From an uncultured Bacteroidia bacterium (GTDB lineage Bacteria > Bacteroidota > Bacteroidia > Bacteroidales > UBA932): DNA of 51,616 nt. This document shows positions 1 through 51,616 of this stretch, piece after piece. The DNA is taken from the NCBI GenBank assembly GCA_902782225.1, contig CACZMF010000016.1, positions 1-51,616 on the forward strand, in the 5' to 3' direction. The notes under the pieces are model-generated. The model ran no database searches. It had not been told where the DNA came from and saw nothing but the letters and a program-made list of their open reading frames with translations. Numbering within the stretch: position 1 is the first letter of the stretch; each line of letters opens with the position of its first letter. A program made the translations under genes and the position numbers.

Positions 1-539
1 ATCTACGCCCAGTTGTCTACCTGGTTGGACGGAATGTCTTCCACATAGACCGTTTGGTCGACCCCGGTGAAAGCGTTGGTGCCGTCCGCACCGATCATGG
101 ACATGAGTTTGTCGTATTCGTTGGGGATGGCGATTTTGGAAGCTTCATAGCTGATGGAGTCGATGCGGTGGTAGATCGCTTCGCGCTCGGCGGGGTCGGT
201 GGTCTTGCGGTAGACCTCGAAGAGGCTCTCGATTTCATCCAGGAGAGGCTTCTCGGCGGCATAGTCCATGGTGCCGAAATGCTCGGAGCCCTTGAACATG
301 AGGTGCTCGAAATAATGGGCAAGACCGGTAGTCTCGGAAGGATCGTTTTTGCTTCCCACCTTCACGGCGATGTAGGTCTGGATACGGGGTTGCTCCTTGT
401 TGACGGACATAAAAACCTTCATGCCGTTGTCCAGAGTGTAAATCTTGGTCCCGAGGGGATCGTTGGGCACTGTCTCGTACTTGTTGCAGGAGACGGCCAT
501 CAGGGAAACCGCCAGGGCGGCAATTAACAGACGTTTCAT
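1..539 (-). CDS. M16 family zinc peptidase, lipoprotein (N-terminal part, cut by window edge)
   Basis: The first 179 or so residues of an insulinase/pitrilysin-type (M16) metallopeptidase; the rest lies beyond position 1. The inverted zinc motif HYFEH is at residues 75-79 (HxxEH: two His ligands and the catalytic Glu), followed by the family-typical LMFKGSEHFG. Residues 1-18 are a lipoprotein signal ending in LMAVSC, so the protein is probably anchored in a periplasmic or outer membrane leaflet by Cys18. I use the ATG at 539 rather than one 36 nt upstream because it puts the signal peptide at the very start. M16 enzymes degrade peptides within a closed chamber; the substrate here is unknown. 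The second Glu zinc ligand and the C-terminal half-domain cannot be seen in this window. Confidence 0.9.
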
Positions 540-770
540 ATACTTACTAACTATAATTTTGCGAAAGATAAACAATATTTTTCAGAAATCATTGGAGCAC
601 AGGAATAAAGGGATTTTCAAAAAAAACAGCAAAAATATTTTGCAGGTATCAAAAATATGTATATCTTAGCGGCGAAGTTTTTCATAGTTTAAGTTTAGGT
701 TAAGTAGCGGAGCGCTCGCAGTGATGCAAGCGCCCCGTGAATTTTTTATTGTGCGACAGCCTCTGAATAA
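540..770. other. AT-rich intergenic stretch with two hairpins
   Basis: No gene is seen here. It lies between the DUF4493-like gene (ending at 771) and the M16 gene (starting at 539), both minus, so it should carry the end of one transcript and the promoter of the other. Two minus-strand -7-like boxes (CAAAAATA on plus) lie at 630-637 and 650-657, without a convincing -33 partner. The sequence gcaaaaatattttgc at 629-643 has 6-bp arms around a 3-nt loop. The hairpin at 712-733 is listed separately. Confidence 0.4.
712..733 (-). terminator. Stable hairpin downstream of the DUF4493-like gene
   Basis: On the minus strand the arms GCGCTTGCA and TGCGAGCGC pair over 9 bp (one T-G) around a 4-nt loop TCAC. 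It sits about 40 nt past the stop codon of the minus-strand lipoprotein gene, where a terminator is expected, but no T-run follows on that strand. It could also be a REP-like palindrome. Confidence 0.35.
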
Positions 771-1823
771 CTATTTCAAGCGGTATTCGCTGATGTTCTG
801 CACGCCTGGAATCCCATAATAAGACTCCACGATGTCGCCGAGAAGAAATACCTGACGTCCGAGCAACTCGGGATGGTCGACAAGGTTCAGGTCGTCCCTG
901 ATATCCCCCTTCGCCAGCTGGACTGACATGCACTGCTGCTTGTCCCTGCAGGACGACTTGGCGGCCAATACGATGTTGGTACGGGATGAAAACGGTTTGA
1001 CGAATGAGCATTTGCTCGAAGACAGGTCGCCGCCCACGATGTAGCCGTACACCCAGACATCCTGCTCGCCCGTATGTTCCTTTGCTTCCGGGACGCTCAG
1101 CGCCTTGTCGAGGGCGTCTCCGCCTCCCCCGCCGCCTACGGTGAACTCCTCGTCCAGCCAGTTGCGTGTGGTATCCACCTGGATCTGGACGCCTCCGTTC
1201 GCAGCATCCGCCCCAATGTTGACACCGAGCGTCAGGACCTGCTGAGGCTCAAGCCTGCGGGTGAAAAGAGTCTTGTCCTGACCGCCTTCGGACATGAGCA
1301 GATTCACTGTGCCCGGCTCGAAATAGGCGATGCGCTTTTCCGTGTATGAATATAATAACGTTCCCGATGAAGCCTTCAGGATGAGCGCAGAATGGGGAAA
1401 TGCCTCTATGAATCCAGGGGCGACGCGCAGGCGTATTCCTGAATTAAGTTGTACGCACGCGAGCGTGACCACAGTGGTCTTGCCCGCCTTGATTGTTGCC
1501 ACCTGTGAGTCGCCGTACTGCGGGGCGTCGAACTGCGGCTCCTTGAAATCGGACGAACGGGCAGTGACGGTGTAGGTGCCTTCGTCCAGAGGGAAACTGT
1601 CCTTTGACGCTCCGTAGGGGCCGTCATAGATGAAATTGCCTTTCGAATCGGCGATGGTGAGAATGAAATCGTTGGTGTCCGGAAATGCGGAACGGGTGGA
1701 TGGCACCGTGCCTTCTGCAAAACGGACCTGGAGTATCCCCTGTCTTCCGAATGTCTGCATCAGTGAGTCGCAGGAGGCCATCAGGGGTATGGCCGCTAAA
1801 AATGATAAGATAACCTTTTTCAT
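771..1823 (-). CDS. DUF4493/DUF6359-like lipoprotein
   Basis: A 350-residue surface or periplasmic lipoprotein of unknown function. The signal MKKVILSFLAAIPLMASC ends in a lipobox Cys18. Residues about 27-225 look like the beta-rich DUF4493 fold found in Bacteroidales cell-surface lipoproteins (GILQVRF opening, repeated short beta strands). A glycine run at 230-235 links it to a second domain at about 238-350 (ALSVPEAKEHTGEQDVWVYG, then GYIVGGDLSSSK), which resembles DUF6359 and other small OB-like surface domains. The start at 1823 is chosen over one 21 nt upstream because it begins the signal peptide directly. There is no enzyme motif. Domain names are from memory of the families, so they are less certain than the lipoprotein call. 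The gene stands alone between the tRNA and the M16 gene. Confidence 0.75.
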   Translation of the reverse strand: MKKVILSFLAAIPLMASCDSLMQTFGRQGILQVRFAEGTVPSTRSAFPDTNDFILTIADSKGNFIYDGPYGASKDSFPLDEGTYTVTARSSDFKEPQFDAPQYGDSQVATIKAGKTTVVTLACVQLNSGIRLRVAPGFIEAFPHSALILKASSGTLLYSYTEKRIAYFEPGTVNLLMSEGGQDKTLFTRRLEPQQVLTLGVNIGADAANGGVQIQVDTTRNWLDEEFTVGGGGGGDALDKALSVPEAKEHTGEQDVWVYGYIVGGDLSSSKCSFVKPFSSRTNIVLAAKSSCRDKQQCMSVQLAKGDIRDDLNLVDHPELLGRQVFLLGDIVESYYGIPGVQNISEYRLK

Positions 1824-1919
1824 AGTATTGAAGTTTGCCGCCAATATAGCACAAATCCCAATACTACCCTTTAAAAAATCGCAAAAAGTGATTTAAAAAA
1901 ATATCTTTCGAAAAAATCG

Positions 1920-1991
1920 TACCCCCGAGGCGAATCGAACGCCTATCGTCGGAACCGGAATCCGAAATTCTATCCATTAAACTACAGGGGC
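1920..1991 (-). tRNA. tRNA-Arg (anticodon CCG)
   Basis: On the minus strand the acceptor arm GCCCCTG (1991-1985) pairs with CGGGGGT (1927-1921) with two G-T pairs, followed by discriminator A at 1920. The anticodon stem TCGGA/TCCGA encloses the loop TTCCGGT, giving anticodon CCG (reads CGG, Arg). The T arm AGGCG-TTCGATT-CGCCT is canonical. CCA is not encoded (the next base is C, then G), as is usual in Bacteroidota. It is transcribed away from fabD, from a -7 box at 2005-2012. Confidence 0.95.
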
Positions 1992-2001
1992 CGGATTTGC
2001 G

Positions 2002-2032
2002 TTGCAAAAGTAATAAAAAATACTTAATTTTG
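2002..2032 (+). promoter_or_regulatory. Promoter of fabD-nifJ (-33 TTG, -7 TAATTTTG)
   Basis: TTG at 2002-2004, a 20-bp spacer, then TAATTTTG at 2025-2032, which fits the Bacteroidota sigma-ABfr consensus (TTG-N19-21-TAnnTTTG). The fabD ATG begins only 6 nt after the box, so the transcript should have almost no leader. Confidence 0.7.
2005..2012 (-). promoter_or_regulatory. -7 box for tRNA-Arg
   Basis: CAAAAGTA on plus reads TACTTTTG on minus, a full match to the Bacteroidota TAnnTTTG box. It ends 13 nt before the tRNA 5' end. It directly abuts the -33 TTG of the divergent fabD promoter (2002-2004), so the two promoters are interleaved. Confidence 0.6.
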
Positions 2033-2038
2033 TGCAGA

Positions 2039-2926
2039 ATGAAGAGAGCATTTGTTTTTCCGGGGCAAGGCTCCCAGTTTCCGGGCATGGGCAAAGAGCT
2101 GTACGACAGTTCTCCCAAGGCCGCTGAAATGATGGAGAGGGCCAATGAAATCCTCGGCTTCCGTATCACGGACATAATGTTTGAAGGCTCGGATGAGGAT
2201 CTGAGAACGACCAGGGTGACCCAACCGGCCATCCTGCTGCATTCGGTCGTACTGGCCGGATGCAGCGGTCTCCCTCTTCCCGATATGGTCGGCGGTCACT
2301 CGCTGGGCGAATTCAGCGCCCTCGTGGCCGCCGGTGCTGTGTCTTTTGAGGATGGCCTCCGTCTGGTGGCCGCCCGCGCAAGCGCAATGCAGCGCTGCTG
2401 TGAGATGCAGCCCGGCGCCATGGCTGCCGTCATCGGGCTCGACAACGGGACGATCGAGAGAATATGCGGAGAGATCCCCGGCATAGTGGTCCCTGCCAAC
2501 TACAATTCCGACGGCCAGGTCGTCATATCCGGTGAGGCCGGGGCAGTTGCCGCTGCCTGCGCCGCCCTGAAAGAAGCAGGAGCCAAACGCGCCCTGCCCC
2601 TTCCTGTCGGAGGCGCCTTCCACTCCCCCCTCATGGAGCCGGCCCGTGAAGAACTTGCCGAGGCCATACGCGCCACCGAAATCCTCGCTCCCTCCTGCCC
2701 TGTCTACCAGAACGTCTCCGCCAGTCCGGAGACAGATCCAGCCCGCATCCGCGAAAACCTCCTGCTCCAGCTGACTTCCCCGGTCCGCTGGACCCAGAGC
2801 GTCAAGGCCATGCTCGCAGACGGAGCGGCCGAATTCACCGAAATAGGCCCCGGCACCGTGCTTCAGGGGCTCGTCCGCCGCATTTCAGCCGGATACGACA
2901 GCATCACCATCCAGGGAATCCAATAA
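2039..2926 (+). CDS. fabD: Malonyl-CoA:ACP transacylase
   Basis: FabD moves malonyl groups from CoA to acyl carrier protein for fatty-acid elongation, in the cytoplasm. At 295 residues it has normal family length. The protein opens with the FVFPGQGSQ signature; the nucleophile Ser88 sits in GGHSLGEFSAL and the partner His195 in GGAFHSP. The ATG at 2039 is used: an in-frame start 42 nt upstream would lie before the -7 box and could not be on the transcript. nifJ follows after 24 nt on the same strand and is probably co-transcribed. That pairing joins acetyl-CoA production with fatty-acid building, but may be chance. Confidence 0.95.
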   Translation: MKRAFVFPGQGSQFPGMGKELYDSSPKAAEMMERANEILGFRITDIMFEGSDEDLRTTRVTQPAILLHSVVLAGCSGLPLPDMVGGHSLGEFSALVAAGAVSFEDGLRLVAARASAMQRCCEMQPGAMAAVIGLDNGTIERICGEIPGIVVPANYNSDGQVVISGEAGAVAAACAALKEAGAKRALPLPVGGAFHSPLMEPAREELAEAIRATEILAPSCPVYQNVSASPETDPARIRENLLLQLTSPVRWTQSVKAMLADGAAEFTEIGPGTVLQGLVRRISAGYDSITIQGIQ

Positions 2927-2950
2927 CAACCTTAATATACCACAACCTTT

Positions 2951-5900
2951 ATGGCACAAAAGAAATTCATCACTTGTGACGGCAACCAGGCGGCCAGCAA
3001 CATCGCCTACCTTTTCAGCGAGCACGCTGCCATTTATCCGATCACGCCTTCGTCCACGATGGCGGAGAACATTGACGAGTGGGCTGCCCAGGGCAAAAAG
3101 AACCTCTGGGGCGAAACCGTCAAGGTCACGGAAATGCAGAGTGAAGCCGGCGCTGCGGGCGCCGTCCACGGATCCCTTCAGGCAGGCGCCCTGACCAGCA
3201 CTTTCACTGCATCCCAGGGCCTGCTGCTCATGATTCCGAATATGTACAAGATCGCCGGTGAAATGCTCCCGGCCGTCTTCCATGTCTCCGCACGTGCGCT
3301 TGCGTCCCACGCCCTCTCCATTTTCGGCGACCATCAGGACGTGATGGCCTGCCGCCAGACCGGCTTTGCGATGCTCGCATCCGGTTCGGTGCAGGAAGCC
3401 CAGGACCTCGCGGCAGTGGCACACCTCTCCACGATCAAGTCCAGCATTCCCTTCCTCCACTTCTTCGACGGATTCCGCACATCCCACGAGATCCAGAAGA
3501 TCGAGGCCCTCGACGAGGACGCTCTCCGCGGAATGGTCAGCGAGAAGGCTCTCCAGAGCTTCCGCGACAGGGCTCTCAACCCCGACGCTCCCGTGACCCG
3601 CGGCACAGCCCAGAACGGTGACGTCTATTTCCAGGCTGTCGAATCCCGCAACAGCGTCTATGACGCAGTTCCCGACATCGTGGCCCGCTACATGGGTGAG
3701 ATCAGCGAGCTGACCGGCCGCACCTACAGGCCTTTCGAATACTACGGCGACGCCAAGGCAGAGAACATCATCGTTGCGATGGGTTCCGTGACCGAGACCA
3801 TCCGCGAGACCATCGATTATCTCGCAGCCCAGGGCCGCAAGGTCGGTCTCATCTCCGTCCACCTCTATCGTCCTTTCTCCGAGAAGTACTTCCTCAAGGT
3901 GCTTCCCAAGACCGTCAGGAAAATCGCCGTCATAGACCGCACCAAGGAGCCCGGCGCTCTCGGCGAGCCCCTTTTCCTCGATGTCAAGGCCCTCTTCCAG
4001 GGCAAGGAAGGCGCTCCCCTCGTGATCGGCGGACGCTACGGCCTTTCCTCCAAGGACACCACTCCCGCACAGATACTTGCTATCTACGACAACCTCGACC
4101 TCAAGGAGCCCAAGGCAGACTTCACCATCGGCATCGTCGATGACGTGACCTTCAAGAGCCTCCCCGTGAAGGAAGAGATCTCCATCGTGAAGCCCGGCAC
4201 CACCGAGTGCAAGTTCTACGGTCTCGGCTCTGACGGCACCGTCGGCGCCAACAAGAACACCATCAAGATCATCGGCACGCACACCGACCTCTACAGCCAG
4301 GCCTATTTCGACTACGACTCCAAGAAGTCCGGCGGCTACACCTGTTCCCACCTGCGCTTCGGCAAGTCCCCCATCAAGGCCCCGTACCTTGTCGGCACTC
4401 CCGATTTCGTGGCATGCCACGTCCCTTCCTACCTTGAAAAGTACGACGTGCTCAAGGGCATCAAGGAAGGCGGCAGCCTCCTGCTCAACTCCCTCTGGGA
4501 TGAGGAAGAGACCCTGAAGCGCATCCCCGACCACGCAAAGGCCGTCATCGGCAGGAAGCACATCAAGCTCTACATCATCAACGCCACCAAGATAGCCGCC
4601 GAGATCGGCCTGGGCGGCCGCACCAACACCATCCTCCAGTCTGCATTCTTCCGCATCACCGGCATCATCCCCGCCGACGACGCCGTGAAGTACATGAAGG
4701 ACGCTGCCCTGAAGAGCTACGGCAAGAAGGGCGAGAACGTGGTGGCCATGAACTATGCTGCCATCGACCGCGGCGGCGAATACACCGAGGTCAAGGTGCC
4801 CGCCGAATGGGCTGGCATCAGCGCCAAGTTCGTGAACCCGAACGCCAAGCGTCTTGCTCCCGCCTTCGTGAAGGAGATTGCCGACGTGGTGAATGCCCAG
4901 TGCGGCGACACCCTCCCCGTCAGCGCCTTCGTGCCCTGGCAGGACGGCACCATGCCCGCCGGCACCGCCGCTTTCGAGAAGCGCGGAGTCGCGGTCAACG
5001 TGCCCGTGTGGGATCCTGAAAAGTGTATCCAGTGCAACACCTGCGCCTTCGTCTGCCCCCATGCCGCGATCCGTCCGTTCCTTCTGACTGAAGAAGAGGC
5101 CGCAGCAGTGCCCGCAGGCCTCAAGCTCACCGACGGCAAGGCCAACCTCAAGCAGTACAAGTACGCCCTCAGTGTGTCCGTCGCCGACTGTACCGGTTGC
5201 GGCAACTGCGTGGATGTGTGCCTCGCCAAGGAGAAGGCCCTCAAGATGGAGTCCTACCTGGACAACGCAGCCGAGCAGGCCAACTTCGACTATCTCAACG
5301 CCAAGGTCGGCTACAAGCAGCCGTTCGATCCCAAGTCCAACATGAAGGCAGCACAGTTCGCCCAGCCTCTCTTCGAGTTCAGCGGCGCCTGCGCAGGATG
5401 CGGCGAGACCCCGTACATCAAGAACATCACCCAGCTCTTCGGCGACCATATGATGATTGCCAACGCTACCGGATGCTCCTCCATCTACGGCGCCTCCTTC
5501 CCCGCTTCCCCTTACTGCACCAACGACAAAGGCCGCGGTCCCGCATGGCAGAACTCCCTGTTCGAGGACTTCTGCGAATTCGGCCTCGGCATGAGGCTCG
5601 GAAGCGAACGTATCCGCGAGACCGTCGCCAGACTCATGAAGAAGGGTCTCGAGTGCGAGAAGTGCACTCCCGAGATGAAGGAACTCTACCAGAAGTGGCT
5701 GGACAACCGCGGCGATTATGCAGTCACCCGCGAGGTCTCCGACAAGCTCGTTCCTCTGATGGAGAAGTGCGGATGCGACACCAGCAAGGCACTGCTTGCC
5801 CTCAAGCAGTACATCCCTGCCCGCAGCCAGTGGATCTTCGGCGGTGACGGTGCATCCTACGACATCGGTTACGGCGGTCTGGACCACGTCCTCGCCAGCG

Positions 5901-6469
5901 GTGAGAACGTCAACATCCTGGTGCTCGACACCGAGGTCTATTCCAACACCGGCGGCCAGTCCTCAAAGGCCACCCCGGCCGGTGCAATCGCCAAATTCGC
6001 CGCCTCCGGCAAGAAGATCCGCAAGAAGGATCTCGGAATGATGGCCATGAGCTACGGCTACGTCTATGTGGCCCAGGTGGCAATGGGTGCAAGCCCCGTC
6101 CAGTATATGAACGCCATCAAGGAAGCCGAGGCCTATGACGGACCTTCGCTCATCATCGCCTACGCTCCTTGTATCAACCACGGACTCAAGGCCGGTATGG
6201 GTCTGAGCCAGAAGGAAGAGAAGCTCGCAGTCGAGTGCGGCTACTGGCACCTCTACCGCTACAACCCGACCCTCGAAGAAGCCGGCAAGAACCCGTTCAG
6301 CCTCGACTCCAAGGAGCCCGACTGGACAAGGTTCCAGGACTTCCTCAAGGGCGAGGTCCGCTTCGCTTCCCTGAGCAAGCTCTATCCCGAAAGCGCAGGA
6401 GAACTCCTCGCCAAGACAGAAGAGTTCGCCAAGATCCGCTACAACACCTACAAGAAACTCTCCGAGTAG
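2951..6469 (+). CDS. nifJ: Pyruvate:ferredoxin (flavodoxin) oxidoreductase
   Basis: A single-chain, 1172-residue PFOR that oxidises pyruvate with CoA to acetyl-CoA and CO2 and hands electrons to ferredoxin, a central anaerobic step. The N-terminal pyrimidine-binding domain starts with YPITPSSTMAE. Two ferredoxin-type clusters are visible: CIQCNTCAFVCPHA near residue 692 and CTGCGNCVDVC near 750. CAGCGETPY near 814 gives the cysteines of the proximal cluster, and GGDGASYDIGYGGLDH with NTGGQSSKATP (about 963-1015) form the thiamine diphosphate/Mg site. Length and order match the homodimeric fused alpha-beta-gamma-delta type. Codon use is strongly biased to C/G at third positions, as expected for a highly expressed gene. 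A strong terminator follows at 6518. Confidence 0.97.
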   Translation: MAQKKFITCDGNQAASNIAYLFSEHAAIYPITPSSTMAENIDEWAAQGKKNLWGETVKVTEMQSEAGAAGAVHGSLQAGALTSTFTASQGLLLMIPNMYKIAGEMLPAVFHVSARALASHALSIFGDHQDVMACRQTGFAMLASGSVQEAQDLAAVAHLSTIKSSIPFLHFFDGFRTSHEIQKIEALDEDALRGMVSEKALQSFRDRALNPDAPVTRGTAQNGDVYFQAVESRNSVYDAVPDIVARYMGEISELTGRTYRPFEYYGDAKAENIIVAMGSVTETIRETIDYLAAQGRKVGLISVHLYRPFSEKYFLKVLPKTVRKIAVIDRTKEPGALGEPLFLDVKALFQGKEGAPLVIGGRYGLSSKDTTPAQILAIYDNLDLKEPKADFTIGIVDDVTFKSLPVKEEISIVKPGTTECKFYGLGSDGTVGANKNTIKIIGTHTDLYSQAYFDYDSKKSGGYTCSHLRFGKSPIKAPYLVGTPDFVACHVPSYLEKYDVLKGIKEGGSLLLNSLWDEEETLKRIPDHAKAVIGRKHIKLYIINATKIAAEIGLGGRTNTILQSAFFRITGIIPADDAVKYMKDAALKSYGKKGENVVAMNYAAIDRGGEYTEVKVPAEWAGISAKFVNPNAKRLAPAFVKEIADVVNAQCGDTLPVSAFVPWQDGTMPAGTAAFEKRGVAVNVPVWDPEKCIQCNTCAFVCPHAAIRPFLLTEEEAAAVPAGLKLTDGKANLKQYKYALSVSVADCTGCGNCVDVCLAKEKALKMESYLDNAAEQANFDYLNAKVGYKQPFDPKSNMKAAQFAQPLFEFSGACAGCGETPYIKNITQLFGDHMMIANATGCSSIYGASFPASPYCTNDKGRGPAWQNSLFEDFCEFGLGMRLGSERIRETVARLMKKGLECEKCTPEMKELYQKWLDNRGDYAVTREVSDKLVPLMEKCGCDTSKALLALKQYIPARSQWIFGGDGASYDIGYGGLDHVLASGENVNILVLDTEVYSNTGGQSSKATPAGAIAKFAASGKKIRKKDLGMMAMSYGYVYVAQVAMGASPVQYMNAIKEAEAYDGPSLIIAYAPCINHGLKAGMGLSQKEEKLAVECGYWHLYRYNPTLEEAGKNPFSLDSKEPDWTRFQDFLKGEVRFASLSKLYPESAGELLAKTEEFAKIRYNTYKKLSE

Positions 6470-6517
6470 CAGCGGAAAGGTACTTCTCAGATATCGCCTT
6501 CCCCACGGGAGATATCC

Positions 6518-6558
6518 AATAATAACGGTGCGGCTTTCTGGTCCGCGCCGTTATTATT
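6518..6558 (+). terminator. Intrinsic terminator after nifJ
   Basis: A 16-bp stem (left arm 6518-6533, right arm 6543-6558, one G-T pair) around a 9-nt loop. The right arm ends in TTATTATT, giving an A-rich 5' base and U-rich 3' base. It begins 48 nt after the nifJ stop codon. The symmetry would let it work in both directions. Confidence 0.85.
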
Positions 6559-6569
6559 TGGGCACCTCT

Positions 6570-6677
6570 GCGACGGGACTCTCAGCAGCGCCACAATCCC
6601 GTCGCCCCCTGGATACGGCTGACAGCGCCCCTTTCCCCTCTGCGACGGGACTCTCAGCACCGCTACAATCCTGTCAC
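6570..6677. repeat. 72-bp-period hairpin repeats, upstream block (2 copies)
   Basis: Unit 1 starts at 6570 and unit 2 at 6642. Each opens with gcgacggga and, 27 nt on, the complementary arm (tcccgtcgc at 6597-6605; degraded tcctgtcac at 6669-6677), separated by ctctcagca-ccgc-acaa-type sequence. Unit 1 continues with a 36-bp spacer (ggatacggctgacagcgccc within it); unit 2 stops right after its hairpin, where the transposase-gene segment begins. The same unit recurs in three copies in the same orientation at 7712-7892. Confidence 0.85.
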
Positions 6678-6738
6678 AAAATAGCACGCTTTTTGCATAG
6701 AATACATTCATTATAATATTGTTTAAACTTATTGTATT

Positions 6739-7701
6739 ATGAAAAACTATCATTTTTGCAGATCCTCTCATGATGAGGTAATGTATCGCAGCGAGGCAGA
6801 TCTGATTATCGGATTTAACTATTTGGTATACGCTGCTCTTGAAACTGATTCCAAACTACTTGCGGATGGTTTCCTTTCCACACATCATCATTGTATCACC
6901 CGAACGGACAGTCCAGAATTACTGGTTAAACGTCACCGATACGCTTACACCAGATATTTCAACGCAAAATACCACAGACGTGGGTCATTGGGTGAGAAGC
7001 GTTATTTTCTTCTTGAACTGGATGGCCTATACCATACACAGACTGCTTTTTCATATGTACTGCGCCAAGGCCTTCATCATGGCTTAACTGCAACTCCTTT
7101 TGAATATAAGCATTGTTCTGTAAACTCATATTTCCGTAAAGAGCTTGGAAAGACTGACAATACAACAATAATTGATAATGAAAAAAGACATCAATTCCTG
7201 CCTAGAAATGTAATTATTCCCACTGAATTCCGCATGGACAAAAACGGTTTATTATTACGTGAAGATGTAATCGATACTTCATATGTGGAATCGGTTTATG
7301 TCTCACCCAGGAATTTCTTGTATCAAATGAATAGAATCACAGATGAAAAGATAATAAAAGAGCAACAAGACGAAAACAGTCTACCGCCCATTACAATTTC
7401 TTCAATCGAAAAAGGCGTCCCCGATTTTAACCCACAAAAAGTATTTATCCAGGAAGCCGGAAGAGTAAATCATAATCTAATGACGGACATTGAGCTATGT
7501 CATATCATCGACGATATCATTTTACCTCGTCGCTTTTTCAAAAACGAGCAAGAAGCATCCATATACCTTTTGTCGAAAGAGAAAAGAGCGTCTATTGGGG
7601 CCAGTATTTGGGAAGAGTGTCATAATAGAAATCCTCGAAACAGTATGTTTTCCGGCAAAATAGTAACAGAATCTCAACTTAAGCGTTGTTTAGTGATCTG
7701 A
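6739..7701 (+). CDS. REP-associated (IS200-like, HUH/Y1) transposase
   Basis: A 320-residue protein whose first 135 residues follow the RAYT/IS200 Y1 layout: the HUH motif is THHHC at 48-52 (equivalent to the usual PNHVH), then RYFNAKYHRRGSLG (compare the RAYT segment before a GxLWQ-type motif), and a late helix FSYVLRQGLHHGL whose Tyr106 is the likely catalytic tyrosine (compare YIHLNPVRAGL). Such enzymes nick single-stranded hairpins, covalently bound through Tyr. The remaining 180 residues have no counterpart in the short RAYTs; the end (about 255-320) looks helical and basic and could bind DNA. The gene is clearly AT-rich, with A/T third positions, unlike its GC-rich neighbours, which suggests recent acquisition. 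A weak -7-like TAATATTG lies at 6714-6721. Confidence 0.7.
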   Translation: MKNYHFCRSSHDEVMYRSEADLIIGFNYLVYAALETDSKLLADGFLSTHHHCITRTDSPELLVKRHRYAYTRYFNAKYHRRGSLGEKRYFLLELDGLYHTQTAFSYVLRQGLHHGLTATPFEYKHCSVNSYFRKELGKTDNTTIIDNEKRHQFLPRNVIIPTEFRMDKNGLLLREDVIDTSYVESVYVSPRNFLYQMNRITDEKIIKEQQDENSLPPITISSIEKGVPDFNPQKVFIQEAGRVNHNLMTDIELCHIIDDIILPRRFFKNEQEASIYLLSKEKRASIGASIWEECHNRNPRNSMFSGKIVTESQLKRCLVI

Positions 7702-7711
7702 TTACTTCCTG

Positions 7712-7892
7712 GCGACGGGATTCTCAGTAGCGCCACAGTCCTGTCGCCCCGGCGATACAGCTGCCAGCGCCCCTTTTCCTTCTGCGACGGGACTCTCAGC
7801 ACCGCCACAGTCCTGTCGCCCCGGCGATACGGCTGCCAGCACCCCATTTCCACTCTGCGAAGGGACTCTCAGCACCGCCACAGTCCCGTCGC
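7712..7892. repeat. 72/73-bp-period hairpin repeats, downstream block (3 copies)
   Basis: Units start at 7712, 7784 and 7857. Arms are gcgacggga...tcctgtcgc in the first two (one G-T pair keeps the stem) and gcgaaggga...tcccgtcgc in the third. Spacers between hairpins are also conserved (ggcgatac-gctgccagc-cccc), so this is a tandem repeat and not a CRISPR. The last unit breaks off after its hairpin and gccccatgcg. Just beyond it lies the ybaK promoter region. Confidence 0.85.
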
Positions 7893-7974
7893 CCCATGCG
7901 ATGCGGCCACATGTGATACCGCGCACGGACAATCATCTTCCTGGGACAAGGTCGCCTGGAACAAAATATTATAT

Positions 7975-7982
7975 TATATTTG
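7975..7982 (+). promoter_or_regulatory. -7 box of ybaK (TATATTTG)
   Basis: A full match to TAnnTTTG that ends 7 nt before the ybaK ATG. No TTG is found at the ideal -33 spacing. The position predicts a leaderless or near-leaderless transcript. Confidence 0.55.
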
Positions 7983-7989
7983 CAGGACT

Positions 7990-8457
7990 ATGGCACAAAA
8001 GACCAATGCGGCAAGGCTGCTGGATGCTGCAGGAATCAGTTACTCGCTCGTCGAATACGCTGTCGATGAGGAGCATCTGGAGGCATCGCACGTGGCCGCG
8101 CAGTTGGGCGAAGACCTTGACCGCGTCTTCAAGACCCTGGTCCTGAGGGGCGACAAGACCGGCCCCTTCGTCTGTGTCATTCCCGGATCACTGGAGGTGG
8201 ACCTGAAAACCGCCGCCCGCATTTCCGGCAACAAGAACTGCGAAATGCTGCACGTCAAGGAGCTCCTGCCCCTGACCGGCTACATCCGCGGCGGCTGCTC
8301 GCCCATCGGCATGAAAAAGCCCTTTCCCACATTCATCCACGAAAGCGCCCTGCTCTACGACAGCATCTATGTGAGCGCCGGGATAAGGGGCCTGCAGATT
8401 TGCATAGCACCCCAGGACCTCATCCAGTTCATCAACGCAGACATTTATCCAATATGA
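7990..8457 (+). CDS. ybaK: Cys-tRNA(Pro)/Cys-tRNA(Cys) deacylase
   Basis: A 155-residue YbaK/EbsC-type aminoacyl-tRNA deacylase, which removes Cys wrongly attached to tRNA(Pro) in the cytoplasm. The family pattern is complete: NAARLLDAAGISY start, VFKTLVLRGDKTG (with the conserved Lys that is essential in bacterial YbaK), VCVIPGSLEVDLKTAAR, and IRGGCSPIGMKKPFPTFI followed by the YVSAGIRGLQICIAP end. Length is normal. The next gene starts 1 nt after the stop codon (TGATATG), so the two are co-transcribed and probably translationally coupled, though no functional link is evident. Confidence 0.93.
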   Translation: MAQKTNAARLLDAAGISYSLVEYAVDEEHLEASHVAAQLGEDLDRVFKTLVLRGDKTGPFVCVIPGSLEVDLKTAARISGNKNCEMLHVKELLPLTGYIRGGCSPIGMKKPFPTFIHESALLYDSIYVSAGIRGLQICIAPQDLIQFINADIYPI

Positions 8458-8458
8458 T

Positions 8459-9226
8459 ATGAAAAAGTTCATTTTAGCGGCTGCACTGCTGTTCGCCACC
8501 GCATTCAATGCGCTGGCTGACGACATCATCACAAGGATCAACGGCGAGGCCATAAAGGCCAGAGTGCTTGAAATCAACGATAATTCCGTGAGATTCAAAC
8601 GCATGGACAATCCCAACGGGCCCGACTACGTACTCCCTTTGTCAGAAATCAAGTCCATCCAATATGATAACGGAATCGTAGAAAACTACAGCGAGGCTCT
8701 TCCTGAGCAGGAGCGCTACACCGCCGAATCCTATGATGTACGCTACAAGGATATATCCTCCAGCTACAACCCGAGGGAATACAGGGAAAAGTTTGACGAC
8801 CCGTTCACTCCGGCCATATCCGGAATAGCATCATTCCTAATCCCGGGCCTCGGGCAGTGCATCGACAATGAATGGGGACGGGGCCTGGGGATCTTCACCG
8901 CCAACATCGGCTTTTCCCTCCTGGAGCTCACGGAAGCGTCGCTGATGTTCTACGCTGCTGCGGACGGATCTTCCTACTACAGGGATAACGGCCTGACATC
9001 CAGGCAGTCAAATGCACTGATGGGAGCATCATTCTGCGCGGCACTCATCACGGGTGCCGCCCACCTTGCCTTCAATATCTGGAACATCTGCGATGCTGTC
9101 AACATCGCAAAGGTCAAGAACATGTACTATCAGGACATCCACCTGACGCCGCAGGTGGCATTCGCTCCATCCGCCGCCAGCGGCCTCCAGCCCACCGCCG
9201 GGCTGAGCCTGACAGTCCGGTTCTGA
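8459..9226 (+). CDS. Exported/membrane protein with N-terminal beta domain, function unknown
   Basis: 255 residues. A signal peptide (about 1-20, ending in NALA) precedes a small beta domain (21-75: DIITRINGEAIKARVLEINDNSVRFKRMDN, then LPLSEIKSIQYDNG) of a kind common in Bacteroidota exported proteins. A linker follows, then a membrane part with the PAISGIASFLIPGLGQ motif (about 118-133) seen in DUF5683/TM2-like proteins, and two or three further hydrophobic helices between about 140 and 220. The end, LSLTVRF, finishes in Phe. The function is not known to me. The gene is coupled to ybaK, and its stop codon is 1 nt from the stop of the convergent vanX-like gene. Confidence 0.75.
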   Translation: MKKFILAAALLFATAFNALADDIITRINGEAIKARVLEINDNSVRFKRMDNPNGPDYVLPLSEIKSIQYDNGIVENYSEALPEQERYTAESYDVRYKDISSSYNPREYREKFDDPFTPAISGIASFLIPGLGQCIDNEWGRGLGIFTANIGFSLLELTEASLMFYAAADGSSYYRDNGLTSRQSNALMGASFCAALITGAAHLAFNIWNICDAVNIAKVKNMYYQDIHLTPQVAFAPSAASGLQPTAGLSLTVRF

Positions 9227-9227
9227 G

Positions 9228-9950
9228 CTACTTCAGGTCCACGACCGGGAAGGTGAAATAGGTGTCGGGGAAAGGCTCGCCGACAAGGGTAAAGTGCCAC
9301 CACTCGCTGTCCAGGGGCTTGAAGCCGTGGCTCAGCATAACCTCCCGGAGAAGCATGCGATTGGCGAACTGCTCGGCAGTGATGCCTTCTGCGCCGGTAT
9401 ACTCCCCCGTCTGGGGATTTCCGCCGTAATCGGGATGGCTCTCGATGCCGAACCAGTCGAAGCCGGACCCCATGTCGACATCTTTTCCGCCTAACATGTC
9501 AAACAGAGTCAAATCCACAGTGGAGCCCCTCGTGTGGCCGGATTTTTCCATAATATACTCCTGCTCGAAAAGGACGCTCTTGTCCACGTCGGGATAGAAA
9601 CAGCGCTTAAGCAGGGTATCCTGCAGGTCTGCCGCCCAGCGGACGAAATGATCCACGGCGCACTGCGGCCTGTAGGCGTCATATATCTTCAGGCGATAGC
9701 CCTTCCCAAGCATCTCGTCGCTTACCACCTTCAGGCTGTCCGCGGCCTGGCGGGTCAGAATGGCCGTCGGCTGATTGTAGCCGTCAATCCTTGTGCCCAC
9801 GAAATTGAAGCTGCTGTAGTAGCGTATCTCCAGGATGCAATCGGGGATCACGTCGGGGATGTTCACGAAAGCGCTGCTGTCGGCAGTAGGGTCGGTTTTG
9901 CACCCGACAAGGGCGCACAGCATCAGGAAAAGAGGATATAACTTTTTCAT
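9228..9950 (-). CDS. D-alanyl-D-alanine dipeptidase (M15D, VanX/DdpX type), lipoprotein
   Basis: A 240-residue zinc dipeptidase of the VanX/DdpX family. The zinc motif SGHTRGSTVD (SxHxxGxxxD) and the later EWWHF supply the two His, one Asp and the catalytic Glu; DAYRP carries the conserved Arg. The signal MKKLYPLFLMLCALVGC ends in a lipobox Cys17, so the enzyme should be membrane-anchored on the outside. There it would recycle D-Ala-D-Ala from cell-wall turnover rather than give vancomycin resistance, since no vanHA genes are near. ATG 9950 is used; a GTG two codons upstream is the alternative. It starts 2 nt after the upstream M28 stop, so the two form an operon. Confidence 0.9.
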   Translation of the reverse strand: MKKLYPLFLMLCALVGCKTDPTADSSAFVNIPDVIPDCILEIRYYSSFNFVGTRIDGYNQPTAILTRQAADSLKVVSDEMLGKGYRLKIYDAYRPQCAVDHFVRWAADLQDTLLKRCFYPDVDKSVLFEQEYIMEKSGHTRGSTVDLTLFDMLGGKDVDMGSGFDWFGIESHPDYGGNPQTGEYTGAEGITAEQFANRMLLREVMLSHGFKPLDSEWWHFTLVGEPFPDTYFTFPVVDLK

Positions 9951-9952
9951 AT

Positions 9953-10798
9953 TCACAATTTTGCAAGCCAGTTCAAAATCAGCTCAGCACGCCTCTGGAG
10001 CACGTCATAATCGAGCGTAGAGGCAGTATCTTCCGCCTTGTTGGTGTTCATCGTGATGCCGGAAGTGAACATCACGGCAGGGACGCCCTTCTTCAGGAAA
10101 GGGGCCTGGTCGGAAATCTTAGTGTAGAAATAATCCGTGAAGCCCTTGCTGCGGTAGTAGTCGTAGTAGAGGCGCAGTCCGGGCCCGGCATTGGCGGCTT
10201 CCAATTGCTTCTCGAAGGGTTTGCCTCCGAGGGCGATCAGGAAATCGGGGCGGTACTTGTTGGGAGGCGCGAGTGTACTACCCACAGTGTCGAGATTGAC
10301 GACCAGCGACAGCTTGTAGGGCAGGCCGGCAAAAGCAACGGCTCCCGCCATCTTCTCCGAGTAGGCGTCCAGCGCTGCGAAGATGAAATTACCGCCGCCT
10401 GCCTTCAGCTCCTCAGCAAGATACAGCAGGACCGCCACGCCCGAAGCATTGGCGTCCGCCCCGGGATAGACGGTGCCCTCGATAGTGCCCAGGCCGTCGT
10501 AGTGCGCGCACACGAGAGTGTATTTTTCGGAACGCGGATTACCCTTGCAAACGGCATAGACATTGCGTCCCAGGCCCCTGGAAGTGGGAAAACACTGGTA
10601 GCGGACATCATAGCCGCACTGCTGCAGGCGCCGGGTCAGATAGAACGAAGCCTCGGCCCCGCCGCGGGCAGCGTGTCCCCTGCCCTCCAGCAGAGGATCG
10701 GCAAGATGCTCGAGGTCTTCCCTGATTCCGGCAAAAGAGGGCAGGGAGACCAGCAGCGAGGATGCAAACGCGGCAAATATTTTGACGACAAGCTTCAA
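9953..10798 (-). CDS. M28-like peptidase homologue, probably degenerate active site
   Basis: 281 residues with an exported M28 (aminopeptidase-like) fold. The start is taken as TTG at 10798, giving MKLVVKIFAAFASSLLVSLPSFAG as a clean signal peptide 26 nt below the -7 box; longer versions would run upstream through the promoter. Recognisable metal-site segments are CAHYDGLG (first His), PGADANASG (bridging Asp region), and VVNLDTVG (Asp ligand). However, the catalytic Glu-Glu pair is replaced by Ser-Glu in DAYSEKMAG, and the final zinc His is not evident in FTSGITMNTNKAEDT. It may be a pseudoenzyme or a divergent subfamily. It forms an operon with the VanX-like gene, which suggests wall-peptide processing (inference). 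Confidence 0.75.
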   Translation of the reverse strand: MKLVVKIFAAFASSLLVSLPSFAGIREDLEHLADPLLEGRGHAARGGAEASFYLTRRLQQCGYDVRYQCFPTSRGLGRNVYAVCKGNPRSEKYTLVCAHYDGLGTIEGTVYPGADANASGVAVLLYLAEELKAGGGNFIFAALDAYSEKMAGAVAFAGLPYKLSLVVNLDTVGSTLAPPNKYRPDFLIALGGKPFEKQLEAANAGPGLRLYYDYYRSKGFTDYFYTKISDQAPFLKKGVPAVMFTSGITMNTNKAEDTASTLDYDVLQRRAELILNWLAKL

Positions 10799-10816
10799 TT
10801 CGGCACGATAAATGAT

Positions 10817-10824
10817 TATCTTTG
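10817..10824 (+). promoter_or_regulatory. -7 box of the TPR gene (TATCTTTG)
   Basis: A full TAnnTTTG match, ending 8 nt before the GTG start at 10833. It touches, base to base, the minus-strand -7 box of the M28 gene; together they read TATCTTTGCAAATGTA. Confidence 0.65.
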
Positions 10825-10854
10825 CAAATGTAGTGAAAAAGTTTCTCCCTGCAA
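10825..10854 (-). promoter_or_regulatory. Promoter of the M28-vanX operon (-33 TTG, -7 TACATTTG)
   Basis: On minus: TTG at 10854-10852, a 19-bp spacer, TACATTTG at 10832-10825. The -33 element lies inside the TPR coding sequence and the -7 abuts the opposite promoter's -7, so both promoters cannot be melted at once. Confidence 0.65.
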
Positions 10855-12875
10855 TAGCGCTGCTGCTCGCTTTCGCCCGTCCCGCCCTCGCCCAGTACGA
10901 CAAGGACGTGTTCAGCATGCGCGGCCGCATCTCGCTGCAGGACGGCAAGTACAGCCAGGCCATAGAGCACTTCAACATCCTCGCCCGCCTCGACTCCACC
11001 GACTACTGGTGCTTTTTCTACAGGGGCATAGCCAAATACAACCTCGGCGATGTCCGCGGCGCCCAGGCCGACTTCAACCGCTCCGTGCGGCTCAACCCCG
11101 TGTTCACCAACGGATACCACTATCGTGCCATCACGGAAAGCCGCACCGGCAACTACGAAAAAGCCTTCGACGACTTCGACAAGGCAATCAGCCTGCGCCC
11201 CGGTTTCATAGGGCTCTACTACAGCCGCGGAGTGACCAATTTCCTTGCCCAGCGCTTCCAGGAGGCCGTTTCCGATTTCAACCGCTACATAGCGAAGGAA
11301 GCCAAGGACCCCTCGGCCTACCTGAACCGCGGCGCCTCCTACCTTTTCCTGGGCGACACCCTCAAGGCGATGGACGACTACAACAAGGCCATCAAACTGG
11401 ACCGTTTCGAACCTGAGTGCTACGTGCGCCGGGGCCGTCTCTTCGCCGCCCAGGAGCGTTTTCCGGAGGCAGTGCAGGACATGTCCAAGGCCATAGAACT
11501 GGACAGCACCAACACCTTCGCCTATTTCAACAGGGCCCTGCTCCACTATGAGCTCCACGACTACAACGCCGCCATGCGCGACCTGAACCGCGTGCTCAAG
11601 GACGAGCCCGGCAATGCCCTCACCCTCTACAACAGGTCGCTGCTCTACGCCCAGGTTGGCGACTATATGAGCGCCCTCGAGGACATGGACCACGTGATCA
11701 ACATCAACCCGCGCAACGTCCTCGCCTACTTCAACCGTGCTGCAATCTTCATGGAGATGGGGCGCTACCGTGATGCCCTCTCCGACTACGACCGGGCCAT
11801 CGAACTGTATCCCGATTTTGCAAAGGCCTACCTGAACCGCTCCTACGTGGAGAACCGCCTCGGGATGATGAAGGAGTCCCGTGCCGACTACAAGACAGCC
11901 CAGCGCAAGGTCGGGGAGTACCGGGCCAAGAACGCCAGCGGCGAAGCATCTTTCGCCGACACGACGAAGAAATACAACGCCCTGCTTGCCCTGGACGCCG
12001 ATTTTGCAAAGAAGGACTTCGACAACGAACTTCTCCAGCACCGCGACATCGACATCCGCCTGCGGCCGCTGTTCAAGTTCAAGCTGGCCGCGCAAAGGGA
12101 AGCCCGGAACGTAGCCCTCAGCGACCGCTATGAGAATCTGCTTCTCGACCGTTTCACCGATTCTGTGCCGGTGCCCGTGGTCGTGTCGAACAGCGACAGC
12201 CTGGTCACGCTCAGGCTCGTCCGTTCCCTCTCGTCCGTGCTGGCGGGCGACAACAGCAGCGGCGCCGGGAAAGTGACCCTGTCCCCTTCCGAGACCTTCT
12301 TCATCAAGGGAATCTACGACGTGCAGCAGAAGAACTACACCGGAGCCCTCGGCTGGTTCGACAAGGCGGTGTCCGCGGCAGAGAGCGATGCCGAACGGGA
12401 CCGCTACTCACGGTATTACAAAGCGTTCTACCTGATGAACAGGGGTGTGCTGCGTGCTGAAATGATAGAATTCATCGCCTCCCTGGAGGGCAACGTGCAG
12501 ACCCTCGCGATGGACGACAAGGGTGCCACCAGGGCACGTGTCTCCGACCGCGTGGCGCGCACATACGACTATTCCGAAGCAATCGAGGACATGCAGGCAG
12601 CCACCGAACTGGTGCCCGACATTCCATACCTCTACTACAACCTGGGCAACCTCTATTGCCTGAGCGGCGAGATGGTGGAAGCCATAGACGGCTACACCCA
12701 GGCAATCAAGCTCTACCCTTCGATGGGCGATGCCTATTTCAACCGCGGGCTCGTGCTTATCTACGTAAAGGACAAGGAGAAAGGCTGCATCGACCTCTCG
12801 CTTGCCGGTTCCCTTGGCATAAAGGATGCCTACGGGGTCATCGAAAAGTACTGCAAGGACGATGAGCAGCGTTAG
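10833..12875 (+). CDS. Exported tetratricopeptide repeat protein
   Basis: 680 residues. I choose GTG at 10833, which gives the signal MKKFLPAIALLLAFARPALAQ; an ATG 21 nt upstream falls inside the -7 box and cannot be on the transcript. From about residue 25 to 360 there are some nine to ten consecutive TPR units (repeated forms of A-YLNRG-S-LFLGD-LKAMDDYNKAIKLDP), and two more at about 585-660 (YYNLGNLYCLSGEMVEAIDGYTQAIKLYPSMGDAYFNRGL). A charged region in between (about 365-500) is less regular. It probably serves as a periplasmic scaffold; the partner is unknown. It overlaps the next gene by 14 nt. Confidence 0.9.
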   Translation: MKKFLPAIALLLAFARPALAQYDKDVFSMRGRISLQDGKYSQAIEHFNILARLDSTDYWCFFYRGIAKYNLGDVRGAQADFNRSVRLNPVFTNGYHYRAITESRTGNYEKAFDDFDKAISLRPGFIGLYYSRGVTNFLAQRFQEAVSDFNRYIAKEAKDPSAYLNRGASYLFLGDTLKAMDDYNKAIKLDRFEPECYVRRGRLFAAQERFPEAVQDMSKAIELDSTNTFAYFNRALLHYELHDYNAAMRDLNRVLKDEPGNALTLYNRSLLYAQVGDYMSALEDMDHVININPRNVLAYFNRAAIFMEMGRYRDALSDYDRAIELYPDFAKAYLNRSYVENRLGMMKESRADYKTAQRKVGEYRAKNASGEASFADTTKKYNALLALDADFAKKDFDNELLQHRDIDIRLRPLFKFKLAAQREARNVALSDRYENLLLDRFTDSVPVPVVVSNSDSLVTLRLVRSLSSVLAGDNSSGAGKVTLSPSETFFIKGIYDVQQKNYTGALGWFDKAVSAAESDAERDRYSRYYKAFYLMNRGVLRAEMIEFIASLEGNVQTLAMDDKGATRARVSDRVARTYDYSEAIEDMQAATELVPDIPYLYYNLGNLYCLSGEMVEAIDGYTQAIKLYPSMGDAYFNRGLVLIYVKDKEKGCIDLSLAGSLGIKDAYGVIEKYCKDDEQR

Positions 12876-13674
12876 GTTCAAGTCTTTTTCATCCGGAAGC
12901 TGCGGCAACTGCTACTTCCTCGGCCTCTTTCCTGAAGAGGGCCGCCGCTGCGAGGCCGGAATCATCATAGATGCGGGAGTCAGCCCCCGCCGGCTCAAAA
13001 AGGAAATGCAGGCTGACGGCCTTTGCTTCGACGACTTCAGCGCCGTGCTGGTGACCCATGACCACATGGACCACATACGGTCCCTCGGCTCATTCTGCAA
13101 GCACATAGGCAAGCCCGTCTGGGCCACGGAGAACCTCCATCGTGCACTGTCCCGCCACAGCATGACCCGGGGGCAGGTCACCGACTACCGTATGCCGATG
13201 GAGGAAAACCGCTGGAACGATGTGGTGCCCGGACGCATCAGGGCGCGCTACTTCGTGGTGCCGCACGATGCCAGCGAGACGGTCGGCTACGCTATCCTTC
13301 TGGACGACTACAAATTCGTCATAATGACCGACATAGGACGGATGACGGACGAAGCGCTTAACTGGGCGCGCCAGGCGGATACGGTGGTGATAGAAAGCAA
13401 CTACGACCCTGAAATGCTGCGCATCGGCCCCTACCCTCCGGACCTCCAGAAACGCATCCGCAACGGTCACGGCCACCTGTCAAATCCAGAATGCGCCGAA
13501 GCAATAAGGGAATTCAACCACGAAGGACTCGCCCACATTTTCCTCTGCCACCTCAGCGAGCACAACAACACCCCGGAGCTCGCCTACAAGGAGAGCCTGC
13601 CTTTCGCCGGCTCCGCTTCGCTTGCGCCGCTTCCGCGCCAGACCGCTTCCCCGCTGATTATACTGCGTCCCTGA
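12862..13674 (+). CDS. MBL-fold metallohydrolase (WalJ/YycJ-like)
   Basis: 270 residues with the metal motif HDHMDH at 66-71 (HxHxDH), preceded by GSCGNCYFL and GIIIDAGVS. Further ligands are likely in VVPHDASETVGYAI and MTDIGRM, and in the C-terminal FLCHLSEHNN. The order fits the WalJ/YycJ/Vic-X subfamily, cytoplasmic single-domain nucleases or phosphodiesterases implicated in coordination of division with replication. The ATG at 12862 is inside the end of the TPR gene (14-nt overlap). Its last 17 nt overlap, tail to tail, the convergent golvesin-domain gene. Confidence 0.88.
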   Translation: MSSVRFKSFSSGSCGNCYFLGLFPEEGRRCEAGIIIDAGVSPRRLKKEMQADGLCFDDFSAVLVTHDHMDHIRSLGSFCKHIGKPVWATENLHRALSRHSMTRGQVTDYRMPMEENRWNDVVPGRIRARYFVVPHDASETVGYAILLDDYKFVIMTDIGRMTDEALNWARQADTVVIESNYDPEMLRIGPYPPDLQKRIRNGHGHLSNPECAEAIREFNHEGLAHIFLCHLSEHNNTPELAYKESLPFAGSASLAPLPRQTASPLIILRP

Positions 13675-16651
13675 ACGGAACGCGAAGGTCGGAAGGAGTA
13701 AAATAAAGGAAACCGAACTGATAACTTCCCGGGCCGTCGGCATTGCCGTACAGGCCGAAGAATTCCAGAGCCCCGCGTATCAGGCGGTCCCGGTCGGGAT
13801 CGTGCTTCAGGCACTCCAAAGGCACCCCGAAAGACACCACCCTATGTGTATCTGTGCGGTATCGCACGGCCGCAGGGACACCAGAACTGCCGTAACGAAG
13901 CCAAACTGAACCGCCTGAATCAGCGGCGGTTATGCCATCAGGATCAGGCACAGCGTAGCATTCCGGATTCAGTTCCCGGTAGAAAGGCATATCAGCTATC
14001 AGGCCCACGTTGGTGCCGTGCGAGGTCACGAACCGGTAACCCAGAACCTTCCGGACAAACTCCTGCGTGCGGGCAACGGACACACTGTCCTGTTTCACCC
14101 CATACACATTTCCCCACACATCGGTTGCAATCCTGGAGCCGGACACTATCACGTTACCGCCCCTGCGTGTCCAGGCGCCAAGCGCCTCCTGCAGATTATC
14201 CGGGAACACGCTGAAACGGGCGGGATACACTCCACGGCCCGATTTGGTGGACAGCTGGGCCCCGCAGATGAGGTCCAGGGTGCGGTAGGTGGCAGAAAGC
14301 GTGGTGTCGGCGCAGAAAGCCTCGGCCGACATGGAGCAGAACGGGAAACCGAGCCGCAGCACGGAGGCGCCGTGGACAGAGGGATAATCGAAAGTGTTGC
14401 CCGCCACCAGCTGGCCTGCCCTGTCGGTGAAGGAGCCTCCGAAGCCGGGAGCATCGTCGCTCTCCCATTTCAGCGGACGCGTGAACTCGTAGTTCTCGCC
14501 TATATAAGTGATATCCCGCACGTAAGGCATGCCATTGTCCAGCCTGGATTCGAATCCGGCATACTCCGGAGTATCAATCCAGGCGGGCGCCGCGACCCTG
14601 TCGAAATTATTGACTATCAGAATTGTGCTTCCCTTCTTCCGGAGCGGCACTCCGACCGACAGCACCTCCGAGGGGAAGCTGCAACCGCCGTCGTTCCAGG
14701 CAACTACCTTATAGGAATACAGGTGTCCGGGCTCTATCTGCATATAAGCCACCGGATCAGTGACGCTGACCCCCTCGTCGAAGGCGCCGTCGTCGATTCT
14801 GGTGAATACCGTGTAGCCTTTTGACTTGGCCGTGGGCTCCAGAAGGTCGATAGCCGGCTCCCAGCGCAGGACGGCGGACGTGTCGCTTTCCAGGGTGGCG
14901 GAGAAGGCATGCACCGGAAGGGGCTGCACGGTGTAATTCACGCCGTAGCGGGCAGCGAGATACTTCAGCATGCCCTTATATACGGCACGGCTGGCATTGA
15001 AGCGGAACGACGGGTCAAGCCCGTACTTCATATCCGCAAAGTTCTGGTGCGAAAGCAGTTCCAGAAGCATCGACGGGAAGTCGGGAGTGCGGGATTCGCT
15101 GTAGGAACGGTCCCACAGCTGGCGCCGCTGCCAGGCCGGCTCGAATCCCACGCGCAGGTCTTCAACTATCTGCGTCTGCACGAAATCGGCATAGGTGCGG
15201 GAAGTCATGCGCTCGCCCCCGTCGGTGAATTTCTTGGAGTTCTCGCACTTGAGCGTGTAGATGGAAAGCGTACCCACGATGCTGTCGTTGGGGGTGACTC
15301 CGGCATCTGTGTGGAAAGCCAGCGAGCAGTCGAAAGGTATCCCCTTCTTGTCCTTCATCATGTTGGCCCAGGGTCCGCGGGTCGCATAGTCATTGGTGTA
15401 GTCCGTTTCCCAGGCCCTCAGGGTGCTGTCCGCACCTGCCCAGGGCATCCAGTAGGATGCGCCTTCGGCGAAGGCCGGCATCCCGGACACGCGTCCGCCC
15501 CTGCGTATCTTGCCCATTCCGCCCCCGAAGCGCACGGCATCTGCGGTGACGGTCTCACCGCCGCCGCCCTTGTTGTCCAGTTCCACGTAGCCGTCGGAAC
15601 CGGGAGCGAACTCGAAGGTGCCCAGGTATATCCAGGTGCCGCCGCCCTTGCGCTGGTCCACCAGGAACTCGGTATCGCCTCCAAGGTGATGCACCTTGTA
15701 GCGCGCCGACCTGGTGTTGGTCTTTAGGTAGAGGTAGCTCACATAGACTGCGTAGGAGCCCCTTTCCGGGATGGTCGGGGTCCAGCGGGCGAAGGAAGAC
15801 GGGGTCACGCTGCAGGAGGCCTTGCGCGCTGTGCCCATGCGGAAAGGATTGTCGGTGATTTCGTACTCCTGCTTGAGGTCGGCAAAGCCGGTGCCGGCAT
15901 CTTCCCACTGGCCCTTTTCCGTATATTCACCGTGGGTGCGGACGGTCATCGACGGCTCGCGCACGAAGCATGAATCGTTGTCGCAGACCACTTCGCGGCG
16001 CTGGACGTCGCGCTCACGCGGAGTCAGCACGCAGGCGCCCGCATTCTCAAGCATTGGGATAAGGTACTGAAGCACATAGCTTTGCGTGTACATATCCTCG
16101 ACTGTACGATGGAGGGTGGCGCGCTGCCAGCGCCATAGATCCTGCTGTTCGTTGTAGTAGAGGCCGTGGCTCTGCCAGACCACTATGTGGCGGCCGCTGA
16201 GGCCGCGCGTGATGCGCCTTGCCCCTTCGCGCCGCACGAGCGGAATGCGGGCCGAAGGCTTGATGGCATATCGGAAGGAGGCCGGCTTGCCGTCGCGCCC
16301 AAGCTTGGGTGTCTCAAGATCCTCAAGCCTGCAGCCAGCCGTCATATACGAACCCACTGTATGCCCCTGCAGGCACTTTTCGCCTTCTTTGTTGAATTCC
16401 CCGAGGAACCAGAGTATGTCGTCGTTGTGCCAGGGATAGTCGGCCAGGGCGTTGCTGAAATACAGGTCCAGGGACTCTCCCCTCATGTAGACCTTCTCCA
16501 GGCTGACTGCCGACTTGACGTGGAACCGGCGGTTGCAACGGGCGGTCAGGGTGTCGCACACCACCTTGAAATCGGCGGCACGCGGGATACCCTGCGCGTG
16601 CAAAGGCGCGAAGGCAAGCAGCAAACTCAACGACAACAACAACTTACGCAT
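13658..16651 (-). CDS. Large exported golvesin-domain protein (amidase-like, often named xanthan lyase)
   Basis: 997 residues with a signal peptide ending AFAPLHAQ. Order of parts: N-terminal domain (about 22-150); an amidase-like first half (HIVVWQSHGLYYNEQQDLWRW..ENAGACVLTPRERD, about 154-215); a golvesin C-terminal-like beta domain with a glycine-rich end (about 250-375); an amidase-like second half with AFHTDAG (about 445-451) and LELLSHQN (about 530-537); a fibronectin-III-like stretch (about 580-668); and a 320-residue C-terminal domain. Similar Bacteroidales proteins are labelled xanthan lyase, but the AFHTDAG and SHQN pieces recall N-acetylmuramoyl-L-alanine amidases, so peptidoglycan is a plausible substrate. 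It is the last gene of the 16-gene minus-strand run and overlaps vanZ by 8 nt. Confidence 0.75.
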   Translation of the reverse strand: MRKLLLSLSLLLAFAPLHAQGIPRAADFKVVCDTLTARCNRRFHVKSAVSLEKVYMRGESLDLYFSNALADYPWHNDDILWFLGEFNKEGEKCLQGHTVGSYMTAGCRLEDLETPKLGRDGKPASFRYAIKPSARIPLVRREGARRITRGLSGRHIVVWQSHGLYYNEQQDLWRWQRATLHRTVEDMYTQSYVLQYLIPMLENAGACVLTPRERDVQRREVVCDNDSCFVREPSMTVRTHGEYTEKGQWEDAGTGFADLKQEYEITDNPFRMGTARKASCSVTPSSFARWTPTIPERGSYAVYVSYLYLKTNTRSARYKVHHLGGDTEFLVDQRKGGGTWIYLGTFEFAPGSDGYVELDNKGGGGETVTADAVRFGGGMGKIRRGGRVSGMPAFAEGASYWMPWAGADSTLRAWETDYTNDYATRGPWANMMKDKKGIPFDCSLAFHTDAGVTPNDSIVGTLSIYTLKCENSKKFTDGGERMTSRTYADFVQTQIVEDLRVGFEPAWQRRQLWDRSYSESRTPDFPSMLLELLSHQNFADMKYGLDPSFRFNASRAVYKGMLKYLAARYGVNYTVQPLPVHAFSATLESDTSAVLRWEPAIDLLEPTAKSKGYTVFTRIDDGAFDEGVSVTDPVAYMQIEPGHLYSYKVVAWNDGGCSFPSEVLSVGVPLRKKGSTILIVNNFDRVAAPAWIDTPEYAGFESRLDNGMPYVRDITYIGENYEFTRPLKWESDDAPGFGGSFTDRAGQLVAGNTFDYPSVHGASVLRLGFPFCSMSAEAFCADTTLSATYRTLDLICGAQLSTKSGRGVYPARFSVFPDNLQEALGAWTRRGGNVIVSGSRIATDVWGNVYGVKQDSVSVARTQEFVRKVLGYRFVTSHGTNVGLIADMPFYRELNPECYAVPDPDGITAADSGGSVWLRYGSSGVPAAVRYRTDTHRVVSFGVPLECLKHDPDRDRLIRGALEFFGLYGNADGPGSYQFGFLYFTPSDLRVPFRDAV

Positions 16652-17045
16652 TGGCTTTCTTCACTGTGAAAACGAATACCAGGAAAGACGCTATTGAACC
16701 TATGAACAGTCCGAGGCTGTCGGCCCGGAAATCCTTGGGATCCATATCCCTGTAGGGCAGGAGCCCCTGAACGTATTCCGTAGCCCATGCTAACAGGCAG
16801 CCCGTTATGAAGAGCAATACCACGATAAGCACCAGCTTGAACAGATGCGGCTTCTTCAGCTCGAACGACAGCAGTGCCAGCACGGGGAAAGGCAGGAACA
16901 TAAAGAAATGGACTATCTTGTCCGTCGGGATGCCCAGGAAGGAGCCGGGAACTGACGACAGGCTGGAGAACTTCGCGAAGCATAGCACCGCGACAGCCGC
17001 CAGATAAAGCAGGGTCAGAAGCCGGAACAAAGTGGTACGTCTCAT
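16644..17045 (-). CDS. VanZ-family membrane protein
   Basis: 133 residues with about four hydrophobic helices (near 10-26, 44-62, 70-90, 108-127) and the family pattern of a polar DKIVHFFMF in helix 2 and WATEYVQGLLPYRDMDPKDFRADSLG before the last helix. VanZ proteins are small inner-membrane proteins; one member gives low-level teicoplanin resistance, but most have no known role. It overlaps both neighbours (4 nt with the ABC exporter gene, 8 nt with the golvesin gene), which implies translational coupling. Confidence 0.85.
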   Translation of the reverse strand: MRRTTLFRLLTLLYLAAVAVLCFAKFSSLSSVPGSFLGIPTDKIVHFFMFLPFPVLALLSFELKKPHLFKLVLIVVLLFITGCLLAWATEYVQGLLPYRDMDPKDFRADSLGLFIGSIASFLVFVFTVKKANA

Positions 17046-18877
17046 AATGACTGCATATCGTATAGTTTCTTGTAATAGCCGCCCAGGGCGAGCAGCTCTT
17101 CGTGCCGTCCCCTTTCCACGATGCGCCCGGAATCCAGCACCACTATCTCGTCAGCACCCTTTATAGTGCTGAGCCTGTGGGCTATAGCTATAGTGGTGCG
17201 GGTGGTCATCAAATGGTCCAGGGCATCCTGCACGCTCCTTTCGGATTCAGTGTCGAGCGAAGCCGTAGCCTCATCCAGGATGAGGATGGGGGGGTTCTTC
17301 AGTATGGCGCGGGCTATGCTCAGGCGCTGGCGCTGGCCGCCGCTGAGCTTGACGCCGCGGTCGCCTATGTTGGTCTGGTAGCCTTCCTCCTTCTCAAGTA
17401 TGAACTCAGCGGCGTTCGCCACCCGCGCGGCGGCCTCCACGGTCTCCTGTGAGGCGTCATCGACGCCAAAGGCAATGTTGTTGAAAATTGTGTCGTTGAA
17501 GAGGATGGGCTCCTGGTTGACGTTGCCGATGAGGCCCCTGAGGTCCCTCAGCGAAACGTCCCGGACATCGACGCCGTCTATTGTGATCGATCCTGAAGAA
17601 GCGTCGTAGAATCTGGGGATGAGTTCCACCAGCGTGGTCTTTCCGGACCCAGAGGCGCCGACTATCGCGACGGTAGTCCCCTTTCGTATCTCGAGGTCGA
17701 TGTCGTGGAGCACTTCCTTCCCGTCTTCATAGCGGAAACCGACTCCGCGGAATACTATCTTGTCGTTGAAACCATTGAGTGCCACAGGATTGGCCGGCTC
17801 GGTGATGGGATTCTCAGCATTCAGTATGGCGTCGATGCGCTCCATGCTCGCAAGGCCCTTGGGTATGCCGTAGGCGGCCTTGGAAAAGTCCTTTATAGGC
17901 TGGATGACGCTGTAGAGCATCACCATGTAGAAGATGAATGTCGGAGCGTCGATGACCGAACGGTCGCCGATGATGAGCGTGCCCCCGAACCAGAGCACTA
18001 TGGCTATCATCACGGTGCCGAGGAACTCGCTGACCGGATGGGCCAGGACCTGGCGCGTAGCCACCCGGCCGCTCTTGCGCTTCATCGCGCCCGTGACTCC
18101 GTCGAAACGCTTCTCCATCTTCTTTTCGGCAAGGAAGGCCTTTATGACACGAAGTCCCCCGAGCGTCTCCTCCACCTGGCTCATAGTGTCGCTCCAGAGG
18201 GCCTGGGCTTCAGTGGACTGGCGCTTCAGCTTACGGCCTATAAGGCCCATCAGCCAGAGCATCACTGGAGCGAAAACGATCACGAACACAGTCAGTTGCC
18301 AGGATATGGCAATGAGCGCCCCGATATAGAATATGATCAGGATAGGATTCTTGATCAGCATGTCCAGGGAACTCGCCACCGAATTCTCCACCTCCTGCAC
18401 ATCTCCGCTCATACGGGCGATGATGTCTCCTTTGCGCTCCTGGCTGAAATAGCCCAGCGGCAGCGATACTATCTTGCGGTAGAGGTCCATCCGCAGGTCC
18501 TTCACGATGCCCGTGCGAATTGGCACCATCACCGCCGAGGCGCCGAAATAGCACGCAGTCTTGACGGCGGTGATCACGGAGAGCGCAAGGCAGAGCACGA
18601 GCAGCACTTTGCTTGCCCCCCACTGCTGCATAAGCCCCGTCACAAAGTAGTAGAGGTTGTTGACCGCAATGTTGGTGAAATCGCCTCCCGGGGTGTCCCA
18701 CGGGATGAATTCATACTGCATCTCGCTGATATTGAACAAGATCTTCAATATCGGGATGAGTAGCGAGAAGGAGAAGATATTGAACACCGCCGAGAGGATG
18801 TTGAGCACGACGGAGCCGCCCAGCCATCCTTTATACGGCCAGGCATAACGCTTCAGTATCTTCCAGAATTCCTTCAT
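17042..18877 (-). CDS. ABC exporter, fused permease/ATPase (MsbA/lipid-flippase type)
   Basis: 611 residues. The N-terminal half holds six membrane helices (about 18-330); the C-terminal half is the nucleotide-binding domain: Walker A GASGSGKTTLVE, signature LSGGQRQRLSIAR, Walker B ILILDEATASLD, H-loop AHRLSTI. This is a type IV half-transporter that works as a homodimer in the inner membrane. In Bacteroidota such genes near envelope functions usually act as MsbA-like lipid A core flippases or drug exporters; the sequence alone does not decide. It overlaps vanZ by 4 nt and lies 3 nt downstream of the phosphate transporter gene. Confidence 0.9.
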   Translation of the reverse strand: MKEFWKILKRYAWPYKGWLGGSVVLNILSAVFNIFSFSLLIPILKILFNISEMQYEFIPWDTPGGDFTNIAVNNLYYFVTGLMQQWGASKVLLVLCLALSVITAVKTACYFGASAVMVPIRTGIVKDLRMDLYRKIVSLPLGYFSQERKGDIIARMSGDVQEVENSVASSLDMLIKNPILIIFYIGALIAISWQLTVFVIVFAPVMLWLMGLIGRKLKRQSTEAQALWSDTMSQVEETLGGLRVIKAFLAEKKMEKRFDGVTGAMKRKSGRVATRQVLAHPVSEFLGTVMIAIVLWFGGTLIIGDRSVIDAPTFIFYMVMLYSVIQPIKDFSKAAYGIPKGLASMERIDAILNAENPITEPANPVALNGFNDKIVFRGVGFRYEDGKEVLHDIDLEIRKGTTVAIVGASGSGKTTLVELIPRFYDASSGSITIDGVDVRDVSLRDLRGLIGNVNQEPILFNDTIFNNIAFGVDDASQETVEAAARVANAAEFILEKEEGYQTNIGDRGVKLSGGQRQRLSIARAILKNPPILILDEATASLDTESERSVQDALDHLMTTRTTIAIAHRLSTIKGADEIVVLDSGRIVERGRHEELLALGGYYKKLYDMQSL

Positions 18878-18880
18878 ACG

Positions 18881-19957
18881 CTACAGCACTTTCACGGGGC
18901 AGCCGAACCAGTGTACCATTATCAGATAAATGACGCCGCTCACCACGATGACGGCGGGAATAGTCAGTATCCACGCCCACACAATGTTCTTCGCCGTGAT
19001 CCACTTGACTGTCTTGATGCCGCGGGTGAGGCCCGTGCCGATGATGGAGCCGGTGATAGTGTGGGTCGTGCTCACGGGGATGCCGAGCACTGCGGTGAGT
19101 ATCAAGGTGATGGCGCCGGAAGCCTCCGCGCAGAAACCCTGGGTCGGGTAGAGTTTGCTGAGGCCGTCGCTGAGGGTCTTGATCACGGACCAGCCGCCGG
19201 TCACGGTGCCGAGCGCGATAAGGCCGTAGCAGGCAAATTTCAGCCACGTGGGCACGAAGAATCCGGTGTATCCGGCCGCCTGTGCAGCCTGGAAACCGTT
19301 TCCGTAGAGCAGCTGCATCACGCCGTTGTCGGGATTTGAAGCGAATGCGGTGGCGAAGAGTATGGCAATCACGCCCATGGTCTTCTGTCCGTCGTTGCCG
19401 CCGAAGCCCAGCGAGAATGCGGCGCTCGACAGCAGCTGCATACGCCTGAATCCCTTATCCACCTTCTGCGCCTTCACCCTTCGGAACAGGAACATGAACA
19501 GGCAGTTGAGCGTGAATCCCATGACCATGCCGATAAGCGGCGAAATGGCGATGAAGGCCACGATCTTGAAGATGCCGCTCGTCACGAGGTACTGCCCGCC
19601 ATAGACGAACCAGACCGGACCGATGAGCCCGCCCACCAGCGCGTGCGAGGCAGACACCGGGAGACCGATCTTGGTGCAGGTAAAAATATACAGCACCGAA
19701 CCCAGCAGGGCGGCCAGGATCACATACACGTCGATACAGTTCTGGTCCACGATGCCCTTGCCCATGGTCGCAGCCACCGTGGTGTCGAAAATGAACATTG
19801 CCATGAATATCCAGAAAGCGGCCCACGCGACGGCGACCTTTGGAGGCAGGGCCTTGGTCGCAATCACGGAGGCGATGCAGTTGGCGGCATCGTTCATTCC
19901 GTTGGTGAAACTGAATATCAGCGCGATAAGGGCTGTTATTAGTACGATCGCAACCAT
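18881..19957 (-). CDS. PiT-family inorganic phosphate transporter
   Basis: 358 residues and about ten membrane helices. The twin PiT signatures are visible: FTNGMNDAANCIASVIATKAL near the N-terminus and GIPVSTTHTITGSIIGTGLTRG in the C-terminal half, along with GLPVSASHALVGGLIG in the middle. It imports phosphate or metal-phosphate by cation symport across the inner membrane. It lies 4 nt downstream of a DUF47 gene, the standard partner of bacterial Pit transporters. Confidence 0.93.
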   Translation of the reverse strand: MVAIVLITALIALIFSFTNGMNDAANCIASVIATKALPPKVAVAWAAFWIFMAMFIFDTTVAATMGKGIVDQNCIDVYVILAALLGSVLYIFTCTKIGLPVSASHALVGGLIGPVWFVYGGQYLVTSGIFKIVAFIAISPLIGMVMGFTLNCLFMFLFRRVKAQKVDKGFRRMQLLSSAAFSLGFGGNDGQKTMGVIAILFATAFASNPDNGVMQLLYGNGFQAAQAAGYTGFFVPTWLKFACYGLIALGTVTGGWSVIKTLSDGLSKLYPTQGFCAEASGAITLILTAVLGIPVSTTHTITGSIIGTGLTRGIKTVKWITAKNIVWAWILTIPAVIVVSGVIYLIMVHWFGCPVKVL

Positions 19958-19961
19958 CGGG

Positions 19962-20612
19962 CTAACTGTTTTTGACCACTATGCTGCGCACCATGCTGGA
20001 CACTCCCTTGGCCTGGTCGGAGATATCCTCGAGGGCCTGGGCGATGTTCTTCTTCTTCACCAGTTCGATAGCATCCGCCTCCTTCTCGAAAAGGTTCGAC
20101 ATATAGGTCTCGTAGATGTCATCGACGGTATGCTCGATATCCTTGATGTCGTCGCAGAGTTTGTCCAGCTCCTTCGCATCCTTGCGCATCGTATCGAACT
20201 TCCTGGTGATGTCGAGCAGTATGACGGCCGCCTTGTTGATATACTCGGCAATCTCGATGAGCTTGCGGGAGGGATCCTTGGGCTGGTAGATGGCGATCTT
20301 CTTGGAAGCGTCCCGGATCATGTCGAGGAAGGTGTCCATCGTCTCTGCCAGGTTGTGGATGTCGTCGCGGTCGAAAGGCGTCACGTAGGCGTCGATGAGC
20401 ACGTCCATGATCTTGTCCGTAATCGCATCGCCGGCGGTTTCGTGTTCCTTGATCCGGTGCGCAAGCATCCTGCGGTTGTCAGGATCCACCTCCTTGGTCT
20501 GTTCGAGGAGCAGTTCGGATGCCTTGACGATGTTCTCCGCCGACTGGATGAACAGCGGGAAGAAACTTTTTTCCTTCACCACGAAGAGTTGGAGAAAATG
20601 GTCGAAATTCAT
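19962..20612 (-). CDS. DUF47 family protein (PhoU-like Pit accessory)
   Basis: 216 residues, almost all helical and acidic, with PhoU-like ExxxD metal-type repeats (AHRIKEHETAGDAITDKIMDVL; HNLAETMDTFLDMIRDASKK). The start MNFDHFLQLFVVKEKSFFPLF is family-typical. DUF47 proteins are cytoplasmic and encoded next to Pit transporters, whose activity they are thought to modulate. Here it immediately precedes the PiT gene, so the pair is a normal pit operon embedded in the longer gene run. Confidence 0.9.
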   Translation of the reverse strand: MNFDHFLQLFVVKEKSFFPLFIQSAENIVKASELLLEQTKEVDPDNRRMLAHRIKEHETAGDAITDKIMDVLIDAYVTPFDRDDIHNLAETMDTFLDMIRDASKKIAIYQPKDPSRKLIEIAEYINKAAVILLDITRKFDTMRKDAKELDKLCDDIKDIEHTVDDIYETYMSNLFEKEADAIELVKKKNIAQALEDISDQAKGVSSMVRSIVVKNS

Positions 20613-20618
20613 AGGTCT

Positions 20619-22067
20619 TTATCTTTTAAATGTGTATTTCAATGCAAGTGTGGCGCCGAAGCCGTCGCTGATGGCCTCGCCTTTGTCGTAATAGACGGAC
20701 GGGATAAGGCACATGGCTCCTTTCAGTATAGGGATGGATGCCGAAAAGCCTGAGCTGAACTGCCGGAGCGGCTTCTCCAGGCGGGTGCCGGTGCCATAGT
20801 CATAGAGGACAGAGTACCAGCAGCCGTAGTTTTCTGAATATGTGAGAACAAGGCGGTAGGGAATCTTCCGGAAAAGACTGCCGGAAATGCCGAGGTGGTG
20901 GGCCTTCAGCAGGTTGTTCCAGGTGCCCTGGCTGTAGTAGGTCTCGTCGTCCCGGTACCAGCGGGAGAAGAAAAGGGGGCTGCCGATCTGGCGGGCAAAT
21001 GCGGTCCAGCCGGAACGGTAGTCGTAGTTGTTGCAGTAGTTGTCGGCTCCGCCCACTATGGTGAAGTACTGGCCGCTCGCCTCGTCAAAATAGAGCCGAA
21101 GGTCCCGCGAATCGATCTCTTCCCTGGTTGCCAGCCGTCTTTCGCAGTCGCCGGACTGATTCATAGTGTAGTGGTGCTCATAGACTATGTCGCTGATCCA
21201 CGCCGACTTATCCTTGAACGACAGGCAGATGGTGTTCACTCCGTCGGGAAAATTGTGGGTCTTCATGCCGGAACGGTCGTCGTAGGGGATGTCGTGCTGA
21301 AGGGTAAGGGTCCAGTCGTCGGCCTTCCAGTCGAGGCGCAGGAGTTCGCGGCCGCGGTGGTCGCCAAGGGAATTGATCTGGTCGCCGAGCGATGCGTCGG
21401 CACCGCCTTGCCTGCCGGTTATCGCGCGCAGGTAGTCAAGGAAAGAGTGCGGCTGCACGCGGCCCTCGGGACTCACTCCGGCCCACAGGGTGTAGTTGTC
21501 GATTCCGGCGGTGATGGAAAAGCGTCCTATGTTGCCGATCAGATAGAATGCCGTGTCGTGGACTCGGGCGCCCTGCATATAGCGGCGGTCGATTGTCCAG
21601 TAATCCCCAAAGCGGCCAGCCAGCTGCAGATGACCCGCCGTGAAAGGCACGTTCCAGGGCTCCAGAGTGAGTGCGGCACCGGGCATCGTGCGGGCGTTGC
21701 CGCTCATCATCACGTTGCCGGAAGTCACCGTAAGGGGCCCCAGGACCGGGTCGGAAGCGAGGAAATGCTGCTCGGGGTGTATCATCCCCAGGTCAAGGCG
21801 CAGTTTTTTCCAGCGCAGTCCGGCGTTGAGCTCGTCCACGAAGGGATTCACGCCCCAGTAGTCGTTGCGAAGGCCAAGGGAGGCTCCCCAGCGCCATTGC
21901 AGTGTCCTGCTTTCATCGAAAGAGCTGCCGGCACGCAGCAGCGCAAGACCTCCGGAAAGCTCCGGCATGGTCCCGAACTGCCCGGCGGTGCTCCAGAACG
22001 GCATCTGTGTGGAAGCGTTCGACGAAACTGCTCCGAGGAGCATAAGCGACACTACAAAATCGTTCAT
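20619..22067 (-). CDS. Capsule assembly Wzi-family outer-membrane protein (paralogue A)
   Basis: 482 residues. It has a hydrophobic N-terminus (MNDFVVSLMLLGAVSSNA), then an 18-stranded-barrel type sequence rich in alternating aromatic residues, ending in ALKYTFKR. Wzi proteins bind capsular polysaccharide at the outer membrane. It is clearly paralogous to the gene at 23265: both share MNDFV-SLMLLGA-SS, the segment NARTMPG, a GDQ-N-GD block and YRL-LTYS--YG. It starts on the last base of the aminotransferase stop codon (TAATG). Confidence 0.85.
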   Translation of the reverse strand: MNDFVVSLMLLGAVSSNASTQMPFWSTAGQFGTMPELSGGLALLRAGSSFDESRTLQWRWGASLGLRNDYWGVNPFVDELNAGLRWKKLRLDLGMIHPEQHFLASDPVLGPLTVTSGNVMMSGNARTMPGAALTLEPWNVPFTAGHLQLAGRFGDYWTIDRRYMQGARVHDTAFYLIGNIGRFSITAGIDNYTLWAGVSPEGRVQPHSFLDYLRAITGRQGGADASLGDQINSLGDHRGRELLRLDWKADDWTLTLQHDIPYDDRSGMKTHNFPDGVNTICLSFKDKSAWISDIVYEHHYTMNQSGDCERRLATREEIDSRDLRLYFDEASGQYFTIVGGADNYCNNYDYRSGWTAFARQIGSPLFFSRWYRDDETYYSQGTWNNLLKAHHLGISGSLFRKIPYRLVLTYSENYGCWYSVLYDYGTGTRLEKPLRQFSSGFSASIPILKGAMCLIPSVYYDKGEAISDGFGATLALKYTFKR

Positions 22068-23260
22068 TACAGGCGGCCGGGATACTTTTCAAGGGCCTTG
22101 CGAAGACAGGTCAGCGCCTTTGCAAGGTCGTCTTTATTAAGCACATAAGCGATACGCACCTCGTGGCGGCCTTCGCCCGGCTCGGTGTAGAACCCTGCCG
22201 CCGGAGCCATCATGATGGTAGCGCCCTCATACTGGAAATCACTGAGGCACCAGATGCAGAACTTCTCGGCGTCATCGACCGGAAGCTTTGCCACGGTGTA
22301 GAACGCTCCCATGGGAATCGGGCTGTACACTCCCGGGATCTTGTTGAGTCCGTCGATGAGGAAATTGCGCCTGTCCACATACTCTTCATACACGCCACGC
22401 AGATAGGATTTCTGCACGCCTATGCTGGCCTCGGCCACAATCTGTCCGATGAGGGGCGGGCTGAGGCGGGCCTGGCAGAATTTCATCACGGCTTCGTGGA
22501 CCATCTTGTTCTTGGTGCACAGGCATCCTATGCGTATGCCGCACTCCGAATAGCGCTTGGACACGGAATCGAAGAGCACCACGTTCTCCTCTATGCCCTT
22601 CAGGTGGAAAGCGCTGATGTAGGGCATGCCTGTGTAGATGAACTCGCGATAGACCTCGTCGCTGAAAAGGAAGAGGTTGTGGCGCTTCACGATGTCGCGC
22701 AACTGGTTCATCTCCGCTCTGGTGTAGAGATAACCGGTGGGGTTGTTGGGGTTGCAGATAAGGATCGCTTTGGTGCGAGGGGTGATCTGCTCCTCGAACG
22801 CTTCCACGGGAGGCAGGCGAAAACCGTCCTCGATGCTGGTCTTGACCGACTTGATCACGGCGCCCACCGATATGGCGAAGGCCATGTAGTTGGCGTAGAA
22901 CGGGTCGGTGATGATGATCTCGTCGCCGGGCCCGAGGCAAGCCAAGAAAGCGAACAGCACGGCCTCGGAGCCGCCGGTTGTGATGATGATCTCGTCCGGG
23001 CTCAGGTATATGCCGTATTCGGCATAATAGCTGACCATCTTGGTGCGGAGCGACAGGTAGCCGTCCGAGGGACTGTATTCCAGGATGCTCCTGTCGATGT
23101 CCTTCAGCGCCTGCATTCCGCATTCCGGAGTCTTGATGTCGGGCTGGCCGATGTTGAGATGATACACGTGGATGCCGTTGCGTTTGGCCGCTTCGGCATA
23201 GGGTGCGAGTTTCCGTATCGGAGAGCTCGGCATATTGATTGCCCTTTGGCTGAGTTCCAT
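22067..23260 (-). CDS. PLP-dependent aminotransferase (class I/II)
   Basis: 397 residues of fold-type I aminotransferase. The PLP-binding Lys is in FDSVSKRYSECGIRIG; NPNNPTGYLYT and YLSLR--M fit the aspartate aminotransferase superfamily, as does the C-terminal RIAYVLN Arg that binds the substrate carboxylate. The opening MELSQRAINMPSSPIRKLAPYA is typical of the Bacteroidota subgroup related to aspartate/alanine aminotransferases. The start at 23260 (ATG) sits 4 nt after the upstream Wzi stop; a longer frame extends into that gene and is not used. Substrate cannot be assigned. Confidence 0.9.
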   Translation of the reverse strand: MELSQRAINMPSSPIRKLAPYAEAAKRNGIHVYHLNIGQPDIKTPECGMQALKDIDRSILEYSPSDGYLSLRTKMVSYYAEYGIYLSPDEIIITTGGSEAVLFAFLACLGPGDEIIITDPFYANYMAFAISVGAVIKSVKTSIEDGFRLPPVEAFEEQITPRTKAILICNPNNPTGYLYTRAEMNQLRDIVKRHNLFLFSDEVYREFIYTGMPYISAFHLKGIEENVVLFDSVSKRYSECGIRIGCLCTKNKMVHEAVMKFCQARLSPPLIGQIVAEASIGVQKSYLRGVYEEYVDRRNFLIDGLNKIPGVYSPIPMGAFYTVAKLPVDDAEKFCIWCLSDFQYEGATIMMAPAAGFYTEPGEGRHEVRIAYVLNKDDLAKALTCLRKALEKYPGRL

Positions 23261-23264
23261 ATGC

Positions 23265-24731
23265 TTATCTGAATATATACCGTATTCCAAGGCTGCCGGC
23301 GAAGGCTTTGGGGAGCACTTCGCCCGCATCCGCATAAAGTCCGTAAACTACGTCAAGCGTGCTCCTCCGGCCTATCTTCAGAGGCACGAAGCCGGAAAAT
23401 GCCGCGGAGAACTGCTTGAGGCCCTTGTCCAGCATGTTGGGCTCCCACCAGTTCCAGCCGCTGTTCCAGCTCGTGGCGCCCTTGACGTAGGGGCGGGCAT
23501 ATGTACCGTAATCGTCGCTGAACGTGAGCATAAGGCGATAGGGAGCGAAACGGAAAAGCTTGCCGGAGAGGCCAAGATGGATGGCCTTGTAGCGGTTGTT
23601 GACCACCTGCCTCACTCCTCCGGCCACGTCGGTGAAGAACAGAGGCCCGCAGATGCTGCGGCCGAAATGGGTCCATCCCGACCTGTACTCTCCGTTGGTG
23701 AAATAGTTGTCGCCGCCGAAAATATTGAGCGTCTTGTTCTGGTGCCAGTTGATCTGATTGCCGGCGGCATCGGTCTCCTTTTCATGCAGGGTGCCGGACT
23801 GCCACATGGTGTAGTGGAATTCCAGCAGGGCGTCGCTGATCCAGCGGTCCTTGTCCTTGAAGCTGAAATGCAGGGTGTAGGCGCCGTCCGGGATGTTGTT
23901 GAAGCGCATACTTGACTTGTCGCTGTAGGGCTTTTCCCACTGGAAGGTGATGTCGAACTTGTCTTCCTTCCATCCCATACGAAGCTGCTCGGCGCCGCCC
24001 TGGTCGCCAATGACGTTCATCTGGTCGCTCTTCGAGCCGGCAGACGAAGCCCGGCGCGCCGTGGCCACGCGGAAATAGTTGTCGAAGGTTATGGGCATCT
24101 CGCCATACAGAGGACTTGTGCCGCCCCATAGTGCATAATGGTCCAGGCCGAGCTGGATGAAGAAGTGCTTGCGGGTGTCGTAGGTCAGGTAGCCGCGAAG
24201 GCGGTGCACCAGGGCTCCGTCCACGTAGCGGTCGTCTATGGTCCTGTAGTCGCCCCACACTCCGCTGATCAGCAAGTGCTTGCCGGTGAATGGGATAGCC
24301 CAGGGCTCCAGCACCAGCTTGTAGCCGGGCATCGTGCGGGCATTGTTGCTCTCCACGATGTGGCCTTCCGTGACTGAAAGCGAGCCCAGCGAGGGGTCTG
24401 CCCCGAGGAACTCGCGGTCGCGGTGCTGCATGCCTATGTCCAGGCGCAGCACCTGCCAGCGTATGCCGGCGTAGAGCTCGTCCACCATGGGATGAAGGGG
24501 CGAGCTTTCAGGGTTCAGCGGATCGTTCGGCTGGTAGTTCGCCGCCAGCGAGGCTCCCGCCTGCCACTGGAAGGTCCGGCCCGTGTCGAAGGGCTTGCGC
24601 GCCTCCATAAGGGCAAAGCCCCCGTTCCGCTCCGGCATGACGCCGGCGGTGTTGGAGACCGCCCAGAACGGGAGGGAGCCGCTCGAGGAAAGGGCGCCCA
24701 GAAGCATCAGCGAGAAAACGAAATCGTTCAT
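23265..24731 (-). CDS. Capsule assembly Wzi-family outer-membrane protein (paralogue B)
   Basis: 488 residues, same family and same architecture as the gene at 20619-22067, with a hydrophobic N-terminus (MNDFVFSLMLLGALSSSG) and a barrel ending in GIRYIFR. The two copies have diverged widely outside conserved blocks such as NARTMPG and TFSDDYGTY, so the duplication is not recent. It stands 3 nt after glnS and 4 nt before the aminotransferase gene. No capsule-synthesis genes are next to it; those in this window are 17 kb away at 41.6-49.3 kb. Confidence 0.85.
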   Translation of the reverse strand: MNDFVFSLMLLGALSSSGSLPFWAVSNTAGVMPERNGGFALMEARKPFDTGRTFQWQAGASLAANYQPNDPLNPESSPLHPMVDELYAGIRWQVLRLDIGMQHRDREFLGADPSLGSLSVTEGHIVESNNARTMPGYKLVLEPWAIPFTGKHLLISGVWGDYRTIDDRYVDGALVHRLRGYLTYDTRKHFFIQLGLDHYALWGGTSPLYGEMPITFDNYFRVATARRASSAGSKSDQMNVIGDQGGAEQLRMGWKEDKFDITFQWEKPYSDKSSMRFNNIPDGAYTLHFSFKDKDRWISDALLEFHYTMWQSGTLHEKETDAAGNQINWHQNKTLNIFGGDNYFTNGEYRSGWTHFGRSICGPLFFTDVAGGVRQVVNNRYKAIHLGLSGKLFRFAPYRLMLTFSDDYGTYARPYVKGATSWNSGWNWWEPNMLDKGLKQFSAAFSGFVPLKIGRRSTLDVVYGLYADAGEVLPKAFAGSLGIRYIFR

Positions 24732-24734
24732 CCT

Positions 24735-26387
24735 CTATTCCGGTTTGTAGGAATCCTTGAGCGTCGCGGCGCGGTTGAACACGGGCTTTTCCGGGGTGCT
24801 GTCGGCATCCTTGATATAATAGCCGGTGCGTTCGAACTGCACGGCAATGCCGGATTTGTCTTCCAGCAGCGCAGGCTCGGCGAATCCCCGGGCCACCACG
24901 AGCGACTCGGGATTCAGGAAGTCCTTATAGTCCTTGTCCTCAGGCACCTGGCTCATGTCGGCCAGGGTGAAGAGGCGGTCGTAGTTGCGGATCTCGAGCT
25001 CACGGGCGTGGGCCGCCGACACCCAGTGGATGGTGCCCTTGACGGAACGCCACTCCCCTGCTCCGGGACGCGTGGAAGGGTCGTAGGTGCACTTGATTTC
25101 AGTGATGTTGCCGTCGGCATCCTTGACCACTTCCTCGCACTTGACGATGTAGGTGTACTTGAGGCGCACCTCGCCGCCCGGCTTGAGGCGGAAGAACTTC
25201 TTGGGAGCGTCTTCCATGAAGTCGGCACGCTCTATCATCAGGTCGCGGCTGAACGGGACCTTGCGGGTCGCTCCTTCAGGCTCGGCGGGATTCAGCGGGC
25301 AGTCGAACCACTCCACCTGCCCTTCCGGGTAGTTGGTGACGGTGAGCTTCACGGGATCCTGCACCACCATATAACGGTTGGAACGGGCGTTGAGATCCTG
25401 GCGCACGCACCATTCCAGCAGCTGGATGTCCATCAGCTGGTCGCGCTTGCTGACGCCTATCTTGTCGCAGAAGAGCTTGAGGCCCTCGGGGGTGTAGCCG
25501 CGGCGGCGCACGCCGCAGAGCGTCGGCATCCTGGGGTCGTCCCAGCCGGCCACCAGGCCTTTCTGCACGAGCTCCAGGAGCTTGCGCTTGCTCATCAGGG
25601 TGTAGGTGAGATTGAGGCGGGCAAACTCATACTGGTGCGAAGGATAGATGCCCAGGGTCTCGATGAACCAGTCGTAGAGAGGGCGGTGGACGTCGAACTC
25701 GAGCGTGCATATCGAATGGGTGATGTGCTCGATGGAGTCGCACTGGCCGTGGGTGAAGTCGTACATCGGATAGATGCACCACTTGTCGCCGGTACGGTGG
25801 TGGTGGGCATGCTTGATGCGGTAGAGTATGGGGTCGCGGAAGAACATGTTGGGGTGGGCCATGTCTATTTTGGCCCTTAGCACCTTCTCGCCGTCGGCAT
25901 ACTTGCCGTCGCGCATTTCGCGGAAGAGACGCAGGTTCTCCTCGACGCTGCGGTCGCGCCAGGGGCTGGGAGTGCCGGGGGTCTCCACGGTGCCGCGACC
26001 CTTGGAAATCTCTTCCTGGTTCTGGTCGTCGACGTAGGCAAGGCCCCTTTCTATCAGCTGCTCCGCCCATACGTAAAGCTGGTCGAAATAGTCGGAAGCA
26101 TATAGTTCCTTGTCCCACTGGAAACCGAGCCACTTGATGTCTTCCTTTATGGAGTCCACGTATTCGGTGTCTTCCTTGGTCGGATTCGTGTCATCATAAC
26201 GGAGGTTTGTCTTGCCGCCGTATTTCTGGGCAAGCCCGAAATTGATGCAGAGGCTCTTGGCGTGGCCCAGATGCAGATAACCATTGGGCTCCGGAGGGAA
26301 ACGCGTGAGTATGCTGTCCACCTTGCCCGTTTTGAGGTCATTCTCGATTATCTCCTCGAGAAAATTGAGTTTGCGTTCTTCTTCCAT
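24735..26387 (-). CDS. glnS: Glutamine-tRNA ligase
   Basis: 550 residues, standard length for bacterial GlnRS, which charges tRNA(Gln) in the cytoplasm. The class I signatures are FPPEPNGYLHLGHAKS (HIGH form HLGH at about 40-43) and MSKRKLL (KMSKS form near residue 267). The C-terminal anticodon-binding beta barrels run from about 340 to 550 (LTVTNYPEGQVEWFDCPLNP; FNRAATLKDSY end). The presence of GlnRS implies direct glutaminylation. Start ATG 26387; the HMA gene ends 1 nt upstream. Confidence 0.97.
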   Translation of the reverse strand: MEEERKLNFLEEIIENDLKTGKVDSILTRFPPEPNGYLHLGHAKSLCINFGLAQKYGGKTNLRYDDTNPTKEDTEYVDSIKEDIKWLGFQWDKELYASDYFDQLYVWAEQLIERGLAYVDDQNQEEISKGRGTVETPGTPSPWRDRSVEENLRLFREMRDGKYADGEKVLRAKIDMAHPNMFFRDPILYRIKHAHHHRTGDKWCIYPMYDFTHGQCDSIEHITHSICTLEFDVHRPLYDWFIETLGIYPSHQYEFARLNLTYTLMSKRKLLELVQKGLVAGWDDPRMPTLCGVRRRGYTPEGLKLFCDKIGVSKRDQLMDIQLLEWCVRQDLNARSNRYMVVQDPVKLTVTNYPEGQVEWFDCPLNPAEPEGATRKVPFSRDLMIERADFMEDAPKKFFRLKPGGEVRLKYTYIVKCEEVVKDADGNITEIKCTYDPSTRPGAGEWRSVKGTIHWVSAAHARELEIRNYDRLFTLADMSQVPEDKDYKDFLNPESLVVARGFAEPALLEDKSGIAVQFERTGYYIKDADSTPEKPVFNRAATLKDSYKPE

Positions 26388-26388
26388 A

Positions 26389-26643
26389 TTATTTTACGAC
26401 CTTATAATCAATAATTTCCGCCTCATACCCAAGCTTGTTTATCGCCTTCTTGAGCTTGACGGTGTCAGTCCTGGCGGGGTTGAAGACCACGGTGATGGTC
26501 TTGGCAGGCACATCGACCTTGAGGTCCTTGACGCCCTTCTCGAAGCCGACGTTCTCCTTCACTTTCATTGCGCATTTGTCGCAATGGATAGTGCTTGCGA
26601 ATACCACTTGCACGAGAGCAAGCAAAACTAAAAACTGTCTCAT
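26389..26643 (-). CDS. Small secreted heavy-metal-associated (HMA) protein
   Basis: 84 residues: a signal peptide of about 17 residues followed directly by one HMA domain with the metal motif HCDKCAMKV (Cys21, Cys24), then KENVGFEKGVKDLKVDV and YEAEII of the ferredoxin-like fold. Such domains bind Cu(I), Zn or similar ions. Unlike cytoplasmic copper chaperones this one is exported, so it should act in the periplasm. It is encoded 6 nt downstream of a TonB-dependent receptor, a pairing that suggests a metal import or sensing pair (inference). Confidence 0.85.
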   Translation of the reverse strand: MRQFLVLLALVQVVFASTIHCDKCAMKVKENVGFEKGVKDLKVDVPAKTITVVFNPARTDTVKLKKAINKLGYEAEIIDYKVVK

Positions 26644-26649
26644 ATTTCT

Positions 26650-28698
26650 TTATTCTGTTTTCCAAAGAGTCACCCTGATTCCGGCATAGATGCGCCTGCC
26701 CATCAGCGGGCCCCAGATGCAGCTGGCGTCAAATCCGGGCGCCCAGGGGGATGAGGCGCCGATAATTGGATCGGGCTGGGTAAAGCCCGTGAGGTTTTCG
26801 CCGCCCACGTAGAAGTCGAAGCCCTTGAATCGCTTCGTGACCTGGGCGTAGAGGAGAGGATATCCCTGGCTGTACTTGCCGTCCGCCATGAAGTCCCAGA
26901 GCCGCACAGGGCCGTTGTAGGAGGCAGTGAAATCGAAGATCCACTTGTTGAGAGGCGTTGCATACTGGAGGTTCAGCACGCCCTTGAAGCGGCTTGTCAT
27001 CGGCTTTATGTCGTCCGACTGGTGAAGAAGAGTCTGCCTCGGGTCGGTATAGCGGCCGGTAAGGGTGACCGTAAAGCCCCGGAATGGCTCCGAGGAGAAG
27101 TCGATCTGGAAACTGTCCGTGCGGGAATAGCCTTCAGGCACATCATTCAGAGGATAGATATAGATGTCGGACGCGGTGTAATCCACCAGCATCTGGTCCA
27201 CGAAGCGGGTGCCGAAGTAATCCAGACTGATGTAGGTCTTCTGCGACTTGTCGAAAGGCAGGTACCAGGTGATGTTGCCGCCGAAAGTCCAGGCATCCTC
27301 GAGCGGGTGCTCCAGGAGATTTCCGTTAATCACCTTGCCGGTGGAAAGGATGCCGATGTTGTCGATAAGCGGAGTGCTGTAGCGCAGTCCCCTGCCGCCG
27401 TTGGCACGGATAACCAGCTGATCCACAGGATTCCATCGGAGCGTCAGACGGGGAGAAACCCGCACGCCGGCGCCGAGGAACCAGTCGGCCCGCGTGCTCA
27501 CGATTGCGGAGAACTTGTCGGCGACGTGGAAAGTGTATTCCGCGAAGGCCCCGAGGTCGTTGAGCAGGGTGTTGCCGTTGAACTTGGCGGACCTTCCGAT
27601 GTTGGGCCTCCAGTTGAGGGACTCCCTGTAGGCATCCAGCATGTTGCTGAGCCCGAAGGTGAAGTGGTGGGCCTCCAGATGCTGGTCCTGATACAGCAGG
27701 TTCACGAATGCGGAGTGCTGACCGGCCACGTAGGGATTGAGTCCGAAGCGGGAATCAAGGTCGCTGTAGTTGTAGTCCACCACCACGGCGCAGTTCCTGC
27801 TGTTGTCTTCATTCAGGGGCACGCCCACCTTCACGTAGGCGTCCAGGTTCTTGTTCCGGATGTCGGTAGCCCAGGGATTGGCGTCGGCGTCGGTAAACAA
27901 CTGTCCGCCTTTCTTCGCGTCGTAGATGCCCCGCAGGCCGAAACGCACCTGCAGGCCGCTGGGATCATAGTAGAGCCAGCGGTTCGACAGGGAGTAGGAG
28001 CCGCCCAGGGGGTCGTCGGCAAAAGAGTCGGCATTGTGGTCCATAGCCCTGAAATTGCGGTCTGCATGGGCAAGGATCACGGTGCTCCACTTGCCGTAGT
28101 CGTCCAGCTGCAGGGAACTCGCCACGTTGATGTCGGCCTTTGTGTCGTTCATCAGGGACGCCTGCACGTAGAGTGGAATCTCGTCCGTGGGCTTGCGGTG
28201 CTCCATATTGATCTGGCCGGTCATCGACTCCACGCCGTTGATGACGGAAGTCACGCCCTTGGCGATCTGTATGCTTTCCAGCCACTGCGACGGCACCCAG
28301 TTGAGCCCCCAGGGGGCGGACAAGCCACGCATCACGGGGCGGTTCTCGTCCAGCATCTGCACGTAGATTCCGCTCTGCCCGAGCAGGCGGATCTGGCGGG
28401 CGCCGGTCACGGCGTCGCTGTAGCCCACGGTCACGCTGGCGGAGTTTTCAAAACTCTCGGCCAGGTTGCAGCAGGCCATCTTGCAGAGGCCGGCGGCGGT
28501 GATGACTTCAGTGCGTATGTCCTTGCCTTTCGAAAGGAAGTTGCCGTTGCCGCGGGCAGTGAACACCGAAGCGTCCAGCGTGTCCTTCCTTTCTCCGTAT
28601 ATGCCGGTCGTATCAGGCATTTGCGCGTTTGCTTTCACAGAGAAAAGCAAAGCGGCAACCAGGCACGGCATGCCGTGCTTAAAGATTCTCGATATCAT
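26650..28698 (-). CDS. TonB-dependent receptor, probably for a metal or metal complex
   Basis: 682 residues: signal peptide (about 1-25), plug domain (about 50-170) with ARQIRLLGQSGIYVQMLDENRP and GVTSVINGVESMTGQINM, and a C-terminal barrel ending in GIRVTLWKTE. The plug carries three cysteines close together, GLCKMACCNLAESF (Cys72, Cys76, Cys77), a motif I know from Bacteroidota receptors next to HMA proteins. There is no N-terminal carboxypeptidase-regulatory-like domain and no SusD partner, which argues against glycan uptake. It overlaps yicC by 4 nt (ATGA), which also supports this start. Confidence 0.88.
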   Translation of the reverse strand: MISRIFKHGMPCLVAALLFSVKANAQMPDTTGIYGERKDTLDASVFTARGNGNFLSKGKDIRTEVITAAGLCKMACCNLAESFENSASVTVGYSDAVTGARQIRLLGQSGIYVQMLDENRPVMRGLSAPWGLNWVPSQWLESIQIAKGVTSVINGVESMTGQINMEHRKPTDEIPLYVQASLMNDTKADINVASSLQLDDYGKWSTVILAHADRNFRAMDHNADSFADDPLGGSYSLSNRWLYYDPSGLQVRFGLRGIYDAKKGGQLFTDADANPWATDIRNKNLDAYVKVGVPLNEDNSRNCAVVVDYNYSDLDSRFGLNPYVAGQHSAFVNLLYQDQHLEAHHFTFGLSNMLDAYRESLNWRPNIGRSAKFNGNTLLNDLGAFAEYTFHVADKFSAIVSTRADWFLGAGVRVSPRLTLRWNPVDQLVIRANGGRGLRYSTPLIDNIGILSTGKVINGNLLEHPLEDAWTFGGNITWYLPFDKSQKTYISLDYFGTRFVDQMLVDYTASDIYIYPLNDVPEGYSRTDSFQIDFSSEPFRGFTVTLTGRYTDPRQTLLHQSDDIKPMTSRFKGVLNLQYATPLNKWIFDFTASYNGPVRLWDFMADGKYSQGYPLLYAQVTKRFKGFDFYVGGENLTGFTQPDPIIGASSPWAPGFDASCIWGPLMGRRIYAGIRVTLWKTE

Positions 28699-29582
28699 AG
28701 TATGTTAAGGGATTGCTCCCTGATTTTTTCCAGTTCATCTTTCATCCGCACCACGGCCTTCTGGATGCCGGCATGATTGGCCTTCGAGCCGGTGGTGTTG
28801 ATTTCGCGCCCCATTTCCTGGATGATGAATCCAAGTTTCTTGCCAGGATACTGCTCGCCGTCTATCGTGTCCATAAAGTACTTGCAGTGCTGGCGCAGGC
28901 GCACCTTTTCTTCGTTGATGTCCAGCTTCTCCAGGTAGAAAACCATCTCCTGTTCGAAGCGCTCGGCATCACATTTGACTTTCAGTTCTTCAAGCGATTT
29001 AGTGAGTTTGGAACGCACCGCTTCGATACGTTCCGATTCATAAGCTTCTACCTCGTTTTCAAGTTCAAGGATAGTGCCGACGCGGGAAGTGACGTCCCGG
29101 TAGAGGGCCTCACCCTCGCGGGACCTGTAGTCGCAAATGGCATCCAGGGCCCTGTCGATCGCCGCTTCCACCAGAGGCCAGTTGGCATCGTCTATGACTG
29201 GATGCCTGTCGGCGCTGACTACATCAGGAAGGCGCAGAAGCGTGGAGATGATGTAGTTCGCATCCTCTTCCCGGGGATCAGGCGCCCCGATCTCGGAAGC
29301 CAGGGCGCCTATCTGCCGGTAATAGTCCAGTGCGAGTTCCCGGTTTATGGCCGCAGCGGAGATGGAAACGTTGGGCTCCCAGCTGAGGAACATATCAATG
29401 GTCCCCCGCTGCAGCCTGTCGGCTATCTTCTTGCGCAGCGGCATTTCCTTGTCTTTGGGCAGAAGGGAGGTCTTTATGCCGATCTCGGCATTCTTCCCGT
29501 TGACGGAACGGAATTCGACCGTCAGTTTTCCGCCTTCGAGCAAGGCCTCTGCCTTGCCATAACCGGTCATCGACTGTATCAT
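28695..29582 (-). CDS. yicC: YicC-family endoribonuclease-like protein
   Basis: 295 residues. The N-terminus MIQSMTGYGKA is diagnostic of YicC, and the C-terminal DUF1732-type part ends with GFIIQEMGREINTTGSKANH and KDELEKIREQSLNIL, also diagnostic. YicC proteins are cytoplasmic; E. coli YicC is reported as a metal-dependent endoribonuclease acting with PNPase on small RNAs. The ATG at 29582 is used, not a longer frame that would run into the nucleotidase gene. It is flanked by a 2-nt gap upstream and a 4-nt overlap downstream. Confidence 0.93.
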   Translation of the reverse strand: MIQSMTGYGKAEALLEGGKLTVEFRSVNGKNAEIGIKTSLLPKDKEMPLRKKIADRLQRGTIDMFLSWEPNVSISAAAINRELALDYYRQIGALASEIGAPDPREEDANYIISTLLRLPDVVSADRHPVIDDANWPLVEAAIDRALDAICDYRSREGEALYRDVTSRVGTILELENEVEAYESERIEAVRSKLTKSLEELKVKCDAERFEQEMVFYLEKLDINEEKVRLRQHCKYFMDTIDGEQYPGKKLGFIIQEMGREINTTGSKANHAGIQKAVVRMKDELEKIREQSLNIL

Positions 29583-29584
29583 GC

Positions 29585-30397
29585 TCAATAGATTTTGATC
29601 ATACCCATGTCCAGGCCCCAGCACCCGTCGGTGATGATGGGCACGGACTTGCCGTCCAGGTCTTTAATGTAGATGAAATCATCGACGAAAGTGTGGGAGT
29701 GTCCGGAGACCACAAGGTCGACGCCGCGGCTCTTGGCTATGAGCGTCTGGTCGTCGGGAGCGCCCTCGGGATCGCCAACATAGCCGAAATGCGAAAGAAG
29801 TATGACCATGTCGCACTTCTCCTCTTCCCTGAGGAACTTGGCCCATTTGTTGGTCACTTCAGCGGCATCGAACTGGGGAATGCGGGAGGAGGTCACCTTG
29901 GCGACGCAGGTAGAAATGTCCGCCTCGAGGCCGATGATGCCTATCTTCATGCCGCCCTTGTTCACTATGGTGTAGGGCTTTACATACTGTCCGAGCTCAA
30001 AGGAGCTGAGGTCGAGGTTGGCGCACACGACCGGGCATTTGACGTCGCGGAGGCGCTCTGTCAGGTCTTCGATGCCGTCGTCGAACTCATGGTTGCCGAG
30101 AGCCACGGCGTCATAACCGAGAGCGTCGAGCATCTTCGCCTCCAGGCGGCCGTGCATCTGGGAATAGTAGGAAGTACCCTGATCGAAGTCGCCGGCGTGG
30201 AGAAGAAGCACCTTGGACTCGCCTTCGGCCTTGCGCACGGAATCGACGAAAGCGGCCCTTTCGATGATGCCGCCCTTGCCGTCGCGCAGGGGGTCCATAT
30301 GCGAATGGGTGTCGTTGGTGTGGAGTATCACGAGCCTGGGCCCGCATGCACACAGGGCGGCTGCAGCCGCCACGATGGTAAGTATCCGTTTCATCAT
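29585..30397 (-). CDS. Metallophosphatase lipoprotein, N-terminal half of a split 5'-nucleotidase
   Basis: 270 residues. After a lipobox signal (RILTIVAAAAALCAC) comes the calcineurin-like metallophosphoesterase domain of UshA-type 5'-nucleotidases: HTNDTHSH, HAGDFDQG, ALGNHEFDDG, ILLSHFGY and SGHSHTF are the metal-binding blocks in order. The substrate-binding C-terminal domain that is normally fused is encoded by the gene just upstream (30394-31218). Together they would hydrolyse nucleotides outside the inner membrane. Two tandem ATGs (30397, 30394) are possible starts; the first overlaps the upstream stop as ATGA. Confidence 0.92.
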   Translation of the reverse strand: MMKRILTIVAAAAALCACGPRLVILHTNDTHSHMDPLRDGKGGIIERAAFVDSVRKAEGESKVLLLHAGDFDQGTSYYSQMHGRLEAKMLDALGYDAVALGNHEFDDGIEDLTERLRDVKCPVVCANLDLSSFELGQYVKPYTIVNKGGMKIGIIGLEADISTCVAKVTSSRIPQFDAAEVTNKWAKFLREEEKCDMVILLSHFGYVGDPEGAPDDQTLIAKSRGVDLVVSGHSHTFVDDFIYIKDLDGKSVPIITDGCWGLDMGMIKIY

Positions 30398-31218
30398 TTC
30401 ACTACGACCCTCCCGTCGGTCTGATATTCGATTGCCTTTCCTTCAGCAGTCAGCTGGCGGACATACTCTTCGATGGCCTTTCCGATGATCACCTCGCTGA
30501 TCGTGAGCTTGGTGGCTCCGCGCGCAACGCTGATATTGTCGCCGCCGTCGAGCAGGAAGTCCACGGTCGCCACGTTGTATTTCTTCTTGGGATCCACGCT
30601 CTTGCCTCCGACCTCAAGACTTTCCACCTTCTTGTCGGCAATGACCATTTTCACGCCGCTGAGGCACTGGGGGCCGTATTTTGCCACGTCGTCCATCAGG
30701 CGCAGAAGCTCCTTGCCGGGCAGCTCGACCATGCAGATCTTGTTGTTGAAGGGGAACATGGAGCGTATGTCGTCGAGGAGCACGTCTCCCTCCGGCATAT
30801 CCACGCGGATTCCGCCGAAGTTGATGATGCCCACGTCCATCTTGCGCTTGAACATTGTCTCCGCCTTGCTGCGGAGGAAGTCCACCACGAAGTTGCTAAG
30901 CTCCGATTCGGGAGCCTCGGCCGACATTGCGCGGGTGGAGAACGCTATTACCTCCTTGACTTCTGCCATCTGCGGCTGGGCCTCGATCAGCAGGGACGCT
31001 ACCTTGGGAGTCGCACCTCCGCCAAAGACGGTGCCGTTGGGAGCCGTGTAGGCGCCTGTCGCAGGATCCACGGTGCCGAGGGCCTCGGGGATATTGTCGG
31101 CCGTGGGGGCGGTGACGCCCGTGCGGTGGCCGTCGATGGGCAGCTTCTCCCACACCATTCCGGTCTTGCAGCCACTCAAGGCGGCAAGCAGGAACAACAA
31201 TAACACAGTTTTTTTCAT
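30394..31218 (-). CDS. 5'-nucleotidase C-terminal-domain lipoprotein
   Basis: 274 residues, with a lipobox signal (LLLFLLAALSGC) and then a UshA-like C-terminal domain: SNFVVDFLRSK, IINFGGIRVDMPEGDVLLDDI, MFPFNNKICMVELPG, and YNVATVDFLLDGGDN, which normally position the nucleotide for the metallophosphatase domain. It has no metal motifs itself and depends on the partner made from 29585-30397. Residues about 25-90 contain a loop with GVTAPTADNIPEALG that is less conserved. Both halves are separate lipoproteins, so they must meet on the membrane surface. Confidence 0.9.
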   Translation of the reverse strand: MKKTVLLLFLLAALSGCKTGMVWEKLPIDGHRTGVTAPTADNIPEALGTVDPATGAYTAPNGTVFGGGATPKVASLLIEAQPQMAEVKEVIAFSTRAMSAEAPESELSNFVVDFLRSKAETMFKRKMDVGIINFGGIRVDMPEGDVLLDDIRSMFPFNNKICMVELPGKELLRLMDDVAKYGPQCLSGVKMVIADKKVESLEVGGKSVDPKKKYNVATVDFLLDGGDNISVARGATKLTISEVIIGKAIEEYVRQLTAEGKAIEYQTDGRVVVK

Positions 31219-31220
31219 AA

Positions 31221-32624
31221 TTATTTCTGTTTAAACCATTTCCAAAGGTCCTTCCAAGTGGACTTCTTGCCGAACATGAGGATGCCCACCTTGTAGATCT
31301 TGGCGGAAATCCATGCGCACACGGCAAAGGTCGCGATCAGGAGCACGGCAGAAAGGATGATTTCCCAGGCGGGCACCCCGAACGGAATGCGGGCAAGCAT
31401 CACTATAGGCGAAGTGAAGGGAATCATCGATCCCCAGAACACCAGGGCGCTGTCGGGGGCCTTGAATGCATAGATCGCAATGAAGAAGCCGAGGAGCAGC
31501 GGCACGGTGACAGGCAGCTGAAGCTGCTGGCTGTCGCCCTCGTTTTCCACCGCCGAGCCTATGGCCGCAAAGAGCGAAGCATAGAGCAGATAACCGAAGA
31601 TGAAGAAAACAAGGAACGAAACGAGCAGTTCGGCGAGGTTGATATTCGAAAGCGTGCTCAGGACGGCCTGCATGCCGGAAGGCTCCGCGGAAGCCACGGC
31701 CACGCTGTCGGAGGGAGCTGTGAGCTCTTCGAGCGAAGGGACATCTCCGGACATATGCACGCCGGGAGCCATCATCTCCGTCATCTGGGCCGTATCAGTG
31801 CTGGAAAGGGCGCCCATCAGCTTGTCCTTGCCGATAAAGCCGGAGGCGACGGCGAGGATGGCAAGCGTGAGCACTATCCAAAGCAGGAACTGTGTCAGGG
31901 CCACCAGCGCCACGCCTATGATCTTGCCGAACAGGAGTTCGGTGGCCTTCACGGACGAGACGAGGACCTCCACCACGCGGGAGCTCTTTTCCTCGATCAC
32001 GGAAGACATGACCATACCGCTGAACAGGGCGATGAACATATAGATGGCCATACCGAGCAACATGGAAATGGCCATATACACACCGGATTCGGAGATGGTC
32101 TCCTTGCCGGATTCATCCACGGTGTAGCTGTGGAGGTGGACGTTGGACTTCACCCCTGCCATGATCTCCTCGAGATTCTCAATGCCGTAGGATTCGATGC
32201 GATAGGCCTCGACGGCATCGTTGATGCGGTTCTCTATGATGGCACCCGTGTCCATGCCGAGAGGCTTTTCGGAATAAGAATCGGCCGTGACGGTGCGCTG
32301 GGCGGTGTCCAGCTCCGAAATGCTGAGCAGCACGTCTATGCCGTACTTGGAAAGATCCGTCTTGACTTCCTCCGGCAGGACGTCCTGGAGGAACACATAC
32401 TCTATCGTATCCCCGCTCTCAAGATATGGGGTGACGATTCCGGAACGGTCGATGACGCCGACCTTCTTGGCCTCTTCCTTTGCCCCTGCCATGATGAGGG
32501 CGGGCAGAATGCACAGCGCTGCAAACAGGATAGGGGCGAGGAAGGTGATGATAAGGAAACTCTTCTTCTTGACCTTGTTGAGGTATTCCCTCTGGATGAT
32601 AATGCCTAATGTTCTGAAATTCAT
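31221..32624 (-). CDS. ABC-2 type transporter permease (NatB-like)
   Basis: 467 residues. One membrane helix near the N-terminus (about 23-46) follows IIIQREYLNKVKKKSF; then a large extracytoplasmic domain to about 185; then five helices to the C-terminus, with the SSVIEEKSSRVVEVLVSS segment typical of NatB/YhaP-like permeases. A hydrophilic insert with an acidic, Met-rich stretch (about 270-320, TEMMAPGVHMSG) lies between helices. It pairs with the ATPase encoded 4 nt upstream to form an exporter, of sodium or small molecules by family analogy. Confidence 0.9.
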   Translation of the reverse strand: MNFRTLGIIIQREYLNKVKKKSFLIITFLAPILFAALCILPALIMAGAKEEAKKVGVIDRSGIVTPYLESGDTIEYVFLQDVLPEEVKTDLSKYGIDVLLSISELDTAQRTVTADSYSEKPLGMDTGAIIENRINDAVEAYRIESYGIENLEEIMAGVKSNVHLHSYTVDESGKETISESGVYMAISMLLGMAIYMFIALFSGMVMSSVIEEKSSRVVEVLVSSVKATELLFGKIIGVALVALTQFLLWIVLTLAILAVASGFIGKDKLMGALSSTDTAQMTEMMAPGVHMSGDVPSLEELTAPSDSVAVASAEPSGMQAVLSTLSNINLAELLVSFLVFFIFGYLLYASLFAAIGSAVENEGDSQQLQLPVTVPLLLGFFIAIYAFKAPDSALVFWGSMIPFTSPIVMLARIPFGVPAWEIILSAVLLIATFAVCAWISAKIYKVGILMFGKKSTWKDLWKWFKQK

Positions 32625-32628
32625 GGTG

Positions 32629-33483
32629 CTACTCCTCCTCCTGCGTTACGAGTTTGATAAAGATGTCGTTCATTCTGGGAATGAGCTCCTTGAAGGAGTT
32701 CAGGCGCACGCCGGAAGCGATAAGCTCCTGAAGGCGGGAATTCACGTCCTCCCGGGCAACGGTCTCGGTCCTTCTCTCCACGCCTTCGGTGTATTCAATC
32801 TCCACGTTGTCCTGGCCGTAGCGGCGGCGGATTTCATTCGTGCCTCCGGTGACCACCAGCCTGGCCTTGTTGATGAGGGCTATGTTGTCGCAGAGCTCTT
32901 CGACGGATTCCATATTGTGGGTGGAGAGGATAACGGTGGCGCCTTCATCTTTGAGGCGCAGGATCTCCTGGCGGATGATTTCGGTGTTGACGGGATCGAA
33001 GCCGGAGAACGGCTCGTCGAGTATCATCAGCGCCGGCTTGTGGACCACGGTCGTGATGAACTGGAGCTTCTGGGCCATGCCTTTGGAAAGTTCTTCCACC
33101 TTCTTGTCCCACCAGTCCTGTATTCCGAAGCGTACGAACCACTCTTTCAGTTCCCTGCGGGCGTCGGCGGAGCTCATGCCCTTCAGGCGGGCAAGATACA
33201 TCACCTGGTCGCCCACTTTCATCTTGCGATAGAGACCGCGTTCTTCAGGCATATAGCCGATTCTCTCCACATCCCTCTGGTTGATGGGGCGGCCGCAGAA
33301 GAGCACCTCGCCGGAGTTGGGAATCGTGATCCGGTTGATGATACGGATCAGGGTTGTCTTGCCCGCACCGTTGGGCCCGAGAAGACCGAAAATCTGCCCT
33401 TCGGGGATTTCGAGGCTCACGTGGTCGAGAGCCACCTTCTCACCGAAGCTTTTGCAGACTTCCTTACATTCGATGATTGCCAT
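32629..33483 (-). CDS. ABC transporter ATP-binding protein (NatA-like)
   Basis: 284 residues with Walker A GPNGAGKTTLIR, signature LSKGMAQKLQF, Walker B LMILDEPFSGFD and switch His in LSTHNM. The C-terminal 60 residues (after about 225) form the small extra domain of NatA/drug-export ATPases. ATG 33483 (MAIIECKEV) is used; a frame 27 nt longer would begin too close to the -7 box. This is the first gene of the 16-gene minus-strand run that ends at 13658, and its promoter at 33508-33515 is the only clear one for that run. Confidence 0.92.
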   Translation of the reverse strand: MAIIECKEVCKSFGEKVALDHVSLEIPEGQIFGLLGPNGAGKTTLIRIINRITIPNSGEVLFCGRPINQRDVERIGYMPEERGLYRKMKVGDQVMYLARLKGMSSADARRELKEWFVRFGIQDWWDKKVEELSKGMAQKLQFITTVVHKPALMILDEPFSGFDPVNTEIIRQEILRLKDEGATVILSTHNMESVEELCDNIALINKARLVVTGGTNEIRRRYGQDNVEIEYTEGVERRTETVAREDVNSRLQELIASGVRLNSFKELIPRMNDIFIKLVTQEEE

Positions 33484-33507
33484 TTTGCTAAATGTTGTTT
33501 TAATCTT

Positions 33508-33515
33508 CAAATATA
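33508..33515 (-). promoter_or_regulatory. -7 box for the natA-like gene and the genes behind it
   Basis: CAAATATA on plus reads TATATTTG on minus (full TAnnTTTG match), 24 nt upstream of the ATG at 33483. No CAA lies at ideal -33 spacing. It faces away from the peptidase promoter at 33539-33546. Confidence 0.55.
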
Positions 33516-33529
33516 CGACAAATTTGTCG
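33516..33529. promoter_or_regulatory. 14-bp perfect palindrome between divergent promoters (operator candidate)
   Basis: CGACAAATTTGTCG is perfectly self-complementary. It starts right where the minus-strand -7 box begins and lies about 10 bp upstream of the plus-strand -7 box, so a bound dimer could block both promoters. No regulator gene lies beside it. Confidence 0.45.
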
Positions 33530-33538
33530 GATAATCAT

Positions 33539-33546
33539 TATTTTTG
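33539..33546 (+). promoter_or_regulatory. -7 box of the S9 peptidase gene (TATTTTTG)
   Basis: A full TAnnTTTG match ending 5 nt before the ATG at 33552, so the mRNA should begin at or next to the start codon. No -33 TTG is at the right distance. Confidence 0.55.
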
Positions 33547-33551
33547 TGCTG

Positions 33552-35372
33552 ATGAAACGCTTTGCTTTATTGATTTTCTTGTTCGTGGGCGCATACGCAC
33601 ACGCGCAAGACCTGAATCCGACCCCGTCCCCGGATTCCACCATGATTGCTTTCACTCGCGCTAACGACCTGTGGATTAAGGATATAGCTAGCGGCCAGGA
33701 GACCCGCCTGACCTTCGACGGAAGCGAGAACATCCTCAATGGCTACGCTTCCTGGGTGTATTACGAAGAAATCTTCGGCAGGCCCTCGAAATACCGCGCT
33801 TTCTGGTGGAGCCCGGACTCCCGGAAACTGGCGTTCTACCGCTTCGACAACAGTCTCGTGCCGGTGTTCCCCATCTACTCCCCCTTCGGGCAGGACGGCA
33901 GACTGTCGCTCACGCGCTATCCCAAAGCCGGAGAATGCAACCCGCCGGTCCGGGTAGGGATTGTGGACATCCCCGGAGGCGGCACCGTGTGGGCCGACTT
34001 CAGCGACGACCCGGAGCAGTACTTCGGGACTCCGTTCTGGGGAGCCGACTCGAGGGAACTTTATGTGAGCCGCATGCCGCGCCGCCAGAGTCTCCTGGAA
34101 CTCTTCGCCGTGCAGGCGGCCGACGGCAGCAGGAGGCCTGTGTATTCCGAAGAGTACCACAGCTGGGTGACCTGGATCGAAGGTATGTTGTTCACCGACA
34201 AGGGATTGCTGATGGCCCGCAACTTCGAGACCGGATGGGAACAGATATACTTCCTCGGCTTCGACGGCGCCCTGAAGCGTCTGACCGACGGTCCCAACTG
34301 GGACATCCAGCTGCTCAAATACGACAAATGCAAAGGCAACCTCTGGTTCATCGCAAAACGCGACTCCCGCCTGCATCCTACGCTCTACAGGCTCGACAAG
34401 AAGGGGCGCATCTACACCCTGACCGACCCTGACTACCACGTGGCCGCAGCCGAGATTTCCGACGACTTCAAGACCTTCACAGCCCGCATTTCAAACTCCC
34501 GCAGCCCCTGGACGACCGTCAGTGGAAACGCGTTGAAAGTCAAGGAGTTCCCGGCGATTGAAGAGAGCGCTGACGAGCGTCCCAGACCGGAAATCGTCCG
34601 CATCCTGAACGACGGCTTCGACCTCTACGGCCTGATGTCCCTCCCCCGCGGCTTCGATCCGGCGAAGAAGTATCCGGTGGTGATGCAGCTCTACGGCGGC
34701 CCCGGCACTCCCTACGTGCGTGACTACTGGAACAGCCGCGACGCCCAGGACCGCTGGTGCTGGGAGAACGGAATAATCTACATCGTCGTGGACCCTCGTT
34801 CCTCCGGTGAAAACGGCCGAAGAGGCATGGACGAGGCATTCAAAAGGATGACAGTCACCGAGTTGGGTGACTATATCGCCTGGGCCAAATGGCTGCAGGG
34901 CCTCCCCTACGTGGATGGTTCACGCATTGGCGTGGAGGGCTTTTCATTCGGCGGCACGACCACGGCAATGCTGGTGCTCCGCTACCCCGAATACTTCTGC
35001 TGCGGCATAGCCGGAGGCGGCGTCTATGACTGGAGACTCTACGATTCCCACTACACCGAGCGATATATGGACACGCCCGCCGCAAATCCGGAGGGCTACG
35101 ACGAGGCCTGCGTGCTGAAATGGGTGCCGGGCTGCGCCCTCCGCAAGACAACCGGCCTCCACCGAGGCACTCCGGCGCTGAAAATCACCCACGGCACAGG
35201 CGACGACAACGTCCATTTCCAGAACACTCTCCAGCTTGTCGATGCCCTGCAGACCGCCGGCATACAGTTCGAATTGATGATCTACCCCGACGGCATGCAC
35301 GGCTACCGCGGCACCCAGCACGCCCACGACGTGGCGGCCGACCACCTCTTCTGGACCCGCCACCTCCTTTAG
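33552..35372 (+). CDS. S9 prolyl oligopeptidase family protein (DPP-IV-like), short N-terminus
   Basis: 606 residues with signal peptide MKRFALLIFLFVGAYAHAQ. The beta-propeller (about 25-335) includes WVYYEEIFGR, the acidic loop that in DPP-IV enzymes binds the substrate amino terminus. The hydrolase domain has the nucleophile Ser465 in GFSFGG, acid residues in GTGDDNVHFQN (Asp551 or Asp552) and His583 in DGMHGYRG. It should remove N-terminal Xaa-Pro/Ala dipeptides from peptides in the periplasm. Usual DPP-IV relatives in this phylum have about 100-140 more residues before the segment that here directly follows the signal peptide, so the first propeller blades appear to be missing. The catalytic residues are all intact. 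Confidence 0.9.
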   Translation: MKRFALLIFLFVGAYAHAQDLNPTPSPDSTMIAFTRANDLWIKDIASGQETRLTFDGSENILNGYASWVYYEEIFGRPSKYRAFWWSPDSRKLAFYRFDNSLVPVFPIYSPFGQDGRLSLTRYPKAGECNPPVRVGIVDIPGGGTVWADFSDDPEQYFGTPFWGADSRELYVSRMPRRQSLLELFAVQAADGSRRPVYSEEYHSWVTWIEGMLFTDKGLLMARNFETGWEQIYFLGFDGALKRLTDGPNWDIQLLKYDKCKGNLWFIAKRDSRLHPTLYRLDKKGRIYTLTDPDYHVAAAEISDDFKTFTARISNSRSPWTTVSGNALKVKEFPAIEESADERPRPEIVRILNDGFDLYGLMSLPRGFDPAKKYPVVMQLYGGPGTPYVRDYWNSRDAQDRWCWENGIIYIVVDPRSSGENGRRGMDEAFKRMTVTELGDYIAWAKWLQGLPYVDGSRIGVEGFSFGGTTTAMLVLRYPEYFCCGIAGGGVYDWRLYDSHYTERYMDTPAANPEGYDEACVLKWVPGCALRKTTGLHRGTPALKITHGTGDDNVHFQNTLQLVDALQTAGIQFELMIYPDGMHGYRGTQHAHDVAADHLFWTRHLL

Positions 35373-35586
35373 TATTAAACGTTTAGCCGGAGGAGTGGTT
35401 ACAACAGAAAACCAGTGGCCGCCTCCGACACGGCCCCTATCCCAGTTAGAATTAACCTTCTCTCTGGCAAAATTGCCAGCCTCCGTGAAATGTAAATAAT
35501 TGGTTGTTAGCTACTTATACAAACCGGATTGCTCTGGAGGGGGCAATCGAAAACGCGAATATTGTTGACTATCAGGCAATTACATT
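35373..35586. other. Non-coding stretch between convergent genes
   Basis: No gene seen. After the S9 peptidase stop there is an imperfect hairpin (ggagg 35389-35393 with cctcc 35422-35426, tggtt 35396-35400 with aacca 35410-35414) that may end that transcript, then a small perfect hairpin ctggcaa-aa-ttgccag at 35464-35479, then the inverted-repeat element described at 35483-35592. It is more AT-rich than the flanking genes. Confidence 0.5.
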
Positions 35587-35592
35587 TCACGG
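35483..35592. mobile_element. 110-bp inverted-repeat (MITE-like) element overlapping the methyltransferase stop
   Basis: Ends are perfect 13-bp inverted repeats: ccgtgaaatgtaa at 35483-35495 and ttacatttcacgg at 35580-35592. With a 3-nt bulge the similarity continues inward for roughly 13 more positions (attggttgttag against attgcctgatag). Inside lies a 6-bp hairpin gattgc/gcaatc (35527-35532, 35543-35548). The right end overlaps the last codons of the methyltransferase gene and supplies its TGA stop. No target duplication is obvious. A structured bidirectional terminator is the alternative. Confidence 0.45.
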
Positions 35593-36648
35593 TACTATAG
35601 GAGGGATATAGGGAGTGCAGATCAGGAGACGGCGGGAGCTGGCGAGGGAGCAGGCGAAGATGTGGACGGGGCCGCCTGGGGTGACGTGAAGTTTGGAACG
35701 AAGCTGGTCGGAAGTGATAGGGACGCCGCGGGCGGTGACGTCGGCTTGAGGATAGCGGCGGCGGAGAGTTTTGATTTCTGATGCCGCAAACGGCAGGTTT
35801 TCAATGACTTGCCAGAAGCGGCCGAAGTGCGACAGGGGCTCGCTGAACGGCATCAAACACATCCCCGGCCCCAGCCCCGACTTCACCATCGCCGCCGACG
35901 GCACGAACAGCAGAGGCTCTTTTTCATCCGGCTCCGTCTCCGCTGCGCAGAAGATGCTTCCGTTTTCAAACAGCACGACTGGTGCCTCGGCCAGTTGTAC
36001 CTCCGGGCGACTGCAGAGGCAGAGCAGTTCCTTGCATTCGGAGTCGGCGCCAACCACGTGGATTTCAGACAAATAGCCCTGAAGGCGGCGGCGAAGCATA
36101 GTGACGTCCGCCATAGGCGACACCTTGACCATCACGGCCGGAGCAAGGGAGAGCAGCGACGGCATCAGGGCAAGCACATCCGGACTGCAATCCTCCAGCA
36201 AAAAGACCTTGCGGCCGGAGGCGTCGCGCCGGGCCGGGTCAAGATAAATCACATCCGGCCCGAAAGCCTTCAGCGCATCCTGCCAATCACTGGCATCAGG
36301 CGATATGTCGAAGCAATTAAAAGCCACATTGGACACCCCCAGGGCGGCGAAATTCCTCCCTACGGCATCCCGCAGCACGGCATCCCTTTCGTTGTACCAC
36401 ACGGCGGAAGCCACCTGCGAAAAAGCCCAGCTGTCCACCCCAAGCCCGCCGGTCAGGTCGGCCACCCTGGCACCAGGAGCCACAAGCGACGCCTTGTAGC
36501 GCGCCGCAATTTCCCCCGAGCACTGCTGGAAATTAATGGATTGCGGAATCTCAACTGAGACGCCGCTCCACGAGGGCACCTTCCGTTCCAGTTTACGGGC
36601 GTCCCTCTCCTCCAGCGAGCGCAGGATATCCGAAAAGCCGCCGCTCAT
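35587..36648 (-). CDS. Class I SAM-dependent methyltransferase with THUMP-like C-terminal domain
   Basis: 353 residues. The SAM-binding motif is VADLTGGLGVDSWAFS (about 85-100) and the catalytic-loop region is VIYLDPARRDASGRKV, of the DPAR type found in this Bacteroidota family. The C-terminal SDQLRSKLHVTPGGPVHIFACSLASSRRLLIC is a THUMP-like end. The substrate is unknown; RNA is likely given the domain pair. The ATG at 36648 overlaps the helicase stop as ATGA, so the earlier in-frame start inside the helicase gene is not used. The last residues and the stop codon come from the inverted-repeat element at 35483-35592, so the natural C-terminus may have been altered by a few residues. Confidence 0.85.
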   Translation of the reverse strand: MSGGFSDILRSLEERDARKLERKVPSWSGVSVEIPQSINFQQCSGEIAARYKASLVAPGARVADLTGGLGVDSWAFSQVASAVWYNERDAVLRDAVGRNFAALGVSNVAFNCFDISPDASDWQDALKAFGPDVIYLDPARRDASGRKVFLLEDCSPDVLALMPSLLSLAPAVMVKVSPMADVTMLRRRLQGYLSEIHVVGADSECKELLCLCSRPEVQLAEAPVVLFENGSIFCAAETEPDEKEPLLFVPSAAMVKSGLGPGMCLMPFSEPLSHFGRFWQVIENLPFAASEIKTLRRRYPQADVTARGVPITSDQLRSKLHVTPGGPVHIFACSLASSRRLLICTPYIPPIVP

Positions 36649-38072
36649 TTGAAGAAAGAGTCTTTGAAATTCACCAGATACACCTTCGAAACTGCACGGG
36701 TCAGGGCCGTGTAGAGCCACTTCAGGTCTTCTACCGTCTGGAACTCCTGCCAGAAAGGATTGTCGATGAACACGCAGCTCCACTGACCGCCCTGGGCCTT
36801 ATGGCAGGTCACAGCGTCCGCGTACTTGAGCTGCAGGGCATTGAAATACGGATCCTCCCGCACCGCTTCCCATATCTTCTTCTTGCTCCCCCGGTCGGCA
36901 TAATCTGCGCTTACTCCCTGATACAGAGCGTTCTGCTGCTCATAAGTCAGCGCCGCCGACTCGCTCGTCAGGGTGTCCAGGCACACCTTCGCCTGGAGTT
37001 CGCAGTCTTCGTAGTCCGGGAAGCGCAGGATAGCATCCGCGAAACGCAGGCCGTAGCGGTCTTCATAGTGCCATATCTTCACCAGTTCAGCCACGTCGCC
37101 GTTGGCGATGTAATCCATCTGCTCCACGTCCTCGACGAACTGGTAGCAGTTTTTGACTATCATGAACTTGTCGCCGCGCGCGAGTTCTTCCTCCTTGAAC
37201 AGCACCTTGGCCCTGATGCCCAGGTTGTAGCGTATCGCCCGCTTGTTCGAGCGGCAGAGCACTATGGTGTCGTCGTAGCCATAGCGGTCGTATGCGTCGG
37301 AGATCGCCTCCAGCAGTTCTCCCCCGCCTATTCTCTCAACGTCCGGAAACGCCTGGAGGCCAAGTTCTTCGAAGCAATCATCCGGAGCGGCCGCCTCGAT
37401 TTTGCGCCGAAGCCCGGTGGCATTGGCAAGGATTCCGGACCCGGCTTCCTGCCGCACCACGGTGTCGAGCACGCAGTAGCTCACTCCCCCGAAACCGTCC
37501 ATGAAGTCGCGGCTCAGTGCAGGCGAAGCCTCCAGCCCCACAGGCGGAAGCTGGGCGGAATCCCCCAGCAGCACCAGCCTGCAGTCATCTCCGGACCGGA
37601 CAAACGCCACCAGGTCCTCCAGCAGGTTCCCGGTTCCGAAGAGCGCCGGCGACTGCTGCGTGCCGGCGTCTACGCCTATCAGCGACACCTCGTCCACCAC
37701 GAAAAGCGTGTGCTTCGCCTTGTTGGGCGCGAGCGAAAACTGGCCGTAGCCGTCGGCACCGACAGATTTCTGGCGGTAGATATGCTTATGGATCGTGGAC
37801 GCGGGACGCCCCGAGACGCCGGAAAGCACCTTTGCGGCGCGTCCGGTCGGGGCCAGCAGCACCGACTTGATTCCCACCCGCATCAACTGCGCTATGACGG
37901 CGGAAATCGCAGTGGTCTTGCCTGTGCCCGCGTAGCCGTTGAGCACGAAAATATCCCCGTCTCCGGAACAGAAGAACCCGGCTATCTCCCTGAAAAACCT
38001 GTCCTGGCAGGGCGTAGGCTCCACGGAGCCCATCTTTTTGAGGAAGCCCTCGTATAGAAGCCCCGGATCCAT
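36645..38072 (-). CDS. RecD-like SF1B DNA helicase
   Basis: 475 residues of a short RecD/Dda-like helicase (no long N-terminal region). Motifs in order: Walker A LNGYAGTGKTTAI, APTGRAAKVL (Ia), FVVDEVSLIG (II), LLGDSAQLPPVG (III), DTVVRQ, then an SH3-like insertion around 320-420 and the UvrD-C-type end TCHKAQGGQWSCVFID (V) and LYTALTRAVSKVYLV (VI). It should unwind DNA 5' to 3' in the cytoplasm. There is no recB or recC nearby, so it is not part of RecBCD. Its start overlaps the trkH stop by one base (TGATG). Confidence 0.92.
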   Translation of the reverse strand: MDPGLLYEGFLKKMGSVEPTPCQDRFFREIAGFFCSGDGDIFVLNGYAGTGKTTAISAVIAQLMRVGIKSVLLAPTGRAAKVLSGVSGRPASTIHKHIYRQKSVGADGYGQFSLAPNKAKHTLFVVDEVSLIGVDAGTQQSPALFGTGNLLEDLVAFVRSGDDCRLVLLGDSAQLPPVGLEASPALSRDFMDGFGGVSYCVLDTVVRQEAGSGILANATGLRRKIEAAAPDDCFEELGLQAFPDVERIGGGELLEAISDAYDRYGYDDTIVLCRSNKRAIRYNLGIRAKVLFKEEELARGDKFMIVKNCYQFVEDVEQMDYIANGDVAELVKIWHYEDRYGLRFADAILRFPDYEDCELQAKVCLDTLTSESAALTYEQQNALYQGVSADYADRGSKKKIWEAVREDPYFNALQLKYADAVTCHKAQGGQWSCVFIDNPFWQEFQTVEDLKWLYTALTRAVSKVYLVNFKDSFFK

Positions 38073-39526
38073 CAGCGGCTGCGCTTGTCAAACACCATCG
38101 CCACCACGGCCAGCACCGGATAGATCTCGATACGCCCTATGAACATATCCAGCGAGAACACCATTTTGGCCAGGTCGGGGGCAGAGTTGAAGGTGCCCAT
38201 CGACCCCATCTCCCCAAGAGCCGGCCCCACATTGCTGAGGCTCGTGATGGAAGCGGCCAGCGAATTCTGCCAGTCCACTCCTATCCACAGGCACAGAGCA
38301 GTCGAAATAGCCAGCATCAGCACATACAGCACTATGTAAAGCAGATGGGGCACCAGTGCCTCGTCGCCGAGGATACGCCCGCCGAACTTCACCTCATGCA
38401 CGGAGGAAGGCCGTAGGATCCGTATGATCTGCCGGCCCAGCGACTTGAACATAAGCACGATGCGGTCTATCTTCAGACCGCCGGAAGTAGATCCTGCGCA
38501 TCCGCACACCACGGCCACTATCATGATCAGGGCACACAGAGCCCCGGGCCACTGGGCATTGTCCGCAATTGCGAAACCGGTCGTCGAAGAAATGCACATC
38601 ACCTCGAAGAGTCCGTTCCACAGCGACTCTCCCCATCCCCTGCAGAAACCGCCCGTCTTGAGACCTATGCCGAGCAGTACGGAGGCAATCAGGATAGAGC
38701 CGGTGTAGTACTTCACCACCGGATTGTTGAGCGGCTTGAGGGTGCGTCCGGCAACGGCCAGGAACAGCAGGCCGAAGTGGAGGGAAGACAAATACATACA
38801 AAGCATCGTGATACCTTCGATCCAGCGGGATCCGAAGGCGCCGATGGAGGCGTTGCGCGTGCTGAATCCGCCGGTTGCGGACACGCTCATGGCATGGCAG
38901 AGGGCATCGAATGCGGGCATGCCGGCAAGCAGATACAACAGGAGCGCCAACGCAAAGATGCCCATGTACACATAGGCGAAAATGTTCACCGTCCTGTTGG
39001 TGCGTGTGGCATAGGCACCGCGGGACAGTGAGCCCAGTTCCATATTCGCAAGCCTGAGCTTCACCGGGCTCGAATCCGGAATGATGAGCAGCAGGAACAC
39101 CACAACTCCCAGGCCGCCGATGAAATGCGTGCTGCTGCGCCAGAAAAGCAGGCTCCGGGGCAGCGCTTCGACATTGTCCAGGATGGTGGCGCCCGTGGTG
39201 GTGAATCCCGACACACTCTCGAACCATGCGTTCTGGAGCGTGAAAGGGCCGCCCCACATAGTGTACGGCATCATACCGAAGACGAAAGACAGAAGCCACG
39301 ACAGGGTGATGGTCACGAAGCCGTCTTTGAGCGAAATGGGCTGTGAGCCGCGCACGAAGATAAAGGGGAAAATGCCGGCGATGAAAGTGACCGTGAAACT
39401 GATTATCAGGGAAGAGAGCGCACTGTCGTGCCCGTTGACCAGCGACACGACCACCGAGAAGAACATGAAGAGCGAGCTGACCAGGAGGGCCAGCCCGACA
39501 TTACGGCTGATTCCTTTCCAGTTCAT
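38072..39526 (-). CDS. trkH: TrkH-family potassium uptake protein
   Basis: 484 residues, about ten to eleven membrane helices, with the four selectivity-filter regions of the Trk/Ktr family: GFTTTGATIL (first pore loop), SATGGFSTRNASIG (second), SSTTGFAIADN (third) and ITSLSNVGPALG (fourth). It mediates potassium entry across the inner membrane and normally needs the NAD-binding TrkA subunit, which is not in this window. Its 5' end overlaps the preceding sensor-like gene by 26 nt, and its 3' end overlaps the helicase gene by 1 nt. Confidence 0.95.
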   Translation of the reverse strand: MNWKGISRNVGLALLVSSLFMFFSVVVSLVNGHDSALSSLIISFTVTFIAGIFPFIFVRGSQPISLKDGFVTITLSWLLSFVFGMMPYTMWGGPFTLQNAWFESVSGFTTTGATILDNVEALPRSLLFWRSSTHFIGGLGVVVFLLLIIPDSSPVKLRLANMELGSLSRGAYATRTNRTVNIFAYVYMGIFALALLLYLLAGMPAFDALCHAMSVSATGGFSTRNASIGAFGSRWIEGITMLCMYLSSLHFGLLFLAVAGRTLKPLNNPVVKYYTGSILIASVLLGIGLKTGGFCRGWGESLWNGLFEVMCISSTTGFAIADNAQWPGALCALIMIVAVVCGCAGSTSGGLKIDRIVLMFKSLGRQIIRILRPSSVHEVKFGGRILGDEALVPHLLYIVLYVLMLAISTALCLWIGVDWQNSLAASITSLSNVGPALGEMGSMGTFNSAPDLAKMVFSLDMFIGRIEIYPVLAVVAMVFDKRSR

Positions 39527-40319
39527 CTGAAGCCTTGGTTTTCATATCTTTAAGCCGCTTGCGCAACTGCAGGTTCTCGGCCGACAGCTCCGCAATGCCG
39601 TCATTAAGCTTCTTCAGTTCGTCATCTCCGTCGAAAGTGTAGGTGTATTTCTTGTTGTACGTCCGGTAGCCCTCCAGGCTGTCAAGCATCTTGTAGAGCG
39701 GCTTCACGTAGTAGGAAAGCATGAAGAACAGCAGCATGACCACAAGGAGCAGACCCACGCCGACTGCGATGATGCCCGGGATGATGCTCCTGTAGAAGCC
39801 GCGTTCGAAAGTCTTGGAGTTCTTCTCGAGGTCGTTGTAGATGGCCGTCTCCAGAGCATCGATGTCAGAGGCAAGCAGGGCGAAGCTCGGCTGCAGCCTG
39901 TTGAAGTACCAGCTGCGGGAGTCGATGAAATAGGAATCCAGGACTGTCTCCAGCTCCAGGGACGTCAGCACATAAGCCGAACACGCATATACGACCGAAT
40001 CCGTCAGGGGCTGTATCACGTTGGATTCCAGCGACGTGCGAAGGGAATCGCAATGCGAGAGAAAGTATTCCTGGTCGAACCGGGGAATCTCGTGGTCCAC
40101 CTCGTCCCCTATCACGGCAAGGATGTCGAGATTATATTTGTTGCTGATATCCGCCAGCTTATGCGCGGTGTTCAGGCTTGAAATGTCGTCGGCGATCAAG
40201 TCCGAGACATAGGTGCTCATCTTGGCATATTCCAGGACGGAGATTGTCGCAGAGATCAAGAGAATCACGGCAATCGCGCTCAGACTTATAGTCAATTTTG
40301 ACTTAATCGACAGTTTCAT
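39501..40319 (-). CDS. Sensor-like membrane protein with HAMP-like end, no output domain
   Basis: 272 residues: TM1 about 10-28, an external mainly helical domain of about 150 residues (29-178) like the four-helix sensors of chemoreceptors and histidine kinases, TM2 about 179-201, then a HAMP-like linker (SYYVKPLYKMLDSLEGYR) and a final coiled coil (about 232-270, ELKKLNDGIAELSAENLQLRKRL). It stops where a kinase or methyl-accepting domain would begin. The ATG at 40319 is used because upstream codons pass through the promoter and into the divergent gene's region. It overlaps trkH by 26 nt, so it may regulate potassium uptake (inference). Confidence 0.75.
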   Translation of the reverse strand: MKLSIKSKLTISLSAIAVILLISATISVLEYAKMSTYVSDLIADDISSLNTAHKLADISNKYNLDILAVIGDEVDHEIPRFDQEYFLSHCDSLRTSLESNVIQPLTDSVVYACSAYVLTSLELETVLDSYFIDSRSWYFNRLQPSFALLASDIDALETAIYNDLEKNSKTFERGFYRSIIPGIIAVGVGLLLVVMLLFFMLSYYVKPLYKMLDSLEGYRTYNKKYTYTFDGDDELKKLNDGIAELSAENLQLRKRLKDMKTKASDELERNQP

Positions 40320-40344
40320 TATAAATTTTTTTACAAATTCTGCA

Positions 40345-40352
40345 CAAATATA
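40345..40352 (-). promoter_or_regulatory. -7 box of the sensor-trkH-recD-methyltransferase operon
   Basis: CAAATATA on plus reads TATATTTG on minus, 25 nt before the ATG at 40319. No clear -33 TTG. Confidence 0.55.
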
Positions 40353-40364
40353 GGAAATAATTGG

Positions 40365-40372
40365 TACTTTTG
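40365..40372 (+). promoter_or_regulatory. -7 box of the ROK gene (TACTTTTG)
   Basis: A full TAnnTTTG match, 20 nt before the ATG at 40393. It leaves a short leader, unlike several other promoters in the window. Only 12 bp separate it from the opposing -7 box. Confidence 0.55.
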
Positions 40373-40392
40373 CATAAGAAGCTGATAATGCT

Positions 40393-41592
40393 ATGACCAC
40401 AAATTTTCTCAACGACACTTCAAGCAAGAACGCCCAGATCAAAAGAGCGATTCTGAAGCTGTGTATCAGCCACGAGGAATCCAGCATATCATACTTCAGC
40501 AAAACGCTGGGAATCAGCGTGCCCACCATCACCAAACTGATCAGCGAACTGATCGATTCCGGCTTCCTGCTCGATGAAGGCAAAATCGGCACATCCGGCG
40601 GCCGAAGGCCAAGCATCTACGGTCTCGACCCCAACGCCGGCTATTTCGTGGGCATAGACGTGGCCCGGCACCACTTCCATATCGCCATCACCGACTTCAA
40701 GGGCAACCTGCTCCGCTACATTGAAGACATCGAATTCGTCCTGGAATCCAACGCCGGCTCCTTCAGGGAAATGTGCCGCATGGTGAAGGACCATGTCGTA
40801 TCGGCAGGCATACCATGGATAAAGGTACTGTCGGCTGGCGTGAGCCTCTCCGGCCGCGTGAATCCCGAGCAGGGCTATTCGCTGACCTACTTCGTCAGCG
40901 ACGACCTACCCCTCAAGGATCTGTTCCAGAGGGAGTTGAACGTGCCCGTGAGCATCGAGAACGACTCCCGCGCCCTGACCTACGGCGAGTACATGTACCT
41001 CGGCAAGAACGCCGACAAGGACATGATCGCCATCAACCTCAGCTGGGGTCTCGGCATGGGCATGATCCTGAACGGCCAGCTCTACTACGGCAAATCGGGC
41101 TTCTCCGGCGAAATCGGTCACTTCCCCTTCCTGGACAACGACATCATGTGCCGTTGCGGCAAGGTGGGTTGCCTGGAGACGGGTGCTTCAGGCTCTGCGC
41201 TGCACCGCATGATAATCGAGAAGCTCAAGGCCGGCCGCCGCTCTTCCCTGTCTTCGACCTACAAGGAAACAGGCGGAATCGAACTCTCCGACATCCTTGG
41301 CGCCGTGAAAGACGGCGACGTGCTGGCAATCGAGTGCATAGGCGAAATCGGCGAGACTCTCGGCCGCGGTATCTCCGGCATAATCAACATCTTCAACCCC
41401 GGCCTGGTGATCATCGGCGGCCGTCTCATCGTGGGCCGGGAGCACCTGCTGCTCCCCATCCGCACGGCCGTGAACAAGCTTTCAATGGAAAGAGTCGCAT
41501 CCGATACCAAGATACGACTCTCCACTCTCGGGCGCAAGGCAATCGTCCTCGGCAACTGCCTGCTGGCCCGCAAGAAACTGCTGGGAATCTAA
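40393..41592 (+). CDS. ROK-family transcriptional regulator
   Basis: 399 residues. An N-terminal winged helix-turn-helix (about 14-75: ISYFSKTLGISVPTITKLISELIDSGFLL) is joined to a ROK sugar-kinase-like domain. The domain retains NDSRALTYGEY (Asp191, the kinase base position), GEIGH (239-243) and the zinc site His243 with Cys253, Cys255 and Cys260 in CRCGKVGC. This matches NagC/Mlc/XylR-type sugar-responsive repressors; the inducing sugar is unknown. Since the kinase residues remain, weak kinase activity is conceivable. It is divergent from the sensor-trkH genes (73 bp apart), so may control them or itself. Its stop codon overlaps the convergent rfbB stop by 4 nt. Confidence 0.92.
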   Translation: MTTNFLNDTSSKNAQIKRAILKLCISHEESSISYFSKTLGISVPTITKLISELIDSGFLLDEGKIGTSGGRRPSIYGLDPNAGYFVGIDVARHHFHIAITDFKGNLLRYIEDIEFVLESNAGSFREMCRMVKDHVVSAGIPWIKVLSAGVSLSGRVNPEQGYSLTYFVSDDLPLKDLFQRELNVPVSIENDSRALTYGEYMYLGKNADKDMIAINLSWGLGMGMILNGQLYYGKSGFSGEIGHFPFLDNDIMCRCGKVGCLETGASGSALHRMIIEKLKAGRRSSLSSTYKETGGIELSDILGAVKDGDVLAIECIGEIGETLGRGISGIINIFNPGLVIIGGRLIVGREHLLLPIRTAVNKLSMERVASDTKIRLSTLGRKAIVLGNCLLARKKLLGI

Positions 41593-42773
41593 CGCCCCTT
41601 GTACATGTCTTCGTAGTACTTCTGGTAGTCGCCGGAAGTCACGTTGTCCATCCAGTCCTGGTTGTCCAGATACCAGCGGACAGTCTTTTCTATGCCCTCC
41701 TCAAACTGAAGCGAAGGCTCCCAGCCGAGCTCCCTCTGAAGCTTGGTAGAATCGATCGCATAGCGCAGGTCGTGTCCGGCGCGGTCGGTCACGAAGGTGA
41801 TGAGGTCCATGTCGGCACCTTCCGGCCGCCCGAGAAGACGGTCCACGGTGGCAATCAGGACCTTGATGATATCGATGTTCTTCCACTCGTTGAAACCGCC
41901 GATATTGTAGGTCTCGGCGACCTTGCCTTTATGGAAGATGAGGTCGATGGCGCGCGCATGGTCCTCCACGTAGAGCCAGTCCCGCACATTCTCGCCCGTC
42001 CCATATACCGGCAGCGGCTTACGATGACGTATATTGTTGATAAACAGCGGAATCAGCTTCTCCGGGAACTGGTAGGGCCCGTAATTGTTCGAACAGTTGG
42101 TCACTATCGTGGGCATCCCGAAAGTATCGTGGAAAGCCCGCACGAAATGGTCGCTGCTGGCCTTGGCGGCGCTGTAGGGGCTATGCGGCTGGTACTTCGT
42201 CTCTTCGGTGAAGAGCGTGCCGTCCATCTCCAGCGCCCCGTACACCTCATCGGTCGAAATGTGGTAGAAGCGGCACTGGACGGAGGAGGCACTGTCCTCT
42301 GAGACCGTCGCTTCGCGACCCCTCCCTAAAGGGCCCCTCCCTCTTATGGTGCCGAGGGTGGCACAGGTCTCAGAGGACAGTGCCTCCTCCGTCCGTTTCA
42401 TCACCCAGCCCATCGGTTCCCAATAGGCCTTGGCGGCCTGGAGCAGGGAGAGAGTGCCCATAACGTTCGTCTGGGCGAAGGTAAACGGATCCTTGATACT
42501 GCGGTCCACGTGCGACTCGGCCGCAAGATGGATGATGCCGTCCACGTGCTCCTCCTGCATGAGCTTCAGCACCCCCTCGAAATCGCAGATGTCCATCTTC
42601 ACGAAACGATAATTGGGCTTGTCTTCTATATCCTTGAGATTCGCAAGGTTACCAGCATACGTGAGCTTATCGAGGTTGATAATCCGGTAGTCCGGATACT
42701 TGTTGACGAAAAGGCGCACCACGTGCGACCCTATGAAGCCGGCACCGCCGGTGATGATGATAGTGCGTTTCAT
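41589..42773 (-). CDS. rfbB: dTDP-glucose 4,6-dehydratase with 39-residue in-frame insertion
   Basis: 394 residues of an extended SDR that converts dTDP-glucose to dTDP-4-keto-6-deoxyglucose for rhamnose synthesis. GGAGFIG (9-15) binds NAD; STDEVYG (173-179) and Tyr200/Lys204 in YSAAK make the active site; the C-terminal LYVEDHARAID and TYNIGG blocks are complete. Residues 127-165 are foreign: they are translated from a 117-bp palindromic element at 42278-42394. Without them the chain would be 355 residues, the normal size, and would read smoothly MGWVMK-QCRFYHISTDEVYG. The insert lies in the loop just before the strand leading to the catalytic Thr-Asp-Glu, so the enzyme may still fold. It is the last gene of the polysaccharide locus. 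Confidence 0.93.
   Translation of the reverse strand: MKRTIIITGGAGFIGSHVVRLFVNKYPDYRIINLDKLTYAGNLANLKDIEDKPNYRFVKMDICDFEGVLKLMQEEHVDGIIHLAAESHVDRSIKDPFTFAQTNVMGTLSLLQAAKAYWEPMGWVMKRTEEALSSETCATLGTIRGRGPLGRGREATVSEDSASSVQCRFYHISTDEVYGALEMDGTLFTEETKYQPHSPYSAAKASSDHFVRAFHDTFGMPTIVTNCSNNYGPYQFPEKLIPLFINNIRHRKPLPVYGTGENVRDWLYVEDHARAIDLIFHKGKVAETYNIGGFNEWKNIDIIKVLIATVDRLLGRPEGADMDLITFVTDRAGHDLRYAIDSTKLQRELGWEPSLQFEEGIEKTVRWYLDNQDWMDNVTSGDYQKYYEDMYKGR
42278..42394. mobile_element. 117-bp palindromic element inserted in rfbB
   Basis: Perfect 29-bp terminal inverted repeats (42278-42306 and 42366-42394; outer bases ggacggaggagg.../...cctcctccgtcc). The 59-bp core contains three further hairpins: gtcgc-ttc-gcgac (42307-42319), ccct-aa-aggg (42324-42333) and gtgcc-gagggt-ggcac (42349-42364), giving a cloverleaf-like fold. 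The length is exactly 39 codons and no stop is created in the rfbB frame. It splits a CAG codon after its first base. No target duplication is visible. It resembles in logic the Rickettsia palindromic elements that sit in frame within genes. Confidence 0.85.
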
Positions 42774-43636
42774 TTATCCAGTAAATTTGCGATGCACAGG
42801 GCGAGGCTGTCTTTCCAATAAGGGACGTCCACACCGAAAGTGTCTTTGATCTTGGTCTTGTCGAGCACCGAATAGGCCGGGCGCCTGACCTTCGAAGGAT
42901 ATTCCCAACTGTGGCAGGGACGTATGTCGCAAGCCTTATTGCCCGCAAGGGAAGCGATTTCCATGGTGAAATCATACCAGCTGCACACTCCCTCGTTGGA
43001 GAAATTGTAGATGCCGTCCCGGCCCTCATACAGACGCTCATCCACTATCTTGAAGATGGCGCGCGCGAGGTCGAGGGCATAGGTCGGGGTGCCGGCCTGG
43101 TCGAACACCACGTTCAGCGAAGGCCTCTCGGCTGTCAGGCGCAGCATGGTCTTCACGAAGTTGCGTCCAAATTCGCTGTAGAGCCAGGCGGTGCGTATGA
43201 TTATGTATTTGCAGCCCGACTCCAGCACAGCCTGCTCGCCGTGAAGCTTGGTCAGGCCGTAAACTCCCGTCGGGGTGCCCTTCATATCCTCCCTGCAGGG
43301 CGTGTTGTACACCTCCTGCCCGAACACGTAATCGGTGCTGATATGCACCAGAAGGCCACCGGTGCGCGCCATTTCATCCGCAAGGATGCGTACGGCGCCG
43401 GCATTCAGGCGCTCTGCAAGCTCAGGTTTGTCTTCTGCCCCTTCCACGTCGGTGAATGCAGCGCAGTTGATAATGGCCCCGACTGCTTTCTTCGAGACCA
43501 TTTCGTGCACCGCTTCGGCGGAAGTGATGTCCAGTTCCGCCACATCGGTGAAAAGATAATGGTCGCGCGAGGCTGCAGCTACGGCCCTGATCTCCGAGCC
43601 GAGCTGTCCATTCGCGCCTGTCACAAGTATATTCAT
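42770..43636 (-). CDS. rfbD: dTDP-4-dehydrorhamnose reductase
   Basis: 288 residues, standard length for RfbD/RmlD, the last step of dTDP-L-rhamnose synthesis. It begins MNILVTGANGQLGSEI (NADPH site), with STDYVFGQE, the active-site Y-K pair in GVYGLTKLHGEQAV, and IIIRTAWLYSEFGRNFVKTML. The ATG at 43636 follows the UpxY-like stop by overlap of 4 nt; an earlier frame would lie inside that gene. It overlaps rfbB by 4 nt. The first and third enzymes of the pathway (rfbA, rfbC) are not in the window. Confidence 0.95.
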   Translation of the reverse strand: MNILVTGANGQLGSEIRAVAAASRDHYLFTDVAELDITSAEAVHEMVSKKAVGAIINCAAFTDVEGAEDKPELAERLNAGAVRILADEMARTGGLLVHISTDYVFGQEVYNTPCREDMKGTPTGVYGLTKLHGEQAVLESGCKYIIIRTAWLYSEFGRNFVKTMLRLTAERPSLNVVFDQAGTPTYALDLARAIFKIVDERLYEGRDGIYNFSNEGVCSWYDFTMEIASLAGNKACDIRPCHSWEYPSKVRRPAYSVLDKTKIKDTFGVDVPYWKDSLALCIANLLDK

Positions 43637-44151
43637 ATCTTTTCTACAGTATCCACACTCAAATCCATAGTCGCCGTGCCGAAAGTGCCGAGCCGAACAG
43701 CGAGGCAGCGTCCTCCGCCGACTTCGAGAAGCTCGCACTCCAATCCGGCAAGGGGGCCGCTCAGCACCCGCACCCTGTCGCCCGCCGAAAGCGGACTGTC
43801 CGACACGCGCACAGTCCCGCTGCCCTTCTCCACCATCAGGCGGAATGCCTCCATCTCAGCATCACGAACCACCGACACTTCTCCTCCGGAAGAAAGGAAA
43901 CGCACTATCCGCGAATCCTCAGCAAGGATCAACCTTCTCTGCGCATCCGTGCACCGGACAAAAATATAACGCGGAAGCACCAGGCATTCCACCACCTTGC
44001 GGCGGTCGCTCCAGCGATGCACCTCCCGGCGAAGCGGCAGGTAGTATTCCACTGAGCGTTTCCCGAGGGCTTCCGCGACATTCTTCTCCTGGCAGCTGCG
44101 CACGCAGCCCACATACCAGCAGAGGCGGTCCGGCGCGCTATTTGGCGTCAT
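43633..44151 (-). CDS. UpxY/NusG-like transcription antitermination factor
   Basis: 172 residues. The NusG N-terminal domain (about 8-105) has CWYVGCVRSCQEKNVAEAL, then YYLPLRREVHRWSDRRKVVECLVLPRYIFVR, and the C-terminal KOW-type part begins around SAGDRVRVLSGPLAGLECELLEV. This is the pattern of the UpxY proteins that bind RNA polymerase at the start of Bacteroides capsule operons and prevent early termination. Here it is not the first gene: it follows wza-, wzc- and wbpM-like genes. ATG 44151 overlaps the wbpM-like gene by 14 nt. No UpxZ partner is seen. Confidence 0.88.
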   Translation of the reverse strand: MTPNSAPDRLCWYVGCVRSCQEKNVAEALGKRSVEYYLPLRREVHRWSDRRKVVECLVLPRYIFVRCTDAQRRLILAEDSRIVRFLSSGGEVSVVRDAEMEAFRLMVEKGSGTVRVSDSPLSAGDRVRVLSGPLAGLECELLEVGGGRCLAVRLGTFGTATMDLSVDTVEKI

Positions 44152-46063
44152 ACACGGAGAATTTCGAATTATTGGAGATGAACTCGGGCACAACCCTCTT
44201 CATCATCTTCACCATTTCCGGAATCTCCACCTTTCTCGCCAGCTGTTCAAGGCCGGCAAGCATTTCCCGCGCCTCCGAATAATCGTAGGTGCGTACCTTG
44301 GCGATACGTATGCGTCCGTGCCTCGTCGGCTCCGTGTTCTCCACATTGGAAAGCACTTCCTCGTAGAGTTTCTCGCCCGGACGAAGGCCGGTGTATTCAA
44401 TCTTTATGTCCTTGTCCACCGTTAGGCCGGAGAGTTCTATCATCCTGCGCGCAAGAGTGTCGATCTTCACGGACTCGCCCATATCGAACACGCAGATACG
44501 GTTGGCCGTATCCATGATGGCGGCTTCCATCACAAGGCGGCAGGCCTCGGGGATAGTCATGAAGAAACGGGTAATGTCCGGGTGGGTCACCGTGACGGGA
44601 CCGCCCTTCTGGATCTGCTCCCGGAAGCGCGGGATCACGGAACCGTTGGAGCCGAGCACATTACCGAAGCGTGTGGTCACGAAGCGGGTCTTGCCCTCGT
44701 GCTTACCCTGCTCGATGGCAAGGCCGAGGCTCTGGACGTAGATTTCGGCAAGGCGCTTGCTGCAGCCCATTATGTTGGTCGGGTTGACGGCCTTGTCGGT
44801 AGAAATCATGACCATCTTCTCCACGCCGTACTCTATGCACTTGTCCGCCACATAACTGGTGCCCACGAGATTCACCAGCACTGCTTCGCAGGGGTTCTCC
44901 TCCATGAGGGGCACGTGCTTATAGGCGGCAGCATGGAAGACCACATCCGGCTTGTATTTGCGGAAAGCAAAATCAAGGCGGTTGAGGGATCGGACATCAC
45001 CGATGACCGGAGTGAACTGCAATGTCGGGAAAGACTCCTCGAGCTCAAGGCGCAGGTTGTGCATCGGCGTCTCAGCATTGTCGTAGAGCACAAGCTTCGA
45101 AATGCCGAAAGTCGCGAGCTGACGGCATAGCTCGGAGCCGATGGATCCGGCGGCGCCTGTGACCAGGACTGTCTTTCCGGCAAATCCGGCCTTGATTTCA
45201 GACATCGAAATCTGGATTTCATCACGGCCCAGCAGGTCCTCGATCCGCACTTCGCGGATCGCGCCGCCACGGTCTTCGCCCAACTCCCCTATTTCAGGGA
45301 GAATCAGCACTTTGAGGCCAAGGTCGGAGCAATACTTGACCAGGCGGTCATTCTCCCCTCTGGCGTCGGTTTTCCTGGTGAAGAGAATACCGTTGCAGGA
45401 GAGGGACAAGGCCAGACGGTCAACATCGTTCTCACTCTCGAAATAATAGATGGACTTGTCCGCGAACTTGGCGTGTTTCAAAGAAGAATTGGGCGAAATC
45501 ACACCAACTATATTGTAGTGCGGGGAATTCCTGAAACGGGAAATCGCCGATTCGGACTTTTCCGAAGTGCCATACACAAGCAACCTCTTGCACTTCTGCA
45601 CCTCGCGTATACGGGACTTGTAGAGATCATACACAATGATCATCAGGATGCGTACTCCCAGCACGAAAAACAGCGACAGAAGAAGGTCGGCGATCAGCAG
45701 CACCACCACTATCGACAGATTGTCCACCTGTGCAAAGGCCAGGAGCGAAACCATCATCATCACCACCTTGCCGCTTAGGGCAATGCTGAATTTGACCATG
45801 TCCTTGAAGCTGGTGTGGCGGATTATGATGGCATATGTCCTCATAGCGAGGAACATCACGCCAGAAGCCAGGAGCGAGGAAATCATCCAGGTCAGCAGGA
45901 AAGGAGTATGTAATACGAAGCTTGCGCTCGGGAAAGCCATAGCCACCAGCATGATACCCCCGGATGCGATGACGGACAAAACCACGTCCATCACGAAGAC
46001 CAGCTTCACATCCAGATACCTGGATGAGAGCCATCGGAGTTGGGACTCAAATTTCGGGCTCAA
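44138..46063 (-). CDS. WbpM/PglF/CapD-like nucleotide-sugar 4,6-dehydratase, membrane-bound
   Basis: 641 residues. Four membrane helices (about 22-135) lead into a CoA-binding-like Rossmann domain (about 145-275) and a C-terminal extended SDR domain: VTGAAGSIGSELCRQL (NAD site, about 300), GDVRSL, HAAAYKHVPLMEENP, and MISTDKAVNPTNIMGCSKR, in which Met replaces the usual Tyr of the YxxxK pair, as known for WbpM-type enzymes. It makes a UDP-4-keto-6-deoxy sugar from UDP-GlcNAc for polysaccharide or glycan synthesis. The start is TTG at 46063, 5 nt after the wzc-like stop; the N-terminal sequence LSSRYLD fits the family start, and no ATG serves better. Confidence 0.9.
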   Translation of the reverse strand: MSPKFESQLRWLSSRYLDVKLVFVMDVVLSVIASGGIMLVAMAFPSASFVLHTPFLLTWMISSLLASGVMFLAMRTYAIIIRHTSFKDMVKFSIALSGKVVMMMVSLLAFAQVDNLSIVVVLLIADLLLSLFFVLGVRILMIIVYDLYKSRIREVQKCKRLLVYGTSEKSESAISRFRNSPHYNIVGVISPNSSLKHAKFADKSIYYFESENDVDRLALSLSCNGILFTRKTDARGENDRLVKYCSDLGLKVLILPEIGELGEDRGGAIREVRIEDLLGRDEIQISMSEIKAGFAGKTVLVTGAAGSIGSELCRQLATFGISKLVLYDNAETPMHNLRLELEESFPTLQFTPVIGDVRSLNRLDFAFRKYKPDVVFHAAAYKHVPLMEENPCEAVLVNLVGTSYVADKCIEYGVEKMVMISTDKAVNPTNIMGCSKRLAEIYVQSLGLAIEQGKHEGKTRFVTTRFGNVLGSNGSVIPRFREQIQKGGPVTVTHPDITRFFMTIPEACRLVMEAAIMDTANRICVFDMGESVKIDTLARRMIELSGLTVDKDIKIEYTGLRPGEKLYEEVLSNVENTEPTRHGRIRIAKVRTYDYSEAREMLAGLEQLARKVEIPEMVKMMKRVVPEFISNNSKFSVYDAK

Positions 46064-46068
46064 AACGG

Positions 46069-48465
46069 CTAACTTTCTTTTTGTGAATAATAATCGTAGG
46101 AATGGTATCCATAACCATATCCGTAGCGATAACCGTATCCGTAGCCATAGCCCTTGCCGGAAGAGATGTCGGTCGCATTGAGCAGCACGGACATATTCTT
46201 CAGCGTACCCTTATGGTAGATATTCTCCAGCTCGGCGAGCATCGACTTGTCGAGGACACCTGCACGCACCACGAAGAGGGTCCTGTCGGCCATATCGGAA
46301 ATGATCTGGGTATCGGCCACAATGTTGAACGGAGGACAGTCGATAAACACGTAGTCATACTCGGCCTTGAGCTTGTCCACAAGTTTCACGAACATTTCGC
46401 TGCCCACGAGTTCACTGGGGTTGGGAGGAATGGTGCCGACGGGAAGGACCGAAAGATTGTCATATCCTTCTGGCTGCAAAATCAGGGAGTCTACATCGAG
46501 ATTCTCTCCGGAAAGATAATTGGCAAGGCCCTTCTTCGGAGAGCCGACGAGAGCGGACAGGGATGCGTGACGGAGGTCTCCGTCGATCAGCATCACTTTA
46601 GCTCCCTTGATGGACAATGCAGCGCCAAGGTTGGAGCTCACGAAGGTCTTACCGGATCCGGGGTTGAAGGAGGTCACTATCACGACCTTGGTGGCAGAGC
46701 CCCTGGTCATGAACTCGAGGTTGGTCCTGCACACGCGGAATGCCTCGTTGACGGCGTCGCGCTTGTTGTGCTTCACGAGGATGACGGACTCCTTGTTGTC
46801 GTCTTTCTTTTTCTTCTTGGAGCCGGAAAGCGGCACTTCCCCGAGGAAAGGAGCGGTCAGGGACTCGACGTCCTTGCGGCTGCGCACCTTGGTGTCGGTC
46901 ACGATCATCAAGTAGATGATTCCCAGGGGGATGAGAAGGCCCAGCATGAAGGCGATAAGGAGAATCTGCTTGGTCTTGGGAGCCGTCGGATTTGAAGAGC
47001 CGTGGGGCTTGGTGATCACGCGGGTGTTATAAGCGGTGAAGGCCTGGGAAAGTTCGTTCTCCTCACGTTTCTGGAGAAGGAACACGTAAAGGGCTTCCTT
47101 CACCTTCTGCTGACGCTCCACGCTGAGGAGGTACTTGGCCTGGTTGGGGTTGTCGGCAAGGCGGGAAGTCGCCTTCTGCTCGGCTTTCTGGATGCTGGAC
47201 TTCTGGGCTTCCAGGGTGTTGATGAGGTCGTCGATGGAAGTCAGGATGGTCCCGCGCATAGCCATAAGGCTGGAATCCATCTCCTGCACCAGAGGGTTGC
47301 GCTCGGAAGAGTTGGCCACGATATTGTTGCGCTTGAGCACCAGGTCGTTGTATTTTCCTATCTGGCCTGAAATGTTGGCATTGGTGAGGCCGGCAGGTGA
47401 AGGAAGCATATCCGACATAGAGCTCGAGGTGCTCATGGAAGTGCGGATATAGCGGGCGGTGTAGAGCTGGTTGTCCAGGTCCTGGATCTGGCGGTTGGCC
47501 TCCTGGGACTGGGCCATATACATGCTCGATACTGCAGACACGTCCGGAATCACATACTTACTCTTGTAGGAAGATATGTCGGTGTCCACGGTGCCGAGTT
47601 CCTTTTCGATGTTCTGCAGACGGTCGTCGATGAAGAGGGATGTGCTGACTGCCATCTTGTTGCGGTCGTCCACCCAGTTCTCGTTATACACGTTGATGAC
47701 CATGTCAAGCACATCCTCGGCCCTGCGGGGACTCTCGTCGGTGATGGAGAGTTCCAGCACGTCGGAGAAGTTCTTGGTGTTGAGGGCGGATGCGGTCAGG
47801 CGGCTGTTGTAGGACACCGTGGCTGCCTGATAGGTGTAGTGCCTGATGAATATGGTCTGGCTGAAAGAGGCTGTGCTCTCGGGCACGCGACTGATGACCA
47901 GCTGGCCGGCCATGGTGGAAAGGGTGTCGCCGAAAGCGCCTGCATAGGACTGCTCCTCCTTCGTCTTGGGATCCACCATCTGGACCTTGAAGTTCTCGGA
48001 CGAAACGGGGCTCACTTCCATATCCACGCGGGGCGCCGGATCAAGGAATTTTGCCCTGATGGGCAGGGAAACTCCGTAAACCACGTGCTTGCGCACCCTT
48101 CCGATGAGGAAATAGTCGAAATCCAGTCCCATACGCTCCACGACGCTACGCATCAGGTCGGGCGACTGCAGGGCGATGATCTCATTCGCCAGCTTGGAGT
48201 TCTGCTGGGTCATGCCGCCGGCGGACAGCATGGACTCGAGGTCGTTGCTGGTGCGCCGCACCGCGGATTCCTTGATGAGGACGGTGGCGGAACGGGTGTA
48301 AATCTTGGGGGCCTTATACAGATAATAAGCGGCGACTCCGATGCACAGCACCACGGAAATCACGAACCAGTACCACCTGGAGAGGCACTTGAAAATGAAA
48401 TCACGGATGTTGAAGCCCTGGACTTCGCCGGCCGCATTCTGGGTGTTATTGAAGTTATCAGCCAT
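46069..48465 (-). CDS. Wzc-like polysaccharide co-polymerase and tyrosine autokinase
   Basis: 798 residues. TM1 is at about 30-50, a large periplasmic part with Wzz and coiled-coil segments runs to about 490, and TM2 is at about 500-520. The cytoplasmic BY-kinase has Walker A SFNPGSGKTFVSSNLG (about 601), Walker A' VMLIDGDLRHAS (about 627) and Walker B VFIDCPP (about 706). The last 27 residues contain 11 tyrosines, mostly as Gly-Tyr alternation, the phosphorylated tail of this kinase class. It sets chain length and drives export with the Wza-like protein encoded 3 nt upstream. Start ATG 48465. Confidence 0.93.
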   Translation of the reverse strand: MADNFNNTQNAAGEVQGFNIRDFIFKCLSRWYWFVISVVLCIGVAAYYLYKAPKIYTRSATVLIKESAVRRTSNDLESMLSAGGMTQQNSKLANEIIALQSPDLMRSVVERMGLDFDYFLIGRVRKHVVYGVSLPIRAKFLDPAPRVDMEVSPVSSENFKVQMVDPKTKEEQSYAGAFGDTLSTMAGQLVISRVPESTASFSQTIFIRHYTYQAATVSYNSRLTASALNTKNFSDVLELSITDESPRRAEDVLDMVINVYNENWVDDRNKMAVSTSLFIDDRLQNIEKELGTVDTDISSYKSKYVIPDVSAVSSMYMAQSQEANRQIQDLDNQLYTARYIRTSMSTSSSMSDMLPSPAGLTNANISGQIGKYNDLVLKRNNIVANSSERNPLVQEMDSSLMAMRGTILTSIDDLINTLEAQKSSIQKAEQKATSRLADNPNQAKYLLSVERQQKVKEALYVFLLQKREENELSQAFTAYNTRVITKPHGSSNPTAPKTKQILLIAFMLGLLIPLGIIYLMIVTDTKVRSRKDVESLTAPFLGEVPLSGSKKKKKDDNKESVILVKHNKRDAVNEAFRVCRTNLEFMTRGSATKVVIVTSFNPGSGKTFVSSNLGAALSIKGAKVMLIDGDLRHASLSALVGSPKKGLANYLSGENLDVDSLILQPEGYDNLSVLPVGTIPPNPSELVGSEMFVKLVDKLKAEYDYVFIDCPPFNIVADTQIISDMADRTLFVVRAGVLDKSMLAELENIYHKGTLKNMSVLLNATDISSGKGYGYGYGYRYGYGYGYHSYDYYSQKES

Positions 48466-48468
48466 ATG

Positions 48469-49296
48469 TTAGTTCATTTTTTGCATATTCATAGCCACCA
48501 CGGTGATGGTGGACACGAGGGTCGCGGCGAGGGATGCGATGGAGATCCAGAAGGATGTGCTGACGATGTTGTTGCCGTTGACGGTGCTCTGGCGGGTGCG
48601 CATCACATTGGGAGACACGTAGATGATGTCGTTCTGATTGATGTAGTAGACAGGTGAACTGGCCACGTCGGCGGCGGAACGGAGATCCAGAAGGTAGGTC
48701 TTTTGCACCCCGTTAATCTCGCGAAGCACCATGATGTTGTCGCGGCGGCCGAGAATGGTAAGGTCCCCTGCCATTGCAATGGCGTCGAGAATCGTCACCC
48801 TGTCGCGGGTGATGGCGTAGCGGCCGGGCTTGTTGATTTCTCCCATGACGGAGAAGAAGAGGTTCATGTAGTCCACGGTTATGACCGGATCACGAACGAG
48901 GTCCTGGGCCTGCAGCTCATTCTTGATCTTCGCGGCGACCTCGGCCCTTGTCAGGCCGGCCACGTGGACCTTGCCGATGACGGGGAAATCGATGTTGCCG
49001 TCAGCATCCACGGTGTAGCCGCTCACGCCGGTGTTGGCAAGGGTAGTGCCTTCACCGGTCGCTCCTACGTAGCGGGACACATAGGGCATGTTGAACTGAT
49101 TCATCAGCTCGATGCCCTGGCAGTTCACGATGATGGTGATCTTGTCTTCCGGACGGAGACGGATCTGGGTGGTCTCCACATCGTTGGAGATTTCCCTGTC
49201 CTGGGAATCCTGGAAATAGACCACGTTGGTGGGGGCTGCGCAAGAAGCCAGCAGCAAAGCTGCCAGACTTGCAAAAAGTATTGAAATCCTGTTCAT
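48469..49296 (-). CDS. Wza-like polysaccharide export lipoprotein
   Basis: 275 residues. Lipobox signal ending LLLASC (Cys19), a polysaccharide-export (Poly_export) domain (about 45-130, with RLRPEDKITIIVN), an SLBB domain (about 140-225, VMGEINKPGRYAI and TILDAIAMAGDL), and a C-terminal hydrophobic helix (about 250-272) that would form the outer-membrane alpha-barrel. It is the outer-membrane channel for the polymer. ATG 49296 is chosen over a TTG two codons upstream. First gene of the polysaccharide operon, preceded by a good promoter. Confidence 0.92.
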   Translation of the reverse strand: MNRISILFASLAALLLASCAAPTNVVYFQDSQDREISNDVETTQIRLRPEDKITIIVNCQGIELMNQFNMPYVSRYVGATGEGTTLANTGVSGYTVDADGNIDFPVIGKVHVAGLTRAEVAAKIKNELQAQDLVRDPVITVDYMNLFFSVMGEINKPGRYAITRDRVTILDAIAMAGDLTILGRRDNIMVLREINGVQKTYLLDLRSAADVASSPVYYINQNDIIYVSPNVMRTRQSTVNGNNIVSTSFWISIASLAATLVSTITVVAMNMQKMN

Positions 49297-49318
49297 ATGC
49301 AATTTTGGTATAATCGTG

Positions 49319-49349
49319 CAAATATAACGTAATTATACGGGATTAGCAA
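49319..49349 (-). promoter_or_regulatory. Promoter of the polysaccharide operon (-33 TTG, -7 TATATTTG)
   Basis: On minus: TTG at 49349-49347, a 20-bp spacer, TATATTTG at 49326-49319, then about 22 nt to the wza-like ATG. It is the best-matching promoter of the window and shows no flanking inverted repeats of the kind that mark phase-variable Bacteroides capsule promoters. Confidence 0.75.
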
Positions 49350-49358
49350 CAATTGGAC

Positions 49359-50774
49359 CTAAGCGATGTGCAGATTTTCTTCGACGTCGGAGTCCTCAGG
49401 GCCGAAAGACCTGAGCGTGCGGACAAGATAGTCCAGCATCGAATCGGAGAACACTCCCTCCGAAGTGTAGATGGCCCTGTCGGCGTCCAGGGCGTCCGCC
49501 GCGCCCGAGCAGGAAGCAGGCAGCTGCTCAAGAGAATCCTTAAGCGCTTCATTTGCAGAATCGTGGATATTCACCCCTAGCCCCACATAGGTCCGGCGCG
49601 CAACTTCCAGGGCGTCAGGCATTTCGAAGCCCCGGCGGGCAGCGCAGCAAAGGGCTGCCATCAGCAGATAGACATTCGCCGTGGCATCCGAAGCCCTCCA
49701 CTCGAAAGTCGCCTTGTCGGAGAAATCCCGGTAGGCCGCCTCTTCTCCGGGATTGCACTGCGCCGCCATATCGACGCTGCTTGTCCAGCCCAGGGGCACG
49801 CGCACGAGCGCGCTGCGGTTGGAGTGCGACCAGCAGAGGGTGGTCGGCGCTTCCTGATTGGGCACCAGGCGCATGAACGACAGCGGGTTGGGATTGCCGA
49901 AAGCAGTCAGCGAAGTGCCGGCATCCATGTAGCCCGCAATCGCGCGGCGCACGACGTCAGTGATGTCTCCGCCCTCCACCATGACGCTCCTGCCGTCCCG
50001 GGTGAACTTGCAGTGCACGTGCATGCCGGATCCGGCTTTGCCTTCGGTGATTTTCGGGGCGAAAGTCAGCGTGACGCCATAATCCCAGGCGAGGCGGCGC
50101 ATCACCCATTTTGCCAGCACGAGCTGGTCCGCCGCGTCGCAGATATCCACGGGCAGGAACTCTATCTCGTTCTGTTCGAATATCTTGCCGTCGAGCCGGA
50201 AGTTGCCGACCTCGCTGTGGGCGTACTTGACCATGCCGCCCATTTCCGTGATGAGGCGCACGGCTTCGACCCGCAGGTCCTCGAACTTCACGAAAGGCGC
50301 GCTCTCGTGGTAGCCCCTCTGGTCGGGGATGCGGTACATGCCGTCATCCTCCGCAATCACGTAATACTCCAGCTCCCCCATGGTCTGCATCTCCAACCCG
50401 GTTTTCTCTCTGAAGACTTTTGCTGCCTTGCGGAGCACATATTCGGGCGAACTTTCGAAAGGCTTGCCCTCACGGTCGAAGAACGAGCAGAGCAGGCCCA
50501 CCGTCGGCACCTGGGCGAACGGATCCCGGAATGCAGTCCTGTATCTCGGCACGACGTAGAGGTCGCTCTTACCGGCCTCCACGAAGGGGAACAGGCTGGA
50601 TCCGTCCACCCTCTCCCCTGCTTCCAGTATATTCAGGAGGTGTGCTTTATCGCGGACCACGAAATTGAGCGTTTTCAGCCTTCCGTCCCATCCGCAGTAG
50701 TGGAAATCTATGAATTCAATTTGATTTTCAATGCAATAGGCCACAAGCTCGGCCTTTGACTTGATGTTAAGCAT
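49359..50774 (-). CDS. Glutamine synthetase family protein (GSI-like)
   Basis: 471 residues. Blocks of type I glutamine synthetase are present: VDGSSLFPFVEAGKSDLYVVP (Asp latch), FRDPF, GELEYYV (metal Glu), GSGMHVHCKF (His), NRSALVRVP (Arg) and SDATANVYLLMAAL. The NLYDLP adenylylation segment of GSI-beta is absent (NIHDSANEAL stands there), so control by adenylylation is unlikely. It may make glutamine or act on a related gamma-glutamyl acceptor. ATG 50774 begins MLNIKSKAELVAYC; longer frames run into the divergent gene. The gene stands alone. Confidence 0.88.
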   Translation of the reverse strand: MLNIKSKAELVAYCIENQIEFIDFHYCGWDGRLKTLNFVVRDKAHLLNILEAGERVDGSSLFPFVEAGKSDLYVVPRYRTAFRDPFAQVPTVGLLCSFFDREGKPFESSPEYVLRKAAKVFREKTGLEMQTMGELEYYVIAEDDGMYRIPDQRGYHESAPFVKFEDLRVEAVRLITEMGGMVKYAHSEVGNFRLDGKIFEQNEIEFLPVDICDAADQLVLAKWVMRRLAWDYGVTLTFAPKITEGKAGSGMHVHCKFTRDGRSVMVEGGDITDVVRRAIAGYMDAGTSLTAFGNPNPLSFMRLVPNQEAPTTLCWSHSNRSALVRVPLGWTSSVDMAAQCNPGEEAAYRDFSDKATFEWRASDATANVYLLMAALCCAARRGFEMPDALEVARRTYVGLGVNIHDSANEALKDSLEQLPASCSGAADALDADRAIYTSEGVFSDSMLDYLVRTLRSFGPEDSDVEENLHIA

Positions 50775-50818
50775 AGCGGTTATCAGTTTAAAGTTTGCTA
50801 ATTTAACTATAAAATGCG

Positions 50819-50826
50819 TATAATTG
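50819..50826 (+). promoter_or_regulatory. -7-like box of the M64 peptidase gene (TATAATTG)
   Basis: One mismatch to TAnnTTTG. It ends 5 nt before the ATG at 50832, the same close spacing seen at fabD, ybaK and the S9 peptidase gene. A TTG at 50794-50796 is 22 bp upstream. Confidence 0.4.
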
Positions 50827-50831
50827 CATCT

Positions 50832-51616
50832 ATGAAGCGAATATTTTTCTCGATATCCCTCTTTTTTCTTTCCGTCTGTGCGCTCGCCCAGGAACGGACG
50901 CTCCGCATAGACTACATTTTTTCCGGCAGCTCCCGCGAGACCTGCATCGCCGTCGACGAATTGCGAAGCCTGGAGGGATGGGCGGGAAGGCGTCAGCACC
51001 TCTCAGAGCTTCCCCTGCGGGGCAACGGTTGCCTGACCATCCGCAGCGCCTCCGACAGCAGCACGCTCTACCGCACATCTTTCAGCACGCTCTTCCAGGA
51101 ATGGCAGCACACCGAAGAAGCCACCCGCACCAGCCGTAGTTTCGAGAACGTCTTCCTCGTTCCGATGCCCGAAGCTCCCGCTCTTGCCACCATTGAACTC
51201 TTTGATTCACACGGAAACACCTCTGCTTCATCCACACACCCCATAGATCCTTCGGACATACTTCTCCGCCCCGCTTCCAGCAGTCCCGCCACCCGCGACA
51301 TCCACATCGGAGGCCCGATCGAAGACTGCATCGACGTGGCGATTGTGGCCGAAGGCTACACAGCCGCCGAGCTGCCGGTCTTCTACAAGGATGCATCGAA
51401 CGCTGTCGCTGCAATTTTCAGTCATGAGCCCTTCGGCAGCATGCGTGGGCGCTTCAATTTCAGAGCGGTCGGCCTGGAGTCGAAAGACAGCGGCGTGAGC
51501 GAACCGTCCAAAGGCCTCTGGAAAGACACGGCCCTGCATTCCAGTTTCAGCACCTTCTACACCGACCGTTATCTTACCACCTTGAGAATCAAGGACTTGC
51601 ATAACGCACTGGCAGG
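50832..51616 (+). CDS. M64 (IgA-peptidase family) metallopeptidase, N-terminal part, cut by window end
   Basis: The reading frame is open from ATG 50832 to the last base: 261 residues without a stop. A signal peptide MKRIFFSISLFFLSVCALAQ is followed by the N-terminal M64 domain (about 21-150) and the beginning of the catalytic domain: DVAIVAEGYTAAEL, FSHEPFGSMRGRFNFRAV, DSGVSEPSKGLWKDTAL and FYTDRYLTTL are all family-typical. The zinc HExxH motif should follow beyond the window. These are secreted Bacteroidota peptidases named after a Clostridium IgA protease; the substrate here is unknown. Confidence 0.88.
   Translation, partial: MKRIFFSISLFFLSVCALAQERTLRIDYIFSGSSRETCIAVDELRSLEGWAGRRQHLSELPLRGNGCLTIRSASDSSTLYRTSFSTLFQEWQHTEEATRTSRSFENVFLVPMPEAPALATIELFDSHGNTSASSTHPIDPSDILLRPASSSPATRDIHIGGPIEDCIDVAIVAEGYTAAELPVFYKDASNAVAAIFSHEPFGSMRGRFNFRAVGLESKDSGVSEPSKGLWKDTALHSSFSTFYTDRYLTTLRIKDLHNALA

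What the first reader, a model, noticed from the sequence alone, without database searches (positions are those of the whole stretch)
42278..42394. A 117-bp palindromic element lives in frame inside rfbB and is translated
Seen: perfect 29-bp terminal inverted repeats, three nested hairpins in the core, exact length of 39 codons, no stop in the rfbB frame, and a smooth family-like protein when it is removed (355 residues, MGWVMK-QCRFYH). Known: Rickettsia palindromic elements are the classic case of in-frame coding insertions. Inference: this lineage carries a comparable protein-tolerant repeat family, which may spread through genes by a hairpin-acting transposase. It may also act on the rfbB mRNA, since a 29-bp stem in the transcript could stall ribosomes or invite RNase III in a surface-polysaccharide operon.
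Basis: partly seen in the sequence, partly recalled or inferred. Interest (0 to 1): 0.85.

Follow-up and report, generated by a model that had tools for sequence, protein, structure and literature searches.

The report
Translated mobile palindrome inside rfbB
A small hairpin-shaped mobile DNA piece sits inside a sugar-making gene of a gut bacterium without breaking its reading frame; similar pieces are scattered through related genomes, and the two sides of their long stem change fast while staying matched to each other.

Summary
Confirmed and extended. Window 42278-42394 is a 117-bp element in frame in rfbB: 29-bp perfect inverted arms around a 59-nt core. It belongs to a repeat family: 12 places in this genome; 20 of 61 genomes, own included, all in its genus; core motif in 14 of 199 genomes of the family and 0 of 394 others sampled from the phylum. 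Of 39 copies with a closely spanning homologue, 36 are in frame and open; 3 lie at gene ends. It works like Rickettsia palindromic elements. New: cores are conserved but arms are hypervariable, yet self-complementary within copies (92.0% paired against 34.8% when re-dealt, 116 of 153 copies). At shared sites the core is inverted in 20 of 41 non-independent pairs, cleanly in two; compensated arm changes exceed chance (12 against 1.3, 11 of them in two pairs). Best explanation: a MITE-like element kept in frame by selection, its arms copied from each other by template switching. In some copies one arm may be native target DNA. The mobilising enzyme is unknown.

The parts
41589..42773 (-). rfbB (dTDP-glucose 4,6-dehydratase), 394 aa with the insert
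   Evidence: ORF; Pfam GDP_Man_Dehyd and Epimerase; PDB dTDP-glucose 4,6-dehydratases
42278..42394 (.). whole palindromic element (117 bp, 39 codons in the rfbB frame)
   Evidence: related copies
42278..42306 (+). core-left arm, 29 bp, copy-specific sequence
   Evidence: arm statistics
42307..42365 (+). conserved core, 59 nt, shared with other copies
42307..42319 (+). core hairpin P1 (GTCGC-TTC-GCGAC)
42324..42333 (+). core hairpin P2 (CCC-TAAA-GGG), variable in length and sequence between copies
42339..42362 (+). family signature CCCTCTTANNNNGCCGAGGGTGGC, the most conserved stretch
42349..42364 (+). possible core hairpin P3 (GTGCC-GAGGGT-GGCAC), with paired changes in other copies; the predicted minimum-energy fold pairs CCCTC with GAGGG instead
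42366..42394 (+). core-right arm, reverse complement of the core-left arm

Best explanation
This is one copy of a family of small non-autonomous mobile palindromes (MITE-like, working like Rickettsia palindromic elements) in one family of mostly ruminant-gut Bacteroidales. Shown: a multi-copy family; genic copies keep the reading frame and are open, so they should be translated as an extra loop (translation itself not shown); in RfbB the loop lies between the helix ending in YW and the strand RFYHISTDEVYG; in several genes the whole arm-core-arm is the extra segment. Inferred: an enzyme acting in trans moves it, probably as a folded strand, and selection removes frame-breaking insertions. Inferred from paired changes and core inversions: after insertion the two arms are repeatedly copied from each other by DNA-polymerase template switching (or arm-arm recombination), which keeps the stem paired while its sequence drifts fast and inverts the core as a by-product.
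For: Multi-copy family. In frame: 38 of 39 copies with a closely spanning homologue keep frame, 36 of 39 are also open; the 3 exceptions lie at gene ends (my reading). Whole-element insertion: distance between outer arm ends in the empty gene is 0 or -3 nt for L163, +6 for L121, +6 for L211, +3 or -3 for rfbB against L044, L046, L047, L048 (alignments of L163, L121 and L211). Arm pairing 0.920 within copies against 0.348 (maximum 0.379 of 200 deals) re-dealt, 116 of 153 parsed copies. Compensated double changes: 12 observed, simulated mean 1.32, maximum 6, in 5 same-site pairs (on counts). Core inverted between conserved arms and flanks in L128/L151 and L036/L142. A second family in the same RfbB loop: pairing 0.88 within copies, 0.57 between species; 11 of 15 scored copies in one genome perfectly paired although the outer arm varies. 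Template switching is reported to homogenise inverted-repeat arms and invert spacers (PMC8604942, abstract) and to create and maintain hairpin stems (PMC8794818, abstract and opening).
Against: No mobilising enzyme and no consistent target-site duplication found. In other genes the empty homologue has about one arm's length between the arm ends (L205 +18, L198 +24, TsaB L010 +33, L166 +42), and two lie the other way (L118 -15, L143 -36), so one arm may be native in some copies. G530 copies with similar cores have quite different outer arms, faster than slow drift plus correction suggests. 11 of the 12 compensated changes come from two pairs (L115/L149, L193/L206); L172/L187 and L142/L036 show none; 5 of 9 eligible pairs were used. 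14 of the 41 same-site pairs come from one gene site, and the 32 pairs without clearly homologous arms could be separate insertions at a hotspot. 37 of 153 copies were under the arm-score cut-off or duplicates, and 8 of 11 copies in G605 have poor arms. Unpaired core bases are conserved at shared sites, which template switching alone does not explain, though copies were chosen by the core motif.
Confidence: 0.67

Rival explanations
1. Arms are kept paired by purifying selection on the folded RNA or DNA (for transposition, mRNA stability or protection), not by a copying mechanism.
For: At shared sites core hairpins change in pairs and unpaired core bases are kept; RNAalifold finds both-sides changes in 8 of 18 pairs, all 8 in the outer stem.
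Against: Selection does not predict inversion of the core between conserved arms and flanks. Arm sequence differs widely between copies, and copies lie in unrelated genes with no evident shared function.
Confidence: 0.25
2. The outer part of the arms is an inverted duplication of target DNA made at insertion (fold-back priming: the inserted strand snaps back on its inner arm and copies the flank).
For: In G530 the inner part of the arms (about 18 nt, judged by eye) is alike between copies while the outer 10-20 nt are locus-specific and inverted. In L205, L198, TsaB and L166 the empty homologue has roughly one arm's length of native sequence between the arm ends (+18 to +42 nt). In 4 of 9 genic copies with an empty homologue the outer-arm residues on the coding-left side resemble native residues (z > 1), against 0 of 9 on the right.
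Against: Small sample, diverged homologues, and no side preference relative to the core (2 of 9 each). L163, L121, L211 and rfbB leave no room for a native arm. Arm consensus extends over about 25 nt in the pooled set, and the second family's outer arms still share letters between copies.
Confidence: 0.27
3. A REPIN-type element moved by a resident RAYT (Y1/HUH transposase).
For: Y1 domain genes in 46 of 61 genomes of the genus and 27 of 40 of genus g210; carriers have them more often (18 of 20 against 9 of 17; element-rich 15 of 16 against 12 of 24).
Against: G012 (one weak match), G014 and G683 carry the element without a Y1 match, though these genomes are 70-87% complete. 0 of 24 sampled Y1 loci (16 in known carriers) have the core in the held flanks. 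Genome size, completeness and kinship confound the test.
Confidence: 0.3
4. The segment is removed from the mRNA (intron-like) or bypassed by the ribosome.
For: Stable hairpin inside coding sequence.
Against: The 36 clearly genic copies keep frame and lack stops, in at least five different frames, which excision would not require.
Confidence: 0.04

Closest known systems
Rickettsia palindromic elements (RPE) and Wolbachia palindromic elements
   Same: 105-146 bp (RPE), long stem-loops, found between genes and in frame inside conserved protein genes (passages of PMC2229807, and PMC10969869)
   Different: Different phylum; the table in PMC2229807 gives RPE 12 bp of contiguous paired terminal repeat against 29 bp here; arms hypervariable around a conserved core; core inversion at shared sites. 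Sequence homology to RPE was not tested
MITEs such as Correia/NEMIS, ERIC, YPAL/RU-2
   Same: Small non-autonomous repeats, some fused in frame to genes (passages)
   Different: No target-site duplication or parent IS found here
REP/REPIN elements with RAYT transposases
   Same: Hairpin repeats; Y1 transposases in most genomes searched
   Different: Longer than REPs; no linkage to sampled Y1 genes
Template-switch mutation at inverted repeats
   Same: Arm homogenisation and spacer inversion in coding DNA (PMC8604942, abstract)
   Different: Described for inverted repeats in yeast genes; here it would act on a mobile family

Membership tests
Rickettsia palindromic element | roughly 100-150 bp palindrome, multi-copy, intergenic and genic | tested here: met
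   (lengths vary, some longer)
Rickettsia palindromic element | in-frame, open insertion in conserved protein genes | tested here: met
   36 of 39 spanning copies; 3 others at gene ends
Rickettsia palindromic element | sequence homology to a known RPE family and occurrence in Rickettsiales | tested here: inconclusive
MITE | terminal inverted repeats | tested here: met
MITE | target-site duplication | tested here: inconclusive
   no consistent duplication seen by eye; homologues too diverged
MITE | ends shared with an autonomous IS | not tested
   no autonomous partner was sought beyond Y1 genes
REPIN/RAYT | repeats of the family flank a RAYT gene | tested here: not met
   0 of 24 sampled Y1 loci, 16 in known carriers; other Y1 loci not examined
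Known RNA family (Rfam 15) | match above gathering score | tested here: not met
   window 42100-42600 only: 11 matches, all below their family's gathering score, mostly microRNA hairpins

The most novel reading that the evidence does not exclude
A transposition mode in which a conserved hairpin core is inserted and part of its stem is written anew at each site by fold-back copying of flanking target DNA, giving an inverted rather than direct target duplication, in frame inside conserved genes; more than one palindrome family would use it and share the same protein-loop hotspots.
Probability: 0.2. Interest if true: 0.88.

Novelty: new variant of a known kind. Interest (0 to 1): 0.66.

Why it matters
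Protein-coding palindromes are best known from Rickettsia and Wolbachia. Here a gut Bacteroidales lineage with many sequenced species carries them, about a dozen to a dozen and a half motif copies in the richest genomes counted, so how they move, how proteins tolerate them and how their stems stay paired become testable by comparison. The core inversions and paired arm changes may be a natural record of template switching inside coding genes, and a caution that covariation in a hairpin need not mean selected RNA function.

Tried and rejected
First hypothesis, that both arms simply copy the target, was dropped for the copies whose empty homologue leaves no room for an arm (L163, L121, L211, rfbB) and because pooled arms share a consensus; a form of it for the outer arm is kept as a rival. 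Pairwise alignments at intergenic sites were uninformative. Viral contigs: 0 exact motif hits. Rfam: nothing above threshold. Y1 linkage: none in the sample. Literature: searches (0 papers) listed no paper whose title or abstract start describes in-frame palindromes in Bacteroidales, but two listed papers on Porphyromonas gingivalis repeats (PMC4596501, PMC5771137) and one on tagged palindromes (PMC3733652) were not read, and the library lacks most subscription journals, so absence is not shown.

Changes made on checking: empty-site distances that fit one native arm (L205, L198, TsaB, L166) had been left out; with them the fold-back rival rises from 0.20 to 0.27, the novel case from 0.17 to 0.20, and the main explanation falls from 0.70 to 0.67.

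Full report
Observation. The window holds a 117-bp element at 42278-42394 inside rfbB (minus-strand ORF 41589-42773, 394 aa). Its 29-nt arms are perfectly complementary with 59 nt between them, the only perfect pair among 8 found under the settings. It folds at -89.3 kcal/mol, z = -10.65. The three core hairpins stand side by side on the stem. The protein matches solved dTDP-glucose 4,6-dehydratases on both sides of the insert; the two alignments shown break off at query residues 119 and 124 and resume at 168 and 166.

A repeat family. The 117-bp query gives 13 matches in this genome: 12 places, two of them neighbours on contig C21 and some partial, plus the palindrome's own antisense match. 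11 carry the exact core motif. A 63-bp core query matches 20 of 61 genomes, own included: 20 of the 37 in the genus and none of 24 from other families of the order. A slightly looser motif occurs in 14 of 199 genomes of the family, own included, in 3 of 25 genera. The exact motif occurs in 0 of 394 other genomes sampled from the phylum and in no viral contig.

In-frame insertion. From the fetched loci 153 distinct motif-bearing copies were parsed. For each, the two flanks were compared separately with ORFs of other loci, without asking for a common frame. 39 of 153 had a homologue spanning the site closely on both sides, 3 had one that aligned too far away, and 111 had none. Of the 39, 38 keep the frame and 36 are also free of stops. 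The three others (L148, L176, L214) lie at gene ends by my reading. The copies are not all independent: 13 of the 36 were judged against a homologue with at most 19 residues in the gap, 23 against one with 26-45 residues there, several of which carry a copy at the same site. The 36 use both orientations and at least five frames (29 assigned, 7 ambiguous). Host genes include RfbB, TsaB (Pfam TsaD family) and a glycine dehydrogenase subunit; native homologues of other host genes match LytB and glycosyltransferase 2, and below the curated cut-off a SAM methyltransferase and CYTH.

What is inserted. The distance between the outer arm ends, measured in homologues without the element, is 0 or -3 nt for L163, +6 for L121, +6 for L211, and +3 or -3 for rfbB against four orthologues: there both arms belong to the insert. 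It is +18 for L205, +24 for L198, +33 for TsaB (L010) and +42 for L166, about one arm's length, so one arm may be native there; and -15 for L118 and -36 for L143.

Hypervariable arms that stay paired. Pooled right arms show a weak consensus over about 25 nt, and arm ends cluster at a similar distance from the core (116 copies). Within copies the arms pair at 92.0% of 24 positions; arms re-dealt among copies pair at 34.8% (200 deals, maximum 37.9%). Copies were chosen by arm score, which favours pairing within copies, but the contrast with other copies' arms stands. Ten copies of this genome average 41% arm identity (shuffled 26%), while six of them have near-identical cores (L001-L006). In G530, 13 of 18 copies have arm scores of 27 or more; by eye the inner part is alike and the outer part locus-specific. 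In G605, 8 of 11 copies score under 14.

Shared sites. 41 pairs of copies share both flanks: 21 with the core in the same orientation, 20 inverted (160 copies; 14 of the 41 pairs from what looks like one gene site). Nine pairs have arms more alike than 99% of random pairs; 5 of these 9 are inverted. The other 32 could be separate insertions at a hotspot. In L128/L151 and L036/L142 flanks and arms align continuously and only the core is reversed; L014/L145, L031/L124 and L143/L191 are less clean. Of 13 alignments made, five pairs with homologous arms entered the test: 12 compensated double changes against a simulated mean of 1.32. Six are in L115/L149, five in L193/L206, one in L151/L128; L172/L187 and L142/L036 have none. 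L170/L211 (arms nearly unchanged) was left out and three eligible pairs were not counted. The core of L115/L149 also has a paired P3 change that alters two amino acids (M to I, T to R), so pairing was kept at the cost of the protein sequence.

The RfbB loop is a hotspot. It holds this element in L001, L132 and G530 (L275/L298), a second palindrome family in eight genomes of genus g210, and other repeat peptides in L045 and L055 and L311 and L322. The second family's motif occurs in 12 of 40 genomes, 21 times in G688, and its arms behave alike: 0.88 paired within 9 copies, 0.57 between species; in G688, 11 of 15 scored copies are perfectly paired.

Mechanism. Shown: multi-copy family, frame conservation, covarying arms, inverted cores. 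Inferred: transposition by an unknown enzyme; purifying selection on frame; arm copying by template switching, which published work links to arm homogenisation and spacer inversion (PMC8604942) and to creation and upkeep of stems (PMC8794818; abstracts read). Unexplained: how copies with near-identical cores have quite different outer arms. A weak lead is that outer-arm residues on the coding-left side look native in 4 of 9 genic copies against 0 of 9 on the right (the nine include two RfbB copies and two at another shared site).

Known context. RPEs share size, palindromy and in-frame genic insertion (PMC2229807 and PMC10969869, passages). This family works like an RPE; sequence membership was not established. 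Y1 transposases co-occur loosely and are not linked to copies in the 24 loci sampled.

Noticed in passing
L299, L300, L301, L304, L307, L309, L310, L316 (RfbB loop) and L340-L357 (G688): A second palindrome family (core CGGAGTTTTTGCGGG...GCCGTAGCGG) sits in the same RfbB loop in eight genomes and its motif occurs 21 times in one genome; L307 carries it twice in tandem.
   Followed up: partly
L045 and L055, L311, L322 (RfbB loop): Other translated repeat peptides (CHSERSEESRSEES, HCEESEGRRGNL, PGQAGND, PDQVGGD) occupy the same RfbB loop in other species.
   Followed up: no
L010, L161, L083, L084 (TsaB loop): The TsaB loop hosts this element in two species with opposite core orientation, and what look like two other palindromic inserts in two more.
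   Followed up: partly
L008/L011 (G000 contig C21, about 25.6-25.85 kb): A rearranged tandem pair of the element lies in an open frame resembling a polygalacturonase (name from recall); its arms do not score as a simple stem.
   Followed up: no
L121, L152, L166, L205: Outer-arm residues on the upstream coding side resemble the native protein, hinting that the downstream arm may be an inverted copy of upstream target DNA.
   Followed up: partly
window 6518-6558: A 16-bp inverted repeat, 94% complementary with a 9-nt loop; possibly a terminator or another small repeat.
   Followed up: no
genomes G530, G605, G590, G545, G462: The variable P3 bases of the core tend to be uniform within a genome but differ between genomes (CAGT in 16 of 18 G530 copies, TGGT in 5 of 5 in G590, CGGA in 4 of 4 in G462; G605 is mixed), suggesting lineage-specific bursts.
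   Followed up: partly
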